Assembly: GCF_000013005.1 (NCBI RefSeq)
Contig: NC_007722.1
Span: 2,299,501 to 2,363,500, forward strand
Length of the DNA stretch: 64,000 bases
Direction: 5' to 3'
From: Erythrobacter litoralis HTCC2594
Lineage (GTDB): Bacteria; Pseudomonadota; Alphaproteobacteria; Sphingomonadales; Sphingomonadaceae
The notes beneath the pieces are model-generated. The model saw only the letters and a list, made by a program, of their open reading frames with translations. It was not told the DNA's origin and did no database searches. The position numbers and the translations under genes were made by a program. Numbering within the stretch: position 1 is the first letter of the stretch; each line of letters starts with the position of its first letter. This document shows positions 1 to 64,000 of this stretch, piece after piece.

Positions 1-297
1 GGTCGCTTCAAGCGCGCCCTCTTCCCTGAGGCTGCGCGCTTCGGTTTGGAGCACTTGTGCAACCTGGCCGCGGCTGCGCCCGGTTTCGTCCATGATCCGC
101 GCAGAACTGACGACGAAAAATTCGCGCCCGCGTGTGCCGAGAACGGGATAGGGCGCCATACGGGGATCGCCGCGTGCTTGCCCTTCGGCAAGGATTGCGA
201 AGGCTGCAGAGCAACGGATCGCGGTCTGTTGCTCGAGCGAGAGCGCCGCCGGGGCAGGTGCGGACTGCAGCGCGAGGATAAGCGAAGCGATAAGCAT
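1..297 (-). CDS. Hypothetical secreted protein (5' part only)
   Basis: The first 99 codons of a minus-strand gene that runs off the left edge. It opens with MLIASLILALQSAPAPAAL, a short hydrophobic stretch ending in AxA-like residues that looks like a signal peptide. The next part has a Cys in QQTAIRCSAAFAI and a hydrophilic, probably helical segment. I do not recognise the family. It diverges from the aldehyde dehydrogenase gene, leaving about 100 bp for two promoters. The frame stays open to the edge, and its codon use looks like the neighbours. Confidence 0.6.
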   Translation of the reverse strand, partial: MLIASLILALQSAPAPAALSLEQQTAIRCSAAFAILAEGQARGDPRMAPYPVLGTRGREFFVVSSARIMDETGRSRGQVAQVLQTEARSLREEGALEAT

Positions 298-400
298 GGC
301 TCGCCCCTATAGCGGCCAAGCTGAACCAATGCTGCCCCTTTACGGCGCTCCCGGCACACCCCAAGGGTCTGCACAAGCGAATCTACCTGGAGAGGCCCCC

Positions 401-1831
401 ATGTCCGAATATCCCCAACTCAACCTCCTGATCGGTGGCGAGGCGATCGCGAACGGTCGCGATATGATCGACGTGATCGACCCGGCCACCGGCGAAGCGT
501 TCGCGGCGCTTCCCAAGGCGACCAGCGACGATCTCGACGCGGCGCTCGATCACGCCAAGGCAGGGTTCGCAAGCTGGCGGGCGACAGGTGCCGACAAGCG
601 CGAAGCGATCCTGCGCAAGGCCGCGAGCCTGATCCGCGAGCGCGCGCAAAATATCGGCGCGTCGATCACCCGCGAACAGGGCAAGCCGGTTAAGGAAGCG
701 GTCGGCGAGACGATCTACTGCGCCATGCTGCTCGAATTCTACGCCGGCGAGTGCAAGCGCAATTACGGCAAGACGCTGGTTCGCCCCGACGGCCAGCGGG
801 TCGAAGTGCGGCACGAGCCGGTCGGCCCGGTGGCAGGCTTCGCCGCATGGAACTTCCCGGCCTTGAACGTGATGCGCAAGATCGGTGGACCGCTGGCGGC
901 GGGCTGCTCGGTGATCGTCAAGCCGAGCGAGGAGACCCCGGCAGGCGGCCTCGCCATGGTGCAGGCGATGCTCGATGCGGGCGTGCCGGTTGAGGCGTGC
1001 CAGGCCGTGTTCGGCAAGCCGTCGGACATTTCCGAACACCTGCTCGCCAGTCCGATCATTCGCAAGATGACCTTCACCGGATCGACAGCGGTCGGCAAGC
1101 ACTTGGCCAAGCTGGCGGCGGAGAACCTGCAGCGCACGACGCTGGAGCTGGGCGGTCATGGCCCGGTGCTGGTTTTCAACGATGCCGATATCGATGCCGC
1201 GCTCGACACCATGGCGGGCAACAAGTTCCGCAATGCCGGGCAGGTCTGCGTCAGCCCGACGCGCTTCCTAGTCGAGGAAGACGTGTTCGAGAAATTCCGC
1301 GACGGCTTCGTCGAACGCGCCGAGAAAGTGAAAGTCGGCAGCGGCTTCGACAAGGACACCGACATGGGTCCGATGGCCAGCGCGCGCGGCCCGGACGGGA
1401 TCCAGTCCAAGATCGCCGATGCGAAGGAACACGGCGCCAAGCTCCTCACCGGCGGCGAGCGGATCGGCAACCAGGGCTTCTTCCACCAGCCGACCGTGCT
1501 GAGCGAAGTGCCGACCAATGCCGAAATCATGAACGAGGAACCGTTCGGCCCGGTCGCGATCATCAATCCGATGCCCAGCTACAATGCGATGGTGGAGGAA
1601 GCCAACCGGCTACCCTATGGCCTCGCCGCCTATGCGTGGACGCAGGATAGCAAACGCCGGATGTCGCTGGCGAGCGAGATCGAAGCGGGGATGCTGGCGA
1701 TCAACGGCGGCACCGTCAGCGCAGCGGATGCGCCCTTCGGCGGGGTCAAATGGTCGGGCTACGGCCTCGAAGACGGAGCCGAAGGCGTCAGCGCTTGCAT
1801 GGTCAGCAAGACCGTGCATGAGAGCGCGTAA
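401..1831 (+). CDS. NAD(P)-dependent aldehyde dehydrogenase (succinate-semialdehyde dehydrogenase-like)
   Basis: A 476-residue ALDH-superfamily enzyme that would oxidise an aldehyde to its acid with NAD(P)+. Both catalytic signatures are present: the general-base Glu in LELGG (about residue 249) and the nucleophilic Cys in NAGQVCVSP (about residue 283). Length is normal for a soluble ALDH. The start at 401 is preceded by a GGAGAGG ribosome site, and the open frame further upstream lacks protein-like sequence. It lies just before the formaldehyde-detoxification genes but is separated from adhC by a REP-like palindrome, so co-transcription is possible, not proven. The substrate cannot be read from the sequence; a semialdehyde is the usual assignment for this subfamily. 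Confidence 0.88.
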   Translation: MSEYPQLNLLIGGEAIANGRDMIDVIDPATGEAFAALPKATSDDLDAALDHAKAGFASWRATGADKREAILRKAASLIRERAQNIGASITREQGKPVKEAVGETIYCAMLLEFYAGECKRNYGKTLVRPDGQRVEVRHEPVGPVAGFAAWNFPALNVMRKIGGPLAAGCSVIVKPSEETPAGGLAMVQAMLDAGVPVEACQAVFGKPSDISEHLLASPIIRKMTFTGSTAVGKHLAKLAAENLQRTTLELGGHGPVLVFNDADIDAALDTMAGNKFRNAGQVCVSPTRFLVEEDVFEKFRDGFVERAEKVKVGSGFDKDTDMGPMASARGPDGIQSKIADAKEHGAKLLTGGERIGNQGFFHQPTVLSEVPTNAEIMNEEPFGPVAIINPMPSYNAMVEEANRLPYGLAAYAWTQDSKRRMSLASEIEAGMLAINGGTVSAADAPFGGVKWSGYGLEDGAEGVSACMVSKTVHESA

Positions 1832-1842
1832 CAGTATTGTCC

Positions 1843-1933
1843 GTTCGCCCTGAGCCTGTCGAAGGGCTGTACTTTCTTCTGGTGCATTGCATGCCAAAAA
1901 GAAGAGCAGGGCTTCGACAGGCTCAGCCCGAAC
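1843..1933. repeat. REP-like inverted repeat, copy 1
   Basis: Two facing arms of about 27 bp, each carrying the core CTGAGCCTGTCGAAG, separated by about 35 bp. The arms match apart from a swapped GGG/CCC block flanking the core. It lies between the aldehyde dehydrogenase and adhC. Three related copies occur near 4860, 7518 and 29264, always in intergenic DNA. Confidence 0.85.
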
Positions 1934-1956
1934 TGATTTTTGGGAGATAGGCAAAT

Positions 1957-3062
<1,106 letters not shown>

Positions 3063-3063
<1 letters not shown>

Positions 3064-3431
3064 TGGCGGGCGCTGCCCCCACCAAAGTCGTGCTCGGTGA
3101 AAAGTTTGCCGCCTTCAGCGAGCAGTGGTCCCCCAAGATCGTCGCCCGTTTCAACGGCAACGAAGTGCGGTTGTGCAAACTCGAAGGCGACTTTCACTGG
3201 CACCAGCACGACGAGACCGACGAGATGTTTCTTGTCGTGGAAGGCGAACTGGAGATCGACTTCGTCGACCGGACCGAAACGCTCAAGGCAGGCGAAATGA
3301 TTGTCGTCCCGCGCGGCACGGAACATCGCCCCCGCGCCCCACGCGGCGAAGCCAAGGTGTTCGTGATGGATGCCGCTGATACACCCAACACAGGCAATAA
3401 AGCGACCGCCACCAAGGCCGTCGATCTGTAG
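3063..3431 (+). CDS. Small cupin-domain protein
   Basis: A 122-residue single-domain cupin. The metal-binding motif is visible as HWHQHDETDEMF, followed by the second cupin motif around PRGTEHRPRAP. Such proteins bind one metal in a beta barrel; the ligand or reaction here is unknown. The ATG overlaps the adhC stop by one base, which implies coupling to adhC and a role near formaldehyde or glutathione-adduct metabolism (inference from position). A TTG lies one codon upstream, but the ATG is the more usual choice. Confidence 0.85.
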
Positions 3432-3444
3432 GAGAGAAAGATCC

Positions 3445-3825
3445 ATGTTCAGCCATGTCATGATCGGAGCGGATGATCTCGATGCCGCCAAGACTTTCTA
3501 CGATGCCTGTTTCAAGGCCCTCGGTGGCCGCGAAGGCAGCGTCGATCCGGGCGGCCGGGTGATGTACCTGCACAAGGGCAATATCTTCATGGTCACCAAG
3601 CCGATCGACGGCCAGCCCGCCAGCTGCGGCAACGGCTTCACGCTCGGCTTTGCGGCAGAAAGCGAGGAGCAGGCCGATGCCTGGCACGAGGCCGGTCTCG
3701 CCCATGGCGGCACCGCGATCGAAGACCCGCCGGGCATTCGCGAGGGCGCAGGGATGAAGCTCTACCTCGCGTACCTACGCGATCCCGCCGGCAACAAGGT
3801 CTGCGCGATGTACCGGCCTTCCTGA
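3445..3825 (+). CDS. VOC/glyoxalase-family protein (copy 1)
   Basis: A 126-residue vicinal-oxygen-chelate protein. It begins MFSHVMIGADDLDAAKTFY, a typical first beta-alpha unit, and ends with an YLRDPAGNKVCAMY strand in which metal-ligand residues of the fold usually lie. GGAGAG stands at 3431-3436, right after the cupin stop, and fixes the start. It is paralogous to the next gene (shared HVMIG start and EDPPG segment). The position inside an adhC-fghA cluster suggests a glutathione-linked lyase or isomerase role, but no substrate can be read. Confidence 0.87.
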   Translation: MFSHVMIGADDLDAAKTFYDACFKALGGREGSVDPGGRVMYLHKGNIFMVTKPIDGQPASCGNGFTLGFAAESEEQADAWHEAGLAHGGTAIEDPPGIREGAGMKLYLAYLRDPAGNKVCAMYRPS

Positions 3826-3900
3826 TCGTTCGCGGTCGGCTCGCTGCGCTCGCGCCTCCACGGGGGCGGCGCAGGGGCGCCGGCGACCGGTCGGTCGCTG

Positions 3901-3920
3901 GGTTCGGACTGGGCCGAACC
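3901..3920. other. Intergenic hairpin between the two VOC genes
   Basis: GGTTCGG, a 6-base loop, then CCGAACC: a perfect 7-bp stem 41 bp before the second VOC gene. No U-tract follows, so it is more likely an mRNA processing or stabilising element than a terminator. Confidence 0.45.
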
Positions 3921-3961
3921 GTATCATTGCTTTGTCGAATTCAGTCTAAAGGAGAGGATCT

Positions 3962-4354
3962 ATGCTCAATCACGTAATGATCGGTTGCACCGATGTCGAG
4001 AAAACGAAGAAGTTCTACAACGCCGTGCTGGGCGTGCTCGGGGCGGGCGAACCGTTCGAGCATGTCAACGATACCGGCCAGACCCGGCTGTTCTGGAACC
4101 ACAATGGCGACACGTTCAGCGTCAGCCAGCCGATCAACGGCGAGCCGGTCACGACCGCGAATGGCTCGACCATCGGTTTCAAATGCGATTCGCCCGAGCA
4201 GGTCGTGGAGTTGCACGATGTCGCCGTAGCCAATGGCGGCACCAGCATCGAAGACCCGCCCGGCCCGCGCGAGGGCAGCATGGGGGTGATGCACCTCAGC
4301 TATTTCACCGATCCGGACGGCCACAAGATCTGCGGCATCCACCGCCCGGGCTGA
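3962..4354 (+). CDS. VOC/glyoxalase-family protein (copy 2)
   Basis: A 130-residue VOC protein starting MLNHVMIGCTDVEKTKKFY and ending YFTDPDGHKICGIHRPG. It is clearly related to the preceding VOC gene: same length, same opening and the same EDPPGxREG block. A strong AAAGGAGAGG ribosome site sits just before the ATG. The two may form a heterodimer or act on related adducts; this is inference. The gene ends 6 bp before the editing-enzyme gene, so it is in the same transcript as the genes around it. Confidence 0.87.
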   Translation: MLNHVMIGCTDVEKTKKFYNAVLGVLGAGEPFEHVNDTGQTRLFWNHNGDTFSVSQPINGEPVTTANGSTIGFKCDSPEQVVELHDVAVANGGTSIEDPPGPREGSMGVMHLSYFTDPDGHKICGIHRPG

Positions 4355-4360
4355 CACCGA

Positions 4361-4855
4361 ATGCGCGGCGAGCAAGGCCTCTATGCGGACCTCGCCGCGC
4401 TTTCGATTGCCCATGAGGTGCACGAGCACTCGGCAGTCTTCACCGTCGAGGAAAGCCGCGCCATCAAGGCCGCGATCCCCGGCGCGCATACGAAGAACCT
4501 GTTCCTGAAGGATGCGGGTGGTGCCTTCCGGCTGGTCACCGTGCGCGCCGAGATCCGGGTCGATTTGAAGGGGCTTCCGGCCCTGCTTACCTCGAAGCGA
4601 TTTAGCTTTGGCAAAGCGGAGGCCATGGAGCGCTTGATCGGTGTGACACCCGGTTCGGTTACCCCGCTGGCGATGATCAATGCGGAGCCGGGTTCGGTGC
4701 ACTTCGCGCTGGACGCGGCGCTGGCAGAGGCGGAGCGGATCAACGTGCACCCCTTGCGAAATACCGCAACGCTGGGGCTGGCACCGGGTGATCTGATGCG
4801 ACTGATGGGGGAGTGGGGGCATGAGGTGACGGTGATAAATACCCCCACCACCTAA
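4361..4855 (+). CDS. YbaK/ProX-type aminoacyl-tRNA deacylase (ProXp-ala/PrdX-like)
   Basis: A 164-residue free-standing editing domain of the INS/YbaK superfamily. The family hallmark KNLFLKD is present, as are VRAEIRVDLKGL and the glycine-rich GVTPGSVTPLA strand. Members hydrolyse mischarged tRNAs, for example Ala-tRNA(Pro), in the cytoplasm. It follows the second VOC gene by 6 bp and precedes fghA across a REP-like repeat. It has no obvious link to formaldehyde metabolism beyond co-location. The ATG lies close to the previous stop without a clear ribosome site, so translation is probably coupled. Confidence 0.85.
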   Translation: MRGEQGLYADLAALSIAHEVHEHSAVFTVEESRAIKAAIPGAHTKNLFLKDAGGAFRLVTVRAEIRVDLKGLPALLTSKRFSFGKAEAMERLIGVTPGSVTPLAMINAEPGSVHFALDAALAEAERINVHPLRNTATLGLAPGDLMRLMGEWGHEVTVINTPTT

Positions 4856-4859
4856 CTCC

Positions 4860-4948
4860 GTTCGCCCTGAGCTTGTCGAAGGGCTGTACTTTTTTTGGTG
4901 CGGTGCCGGAAAGAAGAAGAACAGGGCTTCGACAAGCTCAGCCCGAAC
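4860..4948. repeat. REP-like inverted repeat, copy 2
   Basis: Two facing arms with core CTGAGCTTGTCGAAG (one base different from copy 1), separated by about 35 bp that include a run of seven T. It lies between the editing-enzyme gene and fghA, ending 17 bp before the fghA start. Confidence 0.85.
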
Positions 4949-4965
4949 GGGTAGTTGAGTTGGGT

Positions 4966-5808
4966 ATGAAACTCGAAACCTTGAGCGAAAATCGCAGCCA
5001 CGGCGGCGTGCAGGGCGTCTATTCTCATCATTCCGAAGTGATCGGCACCGAGATGACATTTTCGGTCTATCTCCCGCCACACAGCGAAGGCGAGACATTG
5101 CCTGTGCTGTGGTATCTCTCCGGCCTCACCTGCACCCATGCCAATGTCACCGAGAAGGGCGAGTTCCGCGCAGCATGCGCCGAGCATGGCATCGCCTTCA
5201 TCGCCCCCGACACCTCCCCGCGCGGCGAAGATGTGCCCGACGCGGAGGAGGAATACGATTTCGGCAAGGGCGCGGGGTTCTACGTCGATGCGACCGAGGA
5301 GCCATGGCGCAAGCACTACCGCATGCGCAGCTATATCGAGCGCGAACTGCCCGAATTGGTCGCTGCCAACTTCCCGCTCGAAATGAGCCGTCAGTCGATC
5401 ACCGGCCATTCGATGGGCGGCCACGGCGCACTAAGCATCGGCTTGCGCAATCCCGACCACTTCCGCTCAATCAGCGCCTTCAGTCCCATCGTCGCACCCA
5501 GCCAGGTGCCCTGGGGCGAGAAGGCGCTGGGCCGCTATCTGGGCGATGATCGGTCAAGCTGGCGCGAATACGACGCCGTCGCGCTGATCGAAGACGGCAC
5601 ACGGCACGATCACATCCTCGTTGACCAGGGCACCGCGGACGATTTTCTCGAAGACCAGCTTAAGACCAGCCTGCTTTCCCTCGCCTGCGCCAAGGCCGGA
5701 ATGGAACCGACAATCCGCATGCAGGAAGGCTATGACCACTCCTATTATTTCATCTCAACCTTCATGGCCGAGCACGTCGCGTGGCATGCGGAGAGGTTGA
5801 AGGCCTAG
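4966..5808 (+). CDS. fghA: S-formylglutathione hydrolase
   Basis: A 280-residue esterase-D-family serine hydrolase that splits S-formylglutathione into formate and glutathione, completing the pathway begun by AdhC. The nucleophile lies in GHSMGGHG (Ser about residue 149). The family-typical LSGLTCTHANV and the C-terminal GYDHSYYFI segment with the catalytic His are present. Length is standard. The ATG at 4966 follows the REP repeat; upstream in-frame sequence is only the repeat. Its TAG stop lies in a CTAG tetramer shared with the stop of metW on the other strand. Confidence 0.96.
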   Translation: MKLETLSENRSHGGVQGVYSHHSEVIGTEMTFSVYLPPHSEGETLPVLWYLSGLTCTHANVTEKGEFRAACAEHGIAFIAPDTSPRGEDVPDAEEEYDFGKGAGFYVDATEEPWRKHYRMRSYIERELPELVAANFPLEMSRQSITGHSMGGHGALSIGLRNPDHFRSISAFSPIVAPSQVPWGEKALGRYLGDDRSSWREYDAVALIEDGTRHDHILVDQGTADDFLEDQLKTSLLSLACAKAGMEPTIRMQEGYDHSYYFISTFMAEHVAWHAERLKA

Positions 5809-6404
5809 CGGCTAACCTCGAACAGCGCATATTCCGCGCGCCAGTTGGCGCCGCCGCCACCGATTTCGCGCTCGCGCGTGAAATACCAGCGGTCTTCGAT
5901 CCTGACGCCGAGCTGTGCGGCGAGTTCCTCGAAGTCTTTCACCGTGACGTGGTGGATGTTTTGCGTTTCGTACCACGTCACCGGCAGGTGGCGCGTCACC
6001 GGCATCCGGCCGCGACGCATGAGCGCCCAGCGCATCCGCCAGTAAGCGAAATTGGGGAAGCTGACGAAGGCGCGGCGGCCGACGCGGAGCAATTCGGCCA
6101 GCATATGGTCGGGTCGGGCGGCGGTCTGAAGGGTCTGGCTGAGGATCGCGTAGTCGAATGCGCTGTCGGGATAGAATTCCAGGTCGCGGTCGGCATCGCC
6201 CTGCACCACGCTGAGCCCCTGCGCCACGCAGCGTTCGACGCAGGCGCCGTCGATCTCGATCCCGCGCGCGTCGACCTGTTTCTCGTCGCGCAGCGCCGCC
6301 ATCAGCGTGCCGTCGCCGCAACCGATATCGAGCGCGCGGCTGCCCGGCTCGATCCGCTCGAGGATGGTCGCGAGGTCGGGGCGCAGGGCAGGCCGCTCAG
6401 CCAT
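5805..6404 (-). CDS. metW: Methionine biosynthesis protein MetW
   Basis: A 199-residue MetW-family protein with a class I methyltransferase fold; the SAM-site motif [10 protein letters not shown] is near the start. In alphaproteobacteria metW is adjacent to metX and MetW is needed for, or modulates, homoserine acylation; its chemistry is not settled. The family block [11 protein letters not shown] is present. It overlaps the end of metX by 8 bp, so the two are co-translated. It is convergent with fghA, sharing four bases. Confidence 0.93.
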
Positions 6405-7491
6405 CGAGGAAGCCTTTCACCACCCGGTCGAGCGCGGGAACGTCGAGCAGGAAGCTGTCGTGACCGAAGGGGGCGGAAAGCTCGACGAAGCTGACAGGCG
6501 CGCCCGCCGCATTGAGCGCGTGCACCACATGGCGGCTTTCCGCCGTGGGATAGAGCCAGTCGCTGTCGAAGCTGACGAGGCAGAATCGCGCAGGCGTGCC
6601 GGCGAATGCCTTGGCGAGCGTGCCGCCGTGCTCTTCGGCGATGTCGAAATAGTCCATCGCGCGGGTGATGTAGAGGTAGCTGTTGGCATCGAACCGGCGG
6701 GTGAAGCCGCTGCCCTGATAGCGAAGGTAGCTCTCGACCTGGAAATCCGCATCGAACCCGAAGGTCTTGGCATCGCGATCCTGCAACCGCCGCCCGAATT
6801 TCTCTGTCAGCCCTTCTTCGGAAAGATAGGTGATGTGCGCCGCCATCCGCGCAACCGCGAGACCGGCATCGGGCGCTGATTCCTCGCCATAATAGTCACC
6901 GCCGCACCAGTGAGGATCGGCCATGATCGCCTGCCGCCCGACTTCGTGGAAGGCGATGTTCTGCGCCGAATGCCGTGCGGTGGTCGCGATCGCCAGCACC
7001 CGTCCGGCCCGATCCGGCCAATTGGCAGCAAGGCTCAGCGCCTGCATCCCGCCCATCGATCCGCCGACGACGGTGTGCAGCTGCGCGATACCCATCGCAT
7101 CGAGCATAGCCACCAATCCGCGCACCATGTCGCGGATCGTGATGACGGGAAAGCGCATGGCATAGGGCTCGCCGTCGGACGCGGGGCTTTGCGGGCCCGT
7201 CGAACCGAGGCAGCTACCGATGACGTTGGCGCAGATGACGTGGAAGCGGTCGGTATCGATCGGCTTGCCCGGCCCCACCATCCGCTCCCACCAGCCGGGC
7301 TTGCCGGTGATCGGGTGGGTGCTGGCGACATACTGGTCGCCGGTCAGCGCATGGCAGATCAGGATCGCGTTGCTCTTGTCCGCATTCAGGGTGCCATAGG
7401 TCTCGTAGGCCATCTCGACGCACGCGAGCGCCTGCCCGCTGTCGAGCGGCAGGGGGTTCGGAAGGGTCAGGCTGGTGTGCGGGTTGCTCAA
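6397..7491 (-). CDS. metX: Homoserine O-acetyltransferase
   Basis: A 364-residue alpha/beta-hydrolase-fold acyltransferase that activates homoserine for methionine synthesis. The nucleophile is in [10 protein letters not shown], the oxyanion region in [11 protein letters not shown], and the C-terminal His in [11 protein letters not shown] first-operon gene with metW behind it. Acetyl- versus succinyl-CoA specificity cannot be settled by eye. The 130-bp gap to hisC contains a REP-like repeat, and I see no SAM riboswitch there. Confidence 0.94.
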
Positions 7492-7517
7492 ACGAGACCT
7501 TTGGCCACAAGAAAGAA

Positions 7518-7596
7518 CAGTGCTTCGACAAGCTCAGCACGAACGGGTTTGGAGCAAACCCCTCTATCCGTTCGCCCTGAGCTTGTCGAAGGGCTG
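7518..7596. repeat. REP-like repeat, copy 3 (reversed arm order)
   Basis: Two arms with core CTGAGCTTGTCGAAG, but in the opposite order to copies 1, 2 and 4. They lie in the divergent space between metX and hisC, so any promoter of hisC or metX must overlap or flank them. Confidence 0.8.
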
Positions 7597-7622
7597 TATT
7601 TCTTTATGGGCTGAAACCCGCA

Positions 7623-8726
7623 ATGTCAGACACGCGCCCTCAGATAAAAACTTGGATCGAAGGTATTCACGCCTATGTGCCCGGCAAGGCGACCGGCGCG
7701 CAGGGGCAGGCGCTGATCAAGCTGTCGGCCAACGAAAATCCGCTGGGATGTTCGCCGAAGGCGCTCGAAGCACTCGACGCGCCCGGCAATCCGGCGACCT
7801 ATCCCGATCCCGATGCCAAGGCGCTGCGCGCGAAACTGGCCGAGGTTCACGGGCTCGATGCCGGGCGGATCGTCTGCGGGACCGGGTCCGATGAATTGCT
7901 CAACCTTGCCGCGCAGGCCTTTGCGGGGCCGGGCGACGAAGTGCTGTTCAGCACCTACAGCTTCTCGGTTTACGACATCGCGGCGCGGCGCTGCGGGGCG
8001 ACGCCGGTCGAGGCGCCTGATGCCGACTACGCCGCCGACGTCGATGCGCTGCTGGCGGCGGTCACGGACAAGACGCGCGTAGTCTTCGTCGCCAATCCCA
8101 ACAATCCGACCGGCAGCTTCCTGCCCCGCGACGAGATTGCAAGGCTTCACGCGGGCTTGCCGCAAGATGTGCTGTTCGTGCTCGATCAGGCTTATGCCGA
8201 ATATTTGACACCGGAGGAGGACGATGGCGGCTTCGCCCTCGCCGCCGCACATGAGAACGTGCTCGTTACGCGCACTTTCTCCAAGGCTTACGGCTTGGCC
8301 GGCGAGCGGATCGGCTGGGCCACCGGCGCGCCGCATTTCATCGATGCGCTCAACCGCGTCCGCGGGCCATTCAATGTCACCAACAGCGGTCAGGCGGCAG
8401 CGCTGGCAGGCGTCGATGACCAGAATTTCATCGACCGGACGCGCGACCACAACACCCGCGAACTGACGCGCTTCACCGACGCCATGGCCGCGCTCGGCAA
8501 TCACGGCATCCGCCCGCTGCCCAGCAAAGCCAATTTCGCGCTGGTCCTGTTCGAAGGGACACTCGCGGCAGAGACGGCGCTGAGCGCGCTTGCAGATGCA
8601 GGCTACGCCGTGCGGCACTTACCGGGCCAGGGCCTGCCGCATGGGCTGCGGATCACCATCGGCACCGCCGAGGACATGGACCGCATCGCGCGAACCATCG
8701 CCGAGGCGGCCGAGGCAGCACAATGA
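7623..8726 (+). CDS. hisC: Histidinol-phosphate / aromatic aminotransferase
   Basis: A 367-residue fold-type I PLP aminotransferase. Visible family marks are LSANENPLG near the N terminus, the NPNNPTG segment, DQAYAEY, and the PLP Lys in [13 protein letters not shown] (about residue 221). HisC makes histidinol phosphate. Because it overlaps tyrC by 4 bp (ATGA), this copy probably also, or mainly, transaminates prephenate or aromatic keto acids for tyrosine and phenylalanine synthesis. That last point is inferred from neighbours. Confidence 0.93.
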
Positions 8727-9625
8727 CGATCCGCCGCGTTGCCATCATCGGCCTTGGCCTCTTGGGCGGTTCGCTCAGCCTCGCCCTGCGCGAGAAGCTG
8801 CCCGGAATCGCGACGACCGGCTACGATCGTGATCCGGCAACGCGCACACGTGCTGCCGAACGCGGGCTCGTCGGCACCGTTTACGATACGGCTGGCGAAG
8901 CTGTCTCCGGCTGCGAACTTGTGGTGCTGTGTGTGCCGGTCGGCGCCATTGGCGAAGCTGCGCGAGACATCGCTGATGTCTTGCCTTCCCATGCCATCGT
9001 CAGCGATGTCGGCTCGTCCAAGCGCTCGGTACAAAAGGCGCTTGCCGAAGCCTTGCCGAGCCACACCTGCGTTCCCGCTCACCCCGTTGCGGGGACCGAG
9101 CAAAGCGGCCCGGATGCAGGGTTCGCCACGCTGTTCGACGGGCGCTGGTGCATCCTCACGCCGCCCGACGGCGCGCCCCAGCAGGCAATCGATGACCTGA
9201 CAGCGCTGTGGCAAGCACTCGGTGCCAAGGTGGAAATCATGGATGCCGAGCATCACGATCTGGTGCTCGCCGTCACCAGCCATATCCCGCACCTCATCGC
9301 CTACACCATCGTCGGCACTGCCTCCGACATGGAGGACGTCACCCGCAGCGAAGTTATCAAATATTCCGCCGGCGGCTTTCGCGATTTCACCCGCATCGCC
9401 GCGAGCGACCCGGTGATGTGGCGCGACGTGTTCCTCAACAATCGCGACGCGGTGCTGGAGATGCTGGGGCGCTTTACCGAGGACCTGACCGCGCTCCAGC
9501 GGGCGATCCGGTCGGGCGATGGCGAGACGCTGCACGAGCTTTTCAGCCGCACCCGCGACATCCGCCGTTCGATCATCGACGAAGGGCAGGATGATGCTTC
9601 GCCCGATTTCGGGCGCGATCACTAG
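8723..9625 (+). CDS. tyrC: Prephenate/arogenate dehydrogenase
   Basis: A 300-residue NAD(P)-dependent dehydrogenase of tyrosine biosynthesis. The N-terminal Rossmann motif GLGLLGGSL is at residues 10-18. [20 protein letters not shown] and the [17 protein letters not shown] catalytic His region are all typical. There is no chorismate mutase or ACT extension, so it is the monofunctional form. It starts inside the end of hisC (4-bp overlap) and its TAG shares a CTAG tetramer with the stop of the convergent plsC gene. Confidence 0.93.
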
Positions 9626-10302
9626 CGATTCAGAGCGTTGATTGCATCGAGCGTTCGCTGCTCGATTTCCTGTCGCGGCAGGCCGGGCGGGATCGGTTCT
9701 CCGAAACGGTAAGTGATCGTCCCCGGGCGTTTCCAGCGTCGGTGATAGAGCGGACCGCTGTTCACCGCGACGGGAACTACCGGCAGCTTCACCATCTTGT
9801 AAATGCCGGAGAAGCCCGATTGCAGCTTGCGCCGCTCGCCATGCGGCACGCGGGTCCCCTCTGGGAAGATTACCAACGGACGGCCTTCCTCGGCCTTCTG
9901 CCGTGCCTCGCGCATGATCTGCATCAGCGCCCTGGCGCCTTGATCGCGGGCGACGGGGACCAGCCCATACTTACGCGCAAGATACCCCCATACCGGGATG
10001 CGAAACAGTTCACGCTTGGCAAAGACCACGGGCACGGAAAACATCTGCGGCGCATCGAGCGCTTCGAAGAAACTCTCGTGCTTGATGGCATAGAGCGCAG
10101 GTCTGTCGATCGGTCCGCCTTCAACCTTCACTCCAATATGCAGGAACAGGTGCATGCAGTCGCGATGATAGCCGCCCCAGCCCTTCACGATCCGGCGGAA
10201 CAGCGTCTTGTCGAACAGGAACAGCGCCAGCGCGGCGATCACGTAGAACGTGCTGCCGATATAATAGGCGATGTAGAAGCAGATGTTGCGCAGAATAATC
10301 AT
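9622..10302 (-). CDS. plsC: 1-acyl-sn-glycerol-3-phosphate acyltransferase
   Basis: A 226-residue membrane-associated acyltransferase of phospholipid synthesis. The N terminus holds a hydrophobic stretch (YIAYYIGSTFYVIAALALFLF). The catalytic motif is KHESFFE, an HX4E variant of the usual HX4D, and the substrate-binding FPEGTR motif is intact. It is the last gene of ftsE-ftsX-ydcF-plsC, starting 11 bp after the ydcF stop. The ATG at 10302 is chosen because upstream in-frame sequence overlaps ydcF and is not protein-like. Confidence 0.9.
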   Translation of the reverse strand: MIILRNICFYIAYYIGSTFYVIAALALFLFDKTLFRRIVKGWGGYHRDCMHLFLHIGVKVEGGPIDRPALYAIKHESFFEALDAPQMFSVPVVFAKRELFRIPVWGYLARKYGLVPVARDQGARALMQIMREARQKAEEGRPLVIFPEGTRVPHGERRKLQSGFSGIYKMVKLPVVPVAVNSGPLYHRRWKRPGTITYRFGEPIPPGLPRQEIEQRTLDAINALNR

Positions 10303-10313
10303 CGTGAGCGCGT

Positions 10314-10844
10314 TTACACCGGCACGAGGCGCGAAGCCCAGGTTGCCAACAGCTTGTTGTATTCCAGGAACAGGATGCCGAGCGACGGCTCGGACGCAAC
10401 TGCATCTTCGACGATGCGGATATTGGTCGGCAGCTTCTGGCGCAGCTCGCCCGAGGCGCGGCGCATGTGCCAGTCGGTCGTCACCAGCCGCAGCGACCTG
10501 ATCCGATTTTCCGCCACCCAGTCGGCCGTTTCCGCGGCATTGCCGCGCGTGTCGACGGCATCGAATCCGAGCGAGACGCAGCATCGCATCCGCTCCATCG
10601 ACACCTCGAATTCGGCGGCGAATTCGGCCGGGCGGACTTCGGGATCGACGCCTGTCACCAGCATCATCCTGGCCTTGCCGCCGTCCAGCACTTCGAGCCC
10701 GCGATCGATCCGTCCGGCTGCCCCGGTGGGAACGATCACGGCGTCGGTCTCACCTTCGAAGCGCGGCTGCGGCAGCGCGGCGGCGAACCACATGAAGCCG
10801 AGTGCGTAGGCGACGACGACGAGCAGGAAAAGGCGCCAGATCAC
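10314..10844 (-). CDS. YdcF/SanA-like DUF218 membrane protein
   Basis: A 176-residue DUF218 protein with an N-terminal membrane helix (residues 4-25, LFLLVVVAYALGFMWF) and an extracytoplasmic domain. The family strand DAVIVPTGAAGRIDRG is followed by TRGNAAETADW and VTTDWHMRRA. DUF218 proteins of this kind are linked to envelope or peptidoglycan biology; the reaction is unknown. The GTG start overlaps the ftsX stop by 4 bp (GTGA), so it is coupled to ftsEX, which supports an envelope role. Confidence 0.85.
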   Translation of the reverse strand: MIWRLFLLVVVAYALGFMWFAAALPQPRFEGETDAVIVPTGAAGRIDRGLEVLDGGKARMMLVTGVDPEVRPAEFAAEFEVSMERMRCCVSLGFDAVDTRGNAAETADWVAENRIRSLRLVTTDWHMRRASGELRQKLPTNIRIVEDAVASEPSLGILFLEYNKLLATWASRLVPV

Positions 10845-11776
10845 AGCATTCGCCTCAACGCAGCGACGACCGTCAGCCGCGCGGTTATCATTGCCAGGGC
10901 CACCGTGATCAGCGGCACGGCGGCGATGGCCAGCCAGTCCAGCCAGCCGAGCCCGCCGCCCGTCACCATGCCGCTGTCGAGCGCAGCGAAGCGCTGGCCC
11001 AGGAACAGCACCGCGCCCAGCCCGAGCGCGAGCCCGACCCCGCCGCCGAGCGCCGCATCGAAAGCGACCGAACGCTGGAAAACGCGCGCGATCTGGCCGT
11101 CGGTCCCGCCGAGCAGATGCACGACCTCGATCGTCTCGCGATTGGTGCCGAGCGCGCTGCGGGCGGCGAGGAATACCGCCGCCGCGCTGGTCACCGCCAG
11201 CAGGACCACCAGCGCGATCGCCAGATATTGCAGCGAAGCGATCGCCGAGAAGACCGGGCGCAGCCAGGTCGATTGCGCATCGATCCGGGCATCGGGCGCT
11301 GCCTGCAACAGCGCCGCGCGCATGCGGCGCAGCTTGTCGGGCGTCGCTTCCTCGCGCAGCCGCACGTCGATCAGCGCGGGGATCGGGACCGCTCCGTCGT
11401 CGAGACCCGCGCCGAGCCATGGTTCGAGCAGTTGCTCAAGTTCGTTTTCGGGGACCTGGCGGATGGTCGCAACCTCGGGGAAGCCGGCCAGCACTTCCTC
11501 CACCGCTGCGGCCTGTCGTTCGCGCTCGGCGGGATCGGCTTCGACGATCTGCACCGTCGCACCGCCCGAGAGTTCGGCCCGTGCGCCCTGCGCAAGGTTG
11601 CTGAGCGCGAGGCCCGAAGCGGTCGCAATCACGGTCAGCGCAACCATGATCGCGATCACCCACGGCATCGGTCCGGCAAGGCTTCCCTGCGAAACGAGCT
11701 GTGCGGCCTTCTTGCCCCGGAACGGCCCGAAGCCGCGCCGCAGGGACCGGCGCTGGGCAGGCGGCGTCTCGGTCAT
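10841..11776 (-). CDS. ftsX: Cell division protein FtsX (permease-like)
   Basis: A 311-residue inner-membrane partner of FtsE. An N-terminal cytoplasmic segment is followed by TM1 (about residues 37-58), a periplasmic domain (about 60-165), and three further membrane segments near the C terminus (YLAIALVVLLAVTSAAAVFL, ALGGGVGLALGLGAVLFL and LDWLAIAAVPLITVALAMI). The retained VVHLLGG coupling segment fits the family. FtsEX normally activates septal peptidoglycan hydrolases. It overlaps ftsE by 4 bp and ydcF by 4 bp. Confidence 0.9.
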   Translation of the reverse strand: MTETPPAQRRSLRRGFGPFRGKKAAQLVSQGSLAGPMPWVIAIMVALTVIATASGLALSNLAQGARAELSGGATVQIVEADPAERERQAAAVEEVLAGFPEVATIRQVPENELEQLLEPWLGAGLDDGAVPIPALIDVRLREEATPDKLRRMRAALLQAAPDARIDAQSTWLRPVFSAIASLQYLAIALVVLLAVTSAAAVFLAARSALGTNRETIEVVHLLGGTDGQIARVFQRSVAFDAALGGGVGLALGLGAVLFLGQRFAALDSGMVTGGGLGWLDWLAIAAVPLITVALAMITARLTVVAALRRML

Positions 11777-12519
11777 GCGCGCGAGCCTTCGCGGGGCGGC
11801 GACGCTCTGGGCGGACGCGGCGGATTGCGCAGCACGCCGGTCGGATCCGACAGGCGCCCCTTGTCGAGCCGCATAATCATGCTCTGCGGCACCTTCTGCA
11901 GAAGGTGCAGGTCGTGGGTCGCCACCACTACCGTGGTACCGAGCCGGTTGAGCGCTTCGAACAGCCGCAACAGCTTGACCGCCATTTCGGGATCGACGTT
12001 ACCGGTCGGCTCGTCCGCCACCAGCAGGTCGGGCCGCCCAATTACAGCGCGGGCGATCGCAACGCGCTGCTGCTCTCCGCCTGACAGCGTTGCCGGGCGC
12101 GCTTCGGCGCGCTGCGCCAGGCCGACCCATTCGAGCATGTCGGTGACGGGCTTGGTAAGCTCGGCCTCGGACACACCCGAAAGCCGCAGCGGCAGGGCGA
12201 TATTGTCGTAGGCCGACAGGTGCGGGACCAGCCGGAAATCCTGGAACACGACCCCCAGCCGGCGGCGGTAGCCGGGCAGACGTGCGCGCGGCAGGGTGAT
12301 GACATCGGTGCCGAACATGCGGATCGCCCCGCGCGAGGGGCGCTGGGCGAGGTAGAGGAGCTTGAGCAGCGAGGTTTTCCCCGCACCGCTCGCGCCCGTC
12401 AGAAAGTAGAAGCTGCCCGGCCACAAAGTGAACGAGATGTCGCTCAGTACTTCCTTGCCCTGGCCATAGCGCAGCCCGACATTGTCGAAGGCCACGACTT
12501 CGTCGTCACTCTCGGCCAT
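11773..12519 (-). CDS. ftsE: Cell division ATP-binding protein FtsE
   Basis: A 248-residue ABC ATPase. Walker A is GASGAGKT, the signature is LSGGEQQR, Walker B is VADEPTGNVD, and the H-loop is VVATHD, so it should be active. It drives FtsX conformational change at the division septum. The C-terminal proline-rich tail (LRNPPRPPRASPPREG) is longer than in E. coli. The ATG at 12519 has AAGGA about 8 bp upstream. It is first in the operon and diverges from the zinc-ribbon gene. Confidence 0.94.
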   Translation of the reverse strand: MAESDDEVVAFDNVGLRYGQGKEVLSDISFTLWPGSFYFLTGASGAGKTSLLKLLYLAQRPSRGAIRMFGTDVITLPRARLPGYRRRLGVVFQDFRLVPHLSAYDNIALPLRLSGVSEAELTKPVTDMLEWVGLAQRAEARPATLSGGEQQRVAIARAVIGRPDLLVADEPTGNVDPEMAVKLLRLFEALNRLGTTVVVATHDLHLLQKVPQSMIMRLDKGRLSDPTGVLRNPPRPPRASPPREGSRA

Positions 12520-12671
12520 GATCGATCCTTGCAAGGGGGAATTGGGCGGCGCTGTGCATGTCCGCTGGGCCTATAGCCGCCCTTGCATGTGGAAAAAAGC
12601 GGCAAGGCGAATTGCATCCACCGCAGGCGGCCTTGCCAGCGATTCGCCATGCGGCGTAAGGCAGGATCCGC

Positions 12672-13556
12672 ATGATCATCGCCTGCCCTGCCTGCTCCAC
12701 CCGCTATGTCGTGCCTGACAGTGCCATCGGCGTGGAAGGGCGCACGGTGCGCTGCGCCAAGTGCAAGCATAGCTGGTTCCAGGACGGCCCAGAACTGGAG
12801 CTGAGCGAAACGCAGGCGGTGGTCGAGCCGGCGGGCAAGGTCCGTCCTCCTCCGCCGCCGCCCGAACACAACCCGGCGGCAGCCGAGGACGAAGGCGAAG
12901 CGTCTGCCACCGGGGCAAGGCCAGCTGCCGATCCGGAAGCTCAACGACGACCTGCCCCCGCCGAGCCAAGCCCTCCCGAACCCGACGAAGGCTATGACGA
13001 GGAGCGCGAGGAGGCCGGCGCGCTCGAAGGACCGCCGCCGGTGCAGGATGTCGCGCCGTCCTTGCCGCCGATGCCGGAACCGGACCCCGATTATTCAGCC
13101 TTCGATCGCGAGCCGCCGTTCCGTCCGCGTCGCAACCCGCTCAAGATCTGGACCGCCGCCGCAGCCGTCTTTGCTGCTATCGCCGCTGCGACGATCGCCG
13201 CCGTCTCCTATTACGGCCTGCCCGACTGGGTGCCCGTCAGCCAGCCGACCTTCGGCCTCGACCAGCCCGATCTCGTGCTCGATTTCCCCGCCGACCAGCA
13301 GGACCGCCGCACGTTGCCAAACGGCAGCATTTTGTTTGCAGTCAGCGGCACGATCACCAATGTCGGACGCGAGACGCAGCGCGTTCCGAATGTCCTGATC
13401 GTGCTTTTCGATGCCAGCGGCAACCGGGTGTTCCGCTGGGAGGTCGTACCGCCTGCCCAAAGCCTCGCCCCGGGCGAAAGCGTGACCATCAATGAAGCGA
13501 ACAACGAAGTGCCCAAGCGGGCACGTTCGGCCCGGATCGGGTGGAGCCCCAGCTAA
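12672..13556 (+). CDS. MJ0042-type zinc-ribbon membrane protein (DUF3426-like)
   Basis: A 294-residue protein with three parts. Residues 1-40 form an MJ0042 zinc ribbon with two CxxC knuckles (CPAC, CAKC). Residues 50-150 are acidic and proline-rich and look disordered. A single membrane helix (about 158-182, WTAAAAVFAAIAAATIAAV) is followed by a C-terminal domain like the DUF3426 family. This architecture is common in proteobacteria but its function is unknown. The ATG follows AGGA by about 6 bp. It diverges from ftsE, sharing a 150-bp promoter region. Confidence 0.85.
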   Translation: MIIACPACSTRYVVPDSAIGVEGRTVRCAKCKHSWFQDGPELELSETQAVVEPAGKVRPPPPPPEHNPAAAEDEGEASATGARPAADPEAQRRPAPAEPSPPEPDEGYDEEREEAGALEGPPPVQDVAPSLPPMPEPDPDYSAFDREPPFRPRRNPLKIWTAAAAVFAAIAAATIAAVSYYGLPDWVPVSQPTFGLDQPDLVLDFPADQQDRRTLPNGSILFAVSGTITNVGRETQRVPNVLIVLFDASGNRVFRWEVVPPAQSLAPGESVTINEANNEVPKRARSARIGWSPS

Positions 13557-13666
13557 TCACATGACGCAGCGCAATTGCCGCGCAAAGCCGCTTGCGGGCC
13601 TGCCGACTCGCTGCTAGGGGCGCGCTCCTACCTTCCGGGGCAGCGTTTTGGCGGCCCTGACTGTGT

Positions 13667-13754
13667 GCGGTCGTGGCGGAACTGGTAGACGCGCAACGTT
13701 GAGGTCGTTGTGGGTGAATAACCCGTGGAAGTTCGAGTCTTCTCGACCGCACCA
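13667..13754 (+). tRNA. tRNA-Leu(GAG)
   Basis: Acceptor stem GCGGTCG pairs with CGACCGC. The anticodon stem CAACG/CGTTG encloses loop TTGAGGT with anticodon GAG. A long variable arm (TGGGTGAATAACCCG) marks a class II leucine tRNA, and the T loop GTTCGAGTC is standard. CCA is encoded at 13752-13754. Confidence 0.97.
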
Positions 13755-13860
13755 TCCCCTTTCCGGATCCCGATGGCATCCCCCATCCCGCCTTGCGCGG
13801 AACCAATGTTGCGCGCGGGCGATTGATCGGGCACGTGTCGTGCACAGGGGGAGAGTCGCA

Positions 13861-14736
13861 TTGGCCGGAAAGTCTGCAAAGAGCCTGATCGTCGTCGCAA
13901 TCGCAGCGGCGGGCGGGCTGGCATTCGGCTGGTTCGCCGGGTCCGACAGCGTCGAATGGTCCGGCACAAGTGTCTTCTTCCTCTGCACGCTCGTCGCGCT
14001 GGCGGTGAACTGGATCGCCTTCGTGCCAGCGGCCATCGCGCAGACCGAGAAATATTACGACCTCACCGGCTCGATCACCTACACCGCCATGATCCTGACG
14101 GCGCTGGCGCTGGCCGCACCCCACGATGCGCGCGCCTGGGTAGTGGCGGCCATGGTGCTGGTCTGGACCGGCAGGCTCGGCATCTTCCTGTTCAAGCGGA
14201 TCAGCAAGGACGGCGGAGATTCGCGCTTCGACACTATCAAGGTGCATCCCGCGCGCTTCCTCGTGGCGTGGACGCTGCAGGCGCTGTGGGGCATCTTCAC
14301 CGCCGCCGCTGCCATTGCGATCATCACCACCAGCGACCCGGCCCCGCTCGGCGCCTTTTTCTGGCTGGGCGCGGCACTCTGGTTGTTCGGGTTCGGCATC
14401 GAAGTGGTCGCCGATCAGCAGAAAAGAGCCTTCAAGCACGACGATGCCAATGAAGGCGAGTTTATCAAGTCGGGCCTGTGGGCGTGGTCGCAGCATCCCA
14501 ATTACTTCGGGGAGATCGTGCTGTGGACCGGGATCGCCGCGATGGCCGTGCCGCTGCTCAGCGGCTGGTCGTGGCTGGTGCTGATCTCGCCGATCTTCGT
14601 CTATATCCTGCTCACCAGCGTGAGCGGCATCCCGATGCTCGACCGGAAAGCGATCAAGCGCTGGGGCGAGCGCGAGGACTTTATCCGCTATCGCAAGCAG
14701 ACGCCCAAGCTGATCCCGCTGCCGCCCAAGAGCTAG
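13861..14736 (+). CDS. DUF1295 / steroid-5-alpha-reductase-like membrane protein
   Basis: A 291-residue integral membrane protein with about seven hydrophobic segments. The conserved C-terminal region LWAWSQHPNYFGEIVLW contains the HPNYFGE signature of the isoprenylcysteine methyltransferase/steroid reductase fold. Likely a membrane lipid or isoprenoid reductase; substrate unknown. I chose a TTG start at 13861 because a strong GGGGGAGAG site ends 5 bp before it, and because upstream sequence in the same frame runs into tRNA-Leu. Its stop shares CTAG with the convergent gene. Confidence 0.85.
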   Translation: MAGKSAKSLIVVAIAAAGGLAFGWFAGSDSVEWSGTSVFFLCTLVALAVNWIAFVPAAIAQTEKYYDLTGSITYTAMILTALALAAPHDARAWVVAAMVLVWTGRLGIFLFKRISKDGGDSRFDTIKVHPARFLVAWTLQALWGIFTAAAAIAIITTSDPAPLGAFFWLGAALWLFGFGIEVVADQQKRAFKHDDANEGEFIKSGLWAWSQHPNYFGEIVLWTGIAAMAVPLLSGWSWLVLISPIFVYILLTSVSGIPMLDRKAIKRWGEREDFIRYRKQTPKLIPLPPKS

Positions 14737-15560
14737 AAGTCGAAGCGTCCGGTTGTGCAAAGGCGACCCGCTTGGTGCACTTCCGCCTCGATACACTGCG
14801 CGAGATCGCAGCCCGGCTTGAGGCTGACCGTCAGCGGCACGCCGAGCTCGACATAGCGCATGAAACGCATCTCCCCGCCGCGCGGCAGGCGCTTGTCGCC
14901 GCCGCGCAGCAACGTGTCGAATTGCCGCATGACTTCGGCAAGGTGCGTCGCATTCACATGATCGCCCGACCCGCTGAGATGCGGGTTGCCGGGCGCGAGG
15001 CCGTTCTTTGCGGTTATCAAACCCCTGGCGCTGGGTGCCTTGCCCGTGGAGAGGGCCGATAAGAGGCTTCCGTTCGCAGTCGATGCGCCGACCTGTTCGA
15101 CGGGCGCGAAGGCGAAGGCATCCTTGATCGTCTCCGTCTGCAGCCGCTTCTTTTCCTTCGCGCGCCAACCTTCGAAATCGCGGTTGCGGAACACGACCCC
15201 CTTGCCCGTCATCCGCGCCACGAGCGCGCCGGCATCGTCGAAGAACGTCAGACGGTAGAAGTGCTCGCCTTCCTTCTCGAAAACGTCCTCGACGCCGTGC
15301 GTGGCATGGCCGCAGCCGGGTGCGCCCGCCTGCCATTCCATCCAGGTCAGCGCGGTCCACTGCCCCGGCTCCCAGCCACCGCGCGCTTCGCCGCATTGAT
15401 AGCTGGCCCAGAAATTGATCGTCTGGATCACGATCGGGTCGTGCGGATCAAGCGCGAGCCACGGCCAGGTCTCGCCATCGCGCGAGGCGGTGAACGCCAC
15501 CCCGCCGTCGGCCAGTACCTCCTGCGCTTTCGCCCAGGGCTCCATCGTTACCTGTGCCAC
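14733..15560 (-). CDS. Uncharacterised 275-residue protein
   Basis: I do not recognise this protein with confidence. It is soluble, with no signal or membrane segment. The N-terminal half is rich in Trp (WPWLALD, WEPGQW, WMEWQAG). The C-terminal half has GDHVNATHLAEVM followed by MRYVELGVPLTVSL, which faintly resembles a hot-dog-fold dimer surface as in MaoC or thioesterase proteins. The GTG at 15560 and the ATG at 15545 are both possible starts. It lies 4 bp behind the SDR gene and is probably in the same operon, which suggests lipid or acyl-CoA metabolism. Confidence 0.7.
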   Translation of the reverse strand: MAQVTMEPWAKAQEVLADGGVAFTASRDGETWPWLALDPHDPIVIQTINFWASYQCGEARGGWEPGQWTALTWMEWQAGAPGCGHATHGVEDVFEKEGEHFYRLTFFDDAGALVARMTGKGVVFRNRDFEGWRAKEKKRLQTETIKDAFAFAPVEQVGASTANGSLLSALSTGKAPSARGLITAKNGLAPGNPHLSGSGDHVNATHLAEVMRQFDTLLRGGDKRLPRGGEMRFMRYVELGVPLTVSLKPGCDLAQCIEAEVHQAGRLCTTGRFDF

Positions 15561-15564
15561 GGCG

Positions 15565-16464
15565 TTAGTCCGTCGTCCGCTCGGCCTTGTCCTTGGCGTT
15601 GGTGCCCTTGATCATCTCGCGCATCTTCGCCCAGTCCTCGTCGCCCAGCGGCGCCAGTGTCTGGTAGAAATTGCCCGAATTGGCCTGATAGCCGGCCCCG
15701 TCGATGGCGATGGTCTGCCCGTTCACCCATTCCGCCCCCGGCCCCATCAGGAACACGGCCAAATTGGCCAGCTCATGCATTTCGCCATGCCGCCCCATCG
15801 GGTTCATCCGGTCGGAAGAATTGTCGCCGCGTCCGCCGGGCGATAGCCGCGCGCTCATCCCCTCGGTCGGAAAAAGTCCCGGCGCGATGGCGTTGAAGCG
15901 CAGGCCGTAGCGGCCCCATTCGGTCGCGAGGCTTTGCGTCATTACGTTGATGCCCGCCTTGCTCATGGCGGAGGGGACCACGAAAGGCCCGCCGTTCCAG
16001 ACCCAGGTGGTGAGGATCGAGAGGAAGTTGCCGCGCTTGCCTTCCTTGATCAGCCGCGTGCCGACTTCATGCGTCATGGTGAAGGTGCCGCGAAAGACGA
16101 TATCGGCGATGGCGTTGAAGCCGTTGATAGAAAGGTCTTCGGTACGGCTGATGAAATTGCCCGCGGCATTGTTGACGAGACCGGTCAGCGCGCCGCCTTC
16201 CCAGATCGTGTCGATCATCGCGGTGATATTGGCGTGATCGCGAATGTCGCAGGCATGGCCCACGACGGTTCCGCCATGCCGGCTCATCAGTTCGTCGGCA
16301 GTTTCGGTGAGCTTGCCTTCGCGCCGCCCGCAGATGTGCACCTCCGCGCCGAGCTTGAGAAACGCCTCGGTCATTTCCTTGCCCAGCCCGGTCCCACCGC
16401 CGGTGACGAGGATACGCTCGCCTTCCATCAAGCGATCGCGATACATCAGTTTGGTAATATCCAT
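15565..16464 (-). CDS. SDR-family oxidoreductase (2,4-dienoyl-CoA reductase-like)
   Basis: A 299-residue short-chain dehydrogenase. The cofactor motif TGGGTGLGKEM is at about residues 21-31, followed by NNAAGNF and the segment PSAMSKAGI, where the usual YxxxK Tyr is absent, as in the dienoyl-CoA reductase branch. RFNAIAPG is typical. Members reduce unsaturated acyl-CoA intermediates in beta-oxidation; the exact substrate here is inferred. GAGGAGAG precedes the ATG. The gene diverges from putA with about 145 bp between them. Confidence 0.87.
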   Translation of the reverse strand: MDITKLMYRDRLMEGERILVTGGGTGLGKEMTEAFLKLGAEVHICGRREGKLTETADELMSRHGGTVVGHACDIRDHANITAMIDTIWEGGALTGLVNNAAGNFISRTEDLSINGFNAIADIVFRGTFTMTHEVGTRLIKEGKRGNFLSILTTWVWNGGPFVVPSAMSKAGINVMTQSLATEWGRYGLRFNAIAPGLFPTEGMSARLSPGGRGDNSSDRMNPMGRHGEMHELANLAVFLMGPGAEWVNGQTIAIDGAGYQANSGNFYQTLAPLGDEDWAKMREMIKGTNAKDKAERTTD

Positions 16465-16610
16465 GGCGTTCTCTCCTCACCCGCTGTTCGTTTATTTCGC
16501 TGCGATAGCGGGATCGAACCGGCTTGGCGACTTTCCTTGAATGATACGCTCTTCGGGTCCAATTCGCTGCGATGGACACGACTCGCCACAGGAGAAAATC
16601 GACCACCCCT

Positions 16611-19600
16611 ATGTCCAAGATCGCCCCTTTGAACCGCTTGCATTTCCGGACCGCCTATCGGCAGGAGGAGAATGCCTGCGTTGCCGAACGGCTTAAACAG
16701 GCCGCGCCCGTTTCCGCGCGCCACGAGGAAGCGCAGGCTCTGGCGGTAAGGCTGATCGAAGACGCGCGCAGCCGCAAGGCGAGCGGGATCGACGCATTCC
16801 TGCATACCTATGGCCTCGCGACAGAGGAAGGCATCGCGCTGATGTGTCTTGCCGAGGCGCTGCTACGCGTGCCCGATCACGAGACCGCCGACGCGCTGAT
16901 CCGCGACAAGCTGGGCGATATCGACTGGGGCGAACATCTGGGCGAAAGCTCCTCCACCTTCGTCAACGCGGCGACCTTCTCGCTGATGCTGACCGGCGAA
17001 GTGCTGGAACGGCCCGAAGAGCACCAACGCGGCATGGGCAAGACGCTGAAGCGGACCGTCAACCGGCTGGGCGAGCCGGTGATCCGCAAGGCGACGCTGC
17101 AGGCGATGCGGATTCTCGGTGGGCAGTTCGTTTATGGCCGCACGATCGGCGAAGCGCTGAAACGCGCCAAGCCGGAACGGGCGAAGGGCCTGACGCACAG
17201 TTTCGACATGCTCGGCGAAGCGGCGATGACCTTCGAAGATGCGGAGCGCTACCGCCGGGCCTACGAGCGTGCGATCGAGCGGCTGGCGGGCGAGACCGAC
17301 GGGACGATCCAGTCGAGCCCCGGTATTTCGGTCAAGCTGTCGGCGCTCTATCCGAAGTACGACATCTTCCACCAGGATGCCGCGGTCGAGGCGCTGGTGC
17401 CGATGTTGCGCGATCTCGCCATCAAGGCGCGCGATGCCAACATGCACTTCAACATCGATGCCGAGGAAGCCGAGCGGCTTGAGATTTCGCTCGATATCAT
17501 TGAGCGGCTGGCGGCGGACGATGCGCTGTTTACTAAGGCCGACGGCACCCGCTGGGACGGCTTCGGCCTCGCCATCCAGGCCTATCAGAAACGCGCCGCG
17601 CCGCTGTGCGACTGGATCGTCAAGCTCGCCCGGCGGCATGATCGCCGCTTCATGGTGCGTCTGGTCAAAGGCGCGTATTGGGACACCGAGATCAAGCTGA
17701 GCCAGGTCGGCGGCTACGAGGACTTCCCGGTTTTCACCCGCAAGGTGGCGACAGATGTTTCCTACCTCGCCTGCGCTGCGAAACTGCTCGAAGCGCCCGA
17801 CGCGATCTATCCGGCCTTCGCGACACACAACGCCTATACGGTCGGCGCGGTAAAGGCTCTTGCAGGACATACCGAGTTCGAGTTCCAGCGCTTGCACGGC
17901 ATGGGCGAAGAGTTGTTCGAAGCGCTTGCCGCGCAGGAGGGCAACCGCAAGACACCGGTACGCATCTACGCGCCGGTCGGCGTGCACAAGGACCTGCTGG
18001 CCTATCTCGTCCGCCGCCTGCTGGAAAACGGCGCCAACTCCTCCTTCGTCAACCGCATGGCCGATGCCGAAGTACCGGCGGTGGAACTCGCCAACGACCC
18101 GGTCGAGGAGCTCGCACTGCTCGAGCCCAAGCGCAATCCGGACATCCCGCTCCCGGCGGATATTTTCCCGGGGCGGCGCAACAGCATCGGTGTCGACCTC
18201 GCCGATCCGCTCGTGCGCGATCCGCTGCTGCAGCGGCTCGAGGCGCTCGAAAGCAGGCACTGGTATGCCGGGCCGACCTTCCCGTCCGAAGACGCGGGCG
18301 AGGAAGCGCCGATCAATGCGCCGCAGGACCTGACGCACGAAGTTGGCACGCGCCGCGATTCGACCGAAGAGGAAGTGCGCGCGGCCATCACGCAGGCCGA
18401 ATTCATCCAGCCGGGGTGGAACGCCCTCGGCGGCGAGAAGCGAGCCGTGCTGCTCGAAGCCGCCGCCGACCTGTTCGAAGACCACATGGACGAATTCCTC
18501 AGCCTGTGTCGGCGCGAGGCGGGGAAGACCGTGCTCGACGGCGTGCTGGAGGTTCGCGAGGCGGTCGACTTCCTGCGCTATTACGCCACCGAAGCGCGGC
18601 GGCAATTCAGCGCCCCGATCATGCTGCCGGGTCCGACCGGCGAGGAAAACCGCCTGCATCTTGCCGGGCGCGGCGTATTCGCAACCATCAGCCCGTGGAA
18701 CTTCCCGCTGGCAATCTTCATCGGCCCTGCCGCCGCCGCGATGGCGGCGGGCAATACCGTCATCGCCAAGCCCGCCGAGCAGACCCCACTGATCGCCGCG
18801 CTGGCGGTGAAGCTATGCCACGAGGCGGGTATTCCCGAGGAAGTCTTCCAGCTCCTCCCGGGGGCGGGCGATGTCGGGCAGATGATTACCGGCGATCCGC
18901 GCATAGCAGGGGTCGCCTTTACCGGCTCGACCGAGACCGCGCAGGCGATCAACCGCTCGCTCGCCGCACGCGAAGGGCCGATCGCGACGTTTATCGCCGA
19001 AACCGGTGGGCAGAACGCCATGATCGTCGACAGTTCTGCCTTGCCCGAACAGGTCGCGCGCGATGTCGTCGCCAGCGCGTTCCAGAGCGCCGGCCAGCGC
19101 TGTTCGGCCCAGCGCATGCTCTACATCCAGGACGACGTATACGACGACATGCTGGCGATGATCCGCGGCGCGTTCGCAGCATTGCAGATCGGCGATCCGA
19201 CCGATTTCGCCATCGATGTCGGCCCGGTGATCGATCCCGATGCCAAGGCTGCGCTCGAACGCCATGTCGCGCGGCGCAAGAAGGCCGGGCGCACGGTGTG
19301 GCGGCGCAAGCTTCCGCGCGGCACCGCCAACGGCTGCTTCGTCGCGCCAACCATTATCGAGCTCGACTCGATCCTCGATCTGAAGCGCGAGAATTTCGGG
19401 CCGATCCTGCACGTTGCGCGCTACAAGGCCGACGGGCTCAACCGGGTCATCGCGGACATCAATTCGACCGGCTATGGCCTGACGTTGGGCCTGCACAGCC
19501 GCATCGAAGCGACGCGCCGTTATGTAGAAGCGCGCGCGCGGGTCGGCAATTTCTACGTCAACCGCAACCAGATCGGCGCGGTGGTGGAAAGCCAGCCCTT

Positions 19601-19733
19601 CGGCGGCGAGGGTCTGTCGGGCACCGGCCCCAAGGCGGGCGGCCCGCATTATGTCGCCCGCTTTGCGACCGAGCGGGTAGTCTGTATCGACACCACGGCT
19701 GCGGGCGGCAACGCAACACTGCTGGCGAGTTAG
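16611..19733 (+). CDS. putA: Bifunctional proline dehydrogenase / L-glutamate-gamma-semialdehyde dehydrogenase
   Basis: A 1040-residue PutA that oxidises proline to glutamate. The N-terminal half is the FAD barrel (marked by GYEDFPVFTRK and ATHNAYTVGA). The C-terminal half is the ALDH module with catalytic Glu in AETGGQN (about residue 797) and Cys in GQRCSAQR (about residue 831). There is no N-terminal ribbon-helix-helix domain and no C-terminal extension, so this is the short enzyme that cannot repress its own promoter. I use the ATG at 16611 (MSKIAP); AGGAG lies about 16 bp before it. An ATG at 16572 is an alternative. Confidence 0.95.
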   Translation: MSKIAPLNRLHFRTAYRQEENACVAERLKQAAPVSARHEEAQALAVRLIEDARSRKASGIDAFLHTYGLATEEGIALMCLAEALLRVPDHETADALIRDKLGDIDWGEHLGESSSTFVNAATFSLMLTGEVLERPEEHQRGMGKTLKRTVNRLGEPVIRKATLQAMRILGGQFVYGRTIGEALKRAKPERAKGLTHSFDMLGEAAMTFEDAERYRRAYERAIERLAGETDGTIQSSPGISVKLSALYPKYDIFHQDAAVEALVPMLRDLAIKARDANMHFNIDAEEAERLEISLDIIERLAADDALFTKADGTRWDGFGLAIQAYQKRAAPLCDWIVKLARRHDRRFMVRLVKGAYWDTEIKLSQVGGYEDFPVFTRKVATDVSYLACAAKLLEAPDAIYPAFATHNAYTVGAVKALAGHTEFEFQRLHGMGEELFEALAAQEGNRKTPVRIYAPVGVHKDLLAYLVRRLLENGANSSFVNRMADAEVPAVELANDPVEELALLEPKRNPDIPLPADIFPGRRNSIGVDLADPLVRDPLLQRLEALESRHWYAGPTFPSEDAGEEAPINAPQDLTHEVGTRRDSTEEEVRAAITQAEFIQPGWNALGGEKRAVLLEAAADLFEDHMDEFLSLCRREAGKTVLDGVLEVREAVDFLRYYATEARRQFSAPIMLPGPTGEENRLHLAGRGVFATISPWNFPLAIFIGPAAAAMAAGNTVIAKPAEQTPLIAALAVKLCHEAGIPEEVFQLLPGAGDVGQMITGDPRIAGVAFTGSTETAQAINRSLAAREGPIATFIAETGGQNAMIVDSSALPEQVARDVVASAFQSAGQRCSAQRMLYIQDDVYDDMLAMIRGAFAALQIGDPTDFAIDVGPVIDPDAKAALERHVARRKKAGRTVWRRKLPRGTANGCFVAPTIIELDSILDLKRENFGPILHVARYKADGLNRVIADINSTGYGLTLGLHSRIEATRRYVEARARVGNFYVNRNQIGAVVESQPFGGEGLSGTGPKAGGPHYVARFATERVVCIDTTAAGGNATLLAS

Positions 19734-19762
19734 CGACGGCCGACCAAGAGGGGGGTTCGCAA

Positions 19763-19792
19763 GGCGGCGCTGAATGATTATACAGCGCCGCC
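19763..19792 (+). other. Perfect hairpin ending at a start codon
   Basis: GGCGGCGCTG, a 10-base AT-rich loop, and CAGCGCCGCC: a perfect 10-bp stem whose last base touches the ATG at 19793. No U-tract follows. It could end putA transcription or occlude initiation of the next gene. Confidence 0.55.
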
Positions 19793-20317
19793 ATGGGCCG
19801 ATTCCTCAAGCTTTTCATCGCAATATTCGCTCTCGCCTGGTCGCACGCGGCGATGGCGGAGGTGAAGATGCACTTCCATTCCTTCAACGGGTCCGTGCTG
19901 TTCGGACGCTATCCGCATGCCTTCGTGGTGCTGGAGGGCAAGCTGTCCGACGGGACGGTGGTGAAAGAGAATTACGGTTTCTCGGCAGCGAAGACCACGC
20001 CGGCGATCCTCAACGGCCCGGTCGAACACGCCATCATCCATGAAGAGCCGGACATGATCCGCAAGACCAACCGGCATTTCACCCTTTCGCTGACCGACGC
20101 GCAGTACCGCAAGGTCCGGGCCGAGGTCGACAAATGGCGCAACGCGCCGGGCAAGTTCTACAGCCTGGAAACGCGCAATTGCATCCATTTCGTCGGCCGT
20201 ATGGCGCAGCTGGCTGGCCTCAAGGTCGAATACCCTCAGAAGATGTTGCGCCGCCCCAAGAAGTGGTTGAACCACGTGGCGAAGCTCAACCCGAGCCTGG
20301 GCGCCAAGCAGCTCTGA
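19793..20317 (+). CDS. Secreted hypothetical protein with conserved Cys/His
   Basis: A 174-residue protein with a clear signal peptide ([17 protein letters not shown], cleaved before EVK). The mature part has [29 protein letters not shown] and [10 protein letters not shown]. The Cys and several His residues recall a permuted NlpC/P60-type or similar papain-like fold, but I cannot confirm a family. There is no ribosome site: a perfect hairpin directly abuts the ATG. It is followed by dcd after 83 bp on the same strand. Confidence 0.7.
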
Positions 20318-20400
20318 CACAAAGCGCCTCCTCTTCACAGGAGGGGGGTAACATCGGCTTGGCCCTTGCCCCGCCGCGCCAAGTCCGGAATCACTCGCGC

Positions 20401-20955
20401 ATGGCAATTCTCAGCGACAAGTGGATTCGCGAAGCGGCGCAGACGCGCGGCATGATCGAACCGTTCGAGGAAGCGCAGCGGCGCGACGGCTGCATTTCCT
20501 ACGGTCTCAGCTCGTTCGGCTACGACGCCCGCGTCGCACCCGAATTCAAGATCTTCACAAACGTCAACAGCGCGGTTGTGGATCCCAAGGATTTCGACGG
20601 CGACAGTCTGGTCGACCGTGAGACCGAAGTCTGCATCATCCCGCCCAACAGCTTCGCGCTGGCCCGCACGGTCGAATATTTCCGCATCCCGGAAGACGTG
20701 CTGGTCATCTGTCTCGGCAAGAGCACCTATGCCCGTTGCGGGATCATTGTGAACGTCACGCCGCTGGAGCCGGGTTGGGAAGGCCATGTGACGCTGGAGT
20801 TTTCCAATACCACGCCGCTCCCGGCCAAAATCTACGCCAATGAAGGCGCGTGCCAATTCCTGTTCCTGCAAGGCAACGAGCGACCCGAAGTCACCTATGC
20901 CGACCGCGCCGGCAAATATATGGGCCAGCGCGGCGTGACGCTGCCGCGTTTATGA
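20401..20955 (+). CDS. dcd: dCTP deaminase
   Basis: A 184-residue trimeric deaminase converting dCTP to dUTP for thymidylate synthesis. It carries [13 protein letters not shown] near the N terminus, the catalytic-loop segment [31 protein letters not shown], and the C-terminal [19 protein letters not shown]. Length is normal. It starts MAILSDKWI at 20401. An extended perfect inverted repeat lies directly after its stop. Confidence 0.95.
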
Positions 20956-20966
20956 GAATGATCCAT

Positions 20967-21047
20967 GCCACCCGCTCCCTCCACCCTTCCACCCGGATGA
21001 TAACTCCGGAGTACGATCCGGGTGGAAGGGTGGAGGGAGCGGGTGGC
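20967..21047. repeat. 32-bp perfect inverted repeat with G-tracts
   Basis: Arms 20967-20998 and 21016-21047 are exact reverse complements. The 17-base loop contains its own palindrome (ACTCCGGAGT). The right arm carries four GGG runs (21020, 21028, 21035, 21041) with loops of 5, 4 and 3, matching the G-quadruplex pattern; the left arm has the same on the minus strand. It separates dcd from the thioesterase gene. Confidence 0.9.
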
Positions 21048-21064
21048 GCGGCCTTGGGAAGAAC

Positions 21065-21865
21065 ATGACCACCTCAAAAGTGCCGTTCTGGCGCTGCGTC
21101 CCCAAAGAAGGCGCGGGGCGATTCCTGTTGCCCATCATGCCGGCCGCCACTGTAGGGCCGGAGGGCGCGCCGCATGTCATGGGCGGCGTCGCCCTCGCGG
21201 CCCTGATCGACGCGATGGAACTGGAGAGCGAATTGCCGCTGCAATACGCGCATGTGCAGTTCCTCAGCCCGACCCAGCACGTCGAAGAGTTGGAGATTTC
21301 CTGCGAGCAATGTGGTGGCGGCCGGGCGATTGCTCAGTATGCCGCGAGTGCTCACGTCAATGGCCGGCCCACGCATCGCGCGAGCGCGGCTCTCGGGGCA
21401 CGCGAGCCGAGCGAGCAGACGCTATTTGCCGAGATGCCGGACGTGCCTGCCCCCGATGAAAGCGAAGAGCGGGCCCATACCTATCCGGTCGCTCCGGGCG
21501 GCTTGCTCGACCAGATGGACTATCGCATCGCCGCCGAAGACAATGCGCGCGGCCTGCAGGCGATCTGGACCCGCAGCCGCGCCGGGTTCGCCGTCGATGC
21601 CGCGTGGCTGGCGATCATTTCCGACTTTTTCCTCGGCGCGCACCCCGGTGCGCGCGGGCCGGGGTCGTCGAGCCTCGATGCAATGCTGCGCTTCGTCCAG
21701 CCTTGCGAGCCCGGCTGGGTGCTGTCGGTCACCGACTTCGGCGCCTACTCGCGCGGTGTGGTGCACGGCTCGGCCCGGCATTTCAGCGAGGGCGGACGGT
21801 TGCTTGCTATTTCGAGCCAGAGCGGCGTGCTGCCGCGCACCCCGCAAGCTTCTTCCGAAGCCTGA
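21065..21865 (+). CDS. Acyl-CoA thioesterase, double hot-dog (TesB-like) family
   Basis: A 266-residue protein with two hot-dog halves. The first carries HVMGGVALAALIDAME and YAHVQFLSP; the second carries SSSLDAMLRFVQ and GVVHGSARHFSEGGRLLAISSQSG, matching the C-terminal half of TesB/TesE-type thioesterases. It should hydrolyse acyl-CoA to free acid and CoA. It begins 17 bp after the long inverted repeat. The convergent flavin reductase gene ends 10 bp past its stop. Confidence 0.85.
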   Translation: MTTSKVPFWRCVPKEGAGRFLLPIMPAATVGPEGAPHVMGGVALAALIDAMELESELPLQYAHVQFLSPTQHVEELEISCEQCGGGRAIAQYAASAHVNGRPTHRASAALGAREPSEQTLFAEMPDVPAPDESEERAHTYPVAPGGLLDQMDYRIAAEDNARGLQAIWTRSRAGFAVDAAWLAIISDFFLGAHPGARGPGSSSLDAMLRFVQPCEPGWVLSVTDFGAYSRGVVHGSARHFSEGGRLLAISSQSGVLPRTPQASSEA

Positions 21866-21875
21866 CTTCGGCGCT

Positions 21876-22547
21876 TTAGTCTTCCTCCCGCACCAGCCTG
21901 TCGTCGGTCACGCCGCGGGCCTTGAGCGCTGTGGCGAGGTCTTCTTCCATTGGCGGCGGGCCGCACAGATAGACAATACCGTTGAAATCGACGCCGACCT
22001 GTTCAAGAAATTCTCCGTCGATCTGGCCGTGGTGCAGGCCTTGGACATTCTCGTCGGTCAGCACGAGGTCGAGCTTGAGCCCCGGCATCTTTTCCAGCTC
22101 GTCGCGCAGGATGATGTCCTTCTCCTCGCTGTTGGAGAAGATCAGGCGATAGCCTTCGAGATCGCCGTGCTCCGCCTGCCGCGCGCGCAGGATCGCAATG
22201 AAAGGCGTGATCCCCGCCCCGCCAGCGATGATCGTGCCCGGCCCCCTGTCTTCGATCGCGCCCCACGGGTCTTCGATCATGACACCGTCACCCGGCTGCA
22301 TCTGCCCGATCTGCTCGGTCACGCCATCATGGGAGGGATAGGATTTGATGACGAATTGCAGGTGATCCGCAGCGGGCAGTGAAGCGAAGGTGAAAGGGTG
22401 TTGCTCGTCGCGCCAGCCGTCTCGGTCGAGCGCGAAGTCCGTCGCCTGCCCCGGGCGGAAATCGAATCCATCGGGTTTCGGGAAGGTAAGCTCGTTCACG
22501 TTGTGCGTAACGGACCGGATCGATTGCAGCGTGAGCAAGTGGGACAT
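21876..22547 (-). CDS. Ferredoxin/flavodoxin reductase-family flavoprotein
   Basis: A 223-residue FAD-binding oxidoreductase without an iron-sulfur domain. RPGQATDF and HPFTFAS form the flavin-binding barrel. AGGAGITPFIAIL is the NAD(P) binding loop and YLCGPPPMEE the C-terminal signature. The electron acceptor is unknown; such short reductases serve oxygenases or reduce flavodoxin. The ATG at 22547 (MSHLLTLQ) has AGGA upstream. It diverges from the acyl-CoA dehydrogenase gene. Confidence 0.85.
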   Translation of the reverse strand: MSHLLTLQSIRSVTHNVNELTFPKPDGFDFRPGQATDFALDRDGWRDEQHPFTFASLPAADHLQFVIKSYPSHDGVTEQIGQMQPGDGVMIEDPWGAIEDRGPGTIIAGGAGITPFIAILRARQAEHGDLEGYRLIFSNSEEKDIILRDELEKMPGLKLDLVLTDENVQGLHHGQIDGEFLEQVGVDFNGIVYLCGPPPMEEDLATALKARGVTDDRLVREED

Positions 22548-22708
22548 GCGGGCGTATTCCTGATTGCGGTTTGCGGGCCAGCGTTGGCCGCCGCCCTTCA
22601 CCCTTTTCAACGAGCCGCTTTCTACGGCGGTTCCCACTACCGCGCGCAGCCGGTCGACAAGTCTCGACCATCGGCGATAGGGTGAGGACACGCGAAACGA
22701 GGATGCCC

Positions 22709-23893
22709 ATGACCACACCCCTGTTCGACCAGTGGCGCGCGCGCTCGCCGCACTACGACGCTACCCACGAAGCGGTTTGCGACAGCGTCCGCGCCTTCGT
22801 CCGCCAAGAGATCATGCCGCATGTTGAGGAATGGGAGGCAGCCGGCGAATTGCCGCGCGAGCTGCATCGCAAGGCGGCCGAAGCGGGGATCATCGGTGTC
22901 GGCTATCCCGAGCATCTCGGCGGTAGCGGGACGTTGGAGGAAAAGGGCTGGGACCCGTTCCACTCGCTCGTCCAGTCGGAAGAGATGTGTCGCCCCGGCG
23001 CGGGCGGCATCCCCGCCTCGCTGCTGACCCACGGCATCGGACTGCCGCCGATCGTCGCTATGGGCAGCGACGAGTTGCAGCAGCGCATCGCGCCGCAAGT
23101 CCTGTCGGGAGAGAAGATCATCTGCCTCGGCATTACCGAGCCGGGCGGTGGATCGGATGTCGCACAATTGAAGACGAAGGCCGAGCGGCGCGGCGATCAT
23201 TACGTGGTCAATGGCGCAAAGACGCTGATAACTTCGGGCATGCGCGCCGACTTTATCACGCTAGCGGTGCGCACCGGCGGGGACGGGATGGGCGGGATCT
23301 CGCTGCTGCTGGTCGAGACCGATCGCCCGGGTGTCAGCCGCACGCCACTGCAGAAAATGGGCTGGCATTCCTCGGACACCGCGACAATCCATCTCGACGA
23401 TGTCGAAGTGCCTGCCGAAAACCTGATCGGGGAGGAAAACCACGGCTTCGGCGGGATCATGCGCAATTTCAACGGCGAGCGTCTGGGCATGGCGCAGCAG
23501 GCCGCCGCTTACGCCCGACTGTGCTACGAAGATGCGCTCGACTGGGCCCGCGAGCGTGAGACCTTCGGCCGCCCGCTGGTGACGCGCCAGGCGATCCGCC
23601 ACAAGCTCGCGCGGATGCTGCAGATGATCAACGCGACGCAGGCGATGATCGACCACGCGGCATGGACGGTGAAGGAAGACTGCGCCTTTCCCGGCGATTT
23701 CGCGCTGCTCAAGGTGCAGGCGACGCAGACCATGGAATATTGCGCGCGCGAGGCGTGCCAGATCATGGGCGGTGCGAGCTTCGTGCGCGGCAACCGTGTC
23801 GAGCGCATCTATCGCGAGGTTCGGGTAATGGCGATCGGCGGTGGTTCGGAAGAGATCATGTACGATCTCGCCAGCCGTCAATTCGGGTTCTGA
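22709..23893 (+). CDS. Acyl-CoA dehydrogenase
   Basis: A 394-residue FAD-dependent acyl-CoA dehydrogenase. CLGITEPGGGSDVA is the flavin/substrate loop and GMAQQAAAYARLCYEDALDWARER the helical domain. REVRVMAIGGGSEEIM is the C-terminal signature. It introduces a trans-2 double bond in a fatty or branched acyl-CoA and passes electrons to ETF. Two in-frame ATGs occur at 22703 and 22709; GAGG at 22699-22702 is well spaced only for the second. Chain-length preference is not readable. Confidence 0.92.
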   Translation: MTTPLFDQWRARSPHYDATHEAVCDSVRAFVRQEIMPHVEEWEAAGELPRELHRKAAEAGIIGVGYPEHLGGSGTLEEKGWDPFHSLVQSEEMCRPGAGGIPASLLTHGIGLPPIVAMGSDELQQRIAPQVLSGEKIICLGITEPGGGSDVAQLKTKAERRGDHYVVNGAKTLITSGMRADFITLAVRTGGDGMGGISLLLVETDRPGVSRTPLQKMGWHSSDTATIHLDDVEVPAENLIGEENHGFGGIMRNFNGERLGMAQQAAAYARLCYEDALDWARERETFGRPLVTRQAIRHKLARMLQMINATQAMIDHAAWTVKEDCAFPGDFALLKVQATQTMEYCAREACQIMGGASFVRGNRVERIYREVRVMAIGGGSEEIMYDLASRQFGF

Positions 23894-23971
23894 GGCGGGA
23901 ACCCCCGCTGTCATAGCGGCTTTGACTCTCCGGACGCGCGCGCCCATGCAGGGCCGCAAAGGAGAGACCCC

Positions 23972-25153
23972 ATGAGCAAAGAGTCCCGCGAATTCGACAT
24001 CATCGTCTATGGCGCCACCGGCTATACCGGTCGCCTCGTCGCCGAACATTTCGTACGCCAGTATGCGGGCCGCGACGATGCACCGAAGTGGGCCATGGCA
24101 GGGCGCAACAAGGCGAAGCTGGAGGATGTGCGCACACTGATCGGCGCGCCCGATGAGACGCCGCTGGTGGTCGCCGACGCCGACAGCCGCGAAGCATTGG
24201 AAGCCATGTGCAAGCGCACCAAGGTCGTGCTGACGACGGTCGGCCCGTACCAGCTTTACGGAGACGATCTGGTCGCCGCTTGCGTCGCCACCGGCACCGA
24301 CTATGCCGACCTGTGCGGTGAGCCGGGCTGGATGCGCGAACAGATCGACAAGCACCATGAAGCCGCCAAGACCAGCGGCGCGCGGATCTGCTTTTCGAGC
24401 GGGTTCGATTCGATCCCCTTCGACCTCGGCGTCTTCATGCTGCAAAAGGAAGCGAAGGAACGCTTCGGCAAGCCTGCCAGCCGGGTGAAGGGCCGCGTGC
24501 GCGGGATGCAGGGCACCTTCTCGGGCGGCACCGCCGCCAGCCTCACCGCGACGATGAAGTCGGTCGCCAAGAACCCCAAGCTGATCTCGATCCTGCAAAG
24601 CCCGTTCGGCCTCACGCCAGGCTTCGAAGGGCCGAACCAGCCGAGCGGCCTGCTGCCGGAATATGACGAAGACACCGGCAAATGGGCCGCGCCCTTCATC
24701 ATGGCGACGATCAACACCAAAAACGTGCACCGCACCAATTTCCTGCTCGGCCATCCTTATGGCGAGGACTTCAAATACGATGAGATGATGCTCACCAGCC
24801 CCGGCGATGCCGGCAAGGCTGCCGCCAATGCGGTCGCGGAAATGCTCAAGAACCCGTTCGGCGCGAAGCCGCCCAAACCCGGCGAGGGGCCGAGCGAGGA
24901 AGAGCGCGAAAACGGTTTCTACGATGTCCTCTTCATCGGCAAAACCGATAGCGGCGAAGAGATCCGCTACGGCGTCACGGGCAAGTACGATCCCGGCTAC
25001 GGCTCCACCAGCCGGATGCTGGCAGAAACCGGCATGGCGCTGCTCCACAAAGATACGCCCGGCGGGGTCGGCACGCCGGGCTCTTTCCTCGGCGAGAAAC
25101 TGGTTGAAAGGCTTGAGGAAAACGCGGAGATTGCCTTCGCGGTCGAGAGCTGA
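23972..25153 (+). CDS. Saccharopine dehydrogenase-like NAD(P)-binding protein (trans-acting enoyl reductase type)
   Basis: A 393-residue protein with an N-terminal Rossmann domain (VYGATGYTGRLVAEHF). It continues VVLTTVGPYQLYG and TDYADLCGEP, which typify the saccharopine-dehydrogenase-like/trans-acting enoyl reductase family rather than true lysine enzymes. Homologues act on lipid intermediates; the substrate here is unknown. A GGAGAG site precedes the ATG. It is followed by DoxX after 42 bp, probably in one transcript. Confidence 0.87.
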   Translation: MSKESREFDIIVYGATGYTGRLVAEHFVRQYAGRDDAPKWAMAGRNKAKLEDVRTLIGAPDETPLVVADADSREALEAMCKRTKVVLTTVGPYQLYGDDLVAACVATGTDYADLCGEPGWMREQIDKHHEAAKTSGARICFSSGFDSIPFDLGVFMLQKEAKERFGKPASRVKGRVRGMQGTFSGGTAASLTATMKSVAKNPKLISILQSPFGLTPGFEGPNQPSGLLPEYDEDTGKWAAPFIMATINTKNVHRTNFLLGHPYGEDFKYDEMMLTSPGDAGKAAANAVAEMLKNPFGAKPPKPGEGPSEEERENGFYDVLFIGKTDSGEEIRYGVTGKYDPGYGSTSRMLAETGMALLHKDTPGGVGTPGSFLGEKLVERLEENAEIAFAVES

Positions 25154-25195
25154 CCGCGCGCGCTACCGGCGCGCGTTATTTGGGGAGAGACCATA

Positions 25196-25663
25196 ATGGC
25201 CATGATCGCATCGATTGCAGGCCGCCTGATGCTGGCGCTGCTGTTCATCCTCGCGGGATTGAACAAGATCATGAATCCGGCAGACACTGCCGCCTATATC
25301 GAGGCGCAGACGGCACTTCCGCCGTCGCTGGCGTTGCCAACCGGGATTTTCGAACTGGTGGCCGGGCTGTTTCTTGCAGCAGGTTTCATGACGCGGCTGA
25401 GCGCCTTCGTGCTGGCGGTCTTCACCCTGTTGACGATCCCGCTGTTCCACGCGCAGGTCAGCGATCCGACGCAGATGACGATGGCCCTGAAGAACCTCGC
25501 CATCGCCGGCGGGCTATTGATAGTCGTGGCCTATGGCCAGGCACGCGGTTCGGTCGACAAATGGCGCGAGCGTGACCGGGCGCGGAAGGCCGAAATCAAG
25601 GCCGCCCACGCCGAAGGCCGTGCCAAGGGGGCGGAAACCGCCGCCACGGCACGACACGACTAG
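25196..25663 (+). CDS. DoxX-family membrane protein
   Basis: A 155-residue inner-membrane protein with four hydrophobic segments: GRLMLALLFILAGLNKI, the region around FELVAGLFLAAGFM, AFVLAVFTLLTIPLF, and NLAIAGGLLIVVAYG. A basic C-terminal tail (KWRERDRARKAEIKAAH) follows. The opening MLALLFILAGLNKIM is typical DoxX/DoxD. Family members are tied to redox processes but most are uncharacterised. It ends 21 bp before the stop of the convergent TonB receptor. Confidence 0.88.
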   Translation: MAMIASIAGRLMLALLFILAGLNKIMNPADTAAYIEAQTALPPSLALPTGIFELVAGLFLAAGFMTRLSAFVLAVFTLLTIPLFHAQVSDPTQMTMALKNLAIAGGLLIVVAYGQARGSVDKWRERDRARKAEIKAAHAEGRAKGAETAATARHD

Positions 25664-25684
25664 AACGCGACGGGGAGCGCGCGC

Positions 25685-27871
25685 TCAGAAGCTGAAGCGC
25701 ACGCTGCCCTTGATGTTGCGCCCTGCGAGCGGGACGAAGTCCTTGGTGAAGCTGGCGTGGCGGCGGCCGGTGACATCGAAGATGTTCTCGGCCTGAAGCA
25801 GCAGGGTCACGTTGTTGTCGCCGCGGATCGGTCGCCAAGCGATCGAAGCATTGACGAAGGTAAACCCATCGGTCGGCGTTTCGAACGCGCTCACGCTGTC
25901 CTGGTCGTCGAACCACTGGACTTCGCCGCGGATGTTGAACTGTTCCCAGTCCGCCTCGAGCGCGCCGAGCAGGCTTAGCGGCGGGGTGCGCGGGACGGAG
26001 CTGCCGTCGTCGAGGTCGGCATCGACATATTCGACATGAAGGTCGGTCGTCAGGCGGAACGGCCCGCTATCGATCAACGGGAATTCGATCTCGCCTTCGA
26101 AGCCGGTGTAAGTCGCGCCCTGCTGGAGATAGACGAAGACGGGAAGTTCGTCCTCCTCAAGACCGGTGTCCTGCAAGTAGATGAAGTCGTCGAACCAGTT
26201 GCGATAGGCGGCGAGGCTGATCGTCGCCGGACCGATGCGTCCCCGAAGGTAAGCCTCGACGCCCCAGGCGCTTTCGACCGAGAGGTCGGGGTCGCCGATT
26301 TCGAAGGCCTGCGTGGCAATGTGCGGCCCGTTGGAAAGCAGCTCTTCCGCACTCGGCGCACGTTCGGCACGGCTGACATTGACGCCGAAGCGCAAGCCGC
26401 TCTCGGTCTCGCGCGACAGGCTGAGCGCCCCGGAGAACGTGTCGAACTTCCGCTCGATTCCGACGGTGGTCGACTCGATATCGGTCGTTTCGTACCGCCC
26501 CGCAACCTCGAGCTGGACCCCGCCGAGATCGAATTCCTGCAAGGTGAAGACCGCGAACTGCGTCGTGGTGTTCTTCGGCACGTAGGCCTCGGCGCCGAAA
26601 GCAACGAAGTCGCGCAGGTAGAATTGCACGCCGGTGTTGCCGCCCCAGCCGTTGCGGCGGGTCTGGGCGAGCTCGGCGCGGGCTTCGAAGCCCTGCACGT
26701 CGAAAACCGTACCGACCTCGTCGCCTTCGAATTCGGTGTGGGTGTAATCGCTGAAGCCGGCGCGGGTGATCAGGGTGTCGAAGAAGCCGTCGCCGAGGTC
26801 GAGCTCGCCGCGAAGATCGGCGCGAAACTGCCGCAGGTCGATGCTGACGATCTCTTCGCCCCCTTCCCCGCCCTCGCCTTCTTCCTCTTCGCCTTCCTCC
26901 CCTTCGCCGTGATGATGGCCGCCCTCGGGGTTGCCGGGCACGCCGTAACGGGTGTCGTACCAGCCGACGGCAAAGCCGAGATTGCTATCGCCCGAAAAAA
27001 AAGTCAGGCCGGCATTGGCAGTCCAGGTTTCGGTGGCCGAATTGGGGACGAAGCCGGTCTGGTTGGCGGCCTCGCGCATCTCGTCCGCTTCCTCGAATTC
27101 GCCTTCTTCCTCCTCCTCATCCGCATCGGCCAGCAGGTCCGCACGCAGGTCCGGCGCGATCTGGAAGCCGGCGATCTCGAGGTCGTTGGTGTTGCGATAG
27201 GAGCCATCGACGTGGAACACGAACATCGATCCGAGCGGAGCATCGAGGGACGCGCCGAATTCCCGCGTATCGAGCGCGGTGTCGCCGCGCACCAGGCCAT
27301 CGATGTGGATTTTCTCGTCCGGTATGCGCCGCGGAATGCGCTTGTCGATGACGTTCACCGCGCCGCCGATCGCCGAGCTGCCGTACAGCAGAACGGCGGG
27401 GCCGCGCAGGATATCGATGCGCTCGGCGGTCAGTACATCGATCGTCACGGCGTGGTCGACCGAGGTGTTGGAGACATCGATCGCGCCGAGCCCGTCGATC
27501 AGGACGCGCACGCGCTCGCCCTGGAGGCCGCGCAGCACTGGTCGGGAAGAACCGGGCGCGAAGCCGGTCGAGGAGACGCCGGGGATCTTGACCAAGGTGT
27601 CACCGAGCGTACCGTCGAGCGAGCGCTGCAGTTCGAACCCTTCCAGCACCGAGGTTCCGGCCAGCACATCGAGCTGGGTCAATCCGGCAGCCGTCACCAC
27701 GATCTCGGGCGGGAGATCGCGCGAACGGTTGTGAAAGTCGTCGTCTGCCTGCTGGCTTGCGCGCTGATCGTCGTCCGTCTCGTCTTGCGCCGCGAGCGGG
27801 GCGGCCGCGAAAGCGCTAGCCAGAGCGATGGCGGAAACGGCGGAACGCAGGGGGGAAGCGTTCGATGTCAT
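25685..27871 (-). CDS. TonB-dependent outer-membrane receptor, probably zinc (ZnuD-like)
   Basis: A 728-residue receptor. Signal peptide ends about residue 29 (PLAAQ). The plug domain follows (about 55-180: VLRGLQGERVRVLIDGLG, DILRGPAVLLYGSSAIGGAVNVID). The barrel ends in the aromatic terminus GSVRFSF. Two metal-binding-looking loops stand out: an acidic run at about 251-268 and HHHGEGEEGEEEE at about 319-331. His/acidic loops of this kind and the SRAERAPSAEELLSNGPH segment match ZnuD-type zinc receptors. Zinc as substrate is inferred. GAGG lies about 10 bp before the ATG. Confidence 0.87.
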   Translation of the reverse strand: MTSNASPLRSAVSAIALASAFAAAPLAAQDETDDDQRASQQADDDFHNRSRDLPPEIVVTAAGLTQLDVLAGTSVLEGFELQRSLDGTLGDTLVKIPGVSSTGFAPGSSRPVLRGLQGERVRVLIDGLGAIDVSNTSVDHAVTIDVLTAERIDILRGPAVLLYGSSAIGGAVNVIDKRIPRRIPDEKIHIDGLVRGDTALDTREFGASLDAPLGSMFVFHVDGSYRNTNDLEIAGFQIAPDLRADLLADADEEEEEGEFEEADEMREAANQTGFVPNSATETWTANAGLTFFSGDSNLGFAVGWYDTRYGVPGNPEGGHHHGEGEEGEEEEGEGGEGGEEIVSIDLRQFRADLRGELDLGDGFFDTLITRAGFSDYTHTEFEGDEVGTVFDVQGFEARAELAQTRRNGWGGNTGVQFYLRDFVAFGAEAYVPKNTTTQFAVFTLQEFDLGGVQLEVAGRYETTDIESTTVGIERKFDTFSGALSLSRETESGLRFGVNVSRAERAPSAEELLSNGPHIATQAFEIGDPDLSVESAWGVEAYLRGRIGPATISLAAYRNWFDDFIYLQDTGLEEDELPVFVYLQQGATYTGFEGEIEFPLIDSGPFRLTTDLHVEYVDADLDDGSSVPRTPPLSLLGALEADWEQFNIRGEVQWFDDQDSVSAFETPTDGFTFVNASIAWRPIRGDNNVTLLLQAENIFDVTGRRHASFTKDFVPLAGRNIKGSVRFSF

Positions 27872-27948
27872 CGTGTAAGGACCTCTTGGTTGCGATCACC
27901 GGGCCGTTAGCGCAGCGGAACTGGACCAGCGCGGAACCGGATGATACA

Positions 27949-27962
27949 GAATAACATTATTC
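27949..27962 (-). promoter_or_regulatory. AT-rich palindrome upstream of the TonB receptor (possible Zur/Fur-type site)
   Basis: GAATAA-CA-TTATTC, a 6-bp inverted repeat in otherwise GC-rich DNA, 78-91 bp upstream of the receptor start. AT-rich palindromes containing ATAACA occur in alphaproteobacterial Zur sites, and a zinc receptor is a natural target. The match is partial, and the assignment is inference. Confidence 0.35.
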
Positions 27963-28052
27963 GCCGCGCTCAAAGCATGTGCGCATGCGGATAGCAACCG
28001 GAAATCCGACGAAGGACTGTCGGTCCGGGATCAATGGCGATCATGAAGAAAA

Positions 28053-28127
28053 TGGAGCGGGCGAGGCGATTCGAACGCCCGACCCCAACCTTGGCAAGGT
28101 TGTGCTCTACCCCTGAGCTACGCCCGC
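28053..28127 (-). tRNA. tRNA-Gly(GCC)
   Basis: Minus strand: acceptor GCGGGCG pairs with CGCCCGC. The D arm is GCTCAGGGGTAGAGC. The anticodon stem CAACC/GGTTG encloses TTGCCAA with anticodon GCC, and the T loop is TTCGAATC. CCA is encoded at 28053-28055. Confidence 0.97.
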
Positions 28128-28313
28128 TCACTGGCGCTCACCGACATGCGTGATGTCGGTCGGGAGGCGCGCAGGTAGCAGCGCTCTTCACCCCCCGCAA
28201 GCGGAAAATGCGATTTCGCCCGGCCTTCGCATCGGCCCTTCAAAAATGGTCCTGAAAGCCCACATTGCACCTGCTACACCGCGCAGAGCGAATCCGGATG
28301 AAGGGGAAGTTTC

Positions 28314-29240
28314 TTGGCCAGCATGGGTCTCAATATCGACGAACAGAAAGCCGTCGACAAATTCCGCCAGCAGGTCGTCGAACCTTCGATGACGAAGCTG
28401 GTGGTGCTCGATTTCTGGGCCGAATGGTGCGGGCCTTGCAAGCAATTGACCCCCGTTCTCGAAAAGGTCGTCGGCGAGTATGCCGACAAGGGCGTGGTGC
28501 TGGAAAAGGTCAATGTCGACGAAGAGCAGTTCATCGCCAGCCAGTTCCAGGTTCGCTCTATCCCCACGGTCTATGCGATGTTCCAGGGCCAGCCGGTGGC
28601 CGACATGACCAGCGCGCGGACCGAGTCGCAAGTGAAGCAGATGCTCGACCAATTGCTCGAGAAACTGCCGATCAACGCTGATGGTGGTCCTGATGGTGCC
28701 CCCCAAGGTCCTTCCGAGGAAGAGATCAAGCAGTTCATCGCGATGGGCGAGCAGGCGCTGAGCGATGGCGATGCAGAGCGGGCTGTCGGCATCTTCCAGC
28801 AAGTGATCGAATTCGCGCCGACCAGTATCGAGGCGATGTCGGGCTATCTGCGCGCGCTGATCGAAGCAGGCCATGCCGAGCAGGCTGAGGCGATGCTGAA
28901 GGAAATGCCCGAAGACGTCGCCAAGGATCCGGCTATCGAGCGCGTCAAAGCGGCGCTGGAGCTGTCCGCCAACAAGGTCGATGACAGCGAACTGGCCGCA
29001 CTCAAGGACAAAGCTGCAGGCGGCGACATGGACGCGCGCTATGCCTATGCCGAAGCGGCGTTCGCCGCCGGCCAGCGCGACGCGGCTGCCGACGAACTGC
29101 TGGCGATGATCGAGGCCGATCGCGAGTGGAACGATGGGGCCGCGCGCACGAAGCTGCTGCAAATTTTCGAAGCGGTCGGGCTGGAGGACGAGTGGGTCGT
29201 CGCCACCCGGCGGAAGTTGTCGAAAATTCTTTTCGGATGA
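28314..29240 (+). CDS. Thioredoxin-TPR protein (CnoX/YbbN-like co-chaperone)
   Basis: A 308-residue protein. The N-terminal thioredoxin domain (about 1-120) keeps the redox pair in FWAEWCGPCKQL, unlike E. coli YbbN, so it may be catalytic. A linker (INADGGPDGAPQGPSEEE) leads into TPR-like helices (FIAMGEQALSDGDAERAVGIF and later repeats). Such proteins assist folding and chaperonin handover under oxidative stress. I use the TTG at 28314, 6 bp after AGGGGA; an ATG at 28323 is an alternative. The LON-domain gene follows across a REP repeat. Confidence 0.88.
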   Translation: MASMGLNIDEQKAVDKFRQQVVEPSMTKLVVLDFWAEWCGPCKQLTPVLEKVVGEYADKGVVLEKVNVDEEQFIASQFQVRSIPTVYAMFQGQPVADMTSARTESQVKQMLDQLLEKLPINADGGPDGAPQGPSEEEIKQFIAMGEQALSDGDAERAVGIFQQVIEFAPTSIEAMSGYLRALIEAGHAEQAEAMLKEMPEDVAKDPAIERVKAALELSANKVDDSELAALKDKAAGGDMDARYAYAEAAFAAGQRDAAADELLAMIEADREWNDGAARTKLLQIFEAVGLEDEWVVATRRKLSKILFG

Positions 29241-29263
29241 GGTTGCTCCGGCACTCAAGGTCC

Positions 29264-29331
29264 GTTCGGGCTGAGCCTGTCGAAGCCCAGCCGCAACGCT
29301 TTGCCTGCCCTTCGACAGGCTCAGGGCGAAC
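29264..29331. repeat. REP-like inverted repeat, copy 4
   Basis: Facing arms with the CTGAGCCTGTCGAAG core of copy 1 but a shorter spacer of about 14 bp. It lies between the thioredoxin-TPR gene and the LON-domain gene, 23 bp after the former stop. Confidence 0.83.
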
Positions 29332-29355
29332 GGGCGTGGGGAAGAGAATCTGACT

Positions 29356-29961
29356 ATGCGGCTTTCGATCTTCCCTCTCATTGGCGCGATCCTGTTTCCG
29401 GGATTGCAGCTGCCCCTACATATTTTCGAGCCGCGCTATCGCGCGCTGATCGGAGACGCACTGGCGCGGGACCGGAGGATCGCCATGATCCAGCCGCAGG
29501 AAGCGCGCGAGGGCGTGCCGCTTTACACCATCGGCTGCGTCGGCAAGATCGACGAGATCGAAGCGCTCGACGACGGGCGCTACAACCTGATTCTCAACGG
29601 CGAGAGCCGTTTCAGACTGGTCGAGGAACTCGATGTCAGCACGCCGTTCCGCCAGGTCGAGGCGGAGCTGATCGGAGAAGATGGCGACCAGGTGCTGAGC
29701 GCGGTCGAGCGCGCCGGATTCGAGCGAGAAGCGCGCCGTTTCGCGGATGCGCAGGGCTATGCCGTGGATTGGGACTCGGTGCAGAATCTCGACGACCGAT
29801 CGCTCATCAACGGGGTCTCGCAGATTGCGCCGTTCGATCCGGCTTCCAAACAGGCGCTGCTCGAAGCGCCAGATCTGGCAGCGCGCTGCGAGCTGCTGAT
29901 CCAGTTGATGTATTTCTTCGGCCGCCGCGACGGCGACGACGATCAGGTGACGCTGCAATAG
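29356..29961 (+). CDS. LON N-terminal substrate-binding domain protein
   Basis: A 201-residue stand-alone LAN (Lon N-terminal) domain. The opening MRLSIFPLIGAILFPGLQLPLHIFEPRYRAL is the family signature, followed by IGCVGKIDEIEALDDGRYNLILNG. There is no ATPase or protease domain. Such proteins are assumed to recognise proteins or to act as adaptors; function is unproven. It follows the thioredoxin-TPR gene and could share its folding or quality-control role. Its stop lies 2 bp from that of the convergent marC. Confidence 0.9.
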   Translation: MRLSIFPLIGAILFPGLQLPLHIFEPRYRALIGDALARDRRIAMIQPQEAREGVPLYTIGCVGKIDEIEALDDGRYNLILNGESRFRLVEELDVSTPFRQVEAELIGEDGDQVLSAVERAGFEREARRFADAQGYAVDWDSVQNLDDRSLINGVSQIAPFDPASKQALLEAPDLAARCELLIQLMYFFGRRDGDDDQVTLQ

Positions 29962-29963
29962 GC

Positions 29964-30587
29964 TTAAAGATTGAAGCTGCCGCGAATGCCGTCGACCACA
30001 TATTGTGTCGCCAGAGCAGCGAGCAGGACCCCGAGCAGCCGGGTGATGACCGCTTCGACCCGGTCGCCGAGCAAACGGATCAGCGGGCCGGCAGCTATCA
30101 AGGCCACCATAGTAATCAGCAATACCGCTCCCAGCGCGCCGAGGATCACCAGGGTCTGGTCGGTGCCTTCGGCTTCGTTCATCAACAGCATGACCGCCGC
30201 AATCGCGCCCGGCCCCGCCAGCATCGGCATGGCCATGGGGAAGACCGAGACATCTTCGACCTGAGGTGTCGAGGCGACTTTCACCGCGCGTTCCTCGCGC
30301 CGCTGGGTTCGCTTTTCGAATACCATTTCGAAGGCGATCCAGAACAGCATGAAACCGCCGGCGATGCGGAAGCTGTTGAGGTCGATATGCAGCGCGGCCA
30401 GCAATTGCTCGCCGAACAGCGCGAAGCCGAGCAGGATAATCCCTGCGATGATGGTCGCACGGATCGCCATATTGCGCGCCTGGCTCGGTGCGGCGTCCTT
30501 GGTCAGACCGGCATAGATGGGCGCGCAGCCCGGCGGATCGATCACCACGAAGAAGGTCACGAATGCCGAAATGAAGAGCTCGGTCAC
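29964..30587 (-). CDS. MarC-family membrane protein
   Basis: A 207-residue integral membrane protein with six hydrophobic segments. It opens with ISAFVTFFVVIDPPGCAPIY, and PMAMPMLAGPGAIAAVMLL is the conserved central segment, both typical for MarC/YchE/YhgN. The family was once linked to multiple antibiotic resistance but its transport role is unproven. The GTG start directly abuts the TAG of the lipoprotein gene with no gap, so it is the last gene of the argB-yggT-folD-lipoprotein-marC run. Confidence 0.9.
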   Translation of the reverse strand: MTELFISAFVTFFVVIDPPGCAPIYAGLTKDAAPSQARNMAIRATIIAGIILLGFALFGEQLLAALHIDLNSFRIAGGFMLFWIAFEMVFEKRTQRREERAVKVASTPQVEDVSVFPMAMPMLAGPGAIAAVMLLMNEAEGTDQTLVILGALGAVLLITMVALIAAGPLIRLLGDRVEAVITRLLGVLLAALATQYVVDGIRGSFNL

Positions 30588-31253
30588 CTATTCCGCTCCG
30601 GAAGGAATGATGCGATCGTAGACGGTTACCGGCGCGCCGCCGCGAAGCAGCGTGACACTGATGGTTCGCTCGCGCGCCCCAGCTTCGCCGCGCAGTTCGA
30701 AATCGTAGGTCAGCGTGGCATCGCTGGAGATGCTGTTCCCGGAACCACCAAGTTTCGCCGCCGGCGGGGCGTCGCAATCGGCGACTTCGGTCTGAATGAA
30801 AGCGGGCTCTTGCGGCGGGGCATCGGTTTGCCAGCCGGCATCGAACACCCACCGGTACTCGCCGTCGGACTGGCGCCTCCACATCGCCACGAACTCGCCG
30901 CTCTCACCCTCGGGTGTCGTCAGCGCGCCATTGGTCACTGCCAGCGATCCGTCGCAGCTCGACCACACGCGGTAAGGCTCCCAATCGACCGCTACCGGGG
31001 GATCCTCCATGCCGCGCAGGAAATCGCGCGCCGGGATCGCACCAGTGCGGCCGAAGATCAGTGCGCCATCGGCCATTGTCCTGCGAAAGGCGGTCCATTG
31101 CCCCTCGTCCTTGGCCATGCGCGCAAAGCCCAGTTCGGCGGTCACAACCTTGCTCGGGTTCGCTGTCAGCGGAATGCGCGGGAAATCGCCCCGCTGCGGG
31201 CCCGAAGCACACGCAGCCAGAGCGCAGGCCAAGCCGAGAACGAGCGCGCGCAT
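30588..31253 (-). CDS. Lipoprotein, unknown function
   Basis: A 221-residue protein with a lipoprotein signal (LVLGLACALAACASG, lipobox LAAC at about residues 12-15). The mature region has ARMAKDEGQWTAFRRTMADGALIFG, which resembles the SnoaL/NTF2-like fold used by many small secreted proteins, and a predicted beta-rich C terminus. It starts one base inside the folD stop (TGATG) and its stop abuts marC, so it is translated with both. Its link to folate metabolism is positional only. Confidence 0.82.
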   Translation of the reverse strand: MRALVLGLACALAACASGPQRGDFPRIPLTANPSKVVTAELGFARMAKDEGQWTAFRRTMADGALIFGRTGAIPARDFLRGMEDPPVAVDWEPYRVWSSCDGSLAVTNGALTTPEGESGEFVAMWRRQSDGEYRWVFDAGWQTDAPPQEPAFIQTEVADCDAPPAAKLGGSGNSISSDATLTYDFELRGEAGARERTISVTLLRGGAPVTVYDRIIPSGAE

Positions 31254-32149
31254 CAGATCGCATCTTCCGGCAGGTCGATCCCCTCATTGCGATGGGCCGC
31301 AACCAGCGTGTTCCTGAGCAGGACGGCGATCGTCATCGGGCCGACACCGCCGGGCACTGGCGTGATTGCAGCTGCGACCTCGCTCGCCCTGCCGAAGTCG
31401 ACATCGCCGACGAGCCTCCCACGCTCCTTGCCCGGCTCGGGCGGAAGCCGGTTGATGCCGACATCGATCACCGTCGCGCCGTCCTTCAGCCATTCGGGTT
31501 TGACCATCTCAGCGCGGCCCACGGCAGCCACGACGATATCGGCGCGCTTGACGACCTCGGGCAGGTTCCTGGTCCGGCTGTGCGCGATGGTTACGGTGGC
31601 GTTGGCGTCGAGCAGAAGCTGCGCCATCGGCTTGCCGACGATATTGGAGCGCCCGATCACGACCGCTTCGAGACCCGAAAGGTCTCCTAGCCGGTCAGCC
31701 AACAGCATCATGCAGCCGAGCGGCGTGCAGGGCACGAACCCACGCTGGCCGACCGACAGCCGTCCGGCATTGATGACATGGAAACCGTCGACATCCTTGT
31801 CCGGACTGATCGCGGCGATGATCGATTGTTCGTCAAGATGGTCGGGCAAAGGGAGCTGGACGAGGATCCCGTCCACCGCCGGGTCACCGTTCAGTTTCTT
31901 CACGAGAGCCAGGAGGTCTTGCGCAGTCGTATCCGCAGGCAGCTTGTACTCGAAGCTCTCCATATTGGCCGCCAGCGTCGCCTTGCCCTTGTTGCGGACA
32001 TAGACTTCGCTTGCCGGGTCTTCGCCGACGAGCACGACGGCGAGGCCGGGCTTGCGGCCGGCTGCGGCTTCGAATTTCTCGGCCAGCGCCCCGACGCGTT
32101 CACGCAGGCGTGCAGCGAAGGCTTTTCCGTCGATGATCTCTGCGGTCAT
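31253..32149 (-). CDS. folD: Bifunctional methylenetetrahydrofolate dehydrogenase / cyclohydrolase
   Basis: A 298-residue FolD interconverting 5,10-methylene- and 10-formyl-tetrahydrofolate with NADP. Motifs: [17 protein letters not shown] with catalytic Lys, [25 protein letters not shown], and the nucleotide-binding [11 protein letters not shown]. Standard length. It overlaps yggT by 4 bp (ATGA), which also sets the start at 32149. One-carbon units from formate made by the FghA pathway could enter metabolism here (inference). Confidence 0.95.
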
Positions 32150-32439
32150 TGCGCCGCAATGGCGACATTCGTCAGGACGATCAACATCACTTGCAGCACG
32201 ATGATGAGGACAAGCGGGGAGAAATCGATCGCCCCCGTGCTCGGCATGATCCGCCGGATCGGCCCGAGTACAGGCTCGAGCACGGCATTGATCGACTGGT
32301 AGATCTGGACCACAAAAGCATTCGACTGGTTGATGACGTTGAATGCCAGCAGCAGGCCGATCACGAACTGGACGATGACCAGCATGACCAGCACATTGGT
32401 CACGAGCTCGACGATCTGGATCAGGGTATACAGAAACAC
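32146..32439 (-). CDS. YggT-family membrane protein
   Basis: A 97-residue inner-membrane protein with two hydrophobic regions (residues 1-35 and 70-95) around the conserved loop [26 protein letters not shown], diagnostic of YggT. The family is linked to osmotic or envelope homeostasis and cell-division loci; the mechanism is unknown. GTG start with GAGAGG about 12 bp upstream. It overlaps folD by 4 bp and sits 110 bp after argB. Confidence 0.9.
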
Positions 32440-32549
32440 GTGTGTTCAAACCTCTCGCACAGGCGGTGGGGCAGTCCTTATCCTTTGGCTAGCAGCCGCA
32501 GGGTGTATCAACAACATAATACGCATGGCGCGCCGGTTCAATCAACGGT

Positions 32550-33449
32550 TCAATCGTCGGCCCTGATCAGCGTTCCCGCGCCGCGCGCCGTAAAGAATTC
32601 CAGCAGCATTGCGTGCGGTACGCGGCCGTCGAGCACGACTGCCGCCTCGCAACCGGCCTCGACTGCGTGGACGCAGGTGTCGAGCTTGGGGATCATCCCG
32701 CCGGAGATCGTGCCGTCGTCCTTCAGCTTCGCAATCTGTGCGGGGGTCAGGTCGGTCAGCAGCCCGCCTTGCTTGTCGAGCACGCCCTTCACAGCGGTGA
32801 GCAGGAACAGCCTCGCGGCGCCCAGCGCCGCCGCGATCGCGCCCGCCATGGTGTCGGCATTGATGTTGTAGGTGTGGCCGTCCTCGCCCGCACCGATCGG
32901 CGCGACGACCGGAATCATCCCCGCGCTGACCGCGGTATCGAGGATCGTCGTATCGACATGGGTCGGTTCGCCGACGAAGCCGAGATCGAGTATCTGTTCG
33001 ATCTGGCTCTCCGGATCGCGCGTCGTCCGCTCGAGCTTGGTCGCGGTCACCAGCGATCCGTCCTTGCCCGATACACCCATGGCCTTGCCGCCGGCCTGCG
33101 CGATCCAGCCGACCAGTTCCTTGTTGATCGCGCCCGACAGAACCATCTCCGCGACTTCGGCCGTCGCCTTGTCGGTCACGCGAAGCCCGTCGACGAAAGT
33201 GCTTTCGACGCCCAGGCGCTTCAGCATGGCGCCGATCTGCGGCCCGCCGCCATGCACCACCACCGGATTGATTCCGACAGCTTTCAGCAGGACGATATCC
33301 TCGGCGAACTCCCGTGCAGCCTTCGGATCGCCCATGGCGTGGCCGCCGTATTTGACCACGAAGGTGCGGCCGGCATAGCGCTGGAAATAGGGCAGCGCTT
33401 CGATCAGCACTTCGGCTTTCGCCAGTTCGGTTTTTTCCGTGGCAGTCAT
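32550..33449 (-). CDS. argB: Acetylglutamate kinase
   Basis: A 299-residue amino-acid kinase for arginine synthesis. [10 protein letters not shown] binds phosphate, [11 protein letters not shown] the substrate, and [17 protein letters not shown] the nucleotide. The N-terminal extension ([26 protein letters not shown]) forms the helix typical of hexameric, arginine-inhibited enzymes, so feedback control by arginine is likely (family knowledge). ATG at 33449. Confidence 0.95.
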
Positions 33450-33531
33450 GGCAAAAGCGCCGCTCCCGTCAATTGCAGGAGCAGCGCCTAGCCTCTCTTC
33501 CGCTCACTGGGAAGTTCTTGCGTGCGGCGAT

Positions 33532-33825
33532 TTACTCGGTCGCGGTGTCCGGGTCGGGGCCGGTCACGGTTTCGACGTCGTCGACATTGGCCGGGATATC
33601 ACCCGCGCCATTGACCTGTTCGAGCGCTTCGTCGCTCGGCGGGGTGTCGAGGTCGGTCAGCATGCGCTCTTCGGCGGTCGCTTCGTCGACATCGCTGAGC
33701 GCGACTTCATCGGCATCGCCGGCCGGGTTCAGCAATACGCCTACCCCGACGACTGCGAGGACCGCGAGGAGCGCCACCCATAGCCACTTGGTCTTCGATC
33801 CGGTCGTTTGGGTCTGGTCGTTCAT
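33532..33825 (-). CDS. Small single-pass membrane protein with acidic tail
   Basis: A 97-residue protein. A short polar N terminus is followed by one membrane helix (about 14-34, LWVALLAVLAVVGVGVLL). The rest is very acidic (DADEVALSDVDEATAEE and later DDVETVTGPDPDTATE) and probably disordered outside the membrane. GGAG about 8 bp before the ATG supports the start. I do not recognise a family. It lies between argB and the EHGHFH protein on the same strand. Confidence 0.72.
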   Translation of the reverse strand: MNDQTQTTGSKTKWLWVALLAVLAVVGVGVLLNPAGDADEVALSDVDEATAEERMLTDLDTPPSDEALEQVNGAGDIPANVDDVETVTGPDPDTATE

Positions 33826-33901
33826 GGTCAAGTCTCCGTAATTCCGTGGGGTAAATGCCCCTTGAGAAAAACAACGACCTAACCCTCTTGCCGTTCCGAT
33901 C

Positions 33902-34528
33902 TCAGTCGAGCGCAAAATTGCGAGTGCTCAGAATTTCATAGGCGCGATCGCGCGGGTCGATTGTTGCCAGCTTCGCATCACGTTCGCGCAGGATCGCTTC
34001 GATATCGGGTCGGCTGTATCGCAGCGCATGCGTCAGCCAGCGCCCGACCTTGTCGATACCTTTGTCGATGCCTGCATCGTCCAAGACGAGCCTGTCGAGC
34101 CGTGCGATGATCGCTTCGGCGGGCATCAGATATTCGTCGGTCACCCATTGATTGACCGCCATCCAGGTGGTCGGGAGGCCATCGCAGTCGAAGTTCAGAC
34201 CGACCACGTGGACGACTTCGACAGCATCATCCTTCTCCGGGCGATGCAGCGGCTCGACCCCGACCAAAGCCGATAACGGCAAGAAAATGTGGAAGTGTCC
34301 GTGCTCGTTCGAACCACGCTGCTCAGGTGGATGCGCGTGATAGAACCAGCGTGCCGTGCTGTTTGGATCGATTGCATCGCCATTCGGATAGTGATCCCAT
34401 TGGCGAAAGCCCGATGGTTCGGCGGGGAGGACGCGCTCGATCAACATCGCCCCCTCCGCCGCCATTTCCGCGCTGAGCGCCAGCAACGCCGCGCGCCCAG
34501 CCTCTCTCGAGGGTGCGTCAGCCAGCAT
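33902..34528 (-). CDS. Uncharacterised protein with EHGHFH motif (DUF6969-like)
   Basis: A 208-residue soluble protein. The core has WDHYPNGDAIDPNS, ARWFYHAHPPE, and SNEHGHFHIFL: closely spaced His, Asp and Glu residues that look like a metal site. I associate this pattern with DUF6969, which has no known activity. The ATG at 34528 lies inside the end of the Cys-rich peptide gene (11-bp overlap), so the two are translationally coupled and likely work together. A metal-binding or peptide-modifying role is inference. Confidence 0.75.
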   Translation of the reverse strand: MLADAPSREAGRAALLALSAEMAAEGAMLIERVLPAEPSGFRQWDHYPNGDAIDPNSTARWFYHAHPPEQRGSNEHGHFHIFLPLSALVGVEPLHRPEKDDAVEVVHVVGLNFDCDGLPTTWMAVNQWVTDEYLMPAEAIIARLDRLVLDDAGIDKGIDKVGRWLTHALRYSRPDIEAILRERDAKLATIDPRDRAYEILSTRNFALD

Positions 34529-34760
34529 CGTCGGCCATGGCTTCTTCTTCCATCGCATCACCTTCGGCTTTGTCCGCCCCGCATTTGGCAGCGCCACAGC
34601 CTTCACCTTTGTCTGCGCCGCATGCCCCACAGGCGCTGCAGCCGTAGGCCGAACAGGCCCCGCATGCTCCACAGATCGCGTCGCAGGCCGACAAGGCCGG
34701 AGCCGCCAGCGCGAGGCCGCCGGCAACCTTGAGGAAGTTCTTCAAGCTATCGTTCGCCAT
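34518..34760 (-). CDS. Cys-rich secreted peptide or lipoprotein
   Basis: An 80-residue protein. The N terminus (LKNFLKVAGGLALAAPALSAC) looks like a signal ending in a lipobox (LSAC, Cys 26). Then follow eight more Cys within about 36 residues, in repeated CGAC and CSAC units, and a GADKGEGCGAAKCGADK stretch. The tail is acidic (DAMEEEAMADDAG). The GEGCG/KCGADK pattern recalls secreted copper-binding bufferin-type precursors, but the usual MNIO (DUF692) partner is not seen here. AAGGAGAG precedes the ATG at 34760. Coupled to the EHGHFH gene. Confidence 0.75.
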   Translation of the reverse strand: MANDSLKNFLKVAGGLALAAPALSACDAICGACGACSAYGCSACGACGADKGEGCGAAKCGADKAEGDAMEEEAMADDAG

Positions 34761-34883
34761 CACTCTCTCCTTGCTGAAGTGGTAGCTGCGGGTTCGCCAT
34801 CTCCGGCCACGAGGTTACATCTGCCCACAGGAAATTGCGGCAGGCGAAGCCCAATCGACCGTCGCATGCCGTAGAATTCCTGC

Positions 34884-35414
34884 ATGACCGTAGTTCGACC
34901 TCCGCAATTCGACCGCAGATGGCAGCGCAAGCGTCGCTGGGCCGCGCGATGGCGGCAATGGCGGCCGTGGCTGATCATCGTAGGTCTGGTCGCTCTCACA
35001 CTGATACTCAGCGGCAAGCCGACCGCGCTCCGCGACCCGGTCGAAGTCGATCGCGCCTTCACCCTGTGCGGCGAAGGCAGCAGCGCTGCCTGCGTGATCG
35101 ACGGCGACACGGTCGCGATCGGCCAGCGCCGCATCCGCCTCACCGGCTTCGATACGCCGGAGCTCGACGGTGCCTGCCCAGCCGAGGCCGCCAAGGCGCG
35201 CGAGGCCCGTACGGCGCTGCGCGATTGGCTGAACGAGGGCGCTTTCCTGCTCGGCGGCGGAAAGGATGCGCCGCGCGACCGATACGGCCGCGAGCTGCGC
35301 GATGCCTGGCGCCGGATCGAAGGCGACGAGGAATGGCTGGCGGAACGGATGATCGGGCAAGGCCTCGCCGCGGACGATAGCTGGAGCGGCAGCGCAGTGG
35401 ATTGGTGCGCCTGA
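34884..35414 (+). CDS. Membrane-anchored staphylococcal-nuclease-like protein
   Basis: A 176-residue protein with a strongly basic N terminus (RRWQRKRRWAARWRQWR), one membrane helix (about 29-45) and an SNase-like domain. Motifs are DGDTVAIGQRRIRLTGFDTPEL (Asp, Arg and Glu of the active site) and the later Arg in RDRYGREL. Probably degrades or senses nucleic acid outside the cytoplasmic membrane. It diverges from the Cys-rich peptide gene and overlaps the intergenic start region of the next lipoprotein gene. Confidence 0.82.
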   Translation: MTVVRPPQFDRRWQRKRRWAARWRQWRPWLIIVGLVALTLILSGKPTALRDPVEVDRAFTLCGEGSSAACVIDGDTVAIGQRRIRLTGFDTPELDGACPAEAAKAREARTALRDWLNEGAFLLGGGKDAPRDRYGRELRDAWRRIEGDEEWLAERMIGQGLAADDSWSGSAVDWCA

Positions 35415-35452
35415 CGCTTGGCTTGGCGCGCGTCCGGTGGCACGGTCGGCGG

Positions 35453-36103
35453 ATGCGATATCCAATCCTGTTTCTGCCCTGCCTGACCTTCGCCGCCTGC
35501 GCCGACCCAGAGATCGCCGCCACACCGGCACAGTCCGAGCACGACCTCTTCTTCGCGGCGTTGGCCAGCCATTGCGGCGAGGCCTATGCGGGCGAACTGG
35601 TCAGCACGGACGAAGCCGACGCCGACTTTCGCGGGGCCGACATGGTCATGCACGTCCGCGAATGTGACGAGAGCGAAATCAGGGTCCCGTTCCACGTCCA
35701 GCGCGCCGACGGCAGCTGGGATCGTTCGCGCACCTGGGTCTTTACCCGTACCGACGGCGGCCTGCGGCTCAAGCACGATCATCGCCATGACGACGGGGAG
35801 CCCGATGCCGTGACCATGTATGGCGGGGACACGGTGGATGCGGGGACCGCGCGGAGCCAGGGCTTCCCGGTCGATGCGGAAAGCATCGCCCTGTTCGAAC
35901 GCGAGGGGCTCGATGCCTCGGTGACTAATGTCTGGACCGTCGAAGTCGATCCCGCGGGCAGCGAGGATGCCGAATTCGCCTACCAGTTGCAGCGCACGGT
36001 CGCAGGCGGTGCGCCGGCGGACCGCTTCTTCCGCGTCGCGTTCGACCTCACCAGACCGGTCGAGCCGCCGCCCACCCCGTGGGGAGCAGCCCCGCCGTCC
36101 TGA
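35453..36103 (+). CDS. Lipoprotein, unknown function
   Basis: A 216-residue lipoprotein: MRYPILFLPCLTFAAC gives a lipobox (FAAC). The mature region has HCGEAYAGELVSTDEADADFRG, a hydrophobic-strand pattern, and KHDHRHDDGEPD (a His-rich run that might bind metal) near the middle. The ATG at 35453 is chosen for its signal peptide; upstream frame overlaps the nuclease gene. Genes of this kind are common in sphingomonads, but I know no function. Confidence 0.78.
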   Translation: MRYPILFLPCLTFAACADPEIAATPAQSEHDLFFAALASHCGEAYAGELVSTDEADADFRGADMVMHVRECDESEIRVPFHVQRADGSWDRSRTWVFTRTDGGLRLKHDHRHDDGEPDAVTMYGGDTVDAGTARSQGFPVDAESIALFEREGLDASVTNVWTVEVDPAGSEDAEFAYQLQRTVAGGAPADRFFRVAFDLTRPVEPPPTPWGAAPPS

Positions 36104-36325
36104 TCCCCGCTACACCCTGAGCCCATTTGGGCGCGGGCGCTCGCGGCGCTGCAAGTTCATGCCGGACCGGGTTTAGTACACCACGCTGTCGGAGCCGCGC
36201 GCGCCTGTCCGCGGCCTGCGACTAACATTTGGACACCGCGCAAGTTCTCAAGTAAAAGCGAAGAAAAACGGGCGCGATCCTCTGCAGCGAAGAGCGCAGT
36301 ATTCACTCTGTGGGAGGAATGCCGT

Positions 36326-36553
36326 ATGGACGAACGTCCAGAGACTTCAGACGACAGTTCGCCGCACGATCGCCGCGACAGTGATCGGCGTGGGGGCGAC
36401 CGGCGCAGTGACGACCGGCGCGGAGACGACCGGCGCGACGGCGACCGGCGCGACGGCGACCGGCGCAAACCGACGCGCGATGGCGAAACGCCCTATACCG
36501 GCCCCGAACGCCGCAAGCACGAACGGCGCAGCGGAATCGACCGGCGCGATTGA
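36326..36553 (+). CDS. Low-complexity DRR-repeat protein
   Basis: A 75-residue, highly charged protein made of DRR units (DRRDSDRRGGDRRSDDRRG and so on), ending PYTGPERRKHERRSGIDRRD. The GPERRxxERR tail occurs in other small proteobacterial proteins. GGAGGA lies 8 bp before the ATG. The DNA is a near-tandem repeat (GACCGGCGC units at about 36409-36470), so length may vary between strains. Likely disordered and possibly nucleic-acid- or polyanion-binding; function unknown. Confidence 0.65.
   Translation: MDERPETSDDSSPHDRRDSDRRGGDRRSDDRRGDDRRDGDRRDGDRRKPTRDGETPYTGPERRKHERRSGIDRRD
36409..36470. repeat. Short tandem repeats inside the DRR gene
   Basis: GACCGGCGCGACGGC and close variants recur every 15 bp, encoding DRRDG-type units. 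The two most similar units are GACCGGCGCGACGGC in direct succession. This is slippage-prone DNA rather than CRISPR: there are no unique spacers. Confidence 0.7.
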
Positions 36554-36707
36554 TCCGGGCTGGAGGGGAACGCTTCATTCGCGCGGATAAAGCTGCTGGC
36601 ATGCTGGTGGCGAAACCGACCTTCGGCCAGCGCCGTGTCTTCGGACCCGCCTCCATGGCTCCATGGCGCGTTCATCCTTTCCCTTGAGCCGCCTCCGGCC
36701 GCACTAT

Positions 36708-36725
36708 CCCCCTTTGAAAAGGGGG
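36708..36725. other. Hairpin upstream of the DUF4231 gene
   Basis: CCCCCTTT, a 2-base loop and AAAGGGGG form an 8-bp stem. The right arm runs into AGGAAAC, so folding would hide the likely ribosome site of the next gene. Confidence 0.45.
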
Positions 36726-36759
36726 AGGAAACATAAAAAAGGAAACTGCAGCGAACGCC

Positions 36760-37185
36760 TTGGAGAGAATGATTGCCTATTGCGATGAGCGGTTCACGCA
36801 TTTCAGGAACCTTGGGCGATGGTACTATCGCTGGTCCTATGTGCTCTCGATCATCGCCGTTATCGCCAGTGTTTCGGCGGGTGTGCTGGCGATCTGGGAT
36901 TTTGCATCGAAAGAGATCATCGGCACGATCGCGCTGACGCCAGCCCTGATGGCGACGATCGCGAGCCAGCTCAAACTGGTCGAGAAATCCAACTGGTTCT
37001 ACATGGGCGCGCGCCGCTTTCGCGCCTTCGCGCGCACCATGCGCGTCGAGGCCGTGGGGGGCGTGCCCATCAACAAGGTCGAGGAATACGCCAGGCTGCT
37101 CAACGACTATGAAGTCGGTGCGCAACAGCAATGGACCGACCAGCTGAACTTCCAGTTCGACACTGCGCAGGACGGGGGCAGGTAG
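36760..37185 (+). CDS. DUF4231/SLATT-like two-TM protein
   Basis: A 138-141-residue protein with two hydrophobic segments (YVLSIIAVIASVSAGVLAIW and IGTIALTPALMATIASQL) and then KSNWFYMGARRFRAFARTMRVEAVGG, matching the DUF4231/SLATT family of two-helix membrane effectors. SLATT domains usually accompany a nucleotide sensor; none is visible beside it. The start is unclear: TTG at 36760, ATG at 36769, or a non-canonical ATA at 36733 that alone has a well-spaced GGGGGAGG site. An upstream hairpin covers that site. Confidence 0.75.
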   Translation: MERMIAYCDERFTHFRNLGRWYYRWSYVLSIIAVIASVSAGVLAIWDFASKEIIGTIALTPALMATIASQLKLVEKSNWFYMGARRFRAFARTMRVEAVGGVPINKVEEYARLLNDYEVGAQQQWTDQLNFQFDTAQDGGR

Positions 37186-37381
37186 TCACCGCATTCCGGA
37201 GCAGCGCAAAACCTGCCGCTCCGGCGTCCATCAATCGCGCCGCGCGGTGACGGTCACGGGGACGGGGTGATGGAATGGAGGGATGCGGGGGCGGGTGTTC
37301 GCAGCTTGGTGGGCGCAGCGGGTGGCAATGGAACGCGCTTCATACGCGAGGATGAGGCAATTTTTGGGCGCGTAGGGAAGT

Positions 37382-37564
37382 CTATAAGTTGTTAAAAAGC
37401 CAGCCCATGGCGATGCCTATAAACGGTGACACGGCAAGTATGACCCACGGCCAACGAGATTTGCGCAATTTCGGATCCGTGGAGAACGACAGTCCGCGAT
37501 CAGACCACCAAAGTGACCTGAGTTTGCGCGGCGCACGAAAATCCGGGCGTTCAATCTTGGGCAT
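37382..37564 (-). CDS. Possible small membrane protein
   Basis: A 60-residue frame: a basic N-terminal half (MPKIERPDFRAPRKLRSLWW) followed by one hydrophobic segment (WPWVILAVSPFIGIAMGWLF). The amino-acid composition is protein-like and a basic-then-hydrophobic pattern is typical for small inner-membrane proteins. There is no ribosome site before the ATG at 37564 and the upstream frame continues without a clear start. Kept at low confidence. Confidence 0.35.
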   Translation of the reverse strand: MPKIERPDFRAPRKLRSLWWSDRGLSFSTDPKLRKSRWPWVILAVSPFIGIAMGWLFNNL

Positions 37565-37644
37565 GGGGTCGACGATAATGCGACGGCTGGCGATGTTTGC
37601 GCAACCGCGAATTCCACAGGTGCCGCCTCTAGGGTTCCGGCTCT

Positions 37645-37710
37645 CATCCCTTACCTTCCAGCAAGCGGGAGTGGTAGCGACTTGATCCGGGCCTAATCGC
37701 AGCGGGGTGG
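37645..37710. repeat. Type-3 palindromic repeat, left copy
   Basis: Contains AAGCGGGAGTGG, GCGACTTGATCCGGGC and TCGCAGCGGGGTGG, all shared with the copies at 38116-38200 and 38255-38390. It lies 38 bp before the first DUF559 gene. Confidence 0.7.
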
Positions 37711-37747
37711 TCTTCCCGGGCGCAACACTAAGAGGCAATCTTGCCAA

Positions 37748-38107
37748 GTGCCCACCTGGAATCCCCGCAACACCAAGCGCGCCCGCAAACTGCGCAACAC
37801 GGCCACCCCGGCAGAACAACGCCTGTGGCAACACCTCTCGCGATCACAGCCGGGCGCAAAGTTCAGCCGCCAGATGCCGGTCGGCCCATGGTATGCCGAC
37901 TTCCTCTGCCGCGAACTCAAGCTGGTGATCGAACTCGACGGCTTCAGCCACGACGTCCAGCCCGACCGCGACGAGCGGCGCGATGCGGACCTGCGCGAGC
38001 TGGGCTATCACGTGCTCCACTTCACCAATGCCGATGTGATGAACAACACCGAAGGCGTAGTGATCGCCATCCAGCGAAAGATCGCAGATCTGCGTGGTTT
38101 GAAATAG
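37748..38107 (+). CDS. DUF559 endonuclease-like protein (Vsr/PD-(D/E)XK-type)
   Basis: A 119-residue DUF559 protein. It has KLRNTATPAEQRLWQHL at the N terminus, and the nuclease-like core SRQMPVGPWYADFLCRELKLVIELDGFSH, with D, E and D in the pattern expected of a Vsr-like active site, then LRELGYHVLHFTNADVMNNTEGV. Its cleavage target is unknown. A GTG start at 37748. Both sides carry palindromic repeats, as does the second DUF559 gene at 44.3 kb. Confidence 0.82.
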   Translation: MPTWNPRNTKRARKLRNTATPAEQRLWQHLSRSQPGAKFSRQMPVGPWYADFLCRELKLVIELDGFSHDVQPDRDERRDADLRELGYHVLHFTNADVMNNTEGVVIAIQRKIADLRGLK

Positions 38108-38115
38108 AAGGCACA

Positions 38116-38200
38116 ACCAATTTCCCACCCGCCTGCGGAAGGGAAGCGAGACGTTGTGCTTGAGCGCTTAGTCGCAGCAGGGTGGGCAAATCCAGACAGC
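38116..38200. repeat. Type-3 palindromic repeat, middle copy
   Basis: Carries CCCACCCGCCTGCGGAAGGG, AAGCGAGACG and GCTTAGTCGCAGCAGGGTGG, close to the other two copies. It starts 9 bp after the DUF559 stop. Confidence 0.7.
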
Positions 38201-38254
38201 AGAGGCTCCGCGCCCACCCCTAACCGCTGGCCTATGACCGTCTCCGCTTCGCTC

Positions 38255-38390
38255 CGACTCCCCGCAAGCGGGAGTGGAATCATGTTGCGCCGCCCAGTCC
38301 CCTCCCGCTTGCGGGAGGGGCAGCGAGACTTAGCGACCCCGGACTTGATCCGGGCGAGCTTAGTCGCAGCGGGGTGGGCTGTGGCGCTGA
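38255..38390. repeat. Type-3 palindromic repeat, right (fullest) copy
   Basis: Two CCCGC..GCGGG stems (around 38262 and 38308-38328), then GCAGCGAGACTTAGCGACC, the GGACTTGATCC palindrome and GCTTAGTCGCAGCGGGGTGG. This is the best reference copy for the family seen on both sides of the first DUF559 gene. Confidence 0.75.
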
Positions 38391-38429
38391 AGGGAGTTGC
38401 GCATGCCGTCACGGGAGCTCCGCGACTAT

Positions 38430-38714
38430 CTACGAGCGGAACACAAGCCAAAACACGAGCAGCGCACCCTGCCCGACGGCGATCAGGAAGAGGCGGTTCG
38501 AGAAGGGCTGCTTGCGGGTCTTGTGTCGGAACAGCGCGCGGCCTGCATAGGCACCGGGCGTGCCGCCGAGCAGCGCGAAGGCCAGCAAGTCCGCCTCCGA
38601 CGTGCGCCGCCGCCCCCCTTCCGCCCGCGCCTTGTCTATCCCGAACGCCGCAAAGGCGACGAAGTTGATCGCGATCAGGTAGTAGGTGATGGTCTCGGGG
38701 GTGAGGTAGTCCAA
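38430..38714 (-). CDS. DUF1294 small membrane protein
   Basis: A 94-residue membrane protein with three hydrophobic segments. ITYYLIAINFVAFAAFGIDKARA and LLAFALLGGTPGAYAGRALFRHKTRKQPF are the DUF1294 signature. Function unknown. A TTG start is the only in-frame option near the N terminus; there is no obvious ribosome site. It is bordered by the repeat-rich interval and by the start of the AT-richer two-gene module. Confidence 0.82.
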   Translation of the reverse strand: MDYLTPETITYYLIAINFVAFAAFGIDKARAEGGRRRTSEADLLAFALLGGTPGAYAGRALFRHKTRKQPFSNRLFLIAVGQGALLVFWLVFRS

Positions 38715-38808
38715 TGTGAGCGACTCATCGAGGGAATTGCGGGCGGTCGGTGCCGTTCCCGGACTCCCTATGAAACAAAGGGATATTATCGCCTTACCTG
38801 ATCCATCA

Positions 38809-39354
38809 TCAGTCCTTTAAGATATCTGTTATTGCAGGGGTAGGTCGCTTCTTGAGGGCCTTTCGCACATTCTTGCCTACCTCCTGCGCATCTGAGCCAG
38901 CTTTCGTCGAAGTGACCTCGTCGATCAGATCCGCTTGGATCATCGAAATTTTGTAGTCCGATTTGACGATCAACCACAAAGAAATGAGGACGCTTAAATT
39001 TATCGATATTTGGAACCATATGATAACAAATGGCGCCACCTTAGACGTGTCACTATAAACTGCATGGAAGAATATGTTTGACATTAGGGCTAGTAGAAAT
39101 GTCGAGAATGCGGCAATGTACGACTTAACAAGCATTCTAAAGGCTGACGTCGCTCTAATAGCCTGTGATTGAGACACCCTCTCATACGGTATCGCTGGGA
39201 AGCCTCGCGCCAACCTAATGAAGACTGCCGCCAGTAGTACCCCTAGGAGGATTGGAAGCGAACCGCTGAGCTTAAGGGTTATCTCGCTGGCGCTAGATGA
39301 GAAGGCTATCCCTCCCCCTGCAGCGGCGAGAAAGTACCCGAAGAAATACCTCAT
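38809..39354 (-). CDS. Four-TM membrane protein of an AT-richer two-gene module
   Basis: A 181-residue protein with four predicted membrane helices (about 3-20, 31-51, 77-101 and 106-130) and a soluble tail of about 50 residues ending ALKKRPTPAITDILKD. I do not recognise a family. Base composition is visibly lower in GC than in the neighbours, suggesting recent transfer. It starts inside the stop of the preceding gene (ATGA, 4 bp), so the two are translated as a pair. A membrane-effector role is inference from architecture. Confidence 0.78.
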   Translation of the reverse strand: MRYFFGYFLAAAGGGIAFSSSASEITLKLSGSLPILLGVLLAAVFIRLARGFPAIPYERVSQSQAIRATSAFRMLVKSYIAAFSTFLLALMSNIFFHAVYSDTSKVAPFVIIWFQISINLSVLISLWLIVKSDYKISMIQADLIDEVTSTKAGSDAQEVGKNVRKALKKRPTPAITDILKD

Positions 39355-40352
39355 TCAACGACAATCTTCTTATCTTCGACCCAGCGAACATATTCACTGA
39401 CCAGAGTGTCAGTGGCGTGATCAAAATCGATGAGAATGTTTTTTTCTTCAGCGACGTCAAACGGGCGCTTCGCACCCAAAATTACACCGCCATCTTTGAT
39501 CTCGCCATCCTTCCCTGCAATCCCCACTATTCCGTCGTCCATATCGGCAAGCTCCGTCACAACATCTTGGAGCGCCTCCTTTACCTTCTTGTCGCGTGGG
39601 CCTGCGACAGACCATTGAACGTCAGCCACCAAGCGGTTCTTATCTCCCATGGAGTCCATCAGCTTCTCGAAGGACTCTGCTGGAACGACGGCCTGCACGA
39701 CGGCCTCCGCTTTACTCCATGCCACCGTCCTAGCTCCAATTCTGGTCTTAACTTCTTTGCCTACATTCAAGGCAACTCCCTTGGAATTGGAAGAACTACC
39801 ACGAATTCTGAATTTGGAAACGCGCCCGATGTCATCGCCGGTTTCCGCTCTGTCCAGCACCGCGCTCAAGGCAATCGACCTGCCCACCAACTTTTGGAGC
39901 AGCCATTCAAAGAACAGCTCTACATCGCGCTTGCGGAACCCTTTTACATTTACGAACAATAGATGATCGTGGCGCACGAAAAAGTAGCAGAGACCTTGGA
40001 TGAAATCTTGTTTTTCACCAGCCTCCTGTTCCATGAGTTCGAACAGCGTTGCTAGCGTATTCGTCGTCAGCTGCTTTTGCTGTTCATTCCTCCTAAGCAC
40101 AGGCTGGAGCAAGCCGGGTACAACCTCGCAGATTATCCCTGCCATGCCGTCAGTTACGTCGGCGAACTCGTTTAGGAGCAGCTCTCGCCCTTCTTGCCCA
40201 AGTATCATGACACGCTCGGTTGGCGCCTCCGACAGCTTTTGATTGCCGTTGACCGCCTTGTTCAAGCATTCACGTAGAGCGGCCTCGAAGGAACCTTCGC
40301 CGGAGACTGCAGAATGACGATAATTGATCGGAAGATATTTGGTAGCCATCAT
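39351..40352 (-). CDS. Soluble partner protein of the AT-richer two-gene module
   Basis: A 333-residue soluble protein beginning MMATKYLPINYRHSA. It has no signal or membrane segment, and no Walker, nuclease or kinase motif that I can see. Segments such as CYFFVRHDHLLFVNVKGFRKRDVELFFEWLL look like beta strands and helices of a binding domain. Lower GC than the flanks. Coupled by a 4-bp overlap to the four-TM gene. A sensor-plus-membrane-effector defence module is my inference. The start could be 40352 or 40349. Confidence 0.75.
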   Translation of the reverse strand: MMATKYLPINYRHSAVSGEGSFEAALRECLNKAVNGNQKLSEAPTERVMILGQEGRELLLNEFADVTDGMAGIICEVVPGLLQPVLRRNEQQKQLTTNTLATLFELMEQEAGEKQDFIQGLCYFFVRHDHLLFVNVKGFRKRDVELFFEWLLQKLVGRSIALSAVLDRAETGDDIGRVSKFRIRGSSSNSKGVALNVGKEVKTRIGARTVAWSKAEAVVQAVVPAESFEKLMDSMGDKNRLVADVQWSVAGPRDKKVKEALQDVVTELADMDDGIVGIAGKDGEIKDGGVILGAKRPFDVAEEKNILIDFDHATDTLVSEYVRWVEDKKIVVE

Positions 40353-40389
40353 CCAAGTATAGACAAGGACTAGTTCTAAGCAACTAACA

Positions 40390-41460
40390 TCACTCCGCCG
40401 CCACACTCCCGGCGCTGCCACCTTCGTCCCCAAACATATCCGGCCCGTCGTCCACCGCCTCTTCCTCGTTCGCGGCCTTGCCGGCGCCGTGGCGCTTGTC
40501 GAAGGTGCTCCACACATCCTGCCAGTTGCCCTTGGTCGCGCCCTTGGAATATTCGGTGGCGCGCTGTTCGAAGAAGTTGGCGTGTTCGACGCCGTTCAGG
40601 AGCGGGGCGAGCCAGGGGAGCGGGTGGTCGTCGACCATGTAGATCGGCTGCAGGCCGAGCTGGCCGAGCCGCCAGTCGGCGATGTAGCGGATGTATTTCT
40701 TGATTTCCTTCGGCGTCATCCCGGAAACCGGACCCATTTCGAAGGCGAGGTCGATGAAGTTGTCTTCCAGCCGCACCGACTTCTGGCAGATGTCGATGAT
40801 GTCTTCCTTCACCGCCTTGGTGTAGCAATCGCGCTCGCGCACGAATTCGTGGAACAGCCGCACGATGCCTTCGCAGTGCAGGCTCTCGTCGCGGACCGAC
40901 CAGCTGACGATCTGGCCCATGCCCTTCATCTTGTTGAAGCGCGGGAAGTTCATCAGCATGGCGAAGCTGGCGAACAGCTGCATGCCTTCGGTGAAGCCGC
41001 CGAACACCGCCAGCGTGCGCGCGATATCCTCGTCCGTGTCCACGCCGAACAGCTGGAGGTAATCGTGCTTGTCCTTCATCTCCTCGTATTCGAGGAAGGC
41101 GGAATATTCGCTTTCGGGCATGCCGATCGTGTCGAGCAGGTGGCTGTAGGCCGCGATGTGCACCGTCTCCATGTTGGAGAAAGCGGTCAGCATCATCTTG
41201 ATCTCGGTCGGCTTGAACACGCGGCCGTATTTGTCGTGGTAGCAATCCTGCACTTCGACATCGGCCTGGGTGAAGAAACGGAAGATCTGCGTGAGCAGGT
41301 TGCGCTCGTGCTCGGTGATCTTCTGCGCCCAGTCGCGGCAGTCTTCGCCCAGCGGCACTTCTTCGGGCATCCAGTGGATCTGCTGCTGGCGTTTCCAGAA
41401 GTCGTAGGCCCACGGATATTCGAAGGGCTTGTAGGTCTTACGGGCTTCAAGAAGGGACAT
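40390..41460 (-). CDS. nrdB: Ribonucleotide reductase, beta subunit (class Ia)
   Basis: A 356-residue radical-generating subunit. Di-iron ligands and the radical Tyr are visible: Asp 67, Glu 98, His 101 and Tyr 105 in the ETVHIAAYSH segment, and a later DESLHCEG with Glu and His. The N terminus MSLLEARKTYKPFEYPW is typical for alphaproteobacteria; no ATP-cone is present. The C-terminal tail is acidic (NEEEAVDDGPDMFGDEGG). GAGGAAAC precedes the ATG at 41460. A near-copy of its first nine codons lies 47 bp upstream. nrdA is about 3.4 kb away on the same strand. Confidence 0.95.
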   Translation of the reverse strand: MSLLEARKTYKPFEYPWAYDFWKRQQQIHWMPEEVPLGEDCRDWAQKITEHERNLLTQIFRFFTQADVEVQDCYHDKYGRVFKPTEIKMMLTAFSNMETVHIAAYSHLLDTIGMPESEYSAFLEYEEMKDKHDYLQLFGVDTDEDIARTLAVFGGFTEGMQLFASFAMLMNFPRFNKMKGMGQIVSWSVRDESLHCEGIVRLFHEFVRERDCYTKAVKEDIIDICQKSVRLEDNFIDLAFEMGPVSGMTPKEIKKYIRYIADWRLGQLGLQPIYMVDDHPLPWLAPLLNGVEHANFFEQRATEYSKGATKGNWQDVWSTFDKRHGAGKAANEEEAVDDGPDMFGDEGGSAGSVAAE

Positions 41461-41507
41461 GGACGTTTCCTCGGCTGGTGTGCAGCAAATCAATATGTGG
41501 TGGAGAG

Positions 41508-41540
41508 CTAGTCAGTCTTACGGGCTTCTAGCAACGACAT
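41508..41540 (-). CDS. Ten-residue ORF repeating the NrdB N terminus
   Basis: ATG at 41540 encodes MSLLEARKTD and then TAG. Its first nine residues equal those of NrdB, but four codons differ synonymously (TCC/TCG, CTT/TTG, CTT/CTA, ACC/ACT). CGGAGA lies about 9 bp upstream, so it has its own ribosome site. It is either a leader peptide controlling nrdB or the remnant of a second nrdB start. Confidence 0.6.
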   Translation of the reverse strand: MSLLEARKTD

Positions 41541-41579
41541 CTTGTGGTTCTCCGGTTGGGCGTGAACTTTGGAGCATAT

Positions 41580-41597
41580 GAATCAGAACGCTGATTC
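41580..41597 (-). promoter_or_regulatory. Inverted repeat with two GANTC sites upstream of nrdB
   Basis: GAATCAG-aacg-CTGATTC: 7-bp arms, each containing a GANTC (CcrM-type methylation) site. It lies 120-137 bp before nrdB and 40-57 bp before the tiny ORF. No standard NrdR box was found. Could be a regulator site sensitive to adenine methylation. Confidence 0.5.
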
Positions 41598-41732
41598 GAT
41601 AGCAAGCCCGGTCCAAAGTCCGGGGCTTATCCACGCCTTTGGCGGCGACCCGAGGGGGCTGGCGCGGCAGGCTGTGGAACGATCATGGTTCTCCCTTCGT
41701 TCTCTACACGAATATCCACAGGAGAACCAGAC

Positions 41733-41918
41733 ATGACTCGCGACAAGAACCAGTACGAACCGGGCGACAGCCGCCGCGTGACACTGACCAAGAGCGATCT
41801 CGATATCGAGCCCACGCGCACCGGCCCGCTCGAAGATGAAGCGCGTGAACTGGCCGACGATCGGCAGACCGCGAAGCGCCGCGAGCCGACGGCGGAAGAG
41901 CTGCGCACCGGCGGGTAA
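41733..41918 (+). CDS. Small hydrophilic protein
   Basis: A 61-residue charged protein beginning MTRDKNQYEPGDSRRVTLTK and ending PTAEELRTGG. No membrane segment, Cys or known motif; probably disordered or a small stress protein. AGGAGAA lies 7 bp before the ATG and strongly supports it. It diverges from nrdB and precedes the DUF2171 gene by about 120 bp. Confidence 0.7.
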   Translation: MTRDKNQYEPGDSRRVTLTKSDLDIEPTRTGPLEDEARELADDRQTAKRREPTAEELRTGG

Positions 41919-42040
41919 ACGGAGCCGGTGAGGCGCGCTTCCACGAACCGTTGCTGAGCATCGGCGAGCCGAGGAACGATTGCCCCTCCCCAACCGTTGG
42001 TTCAGTGTAACCCATTCAGAGAAAAGGAAATTCTACCGAT

Positions 42041-42283
42041 ATGTTTGAGAAGATGCGCATCAAGGAACACATGGAAGTCGTCAACGCGGAAGGTCTTCAT
42101 GTCGGCACCGTCGACAAGATCCAGGACGACAACATCAAGCTGACGAAGTCGGACAGCATGGACGATATGCACCACTTCCTGTCGCTGGACGATGTCGAGA
42201 AGCTCGACGACAACCGCGTCTACCTCAAGAAGGACGCGCGCATTCCGGCAGGCTTGGGCAACAAGGCCACCGAAACCGCGTAA
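42041..42283 (+). CDS. DUF2171 protein
   Basis: An 80-residue protein starting MFEKMRIKEHMEVVNAEG, with HVGTVDKIQDDNIKLTKSDS, the DUF2171 signature (a PRC-barrel-like beta fold). Function is unknown; similar genes occur in stress-resistant sphingomonads. AAAAGGAAA upstream of the ATG. The neighbours have no shared function. Confidence 0.88.
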   Translation: MFEKMRIKEHMEVVNAEGLHVGTVDKIQDDNIKLTKSDSMDDMHHFLSLDDVEKLDDNRVYLKKDARIPAGLGNKATETA

Positions 42284-42424
42284 ACCGACGACAGTTGGGG
42301 CCGCCGCCTTGCGAGAGGTACGGCGGCATACTCCGGCGCTGCTCCCCGTCATCGCACGGGTCGAGCCGCCGGGGTTTTTCGTGCCCGGTCCCGAAGCGGC
42401 GCAGGTGCGGGCCGATGCGCAGCG

Positions 42425-43783
42425 CTAGGTCAGCATCGCCAGCACGATCGTTGCCAGCGTCGCGACGACCGGTACGATCACAGTCACTACCCCGACTTCC
42501 TTATAGGCCTGCTTGTGGGTCAGCTGCGTGATGGTCAACATCGCGATCACCGCGCCGCAGTGCGGCAGGCTGTCGAAGCCGCCGCTCGCCATGGCCACCA
42601 GCCGGTGAAGTTCCTCGGGCGACACGCCCTGCGCGAGGTAGGGATCGGCGAGTGTCGCCATGAATATCTGCAACCCGCCCGACGAGGATCCGGTGATGCC
42701 GCTCACCGTGCTGGCCGCCGCGAACATCGAGAGCTCGGGCGGCAGCGCGGACCCGACCACCAGGTCGGTAAAGGCGGCGAAGCCCTGCGTCTGCGCCACC
42801 ACACCGCCGAAGCCGATCACGGCCGCCGTCGCCATCAGCGGCATGATCGCATCCTGCGTGCCCAGCCCCATGGTCTGCAGCGGGGCGCGGCGCACCGCCG
42901 GAAACAGTGCGATGGCGACAAGGCTCGCCAGGATCAGCGCGATCGACGGCCACAGCACCGGTTGGCTGTTGGCGAAAGCAATGATGGCCGAACCCTCGCC
43001 CGCGCCGGCCATGTCGGCGAGGCGCGGGGCGAGGATCGTCGCGATCACCAACGCAAGCGGCAGGATCGCGAGCGCCCAGTGGGGCACGTCCTGTTCGATT
43101 GTCGCGAAGTCGGGGATGATGTCGCGCGGGCCGGGCTCGAACCCCTCACCGGCAGCCTGCGCCTTCACGCGTTCGCGTTCCAGATAGGCCATGCCCATTG
43201 CGAGCATCAACGCCCCGCCGAACAGGCCGAGCAACGGGCCGGCGAACAGGTCGGTCCCGAGTTTCAGCGTCGGAATGACATTGTGGATCGAGGGCGTCCC
43301 GGGCAGCGCGGTGAGCGTGAAGGTCCCCGCCCCCAGCGCCAGCGCCCCGCAGAACAGCCGCTTGGGAATGTCGGCTTCCTTCAGCAGGCGCAGCCCGAGC
43401 GGATACATCGCAAAGATGACCACGAACACGACCACCCCGCCATAGGTCAGCAAAGCGCAAGCCAGCACGGTGATCCACAGCGCCCGGTGCGCGCCGAGCC
43501 TGCGCACCAGCGCCATGGCGATGCTGGTGGCGGCGTGGCTGTCCCCCATGATCTTGCCGAACACCGCCCCCGCCGCGAACAGCAGGAAGAAGCGCCCGGC
43601 AAAGGTGAACGCTCCGAGTTCGCCGATGGTGAAGGTCTGCATCAGGCTTTCGGCGAAGGGCAGGCCGTTGGTGACGATCACCACCAGCGCACAGAGCACG
43701 GCGGCGAAGATGATATTCACATCGCGCAGCGCCAGCCAGATCAACAGCGCCAACCCGGCCAGCAGGCCGATCATCCCCAGCAT
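42425..43783 (-). CDS. GntP-family permease (gluconate/organic-acid symporter)
   Basis: A 452-residue membrane transporter with about 12-14 hydrophobic segments, among them FAGRFFLLFAAGAVFGKIM and ALPGTPSIHNVIPT (a conserved GntP loop), and the C-terminal SGGFDSLPHCGAVI. GntP-family members import gluconate or related hydroxy acids with protons or sodium. The ATG at 43783 is preferred over 43789 because GGGGGGAG is spaced 7 bp from it and only 1 bp from the other. Substrate unknown. Confidence 0.88.
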   Translation of the reverse strand: MLGMIGLLAGLALLIWLALRDVNIIFAAVLCALVVIVTNGLPFAESLMQTFTIGELGAFTFAGRFFLLFAAGAVFGKIMGDSHAATSIAMALVRRLGAHRALWITVLACALLTYGGVVVFVVIFAMYPLGLRLLKEADIPKRLFCGALALGAGTFTLTALPGTPSIHNVIPTLKLGTDLFAGPLLGLFGGALMLAMGMAYLERERVKAQAAGEGFEPGPRDIIPDFATIEQDVPHWALAILPLALVIATILAPRLADMAGAGEGSAIIAFANSQPVLWPSIALILASLVAIALFPAVRRAPLQTMGLGTQDAIMPLMATAAVIGFGGVVAQTQGFAAFTDLVVGSALPPELSMFAAASTVSGITGSSSGGLQIFMATLADPYLAQGVSPEELHRLVAMASGGFDSLPHCGAVIAMLTITQLTHKQAYKEVGVVTVIVPVVATLATIVLAMLT

Positions 43784-43835
43784 CACCATTCTCCCCCCGG
43801 TCGCGCGGGCGCAATCGCTCGCCTGCGTGGCACGT

Positions 43836-44009
43836 TTAGCCGAGCAATGCCACCATCGCCCACCATCCGAACACGGCGGCAACGGCGTAGCCAAGCCACG
43901 AGAAGCCGCGGGCGATAATGGGCCGCTTGCGGCTGGCCCCCTTGCTGCCGAGCACGTAGCCGAGAAAGGCCCCCATTGCTGCGACGAAAAGATAGAAAAG
44001 CTCAGGCAT
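43836..44009 (-). CDS. Small two-TM membrane protein
   Basis: A 57-residue frame: MPELFYLFVAAMGAFLGYVL, a short basic loop (GSKGASRKRPIIARG), then FSWLGYAVAAVFGWWAMVAL. The hairpin of two hydrophobic helices around a positive loop is typical of real small membrane proteins. No clear ribosome site, but it lies 33 bp behind the lipoprotein gene and may be coupled. Function unknown. Confidence 0.55.
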   Translation of the reverse strand: MPELFYLFVAAMGAFLGYVLGSKGASRKRPIIARGFSWLGYAVAAVFGWWAMVALLG

Positions 44010-44042
44010 GAGGTTGGGACGCGCCCTCCGTCGCGCGATCAG

Positions 44043-44327
44043 TCACCTTTTGCCCTTGGCGCTCTTCGAACCGAAAAAACTGCCGCCGCCAAGCACGGTT
44101 ATTCCGAGGAAGAAGCCGAAATCGTACCAGCCCCCGCGATTGGGCACGGCGTAGACGGCGATGTCCGGATCGAACAGCGAGCCGATCCATGCCCACGGGA
44201 AGACGAAGCCGTGCCACAGGCCCCACCAGAAACCGGGGCTGCCAGCGGTCTTGGTTACGCCCGCGTCGATTTGCGAAGCGCAGGCGGTGAGGAGCAGGGT
44301 GGCGACCGCCAGGCCAACGACCCTCAC
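44043..44327 (-). CDS. Small lipoprotein with hydrophobic C terminus
   Basis: A 94-residue protein: VGLAVATLLLTACAS gives a lipobox (LTAC). The mature part has SPGFWWGLWHGFVFPWAWIGSLF and GWYDFGFFLGITVLGGGSFF, two hydrophobic stretches rich in Trp and Phe. The GTG start at 44327 lies in the outer edge of the type-2 repeat, so the repeat insertion or boundary decides the start. Family not recognised. Confidence 0.7.
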   Translation of the reverse strand: MRVVGLAVATLLLTACASQIDAGVTKTAGSPGFWWGLWHGFVFPWAWIGSLFDPDIAVYAVPNRGGWYDFGFFLGITVLGGGSFFGSKSAKGKR

Positions 44328-44405
44328 CCTATCGCACCTTCGGTGCTCTTTCCCTCTCCCACCGGGAGAGGGAGGGGCCCGGCGCGAAGCGTGGGGAGGG
44401 TGAGG
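44321..44405. repeat. Type-2 palindromic repeat, copy A
   Basis: Starts ATCGCACCTTCGGTGCTCTT, then the stem CCCTCTCCCACCGGGAGAGGG and the sequence CCCGGCGCGAAGCG, and ends GGGGAGGGTGAGG. It encodes the last 25 or so residues of the second DUF559 protein on the minus strand. The second copy is at 44775-44864. Confidence 0.85.
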
Positions 44406-44775
44406 ATCGCTTGGCATGATCGCTTCCACCAATGGCTTGCCTGATAGTCTCCAATACGCCGTCGATGTTGGCAAGGATGTCGTTGTTCCAGAAGCGCAGG
44501 ACCGTGAAGCCTTGCTCTTCAAGGAAACGGGTGCGGGCAATCTCGACAGGGCTGCCTGGATCATGCTGGCCACCATCGGCCTCGATTATGAGCCTGTGCC
44601 GATAACTCAGGAAGTCGGCGCAGTAGGGCGGGACCGGAGACTGACGCCGAAACTTGGCGTTCGGAAACGCCTTGCGCAGTTTCAGCCAAAGCAGCTTTTC
44701 CGCATCCGTCATATCGCGTCGCAGCTTGCGCGCGCGATCGACGATGCCGGAATGACCGCGACTGTACTGCCTCAC
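44329..44775 (-). CDS. DUF559 endonuclease-like protein, repeat-bounded
   Basis: A 148-residue DUF559 protein paralogous to the one at 37.7 kb: KLRRDMTDAEKLLWLKLRK, FRRQSPVPPYCADFLSYRHRL, and IIEADGGQHD supply the nuclease-like core. The GTG start lies at the edge of one repeat copy, and the last 25 or so residues (PGPSLSRWERERAPK and neighbours) are translated from the other copy. The stop is one base from the next gene's start. This structure suggests that the gene and its repeats travelled together. Confidence 0.82.
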   Translation of the reverse strand: MRQYSRGHSGIVDRARKLRRDMTDAEKLLWLKLRKAFPNAKFRRQSPVPPYCADFLSYRHRLIIEADGGQHDPGSPVEIARTRFLEEQGFTVLRFWNNDILANIDGVLETIRQAIGGSDHAKRSSPSPRFAPGPSLSRWERERAPKVR

Positions 44776-44864
44776 ACCCTCACCCTTTCACGCCTGCGGC
44801 GCTCTTTCCCTCTCCCACCGGGAGAGGGAGGGGCCCGGCGCGCAGCGCTGGGAGGGTGAGGGTC
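44775..44864. repeat. Type-2 palindromic repeat, copy B
   Basis: Same order as copy A: CACCCTCACCCTTTCACG, GCCTGCGGCGCTCTTT, CCCTCTCCCACCGGGAGAGGG, CCCGGCGCGCAGCG and GGGAGGGTGAGGGTC. It ends 12 bp before the nrdA stop. Copies A and B are direct repeats flanking the DUF559 gene. Confidence 0.85.
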
Positions 44865-44876
44865 AAAAGCGGCAGC

Positions 44877-46922
44877 CTACTGGCAGCTCAGGCATTCTTC
44901 GTAGTCGGTCTCTTCACCCGCCTGCGCGCTCAGTTCGAATTGCGCTGCATCCTTAGTGTTGTCCGCCTCGACACCGCCGGCAAAGCCCGCGCGCTGCACG
45001 CTCTTGGAACGGAGGTAATAGAGCGACTTGATGCCTTTCTCCCACGCCTGGAAGTGCAGCATCATCAAATCCCACTTGTCGACATCGGCCGGGATGAACA
45101 GGTTCAGCGACTGGGCCTGGTCGATATAGGGCGCGCGGTCGGCGGCGAATTCGAGCAGGTAGCGCTGGTCGATCTCGAAGCTGGTCTTGAAGACCGCCTT
45201 TTCTTCCGGCGTCAGGAAATCAAGATGCGCGACCGAGCCGCCGCGCTCGAGGATCGAGTTCCACACCGCCGTCGAATCCTTGCTCTTCTTCTTGAGCAAT
45301 TTCTCGAGATACGGGTTCTTGACGATGAAGGAGCCCGACAGCGTCTTGTGGGTGTAGATATTGGCCGGGATCGGCTCGATGCAGGCGCTGGTGCCGCCGC
45401 AGATAATGCTGATCGACGCGGTCGGCGCGATCGCCATCTTGCAGCTGAAGCGCTCCATCGCGCCCATTTCCTCTGCATCGGGGCACGGCCCGCGTTCCTT
45501 GGCGAGCAGCATCGAGGCCTCGTTGGCCTTGGCATGGATCTGCTTGAACATCTTGTCGTTCCAGGCCTTCGCCATCGGCCCTTCGAGCGGCAGGTTCTTC
45601 GACTGCAGGAAGGAGTGGAAGCCCATCACCCCCATGCCGACGCTGCGTTCGCGGCTGGCGGAATATTTCGCCCGCGCCATCTCGTCGGGCGCGCGGTCGA
45701 TATAGTCCTGCAGGACATTGTCGAGGAAGCGCATGACATCCTCGATGAAGTCCTTCTCGCCGTTCCACTCGTCCCACTTCTCGAGGTTGAGCGAGGACAG
45801 GCAGCACACCGCCGTGCGGTCGTTGCCGAGATGGTCGACCCCGGTCGGCAGAGTGATTTCCGAACACAGGTTGGAGGTCGAGACCTTGAGGCCGAGATCG
45901 CGGTGATGCTTGGGCATCATGCGGTTCACGGTGTCGGCGAAGACGATATAGGGCTCGCCGGTCGCCAGGCGGGTCTCGACCAGCTTCTGGAACAGGCTGC
46001 GCGCATCGACGGTGCCGCGCACGCTGCCGTCCTTGGGCGATTTGAGATCGAACTCGGCGCCTTCGCGCACGGCTTCCATGAATGCGTCGGTGATCAGCAC
46101 GCCGTGGTGCAGGTTCAGCGCCTTGCGGTTGAAGTCACCCGAGGGTTTGCGGATTTCGAGGAATTCCTCGATCTCCGGGTGGTGGATGTCGATATAGCAG
46201 GCCGCCGAGCCGCGCCGCAGCGAACCCTGCGAAATCGCCAGCGTGAGCGAATCCATCACGCGCACGAAGGGGATGATGCCGCTGGTCTTGCCGTTGAGGC
46301 CGACCGGCTCGCCGATGCCGCGGACATTGCCCCAATAGGTGCCGATGCCGCCGCCCTTGGAAGCGAGCCAGACATTCTCGTTCCAAGTGCCGACGATCCC
46401 GTCGAGGCTGTCGGAGACCGAGTTGAGGTAGCAGGAAATCGGCAGGCCGCGATTGGTGCCGCCATTGGACAGCACCGGGGTCGCCGGCATGAACCACAGG
46501 CGCGAGATGTAGTCGTAGAGCCGCTGCGCATGCTCCTGGTCGTCGGCATAGGCATCCGCGACGCGCGCGAACAGGTCCTGGAACTTTTCGCCCGGCAGCA
46601 GGTAGCGATCGATCAGCGTTTCCTTGCCGAATTCGGTCAGGTTCACATCGCGCGATTCGTCGATTTCGATGGTAAAACGGCGATCGTTCACTTTCTTGCT
46701 GTCGTCGACAGGCTTGGCGGCGGCCTTCGCCGCTTCCGCCAGCGCACCGGCAGCGGCATCCGCGACCAGTTCTGCCGAGCCTGCATCCTGCTTGTCCATA
46801 GCGACCGCCTTTTCCTTGCTCTTGGCGTCTTTCCCGACGGCCTTTTCCGGAGCGTCCGTCATCTCGGAAGTGTCCAGCGCGTCTGCGCCCATGGCCGTAT
46901 CGTCCCCTGCCTTGAAGTCCAT
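44877..46922 (-). CDS. nrdA: Ribonucleotide reductase, alpha subunit (class Ia, no ATP-cone)
   Basis: A 681-residue catalytic subunit that makes deoxynucleotides with NrdB. Active-site Cys and partners are present: PISCYLNSV, NLCSEI (Asn, Cys, Glu), CCLSSLNL, and the C-terminal swinging pair in ECLSCQ. Residues 1-75 are low-complexity Ala/Lys/Asp and contain no ATP-cone, so dATP feedback inhibition should be missing. The ATG at 46922 (MDFKAGDD) has only a weak GAGAGA site. Upstream is the 620-bp GANTC-rich region. Confidence 0.94.
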   Translation of the reverse strand: MDFKAGDDTAMGADALDTSEMTDAPEKAVGKDAKSKEKAVAMDKQDAGSAELVADAAAGALAEAAKAAAKPVDDSKKVNDRRFTIEIDESRDVNLTEFGKETLIDRYLLPGEKFQDLFARVADAYADDQEHAQRLYDYISRLWFMPATPVLSNGGTNRGLPISCYLNSVSDSLDGIVGTWNENVWLASKGGGIGTYWGNVRGIGEPVGLNGKTSGIIPFVRVMDSLTLAISQGSLRRGSAACYIDIHHPEIEEFLEIRKPSGDFNRKALNLHHGVLITDAFMEAVREGAEFDLKSPKDGSVRGTVDARSLFQKLVETRLATGEPYIVFADTVNRMMPKHHRDLGLKVSTSNLCSEITLPTGVDHLGNDRTAVCCLSSLNLEKWDEWNGEKDFIEDVMRFLDNVLQDYIDRAPDEMARAKYSASRERSVGMGVMGFHSFLQSKNLPLEGPMAKAWNDKMFKQIHAKANEASMLLAKERGPCPDAEEMGAMERFSCKMAIAPTASISIICGGTSACIEPIPANIYTHKTLSGSFIVKNPYLEKLLKKKSKDSTAVWNSILERGGSVAHLDFLTPEEKAVFKTSFEIDQRYLLEFAADRAPYIDQAQSLNLFIPADVDKWDLMMLHFQAWEKGIKSLYYLRSKSVQRAGFAGGVEADNTKDAAQFELSAQAGEETDYEECLSCQ

Positions 46923-47124
46923 TCTCTCGCCCCGTCCTCTCAATCGGAAAGGCGACTCGCGAGCCGCCCTTTGTTCCACATTCGTTCCGCTGCGTCGAGA
47001 GGATTGATGGGCGCACCTGCACCTGCTCTCCCGTCATAGCGCGGTCGCAGTCCTGCTGGGTTTTGCTATCCCCCGACTGTCCCCGGACCGCCCGCAGCCT
47101 TGTCCCCCGATCCCTTGGTTTGCC

Positions 47125-47435
47125 GACTCCTCGCCCCTGCGCGGAAATCCGCGTCGGCGGGCCAGATCAACTAGGTTTTGGGGTCCGCGACCTAAGCGAA
47201 CCACTAGATACTGAATCAGACGCGACTCATGCGCAAGAGGGTAAATGTCGATTTAAGACCCTGCGGACAGCTTGCGGCACGGTGTATTACCCTCCTCATA
47301 CGCAGCGACGCGTGGAGAAAGCTTGAGTCGCGCACTCCGCAAGCCCCAAAATCAATCTGTGAAGAAAAATATGGTGATTGAATCATTCGAATCGAAGCGC
47401 GAATCAAAGTGCGCTCTGCGCGCAACTTTTGAATC
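47125..47435 (-). promoter_or_regulatory. Dense cluster of GANTC methylation sites upstream of nrdA
   Basis: Eight GANTC sites, at 47125, 47213, 47224, 47325, 47380, 47389, 47401 and 47431, in 311 bp; about one would be expected at this base composition. GANTC is the CcrM target of alphaproteobacteria. Several sites are in the GAATC/GATTG-rich AT-rich block at 47376-47405. Cell-cycle or replication-coupled control of nrdA is the inference. Confidence 0.65.
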
Positions 47436-47475
47436 CTGTGCCCGCCGATTTGTGCCTGGAGGTCGGGCGGAATGC

Positions 47476-47509
47476 AAAAGGGCGGGCCGCGCTGACGCGT
47501 GGCCCGCCC
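47476..47509 (-). terminator. Intrinsic terminator after the coiled-coil lipoprotein gene
   Basis: GGGCGGGCC (47480-47488), a 12-base loop, and GGCCCGCCC (47501-47509): a perfect 9-bp stem. Read on the minus strand it is followed by CTTTTGC, a short U-tract. It lies 37 bp after the stop at 47546. Confidence 0.75.
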
Positions 47510-47545
47510 CCTACACTTATTGAACGCAGGTCGCCCTGCGGACGT

Positions 47546-47824
47546 TTATTCCAGTTCGTCGGCGCGTTCGTTGATGGCGTCGGCGGCATTGTCGCCGATG
47601 TCGTCGACTTCTTCGGCCCGGGCGTTGAGCCGGTCTTCCATCGCATCGTTCGGCGCTTCGTCGGCGCGCTCTTCCAGCGCCTCGGCACGCTCGTCACCCA
47701 TATCCTCGACCGCGTCGGCCCGTTCTTCCATCATGTCGCCGGCCTCTTCCCGCGCGCTGTCGGGACCGCAAGCGGTCACGAACATCATGGCTGGAATGGC
47801 GGCGATTGCTGCAAACTTTTTCAT
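47546..47824 (-). CDS. Small acidic coiled-coil lipoprotein
   Basis: A 92-residue lipoprotein: AAIAAIPAMMFVTACGPDS gives a lipobox (VTAC). The rest is an amphipathic, acidic, seven-residue-repeat helix (EERADAVEDMGDERAEALEERADEA), probably a coiled coil. Similar Lpp-like or YgdR-like small lipoproteins tether or space envelope layers; the exact role is unknown. GGGGAG lies about 6 bp before the ATG at 47824. Followed by a strong terminator. Confidence 0.78.
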   Translation of the reverse strand: MKKFAAIAAIPAMMFVTACGPDSAREEAGDMMEERADAVEDMGDERAEALEERADEAPNDAMEDRLNARAEEVDDIGDNAADAINERADELE

Positions 47825-47898
47825 GTCACTCCCCAGTTGAAACGGCCGGTATGGCCGGGACATACAAGAGTAACGTATTCAATTTGCAGCGGTTCCGA

Positions 47899-48789
47899 TT
47901 ATCCTGTGCCGGCCTTCGCGTGCGCGGCAATTTCGGCGGCCAAGTCTTCGACCAGTTCCAGCGGCAGGTCGTGGCCCCATCCCGGGATCGTCTTGATCTT
48001 GGCCCCGGGTATATGCGCGGCGGTGTCGCGGCCGCCCTCGACCGGGACCAGCGGGTCGTCCTCGCCGTGCAGCACGAGCGTGGGCGCAGTGATGCTCTTC
48101 AACATCTCGCGCCGGTCGCCATCGGCGACAATCGCGGACAGGTGCCGCGTCGGACCTTCGGGATAGACGCTGCGCCTCACGCCCTCGCGGACCCGCTCGC
48201 GCAGCCGCTCTTCCTCGGCCGGATAGCCGGGGCTGCCGATCGCCCGGGACAGCTTGATCCCGTGCTCGACCAGCACCTCTTCCTCGAGCGACTTGGGCCG
48301 CGTGATCAGGGTCTGGATCGCTTCCTTCTTCGCGGGCGGGAGCTTGGGATTGCCGGTGGTCGAGAAAATCGAGGTCAGCGTCTTGGTCTTGTCCGGATGG
48401 CGAGCGGCGACATGCTGCGCGATCATGCCGCCCATGCTGCCGCCGACTACATGCGCCTGTCCGATCCCGAGCGCATCGAGCACGCCGGCGCTGTCGTCGG
48501 CCATATCGGCAAGGGTATAGGGCACTTTCGGCGTGAAGCCGAGCTTGCCGAGGATCGTCAGCTTGAGCAGGCCCGGAGCCTTCACGCCGTCGAATTTTTG
48601 GCTGAGGCCGACGTCGCGGTTGTCGTGCCGGATGACGCGGAAGCCGTGCCCGGTGAGCGCTTCGACCAGCTCCATCGGCCACAGCGTCATCTGCGCGCCG
48701 AAACCCATGATCAGCAGGATCGGCTCGGCATCTTTCGGCCCATGATCGTCGTAGTGGATGGTGATTCCGTTGGCTGTGACCTCTGGCAT
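47899..48789 (-). CDS. Alpha/beta hydrolase
   Basis: A 296-residue esterase-like hydrolase. The nucleophile is in [11 protein letters not shown], the oxyanion region in LLIMGFGAQM, an acid near LHGEDDPLV and the catalytic His in PGWGHDLPLELVEDL. The substrate is unknown; homologues act on esters or lactones. ATG at 48789 (MPEVTANG). It follows the coiled-coil lipoprotein on the same strand after 75 bp. Confidence 0.88.
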   Translation of the reverse strand: MPEVTANGITIHYDDHGPKDAEPILLIMGFGAQMTLWPMELVEALTGHGFRVIRHDNRDVGLSQKFDGVKAPGLLKLTILGKLGFTPKVPYTLADMADDSAGVLDALGIGQAHVVGGSMGGMIAQHVAARHPDKTKTLTSIFSTTGNPKLPPAKKEAIQTLITRPKSLEEEVLVEHGIKLSRAIGSPGYPAEEERLRERVREGVRRSVYPEGPTRHLSAIVADGDRREMLKSITAPTLVLHGEDDPLVPVEGGRDTAAHIPGAKIKTIPGWGHDLPLELVEDLAAEIAAHAKAGTG

Positions 48790-48967
48790 GGCCGCGTGTT
48801 CTCCCCGAATGCAGTGTTGCAAGGTTGAATGGCCGATGTGGTCTCAGGGGGCAAGATGCCGCGCGAACAAGCGTCGCCGCCTCGGCGCGGATGAAGGCGC
48901 TGGGGCGGCGATGCCGGGGATCGGACGCGACCAACCGTTACTTGCGCGTCCGTTGGGTTGTGGGTGC

Positions 48968-49492
48968 CTAGCGGCCGAGCGCAATCACGCCGCGTTCACC
49001 GCCACCGCGCGCGAGGCGGGTGCGCTCGAGATAGGCGAGCTTCTGCTCCAGCTTGTCATGCTGCGCCGTGTTCTCGGCGAAGATGATGTTGGCTTGGAAC
49101 ACCTGGCCCGCGGCGAATTGGGTCGGCGCTTCGTCGAACTGGCTCAACCGGCGTACGGCCCAGCGCGCGGCGCGATCGGTCGCGACCGAGCCCGAGCTGC
49201 GATAGGTCGTCATGTCGGACGGGCGGCCATCGGCATCGAGCGTGAAACGGACCTGCACGATTCCGCTATCGGGATTGTGCTTGGCCCAACGCTCGGCCAG
49301 CACGAGGTTGCGGCCGAGATCGCGGCCGACATCGGCGCGCCATTCCTGCATGGCGCCGGAGGGGGAGACGACAATGTCTTCCTGCGCGGAACCGGCGATG
49401 GCGGGGGTGACGGCAGCGGCGCCCAAAGCAAGTGTGAGGGGCGCTAGGGCGATGGGGGCCAGAACGGCGGGGGTCTTGATAAGGGTCTTCAT
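48968..49492 (-). CDS. Periplasmic TonB C-terminal-domain protein
   Basis: A 174-residue secreted protein with a signal peptide (IKTPAVLAPIALAPLTLALG, cleaved near PAIAG). The mature region has a TonB C-terminal-like domain (NPDSGIVQVRFTLDADGRPSDMTTYRSSG) and no membrane anchor or Pro-rich linker, so it is not a full TonB. Similar proteins are widespread in sphingomonads, without a known partner. The ATG at 49492 is used because the GAGAGG site is 9 bp upstream; the ATG at 49501 is too close. Confidence 0.78.
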   Translation of the reverse strand: MKTLIKTPAVLAPIALAPLTLALGAAAVTPAIAGSAQEDIVVSPSGAMQEWRADVGRDLGRNLVLAERWAKHNPDSGIVQVRFTLDADGRPSDMTTYRSSGSVATDRAARWAVRRLSQFDEAPTQFAAGQVFQANIIFAENTAQHDKLEQKLAYLERTRLARGGGERGVIALGR

Positions 49493-49741
49493 CGTGATCA
49501 TCCTCTCGTATTTCGTGGATGATCGGCCATGCGTGACCAGCTGAAGCGTCAACCTCGTTTCGAGCGCAGTCCCTAACTCTTCGCGCCAGAACAATATGGT
49601 CGATCGGACGCGGCGACCGGGGGTGAGCACCGCGTCCTGACAAGGGGGATGGACCTGTCCGGCGAGTCGCAGCAATCGCGCTTCTATAGGCGTAACAATG
49701 TTTCCGACGAACGGTTGATGGCGACCGATTAGTGTTTCAAG

Positions 49742-51328
49742 CTACGGCACCAAGATCGTATCCCGCGCCACCTCATCGGTTTCCGGATAGTCCAGCGTGA
49801 AGTGCAAGCCGCGGCTTTCGTGGCGGGCGAGGGCGCTTTTCACGATCAGGTTTGCTGCCTCCAGCAGGTTGCGCAGTTCGATCAGGTCGGTCGTCACGCG
49901 AAAGTGGCCGTAATAGTCGTCGACCTCGTTGCGCAGCAGCTTGATGCGATGTTGGGCGCGTTCGAGGCGCTTAGTGGTGCGCACGATGCCGACATAGTTC
50001 CACATGAAGCGGCGGATCTCGGTCCAGTTCTGCTTGATGACGACCTCCTCGTCGGAATCGGTCACCCGGCTTTCGTCCCATTCGCGGATGGCGGGCGGTT
50101 CGGCCAGTTCGTCCCAGCGCGACAGGATATCGTCCGCCGCCGCTTCGCCGAAAACGAAGCATTCGAGCAGCGAGTTGGAGGCCAGGCGGTTGGCCCCGTG
50201 CAGCCCGCTTTCCGTGCATTCGCCCGCCGCCCACAGGCCCGGCAAATCGGTGCGCGCATCCAGGTCCACCAGCACGCCGCCGCAGGTATAGTGCTGCGCC
50301 GGGACCACGGGGATCGGGCCCTTGGTCATGTCGATGCCGAGACCCAACAGTTTCTCGTGGATGGTAGGGAAGTGTTCTCGCACGAATTCGGGCGGCTCAT
50401 GGCTGATGTCTAGGTGGACATAGTCGAGGCCGTAGCGCTTGATTTGATCGTCAATGGCGCGGGCGACGACGTCGCGCGGGGCCAGTTCCATCCGTTCGGC
50501 ATCGTAATCCGCCATGAAACGGTGGCCGGTTTCGGGGTGATAGAGCCGCCCGCCCTCGCCGCGCACGGCCTCGGTAATGAGGAAGTTCTTGACCTCGAGA
50601 TTGTAAAGGCAGGTCGGGTGGAACTGCATCATCTCCATGTTGGAAACCCGCGCGCCTGCCCGCCACGCCATGGCGATCCCGTCGCCCGTCGCCCCGCGCG
50701 GCGCGGTCGAGAACTGGTAGACGCGGCCCGCGCCACCTGCCGCCATGATCGTCGCGCGCGCGACATGCGCCTCGACCTTGCCGGTCGCTTCGTCGAGCGC
50801 ATAGGCGCCCCATACCCGGCCGTCGCCGGAAAAGCGCTCGCCATGTCGGCCGGTGATGAGATCGATACAGCTGCGCGCCGGCAGCAAGGTGATGTTGGGA
50901 CTGGCCTCGGCCGCCTTCAGCAGCGCATCCTGCACCGCCCAGCCGGTCGCGTCGTCGACATGGACGATCCGCCGATGGCTGTGCCCGCCTTCGCGCGTCA
51001 GATGCAGCGCGTCTTCATCGCGATTGAAAGGCACGCCCAGCTCGCACAGACGGTCGATGGCCGCGGGCGCGCGCTCGATCACGAATTCGACCGTCGCGCG
51101 ATCGTTGAGGCCCGCGCCTGCGACCATCGTGTCGCGCACGTGATTCTCGAACGTATCCCCGGCATCGAGCACCGCGGCGATCCCGCCCTGCGCCCAGGCT
51201 GTCGAGCCGCCGGTCAGCGAGCCTTTGGCCAGCACCAGCACTTTCTTCTCTTCCGCCAGTTCAAGCGCGGCGGTCAGTCCGGCAGCGCCTGAGCCGATGA
51301 TCAGGACGTCGTGGGATTGCGCAGTCAT
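49742..51328 (-). CDS. nadB: L-aspartate oxidase
   Basis: A 528-residue FAD flavoprotein that oxidises aspartate to iminoaspartate, the first step of NAD synthesis. LIIGSGAAGLTAAL is the FAD motif, GGSTAWAQGGIAAV and QFHPTCLY are family blocks, and the C terminus has the fumarate-reductase-like domain. The ATG at 51328 has GAGG 6 bp upstream. NadA and NadC are not visible in the window. Confidence 0.95.
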   Translation of the reverse strand: MTAQSHDVLIIGSGAAGLTAALELAEEKKVLVLAKGSLTGGSTAWAQGGIAAVLDAGDTFENHVRDTMVAGAGLNDRATVEFVIERAPAAIDRLCELGVPFNRDEDALHLTREGGHSHRRIVHVDDATGWAVQDALLKAAEASPNITLLPARSCIDLITGRHGERFSGDGRVWGAYALDEATGKVEAHVARATIMAAGGAGRVYQFSTAPRGATGDGIAMAWRAGARVSNMEMMQFHPTCLYNLEVKNFLITEAVRGEGGRLYHPETGHRFMADYDAERMELAPRDVVARAIDDQIKRYGLDYVHLDISHEPPEFVREHFPTIHEKLLGLGIDMTKGPIPVVPAQHYTCGGVLVDLDARTDLPGLWAAGECTESGLHGANRLASNSLLECFVFGEAAADDILSRWDELAEPPAIREWDESRVTDSDEEVVIKQNWTEIRRFMWNYVGIVRTTKRLERAQHRIKLLRNEVDDYYGHFRVTTDLIELRNLLEAANLIVKSALARHESRGLHFTLDYPETDEVARDTILVP

Positions 51329-51455
51329 GTGCGCCTCATGCCGAGGCAAACGCATTGCGGCAAGCGGGGAACGCTTCGCCGCGTCTCGCCTTCACAGCGC
51401 AGTGCGCGGCGCTAGGCATAAGGTAACAGGATAAACACAAGGGAGGTCGCACTCC

Positions 51456-51473
51456 ATGCGTATTGCAGCATGA
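51456..51473 (+). CDS. Five-residue upstream ORF (MRIAA)
   Basis: A strong GGGAGG site at 51441-51446 precedes this ATG by 9 bp. The frame codes MRIAA and its TGA overlaps the ATG of the next gene (ATGA at 51470-51473), so it probably delivers ribosomes to that gene. Confidence 0.4.
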   Translation: MRIAA

Positions 51474-51655
51474 GGCTGGGGATCGTCGGCTGTGCGCTCG
51501 GCATGCACCGGGTCGATCACACGAAAGTCAGGAAAGTCTACGGTCGCGAGACGAGCCATTGCTCGCGCTGTCGGCAGGTACTGGAGCAGGAGCCCGAGGG
51601 GCACTGGATCGTACCGCCGATGCATGATGCGGGGCTTGGGCAGCGGCCGCGCTAA
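51470..51655 (+). CDS. Small Cys/His zinc-binding protein
   Basis: A 61-residue protein with CALGMHRVDH, then CSRCRQVL: two Cys/His pairs that look like one zinc site. The sequence recalls the DUF1660 group of small phage-like zinc proteins. No ribosome site of its own; it is coupled to the upstream MRIAA frame by ATGA. Its stop overlaps that of the convergent methyltransferase by four bases (CTAA). Confidence 0.65.
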   Translation: MRLGIVGCALGMHRVDHTKVRKVYGRETSHCSRCRQVLEQEPEGHWIVPPMHDAGLGQRPR

Positions 51656-52389
51656 ACGAGGTCGGCGATAACGAGGCGGTAGCCCATATCGGCGTTCTCG
51701 CGTTCGAGCAGCGCGGCGTGGCGCGCGGCCCATGCACCGCTGGCGAGGTCCGCTTGCAGCCGCTGCGCCCCTTCCTCGACGCCGTCGATCATCCAGAAGC
51801 CTGAGCTGCCCTTGCGAATGCGCGGGTCAAGGTAGGCCTGCGGGCGGCGCCAATAGGCATAGAGGAAGCCGTCGCTGCAATCGTGCGGCACGAGCACGGG
51901 CTGGGTATCGACCGGGCCTAGGTGCTCTTCGAAAAATGCCATTGGTGGCATCGCGCCATCGTCGAGGCCGATCAGGCCGGGCCAGTATTCGGTCTGCCAT
52001 TGGCCGCGAAAAGCCGGGTCGTAGGTCAGCAGCACGGCCCGATTGCGCGCGACGCGGCGCATCTCGGCAAGGCCCCTCGCCTTGTCGCTCCAGTGGTGGA
52101 TGGTCAGTACCGCCATCGCCGCGTCGAAGCTATTATCCGCAAACGGCAGGTCTTCGGCTGGACCCTGCACGACCGGCGCCGTTCCCTCGGGCCGCTGCGC
52201 GATCATCTCGGCCGAAGGTTCGAGCGCAGTGACGGCGCGCCCGGCCGGTTCGTAGGAGCCCGCCCCCGCGCCAACATTCAGCACAGATTGCGCATCGCCC
52301 AGCGCCGCATCGATCTGCGCCGCGATGCGCAAATCGGGCTTGCGCAGGTTGGCGTAATCAATGCCGATGGTGTCGTAGAGCACGCTCAT
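51652..52389 (-). CDS. Class I SAM-dependent methyltransferase
   Basis: A 245-residue methyltransferase. SVLNVGAGAGSYEP is the SAM-binding loop (motif I), ALEPSAEM motif II, and AEDLPFADNSFDAAMAVLTIHHW motif III/IV. The C-terminal half has no recognisable substrate domain. It lies directly behind the ABC ATPase gene (10 bp) and may be cotranscribed. Substrate unknown. Confidence 0.85.
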   Translation of the reverse strand: MSVLYDTIGIDYANLRKPDLRIAAQIDAALGDAQSVLNVGAGAGSYEPAGRAVTALEPSAEMIAQRPEGTAPVVQGPAEDLPFADNSFDAAMAVLTIHHWSDKARGLAEMRRVARNRAVLLTYDPAFRGQWQTEYWPGLIGLDDGAMPPMAFFEEHLGPVDTQPVLVPHDCSDGFLYAYWRRPQAYLDPRIRKGSSGFWMIDGVEEGAQRLQADLASGAWAARHAALLERENADMGYRLVIADLV

Positions 52390-52399
52390 TCCGCGCCTC

Positions 52400-53341
52400 T
52401 CAGCCGGCCCGTGTCAGCTGGATGAACACATCTTCCAAGTCGGCTTCGCGGGTAGTAACGTCTTCGATCGTATAGCCATGCTGCTGGACCTTCGCGAGGA
52501 CCTGTCCGGCGCTCATGCGGTCGCGGTTATAGGTAATCTCCAGCGTGCGCGGCTCCAGCACGTCGGCCTTGACGAAGCCTTCCTCCATCACCGGACCGCC
52601 AAGGTCCTTGTCGACGCTCACCCGCACGATCTTCTCGCGCGCCATGCCGATCATCTCCTGAGTCGGCTTGTTGGCGATCAGCTCGCCGTGGTTGATGATG
52701 GCGATCCGGTCGCACAGCTGCTCGGCTTCTTCGAGGTAGTGCGTCGTGAGGACGATGGTGACGCCTTGCTCGTTGAGTTCGGTCACCAGCTCCCATAGCT
52801 GGCGGCGCAATTCGACATCGACTCCGGCGGTCGGCTCGTCGAGCACGAGGATCGGCGGCGAATGGACCATCGCCTTGGCGATCAGCAGGCGGCGCTTCAT
52901 GCCCCCGGACAGCGTGCGGGCATAGGCATCGCGCTTGTCCGACAGTCGCACTGCTTCGAGCAATTCCTCGCTGCGGCGCTCGGCCTTGGGCACGCCGTAG
53001 AAACCGGCCTGGTTCTCCAGCACTTCGTAGGGCGTGAAGAAAGGATCGAACACGATTTCCTGCGGCACGATTCCGATCGAGCGCTTGGCGTTGCGGGTCT
53101 GCGTGTCGATATCGAAACCCCAGATCGAAGCCTCGCCGCCGCTCTTCGTGACCAGCCCCGCGAGGATATTGATCAGCGTCGACTTGCCCGCGCCGTTCGG
53201 CCCGAGCAGCCCGAACACGCCGCCCTGCGGCACGTCGAAACTGACGCCCTTGAGCGCCTCCTTGCCCGGCTCGCCCTTGCTCCCGGCGTAGGTCTTGCGC
53301 AGGTCGCGGATGGAGATGGCGGGGGGCGGAGTGTCGGACAT
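52400..53341 (-). CDS. ABC transporter ATP-binding protein
   Basis: A 313-residue ATPase: Walker A GPNGAGKST, signature LSGGMKRR, Walker B VLDEPTAGVD, H-loop TTHYLEEAEQL. The length and C-terminal domain (DVLEPRTLEITYNRDR) match the DrrA/CcmA-like export ATPases of the type that pair with an ABC-2 permease. No permease gene is adjacent in the window; the neighbour is a methyltransferase. The start at 53341 lacks a good ribosome site. Confidence 0.87.
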   Translation of the reverse strand: MSDTPPPAISIRDLRKTYAGSKGEPGKEALKGVSFDVPQGGVFGLLGPNGAGKSTLINILAGLVTKSGGEASIWGFDIDTQTRNAKRSIGIVPQEIVFDPFFTPYEVLENQAGFYGVPKAERRSEELLEAVRLSDKRDAYARTLSGGMKRRLLIAKAMVHSPPILVLDEPTAGVDVELRRQLWELVTELNEQGVTIVLTTHYLEEAEQLCDRIAIINHGELIANKPTQEMIGMAREKIVRVSVDKDLGGPVMEEGFVKADVLEPRTLEITYNRDRMSAGQVLAKVQQHGYTIEDVTTREADLEDVFIQLTRAG

Positions 53342-53725
53342 AGGGCGGGCAGTAATGGGTGTGGCACCAAGGTGAAAGGGGTTTACGTTTGTTTCGCGCG
53401 GGGCCTTTGTGTTTCGCACCCACATCCGTGGGTGCGTCCTCGCTAGACGTGCGGCAAGCCGCACCCGCTGCGGGGCGGGCGGTCGCCCTTGCGGCCCCTC
53501 CGCCGGGGCCGCGCTCCGCGACCAAGCCGAGACTTCTATTGAGACCTCAATGGCTACCATGTGGCGGAGCACGGGCCGCGACCAGCGGCCCGCGAGCGCG
53601 GATGCGCGCCCGCAGCGATTGGGCCGTCAGGCCCCTTGAGCGAGGAATTCGCGAGCGCGGATGCGCTTGCGCAAAACAAAAACGCTCGCTTGAGCCGCCG
53701 CGCAAACCCCTCTATCGGGCGAGGC
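53342..53725. other. 384-bp interval without a secure gene
   Basis: Holds a perfect hairpin, CGCACCCA-catccg-TGGGTGCG, at 53415-53436, and a 16-bp direct repeat (CGCGAGCGCGGATGCG) at 53591 and 53650. Open frames there are short and without protein-like features. It probably contains promoters for the zinc-finger gene. Confidence 0.5.
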
Positions 53726-53986
53726 ATGCACACCGCACCGCCCGAAGTGATCAAGACCACCACCCGCCGCGTCTCGTGCGACGGTGCCAGCGATATTCGC
53801 GGCGGCGCCAATTACCGCCCGGCCGCGCTCGGCCATCCGCGCATCTATCTCGAGATCGACGAGCACGGCTATGTCGATTGCGGCTATTGCGACCGGCGTT
53901 TCGTGCTGGAGGGCGGCCCGGCCGACGGGGTCGACCAGGCGACGTTGCGCGACATTTCCGAGGGCGCCGATCCGGGCCATCGCTAG
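53726..53986 (+). CDS. zf-CHCC zinc-finger domain protein
   Basis: An 86-residue protein whose core is RVSCDGASD, then HPRIYLEI and YVDCGYCDRRFVL: the Cys/His/Cys/Cys zinc motif of the zf-CHCC (NDUFS6-like) family. In bacteria these are often linked to complex I or to unknown roles; nothing here tells which. GGCGAGG precedes the ATG. It is followed after 79 bp by a secreted-protein gene. Confidence 0.85.
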   Translation: MHTAPPEVIKTTTRRVSCDGASDIRGGANYRPAALGHPRIYLEIDEHGYVDCGYCDRRFVLEGGPADGVDQATLRDISEGADPGHR

Positions 53987-54065
53987 GGCGGCTGCGCGTC
54001 CGAGGGGAAACGTCAGGCGGGGTTCAGGCGTTTGCTGTATAAGCAAGACCTTCAGGAGAACCGCC

Positions 54066-54506
54066 ATGACCAAAGCCATCCTTCCCGCCCTCGCCGTGCT
54101 GGCCCCTGCCGCGCTGGCCTTTACCACGACTCCCGCGCTGGCCGATGAGCACATGGATGACGGGGACCGCGCCGGACTGACCGAGGGCGAGCAGAAACTC
54201 GCCAAGCTGCTGGAAGGCCGCGTCGCCGGAGAGCCCGAAAGCTGTATTCGCGACCGCCCGGTGCGCAACTTCCAGGTGATCGACAACACTGCCATCGTCT
54301 ATCGCATCGGCAGCACGATCTGGGTCAACCGGACCAAGAACCCGCGCACGCTCGACGATAACGAGACGCTGGTGTTCCGCCGCTACGGCTCGCAAATCTG
54401 TTCGACCGACATCGTCAGCACGATCGACCGCTTCGGCGGTTTCTACACCGGCAATATCTTCCTCGACCACTTCGTGCCCTATCGCAAGGCCGACCAGGAC
54501 GGCTGA
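54066..54506 (+). CDS. Secreted hypothetical protein
   Basis: A 146-residue protein with a signal peptide (ILPALAVLAPAALAFTTTPALA). The mature part has GRVAGEPESCIRDRPVRNFQVIDNTAIVYRIG, and RRYGSQICSTDIVSTIDRFGGFYTG: two Cys that could form a disulfide. I do not recognise a family beyond similar sphingomonad hypothetical proteins. CAGGAGAA precedes the ATG. The gene ends 8 bp before the DUF924 gene. Confidence 0.78.
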   Translation: MTKAILPALAVLAPAALAFTTTPALADEHMDDGDRAGLTEGEQKLAKLLEGRVAGEPESCIRDRPVRNFQVIDNTAIVYRIGSTIWVNRTKNPRTLDDNETLVFRRYGSQICSTDIVSTIDRFGGFYTGNIFLDHFVPYRKADQDG

Positions 54507-54514
54507 GCCGACAG

Positions 54515-55066
54515 GTGACGCTGGCCCCGCGCGGATGGGCCGCGCACCTGCTCCACACGTGGTTCCATGAGCTCGGGCCTGCCGACTGGTTCGGCGGGTC
54601 CGATGCCGTCGATGCCCTGCTGGAGCGTCGCTTCGCCCGGTATTGGCACGCGTTGCGGCAGCGCCCGGCGCGCGAGTTCCTGACCAACTCGGACCTCGCG
54701 CTCGCCTCCGTCCTGCTGTTCGACCAGATCCCGCGCAATCTCTTCCGCGACAATCCGCGCGCCTTCGCCAGCGACCCGCTTGCGCGCAGCATCACGCACG
54801 GCGCACTCGATCGCGGATGGCACCGTCTCATGTCGAGCGACGAGGTTCAGTTCCTCGCGATGCCGCTGATGCACAGCGAGGATGTTCTCGACCAGCAGAT
54901 ATGCTGCCGCATCTTTGCTCGGCGCGTGTCAGGTGCCCTCTCCTTCGCGCGGAACCATCGCGCGATGATCGAGCGTTTCGGCCGCTTCCCGCATCGCAAT
55001 GAAGTGCTCGGCCGCGAAACTACCGCGAAGGAACAGCGCGCGATCGAGGCGGGGTTTAGCTGGTAG
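54515..55066 (+). CDS. DUF924 protein
   Basis: A 183-residue, mostly helical protein. LHTWFHELGPADWFGG, LLFDQIPRNLFRDNPRAFASD and FLAMPLMHSEDVLDQ are the DUF924 family blocks (a TPR-like fold of unknown function). GTG start at 54515 after an 8-bp gap. Its end overlaps the convergent nth gene by 11 bp. Confidence 0.87.
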   Translation: MTLAPRGWAAHLLHTWFHELGPADWFGGSDAVDALLERRFARYWHALRQRPAREFLTNSDLALASVLLFDQIPRNLFRDNPRAFASDPLARSITHGALDRGWHRLMSSDEVQFLAMPLMHSEDVLDQQICCRIFARRVSGALSFARNHRAMIERFGRFPHRNEVLGRETTAKEQRAIEAGFSW

Positions 55067-55730
55067 CGGCCTGCGCCTGCTGCTCGGCGTACCATAAGCA
55101 GAGGTCGCTCACCGGGCACCGCTCGCACTTGGGCGCGCGGCTGGTACAGACCCTCTTGCCGAACTGGATGAGCCAGAAATGCCCGTCGGCATGGGCCCAT
55201 CTGGGCGCGCGCTCCTCCAACTGTTCGGCGGTCTTGTCGGCGGTCTTCGCGTCGGTCAGGCCGATGCGGTTGCAGACGCGATGCACATGCGTGTCGACCG
55301 CGATCACGTCCTTGCCGAAGGTGAAGCTCATGACGATGTCCGCGCATTTGCGGCCGATGCCGGGCAGCGACAACAGCCCTTCGCGCGTGTCGGGGACCAC
55401 CCCGCGATGCTCGGCCAGCAGCGCCTGGTTGAACTTGCGGATGTTTCGCGTCTTCATGTTGTAGAGCCCGCAGGGCTTGATCGCCTGCGCGATCGCTTCG
55501 TCGTCGAGCGCGAGCATTTCTTCCGGGCTGGTCGCGAGCGCAAACAGCGCGCGGGCCGCCTTGGCGGTGTTGCTGTCGAGCGATTGCGCCGAGAGCATGC
55601 AGGAAATGCAGCTGCGATAGGCGTCGGGCTGGCCCTTGGGGCCTTTCGCATTCTTTGTCCGCCCCGGCATCGCCTCGCGCAGTCGCTCGAATACGGTTTC
55701 GACGTCGCTGTCGGAGAGGAGCCTGGCCAT
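55056..55730 (-). CDS. nth: Endonuclease III
   Basis: A 224-residue DNA glycosylase/AP lyase for oxidised pyrimidines. SLPGIGRKCADIV carries the catalytic Lys of the helix-hairpin-helix motif and VDTHVHRV the catalytic Asp. The iron-sulfur loop is CTSRAPKCERCPVSDLC (four Cys). Full length. It starts 6 bp after the stop of a second endonuclease III-family gene and probably shares its transcript. Confidence 0.93.
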   Translation of the reverse strand: MARLLSDSDVETVFERLREAMPGRTKNAKGPKGQPDAYRSCISCMLSAQSLDSNTAKAARALFALATSPEEMLALDDEAIAQAIKPCGLYNMKTRNIRKFNQALLAEHRGVVPDTREGLLSLPGIGRKCADIVMSFTFGKDVIAVDTHVHRVCNRIGLTDAKTADKTAEQLEERAPRWAHADGHFWLIQFGKRVCTSRAPKCERCPVSDLCLWYAEQQAQAATS

Positions 55731-55736
55731 ACCGCT

Positions 55737-56450
55737 TCAGCGAGCGGCGCGCGCTCCGGTTCCGGTCCGGCAATCCGCGCGTACCGGGCAACCCTCGCAG
55801 TGCGGCGCACGCGGGCGGCAATGGGTCTGGCCGAGTTTCTTCAGCAGCAGGTGATGCTCGTCCATGTCCGCCGCGCTCCATTCTTCGGGCACGATCGGCA
55901 TCAACGCATCGTAGGTCCTGGCGGTATCGGCCTTGGGCGGGACCATACCCATCCGCTGCATAATGCGGCGGTGGTGCCCGTCGACGACCATCGCCTTGCG
56001 CTCGAAGAGGCTCGCATTCATCACCCCGGCGCTGTTCTTGCGCGCGACCCCGGGCAGGCGCTCGAGCCATTCCATCGCATCCTCGATCGCGAGATTGGAC
56101 AGGTGCCGCAAATCCACCGCGCCGCGCTCGGCGATGATGGCATTGAGGCAGTCCTTCAGCCTTTGCGCCGCGACCGAGGGAAAGGTCTGCCGCTGCAGCC
56201 GCACTTCCAGTTCTTCAACCGGCGCCGCCGCGACTGCTTCCCATGACCCGCATTCCGCCAGCAGGCCATCGGTCGAAGCATTGGAAGCCGCCGTCTTGGT
56301 CTGCGCCCCGATCACCCCATGCACCAGCACCCACTCGGGCGGCCGACGCATGTCAGCGGGGCGCACGATCCGCCCAAACCGCGCAATCAGTGCCGCCTGC
56401 AAGCGGCGCAGCATATTGGTGCGTGGGTCTGAGCCGAGGGGGAGTTGCAT
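55737..56450 (-). CDS. Second endonuclease III-family (HhH-GPD) glycosylase
   Basis: A 237-residue HhH-GPD protein distinct from Nth. LPGVARKNSAGVM carries a Lys in the expected place and VDGHHRRIM an Asp. The iron-sulfur loop CRPRAPHCEGCPVRADC is intact. The N-terminal half (GVIGAQTKTAASNASTDGLL) differs from Nth. It could excise a different damaged base or be a regulator-like paralogue. The ATG at 56450 lacks a strong ribosome site. Confidence 0.85.
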   Translation of the reverse strand: MQLPLGSDPRTNMLRRLQAALIARFGRIVRPADMRRPPEWVLVHGVIGAQTKTAASNASTDGLLAECGSWEAVAAAPVEELEVRLQRQTFPSVAAQRLKDCLNAIIAERGAVDLRHLSNLAIEDAMEWLERLPGVARKNSAGVMNASLFERKAMVVDGHHRRIMQRMGMVPPKADTARTYDALMPIVPEEWSAADMDEHHLLLKKLGQTHCRPRAPHCEGCPVRADCRTGTGARAAR

Positions 56451-56532
56451 GTCAGCCCCGTAACCGATGACAGGAGGGCTGTCGAAGGGAGGCAAGGCCT
56501 CAGGGTCGACAATACCTTACGTATACTGTATA

Positions 56533-56561
56533 TTGACGTGTATTATACTATGTGTGATAAG
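56533..56561 (+). promoter_or_regulatory. Sigma-70-type promoter upstream of the 121-residue gene
   Basis: TTGACG (56533-56538), 17 bp, and GATAAG (56556-56561). The DNA around it is markedly AT-rich (TATACT and GTATA repeats) compared with its neighbours. It lies 32 bp before the ATG at 56593. Confidence 0.65.
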
Positions 56562-56592
56562 CTGACTTCCCCATATGCAGGAGGATCAGGCA

Positions 56593-56958
56593 ATGTCGAA
56601 ATATCAGATGCTTACGCAGTTTCTCGATGAGCACCGCGATGACAAGGTGTGTATGAGTTTTGTAAGCATCAGCGAGCTGGTCGAGGGTGGATTGCCCGAC
56701 AGCGCTTTCAAGCATCGTCCGTGGTGGGCTAATCGGAAGGACGGATCGGGATCTCAAAATCTGGCCTGGCAGTCGGTCGGCTGGGAAACCAAGGACGTGA
56801 ACATGGAGCTCGACGAAGTTACGTTCGTTCGAGTGAGCGATCCCAGCCCGGCCAAGTCCGCGACTGGCGCCGCCCTGTCCATTGCCGAGGCGAAGGCAGG
56901 ACTCGCTGCAAACTTCGGCGTGCCCGAAGATGCCATCGAGATTCATATTCGCGGTTAG
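56593..56958 (+). CDS. Small protein of the DUF7662-like family
   Basis: A 121-residue protein. MSKYQMLTQFLDEHRDDKVCMSF and HRPWWANRKDGSGSQNLAWQS are typical of this small family: an N-terminal MSKY..L..FL, and WW.N later. The C terminus (IAEAKAGLAANFGVPEDAIEIHIRG) may be an added segment. Function unknown; similar domains are found beside toxin-antitoxin and regulator genes. AGGAGG is 8 bp before the ATG at 56593. The AT-rich promoter suggests acquisition, but codon use is not extreme. Confidence 0.75.
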   Translation: MSKYQMLTQFLDEHRDDKVCMSFVSISELVEGGLPDSAFKHRPWWANRKDGSGSQNLAWQSVGWETKDVNMELDEVTFVRVSDPSPAKSATGAALSIAEAKAGLAANFGVPEDAIEIHIRG

Positions 56959-57058
56959 GACGTGCGACCCATCCTCGGCCGCTCCTTGCGTCGCCGAGTG
57001 AATTGGCCGGATCGATCCCCCGGATCGATCCGTGTCAGTGCGCTTCGCTTGCGCTCGC

Positions 57059-57109
57059 GAATAGCGCTGCCGAGCCCGTCTCCCGGACGGCCCCGAGTCA
57101 GCGCTATTC
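57059..57109. terminator. Long inverted repeat at the guaA stop
   Basis: GAATAGCGCTG (57059-57069) and CAGCGCTATTC (57099-57109), 11 bp perfect, enclosing a smaller CCGTC/GACGG stem. The right arm includes the guaA stop codon. A terminator or an mRNA 3' end structure for guaA; no long U-tract. Confidence 0.55.
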
Positions 57110-58678
57110 CCACTCGATCGTCCCCGGCGGCTTCGACGTGTAGTCATAGACCACCCGGTTGATGCCCTGCACCTCGTTGACGATCCGCGTCGCCACCTGC
57201 GTCAGGAAGGTCGCGTCGAAGGGATAGACATCCGCCGTCATGCCGTCGGTGCTGGTCACGGCGCGCAGGCCGCAGACCGAGTCATAGGTGCGCGCATCGC
57301 CCATTACGCCGACAGTGCGGACGGGGAGCAATACGGCGAAGGCCTGCCAGATCGCATCGTAGAGACCGGCCGCGCGAATCTCCTCGAGATAGATCGCATC
57401 GGCCTTGCGCAGGATATCGCAGCGTTCCTTGGTGACTTCGCCGGGGATGCGGATGGCGAGGCCGGGGCCGGGGAAGGGGTGGCGGCCGACGAAGACATCG
57501 GGTAGGCCGAGCTCGCGGCCCAGCGCGCGGACCTCGTCCTTGAACAATTCGCGCAAAGGCTCGACCAATTGCATGTTCATCCGCTCGGGCAGTCCGCCGA
57601 CATTGTGGTGGCTCTTGATCGTGACGCTGGGCCCGCCGGTGAACGATACCGATTCGATCACGTCGGGATAGAGCGTGCCCTGGGCGAGGAAATCCGCCCC
57701 GCCGATCTTGCGCGCCTCTTCCTCGAACAGGTCGATGAAGGCCCCGCCGATAAACTTGCGCTTTTTCTCCGGGTCGGTGACGCCCGCGAGCCCGCCGAGG
57801 AACATATCCTCCGCATCCACATGGACGAGCGGGATATTGTAGTGCCCGCGGAACAGGCTCACGACCTGCTCGGCCTCGCCCTGCCGCATCAGCCCGTGGT
57901 CGACGAAGACGCAGGTCAGTTGCTCGCCGATCGCTTCGTGAATGAGCACCGCCGCAACCGCGCTGTCGACACCGCCGCTAAGGCCGCAGATGACCTTGCC
58001 GTCACCCACCTGCGCGCGGATTTCCTCGATCTTGGTCTTGCGGAATTCGGCCATGGTCCAGTCGCCCGCCAGCCCGCAGACATGGCGGACGAAATTGGCC
58101 AGCAGCTTGGCTCCGTCGGGCGTATGGACGACTTCGGGGTGGAACTGGGTGCCGTAGAATTTGCGGGCTTCGTCCGCGATAACCGCGAAAGGCGCGCCAT
58201 CGCTGGTGGCGACGATCTCGAAGCCGTCGGCGAATTGCGTGACCTTGTCGCCATGGCTCATCCAGACCTGGTGCCGCTCGCCGACCTGCCACATGCCGTC
58301 GAACAGCGCGCAGTCCTTGGTTACGGTCAGGTAGGCGCGCCCGAATTCGCCGCCGTCGCCGGTCTCGTGTCCGGGCCGCACTTCGCCGCCGAGCTGGTGC
58401 GTCATCACCTGCTGGCCATAACAGATGCCGAGGATCGGCACGCCGGCTTCGAACAGTATTTGCGGTGCGCGCGGGGAGCCTTCGTCCGGCACCCCGGCGG
58501 GCGAGCCGGATAAGATGATGCCCTTGGGCTTCATCCGTTGGAAGGCCTCTTCCGCCATGCTGAAGGGCGCGATTTCGGAATAGACCCCGGCTTCGCGCAC
58601 GCGGCGCGCGATCAGCTGGGTCACCTGGCTGCCGAAATCGACGATGAGGATGGAATCGGGGAGATGCGCTTGGTCCAT
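57104..58678 (-). CDS. guaA: GMP synthase (glutamine-hydrolysing)
   Basis: A 524-residue GMP synthetase. The N-terminal glutamine amidotransferase (about 1-190) has the nucleophile in GICYGQQ, and His/Glu in [10 protein letters not shown]. The ATP-pyrophosphatase domain has [12 protein letters not shown]. The C-terminal dimerisation domain is full ([26 protein letters not shown]). ATG at 58678 (MDQAHLP). It makes GMP from XMP; no guaB nearby. Confidence 0.96.
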
Positions 58679-58839
58679 GGGCAAGAGCGGTTAAGTGCGC
58701 TCCGCCCGCCTGTCCAGCAGCGGTGGTCGATTGTCCCACCGCATGCGCCATAGCGCGCTTTTACAGGCGATCTTCGACATTGCGAAAAGCGCCGCTTGTT
58801 CGATGAAAAGCAACGCTACAGCCCGAATTTGCTGACTGG

Positions 58840-58856
58840 GTTGCAAATTATGCAAC
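58840..58856. promoter_or_regulatory. Palindrome GTTGCA-aatta-TGCAAC
   Basis: Six-base arms, 5-base spacer, AT-rich centre; operator-like. It lies 163 bp upstream of guaA's start and 128 bp upstream of the first tiny ORF. The regulator is unknown. Confidence 0.45.
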
Positions 58857-58915
58857 AACCGTCCCGCCCTTCTCACTTTTAGAAAACGGCACGACCGATT
58901 ATTTCCCGTTCCCAA

Positions 58916-58963
58916 GCCGGGCGGTGAGGCCCTCTCTCCCCCCTCCAAAGCCTGCCCCCCGGC
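58916..58963 (+). ncRNA. C-rich-loop stem-loop 0 (CcsR/cuckoo-like)
   Basis: GCCGGG (58916) pairs with CCCGGC (58963), inner AGGC with GCCT, and the 19-base loop is CCTCTCTCCCCCCTCCAAA. Same design as stem-loops 1 and 2. It lies directly before the ribosome site of the first tiny ORF. Confidence 0.5.
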
Positions 58964-58984
58964 GTACATTGCAGGAGACTGGCC

Positions 58985-59068
58985 ATGCGCAAGCTAGCCG
59001 TACACCTGATAGCTTTTGTGGCTGCAGCGACCCTAAGCAGCCTCACGATCGGAACCACCGTCGCTTAA
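58985..59068 (+). CDS. Tiny hydrophobic peptide, 27 residues
   Basis: MRKLAVHLIAFVAAATL, then SSLTIGTTVA and TAA. AGGAG at 58973-58977, 7 bp before the ATG, supports translation. Hydrophobic, like a short membrane or signal-like peptide. The second tiny ORF (59225) has a similar C-terminal half (ASLGGTVLTVTIA). A U-tract-tailed stem-loop follows 17 bp after the stop. Confidence 0.5.
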   Translation: MRKLAVHLIAFVAAATLSSLTIGTTVA

Positions 59069-59085
59069 AACGGGGCCACCGATCA

Positions 59086-59158
59086 GACCGCCGCGAGACG
59101 CGGCCGCCACTCTCTCCTCTCCCCCCTCGGCGGCTCGCGTCTCGCGGCACGGTCTTTT
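59086..59158 (+). ncRNA. C-rich-loop stem-loop 1 with U-tract
   Basis: Arms GACCG, CCGCGAGACGCG and GCCGCC pair with GGCGGC, CGCGTCTCGCGG and CGGTC with two small bulges; the loop of about 20 bases is ACTCTCTCCTCTCCCCCCTC. The stem is followed by TTTT at 59155-59158. It acts as a terminator and resembles alphaproteobacterial CcsR ('cuckoo') sRNAs, whose loops carry CCUCCUCCC. Confidence 0.6.
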
Positions 59159-59224
59159 CAATCTCGACCCGGTGTAACCTTGCCTGCGGCTGGTGCGAAC
59201 TCCGTGGCAAGACAGACATTCGCC

Positions 59225-59323
59225 GTGAAGGAATTCAACATACGCAACTGGCCCGCAGCCCTGCTCAACCTCGTCATCGCCGCCTCGCTCGGCGGGACCG
59301 TGCTGACCGTCACCATCGCATAA
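59225..59323 (+). CDS. Tiny hydrophobic peptide, 32 residues
   Basis: A GTG start, KEFNIRNWPAALLNLVIAAS, then LGGTVLTVTIA and TAA. It matches the 27-residue peptide at the C-terminal half (five identities in 15 and several conservative changes). The ribosome site is weak. The repetition of peptide plus stem-loop supports this as a real unit. Confidence 0.4.
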   Translation: MKEFNIRNWPAALLNLVIAASLGGTVLTVTIA

Positions 59324-59358
59324 TCCGCGGCGAACCACCCGGCCCGTCCGGGTCGCCC

Positions 59359-59414
59359 GAGGTGCGGCTTGCCGACCGCTTCCCCCTCCTCCCCCAGGCG
59401 GCAAGCCGCACCTC
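59359..59414 (+). ncRNA. C-rich-loop stem-loop 2 (contains CCTCCTCCC)
   Basis: GAGGTGCGGCTTGCCG and CGGCAAGCCGCACCTC are perfect 16-bp arms; the 24-base loop holds TTCCCCCTCCTCCCCC, with CCTCCTCCC, the hallmark of the CcsR family. It ends 18 bp before the stop of the convergent acyl-CoA ligase and may also terminate that gene. Confidence 0.6.
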
Positions 59415-59432
59415 ATCTCTCTTTCCGGACGA

Positions 59433-60971
59433 TCAGCCCGCCAGCGTTTCGGCCAGGTCGCGCAGTTCGGTCTTCAGCAGTTTGCCGATATGGCTGCGCG
59501 GCATTTCCTCGATCACGTGCAGCGCGGAGAGCCGCTGGGTCTTGCCCAGCCGCGCATTGACCGTACCGAGGATGTCCTCGGCCTCGTCCTCCGCCACCGC
59601 CGGCATCAGCCGCACGAAGCCGAGCGGGGTTTCGCCCCATTGCTCGCTCGCGACACCGATCACCGCCGCTTCGGCGACGCGCGGGTCCTTCTCCAGCTCG
59701 GCTTCCAGATCGCTCGGATAGATATTGAACCCGCCCGAGATGATCATGTCCTTGGCCCGCCCGACAAGTTCGACGAAGCCGTCTTCGTCGACCCGCCCGA
59801 TATCGCCCATCCGTTGCCAGACCTCGCCGGTGTCCGGATCGGTCCAGTAGCCTTCGCGGGTTTTGCCGGGCTGGTTCTTGTAGCCCGCCATCATGGTCTG
59901 CGAGCGGCCGATGAGGTTGCCCGGCTCGCCCGGCGGGACAAGGCGATCCTCGTCGTCCAGCACTTTCAGCTCGCTGCCCGGTGCGGGCCGCCCGACGGTG
60001 TGCAATTTGTCCGGAAATTCATGGCAGGCGAGCAGGCACACGACACCGCCTTCGGTCATCGAGTAGATCTCGATCAGGCCGCCCGGCATGCGTTGCAGCA
60101 CCTCCGCCTTGAGTTCCGCCGAGAACGGCGCGGAGGTGCAGTATTTGAGCGCCAGCGACGACAGGTCGTATTGGTCGAAACTCGGCTCGGCCATCAGCCG
60201 CTGGTACTGGACCGGCACCAGCATGGTGATAATAGTCCTGTCCGCCTGCGCATGCTCGAGCCAGCGCACGGTGTTGAATTTGCCCATGATCCGCACCGTG
60301 CCGCCTGCCAGCAGCGGAGCAAGAAACGCAACCATGGTGGTGTTCGAATAAAGCGGCGTCGAGGCGAGCGAGCGTACCTCGAGCCCGGCATCGATATAGC
60401 TGGAAGCGGTCGCCGCGAACTGCCGCCAGCGCATCTGGTGCGAATGGACGATGCCCTTGGGCACGCCAGTAGTGCCGCTGGAATAGATGATGTTGAAATG
60501 GTCTGCGGGATCGGGATCGAACGCGGGAGCCTTCGTGCCTTCCGGGGCCATCCACGCGTCGATTTCTTCCAGCGCGATGCGATCGAAGCCGGGCAGGAAA
60601 TCCTCGCCCAGCTCGGCGTTCTTGCCGTCATCGATGAACAGGTGCCGCGCACCTGAATCTTTCGCCATGCCTTCAAGCTGTTCGCGGCTGGCGCTGGTCG
60701 TCAGCGGCGCGGCCACCCCCCCTGCGCGCACCGCAGCGAGAAACACCAGGGCATAGGCGATACAACTCGTCCCGAGGATCGCGACCGATTGCCCCCGTTC
60801 GAGCCCGGTCTCGACCAGTTTCGCCGCCAGCCGCTCGACGCGACCATCGAGCTCGGCCCAGCTCATTTCGCCCGCATCGTCGCGCAACGCAGGCTTGTCC
60901 GGCTGCCGCTCGGCCCAGGCCGACAGGATTGCGGGAAACGAGCCATAGGGCTGCTGCAGTCTCTCAAGCAT
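59433..60971 (-). CDS. AMP-dependent acyl-CoA synthetase/ligase
   Basis: A 512-residue adenylate-forming ligase. The P-loop-like motif is YSSGTTGVPKG, the acyl-binding region includes IYSMTEGGVV, and the hinge region is MGDIGRVDEDGFVELVGRAKDM. The C-terminal Lys region is in SHIGKLLKTEL. It activates a carboxylic acid to the acyl-CoA; fatty or aromatic substrate is not readable. ATG at 60971 (MLERLQQPY), with GAGAGG about 10 bp upstream. Confidence 0.9.
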   Translation of the reverse strand: MLERLQQPYGSFPAILSAWAERQPDKPALRDDAGEMSWAELDGRVERLAAKLVETGLERGQSVAILGTSCIAYALVFLAAVRAGGVAAPLTTSASREQLEGMAKDSGARHLFIDDGKNAELGEDFLPGFDRIALEEIDAWMAPEGTKAPAFDPDPADHFNIIYSSGTTGVPKGIVHSHQMRWRQFAATASSYIDAGLEVRSLASTPLYSNTTMVAFLAPLLAGGTVRIMGKFNTVRWLEHAQADRTIITMLVPVQYQRLMAEPSFDQYDLSSLALKYCTSAPFSAELKAEVLQRMPGGLIEIYSMTEGGVVCLLACHEFPDKLHTVGRPAPGSELKVLDDEDRLVPPGEPGNLIGRSQTMMAGYKNQPGKTREGYWTDPDTGEVWQRMGDIGRVDEDGFVELVGRAKDMIISGGFNIYPSDLEAELEKDPRVAEAAVIGVASEQWGETPLGFVRLMPAVAEDEAEDILGTVNARLGKTQRLSALHVIEEMPRSHIGKLLKTELRDLAETLAG

Positions 60972-61053
60972 AGACTCGGGTCCTCTCTCACCTTGCACCG
61001 CGATATCAACCGCCTAAGGTCATGCCGAGATTTTGGCCAGAGGGGAGACCGCC

Positions 61054-61830
61054 ATGCACCCGCGCTTTGCTTTTTGCGTCGCAACAATAATGGCCTTGGC
61101 CGTCCTGCCCGCCGACATCACCGCGCATCCCGAAGATATCAGCCGCGTCGTGGTGGCGGTGCTGGCCCATCCCGACGACGAGATCTTCTTCGCCCCCGCA
61201 CTCGCAGGCGAGGCGCGCAACGGCTCCGAGGTGCACTTGGTGTACGTCACCTCCGGCGATGCCGGGCCGGGCGTAAGCGATTACGCGAAGGGTGAGGCGC
61301 TTGCCGAAGTCCGCCGAGAGGAGGCGCGCTGTGCCGCACAAGCGCTGGGCGCACGGTCGATCGCGTTTCTCGAATTCGGCGACGGAACGCTGGCCGACAC
61401 GCCGCAAGCGCCGGACAGCCCGGCCAGGAAGCTGCTGCCGGTGCTTGCCGATGCGATCCGGGGCGCAAACCCGGAGATTGTCATCACCTGGGGGCCGGAC
61501 GGCGGTTACGGCCATGGCGACCACCGGATGGTGAGCGCTTTGGTGACGCAAATTCTGCAGCGCGAGCCCGGTGGCAGCCGCCCCAAACTTTATTACCCCG
61601 CGATGGTCCACGCGCCGCTGCCCGAGCCGCTGGCGGCGCAGGGCTGGGCCACGACCGCCCCCGACCTTGCGACGGTGCGCTACAGCTATTCCGAAGCCGA
61701 TCTCGCCGCCGCCAACGCCGCGACGCAGTGTCACGTTACCCAGTTCGACGAAGCGACGCGCGCTGCGCTGGTGCCATTATTTCACGCGGGCGTGTGGAAA
61801 AGCGAAGTGGCTTTCCACAAAGCCTTCTAG
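61054..61830 (+). CDS. Secreted PIG-L-family deacetylase
   Basis: A 258-residue zinc deacetylase with a signal peptide (ATIMALAVLPADITA). VLAHPDDEIFF is the zinc motif (AHPDDE) and GYGHGDHRMVS holds the distal His. Family members deacetylate N-acetylglucosamine-type groups; being exported, this one may act on envelope glycans. AGAGGGGAG lies 6 bp before the ATG at 61054. Confidence 0.87.
   Translation: MHPRFAFCVATIMALAVLPADITAHPEDISRVVVAVLAHPDDEIFFAPALAGEARNGSEVHLVYVTSGDAGPGVSDYAKGEALAEVRREEARCAAQALGARSIAFLEFGDGTLADTPQAPDSPARKLLPVLADAIRGANPEIVITWGPDGGYGHGDHRMVSALVTQILQREPGGSRPKLYYPAMVHAPLPEPLAAQGWATTAPDLATVRYSYSEADLAAANAATQCHVTQFDEATRAALVPLFHAGVWKSEVAFHKAF

Positions 61831-64000
<2,170 letters not shown>

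Follow-up and report, generated by a model that had tools for sequence, protein, structure and literature searches.

What is encoded between guaA and the convergent acyl-CoA ligase gene of Erythrobacter litoralis HTCC2594 (genome G000 below), where three hairpins with C/U-rich loops of 19 to 20 nt alternate with two tiny open reading frames (ORFs)? A preliminary description of this DNA had placed stem-loops at 58916-58963, 59086-59158 and 59359-59414 of the window, meaning the whole 64-kb stretch that was analysed, and had ascribed one C/U-rich-loop design to all three; the positions and the design were both recovered (Table 1). That description did not include the promoter palindrome, which contains TGC-N7-GCA, that is, T-N11-A. 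The last hairpin lies right before the end of the ligase gene. It is likely that the interval from 58840 to 59414 is a multi-hairpin sRNA gene of the Erythrobacteraceae, with loops directed against Shine-Dalgarno sequences (anti-SD), an MmgR-like promoter and seed and, in some lineages, a peptide. No description of such a unit was found in the open-licence literature, to which the search was confined.

Table 1. Parts of the hairpin unit, in coordinates of the window; A4 and R1 are defined in the text.
Feature	Position	Strand	Basis
Palindrome GTTGCAAATTATGCAAC, presumed operator	58840..58856	+	A4 alignment (25 loci) and genome site search
Promoter block	58868..58902	+	Gap-free columns 1-68 of A4
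-35 region, TTCTCACTTT	58870-58879	+	Within promoter block
-10-like element, GATTAT	58897-58902	+	Within promoter block
SL1 hairpin, loop CCTCTCTCCCCCCTCCAAA	58916..58963	+	Folding, loop scan
ORF1, 27-residue hydrophobic peptide MRKLAVHLIAFVAAATLSSLTIGTTVA	58985..59068	+	pN/pS, profile matches in other genera
SL2 long hairpin, loop ACTCTCTCCTCTCCCCCCTC	59086..59156	+	Fold z -9.1, covariation
ORF2, 27 codons from ATA, related to ORF1, start doubtful	59240..59323	+	Homology
SL3 hairpin, loop GCTTCCCCCTCCTCCCCCA	59359..59414	+	Folding, loop scan, second R1 match in G000

Folding and covariation of the hairpins

SL2 and SL3 are far more stable than shuffled sequences (-51.2 kcal/mol, z = -9.1, and -38.3 kcal/mol, z = -7.2, respectively). 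SL1 folds at -23.7 kcal/mol with a z of only -1.4, and 19 of 200 shuffles fold equally well or better, so that on its own it is not outstanding. Hairpins with C/U-rich loops number 50 on the two strands of the window, and only SL1, SL2 and SL3 among them have loops of at least 17 nt.

The structure of SL2 is conserved. In the alignment used here (A7), which comprises 51 loci outside model building, with seeds and mirror-strand rows excluded, 96.3% of cells are paired (51 matches, 49 distinct), a value that is favoured by the fitting of the alignment to the model structure; structures slid by 1 to 3 columns gave 25.9 to 49.4% pairing. Changes on both sides occur in 13 of the 19 pairs, a count reached by 0 of 500 shuffles. 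These figures supersede those of an earlier alignment (A6) of 66 rows, which included 6 mirror-strand rows and one SL3 and gave 15/19 pairs. One SL2 row, L188, has GGG exceeding CCC. The stems of SL1 vary widely among loci, and a CTCTCC core is kept in the loop in most. Of 73 loci, 50 have CTCTCC between +66 and +140 as measured from the palindrome, 42 of them with it unpaired, and the other 23 lack it in that interval.

Distribution in the Erythrobacteraceae

A DNA search matched 6 of 40 genomes: that of the organism itself, four congeners and one further genome. R1, a covariance model built from six SL2 seeds, extended this to 42 of 298 family genomes and 20 of 96 genera, counts that include the six seeds and some probable false matches. 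The promoter and SL1 were aligned from 25 of the 30 R1 loci returned (alignment A4); of the five left out (L031, L039, L041, L043 and L044), L031 later appeared genuine and L041, L043 and L044 look false. The hairpins of L041 and L044, which by eye have a loop like CCCCCTCCCTCTCTCACCC and stand beside apparent folE and PAS-domain genes, are probably outside this hairpin family. The sequence-only model of the A4 rows (R2) matched 192 of 396 genomes of the order and 37 of 84 genera; part of these matches are mmgR itself, and among the matches listed the genomes belong to the organism's own family throughout.

The preliminary description had suggested comparing the guaA-ligase interval between relatives, and its promoter and SL1 prove to recur near the ligase in most of the loci compared. 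Loci were retrieved with the ligase adjoining the unit as query, and the best 80 of 113 were kept, by title nearly all Erythrobacteraceae (Erythrobacter, Altererythrobacter, Qipengyuania, Porphyrobacter, Pelagerythrobacter, Tsuneonella, Parerythrobacter and unclassified relatives). The promoter and SL1 lie within 4 kb of the ligase in 73 of these best 80 (nhmmer E <= 0.01, the weakest at 8e-3), about 2.3 kb away in L143 and on the ligase's other side in L211. Among the seven loci without such a match, a contig end truncates L179, L189 and L208 within 600 nt, and L189, L198 and L220 nonetheless have an SL2 match. Hairpins with C-rich loops of at least 11 nt are present in 64 of the 73 loci (one in 28, two in 21, three in 9 and four in 6), while 9 have none at the thresholds used, and a family peptide is nearby in 36.

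A promoter in common with mmgR

MmgR is a known small-RNA regulator of carbon storage, and its gene and the hairpin unit have a promoter sequence in common. A GTTGC-N7-GCAAC palindrome stands 11 nt upstream of a TTTTC-type block; in the 17 loci where both pieces were found, TTTTC begins exactly 28 nt past the palindrome start, and columns 1-68 of A4 are gap-free in all 25 rows, which had been cut in register with TTTTC. Searched as GTTGC-N7-GCAAC-N11-TTTTCKCAYTTG with up to 3 mismatches, the pattern has two sites in G000, one at this unit and one upstream of mmgR (G000:C1:2875543, 0 mismatches), and the reversed control has none. The exact palindrome by itself is found at 5 places in G000 versus 3 for its reversed control. 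Unit sites carry 3 mismatches in G000 and G003, 1 in G001 and G002 and 2 in G004. Elsewhere there are two sites each in G001-G005 and G007, while G011 has four; the distant genomes G025 and G027 have one 3-mismatch site apiece, apparently by chance.

The second site is the MmgR promoter, as the RNA behind it scores 44 bits against RF00519 in G000 (gathering threshold 41), the single RF00519 match of that genome and away from this unit; the same identity was confirmed in G003 and, by coordinates, in G007. Of 149 family genomes, 132 have RF00519 at E <= 0.001 and 120 have it over its cut-off. The palindrome (at least 8/10) and block (at least 9/12) stand 64-66 nt upstream of 24 of the 30 best-scoring RF00519 loci, compared with 0 of 600 random places in those loci. 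R2, built on this unit alone, also matches mmgR. The likeness reaches into the RNA: MmgR in these genomes carries AGGCATCCTCTCCC, with CCUCUCCC unpaired, and AGGCACC(C)CTCTCC occurs in four SL1s (L021, L024, L028 and L035). The unit is thus probably related to MmgR in promoter and seed, and common descent of both elements is the simplest reading of the sequence likeness. By analogy with the RF00519 start behind the same block, transcription of the unit would begin at about 58905-58912.

Two further arrangements of these elements were seen. L088 has two tandem mmgR copies, each with its own palindrome promoter. In L160, L168, L173 and L214 a degenerate, related palindrome with a TTTCGCATTTG block lies about 500-600 nt upstream of the unit and precedes a gene for a small exported protein, which we take to resemble the UrcA family.

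The T-N11-A box and its place about 60 nt upstream of the presumed start suggest a LysR-type regulator at the palindrome. NfeR1, an anti-SD RNA, is reported to have an LsrB box, TGCA-N6-GCAT (PMC10746234), with the same core TGC-N7-GCA. LsrB was considered as the named regulator and set aside, as the consensus quoted for PabcR1 (PMC8844928) lacks that core; PhaR/AniA was rejected likewise, its published motif YGCRNYGCR (PMC12542648) being unlike TGC-N7-GCA.

The tiny ORFs

ORF1 is a coding sequence under purifying selection. Its 27 codons, preceded by AGGAG, stand as they had been described; between G000 and G003 pN/pS is 0.20, third positions holding 12 of the 18 differences, and the ratio is 0.30 over 32 pairs differing by at most 25% and 0.43 over all 105 pairs of 15 ORF1-type sequences. 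When ORF2-type paralogs are included, in a wider set of 21 ORFs, it is 0.65. ORF2 is, as claimed earlier, a tiny ORF related to ORF1, and the length of 32 codons given for it falls to 27 by homology with G003. The longer reading uses a GTG at 59225 that overlaps the SD-like AAGGA; the G003 copy starts with ATG behind AAAGGA, and the matching codon of the window is the ATA at 59240, so ORF2 may start at AUA or GUG or may be decaying. One profile matches both peptides in G000 (E = 4.2e-12 and 6.4e-11) and in G003 (3.7e-12 and 3.1e-10), values that are not independent because these peptides were rows of that profile; their relatedness agrees with the earlier claim. Profile matches to the ORF1 family also occur in other genera. 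Each of three peptides tested has a hydrophobic stretch of 19 residues, with a mean hydropathy of 1.95 to 2.09, and four had no match over cut-off in Pfam or NCBIfam, the best family below cut-off being DUF4516 (E = 0.034). Where translated, they would be expected at the membrane.

A second kind of tiny peptide, ending in ...SVSRLPYPAIW(M/L)A or ...AGRYPLPLVWM, was seen in other genera, where it is near the promoter or C-rich hairpins; it lies about 245-263 nt behind the palindrome in L281 and L284, and near locus position 1175 in L021.

Predicted targets

The pattern GGGAGAGG-N2-9-ATG occurs 22 times in G000 versus 3 for the reversed pattern, and at 38:0, 21:0 and 16:6 in G001, G002 and G003. 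The outgroups G024 and G025 show enrichment too (5:1 and 8:2), and it may reflect an ordinary Shine-Dalgarno preference. One GGGAGAGG site is kept upstream of the same gene in G000, G002 and G003. This gene encodes a TonB-dependent receptor (Pfam plug domain in the G003 copy), and its mRNA, with GGGAGAGGAG in all three genomes, is a predicted target; with isolated pieces, the predicted pairing to its leader is -18.1 for SL1 and -28.6 for SL2. The G000 copy (L253, from G000:C1:689615 on) has an in-frame stop after 177 residues, beyond which the same frame continues, and may for that reason not count as a target in G000; in the G002 and G003 copies, retrieved over 352 and 362 residues, no stop occurs. 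Examination covered 18 of the 22 sites in G000, and nine of their proteins were scanned: three short-chain dehydrogenases, a PQQ dehydrogenase, DUF979, beta-helix, ABM and DUF6265 proteins and one without a family. Some other sites there have no convincing gene downstream. In Caulobacter, the alpha-r8 RNA SisA represses TonB-receptor mRNAs through an anti-SD 10-mer seed (PMC12559287).

Loci with and without the tiny ORFs

Peptide and hairpins had been proposed to form units. C-rich hairpins with small ORFs are indeed conserved, but their pairing is not the rule. At the same place in G001, G002 and G004, all of the same genus, the palindrome, SL1 and SL2 are kept and both ORFs are gone, with no peptide profile match in any of the three; by eye a hairpin occupies SL3's place too, and G004 has a diverged -10 region. 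In other genera the peptide is upstream of the promoter (L125, L127, L130 and L134), behind a second promoter copy (L135 and L138) or, by eye, behind the promoter with no C-rich hairpin (L131 and L141). The more distant L281 and L284 have the promoter, then a C-rich stretch with flanking inverted repeats, then a 27-residue peptide, an arrangement from which it seems that promoter, SL1-like leader and peptide may predate the array. It appears that the hairpin RNA and the peptide belong to one regulon and can be parted from each other.

These losses bear on a plainer explanation, that SL2 and SL3 merely end transcription of the tiny ORFs and protect the ligase gene that faces them, their loops being unselected C-rich filler. 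The unit does converge on the ligase, both hairpins are very stable and run into short T-rich stretches (TCTTTTC and TCTCTCTTTCC), and the loops could be mere spacers in large terminators. A simple scan found no Rho-independent terminator, SL2 and SL3 having large loops and short T-rich tails, and it says little because only loops of 3-8 nt were allowed. Yet loops of 19 to 20 nt are long for this role, SL1 sits between promoter and ORF1, an odd place for a terminator, the C-rich loops are retained while the stems vary, and promoter, SL1 and SL2 outlast the ORFs. We regard terminators alone as unlikely.

Alternatively, the locus could be a micropeptide operon regulated in cis, in which SL1 controls ORF1 translation and the RNA does nothing in trans. 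SL1 is directly 5' of ORF1, which is under purifying selection, and pairing between the UCUCC of SL1 and GGAGA at the ribosome site of ORF1 is predicted at -9.8 kcal/mol. Against this, promoter, SL1 and SL2 exist with no ORF at all in the three same-genus genomes, the peptide of L131 and L141 stands, by eye, behind the promoter without the C-rich hairpin, and the pairing predicted with the TonB-receptor leader is stronger for both SL1 and SL2, which leaves a purely cis-acting operon rather improbable.

Comparison with known anti-SD RNAs

Cuckoo RNAs consist of 2 to 4 adjacent hairpins; here there are 3 in the window, with ORFs in between, and 0 to 4 among the 73 relative loci. The CcsR motif CCTCCTCCC pointed out earlier is present in the loop of SL3, alone among the three (CCUCCUCCC in 1/3 window loops), and the family membership drawn from it is not supported: CCUCCUCCC / CCTCCTCCC occurs in 0 of 121 loops of 64 related loci, none of the 20 genomes searched across the order has DUF1127 (PF06568) at E <= 0.001 with a positive E. 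coli control, and Rfam gave no family match at the array. RF00519 was not among the matches at E <= 10 within 58700-59700. Matches below threshold to MIR167, MIR918, CC3513, CC3664 and four more (E 0.59 to 9) were dismissed as chance or stem palindromes; the sole match over threshold in the whole window is a tRNA (28056-28127, minus strand).

The defining features of CcsR, alpha-r14 and alpha-r8 are taken from PMC10253847, PMC3927594, PMC10746234, PMC7143759 and PMC12559287. With CcsR/cuckoo and alpha-r14 (NfeR1) the unit shares a row of hairpins, anti-SD loops and variable stems, and with CcsR a small protein gene nearby. It differs in its loop core (CUCUCC or CUCCCC, as against CCUCCUCCC), in a 27-residue hydrophobic peptide in place of the DUF1127 protein of CcsR (CIN1 locus), and apparently in its promoter, that of CcsR being RpoHI/RpoHII-dependent in R. 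sphaeroides. True membership of the cuckoo/CcsR/alpha-r14 family, for which the hairpin row, the anti-SD-like loops, the variable stems, the nearby small ORF and CCTCCTCCC in SL3 would speak, is very improbable given the absence of motif and DUF1127 from relatives and a promoter block that is mmgR's.

MmgR/alpha-r8 (RF00519 'suhB'; SisA-D in Caulobacter) has the same palindromic promoter block and unpaired CCUCUCCC, and the predicted TonB-receptor target resembles SisA's. MmgR, however, is about 77 nt long, with a weak hairpin, a bare 10-mer seed UUUCCUCCCU and a Rho-independent terminator, whereas in the unit a related CUCUCC(C) core sits in a long hairpin's loop, a peptide ORF is present and RF00519 gives no match. 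That it acts on MmgR as a sponge, copying the seed and drawing off targets or partners, we find scarcely credible: seed and promoter are common to both and an alpha-r8 sponge exists in Caulobacter, but CrfA, the sponge in question, uses a G/A-rich stem-loop for binding (PMC12559287), and the unit's loops, C-rich like the seed, would copy it rather than bind it.

RNAIII carries a tiny peptide on the same RNA as its anti-SD loops. Such loops in the staphylococcal RNA (PMC3927594) resemble those of the unit, although kinship in sequence is not expected, and the unit's ORF, unlike that of RNAIII-type dual-function RNAs, is dispensable in evolution. GsrN of Caulobacter pairs a C-rich loop with G-rich mRNA sites, as proposed here for the unit; it enhances katG expression in the general stress response from an EcfG-type promoter, and its authors report no apparent gsrN-like gene in Erythrobacter litoralis (PMC5869019). 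The unit is best called a relative of MmgR that shares its promoter and seed and would work like CcsR, alpha-r14 and alpha-r8, through anti-SD loops in a row of hairpins, being a member of none of them by their defining features.

Proposed working and implications

In the multi-hairpin anti-SD RNA gene favoured here, a regulator, probably of LysR type, would bind the palindrome about 60 bp upstream of the start and switch on the hairpin RNA and MmgR together. Rigid hairpins would keep the C-rich loops (core CUCUCC/CCUCUCCC) open, and these would pair with ribosome-binding sites of the GGGAGAGG type, such as that of the TonB-dependent receptor, and block translation, several loops offering several similar binding sites. 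The 27-residue peptide, made from the same RNA, would go to the membrane and can be lost. More tentatively, duplication of an ancestral sphingomonad mmgR may have given rise to a second, multi-seed anti-SD RNA that acquired a membrane micropeptide, one LysR-type switch then making both an mRNA silencer with several similar seeds and a peptide, with RNA, MmgR and peptides forming one regulon whose parts were repeatedly fused and separated.

To our knowledge few base-pairing RNAs have been described in sphingomonads, and this family, counted by title, spans some 30 genomes of isolates from Erythrobacter, Porphyrobacter, Qipengyuania and related genera. The label 'CcsR' should not be given for a C-rich anti-SD loop alone. 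One promoter ties the hairpin-RNA family to the cell's alpha-r8 RNA; the Caulobacter alpha-r8 siblings are reported to have no promoter motif in common (PMC12559287). Some loci have the peptide and others lack it, a natural series for separating the role of the RNA from that of the peptide.
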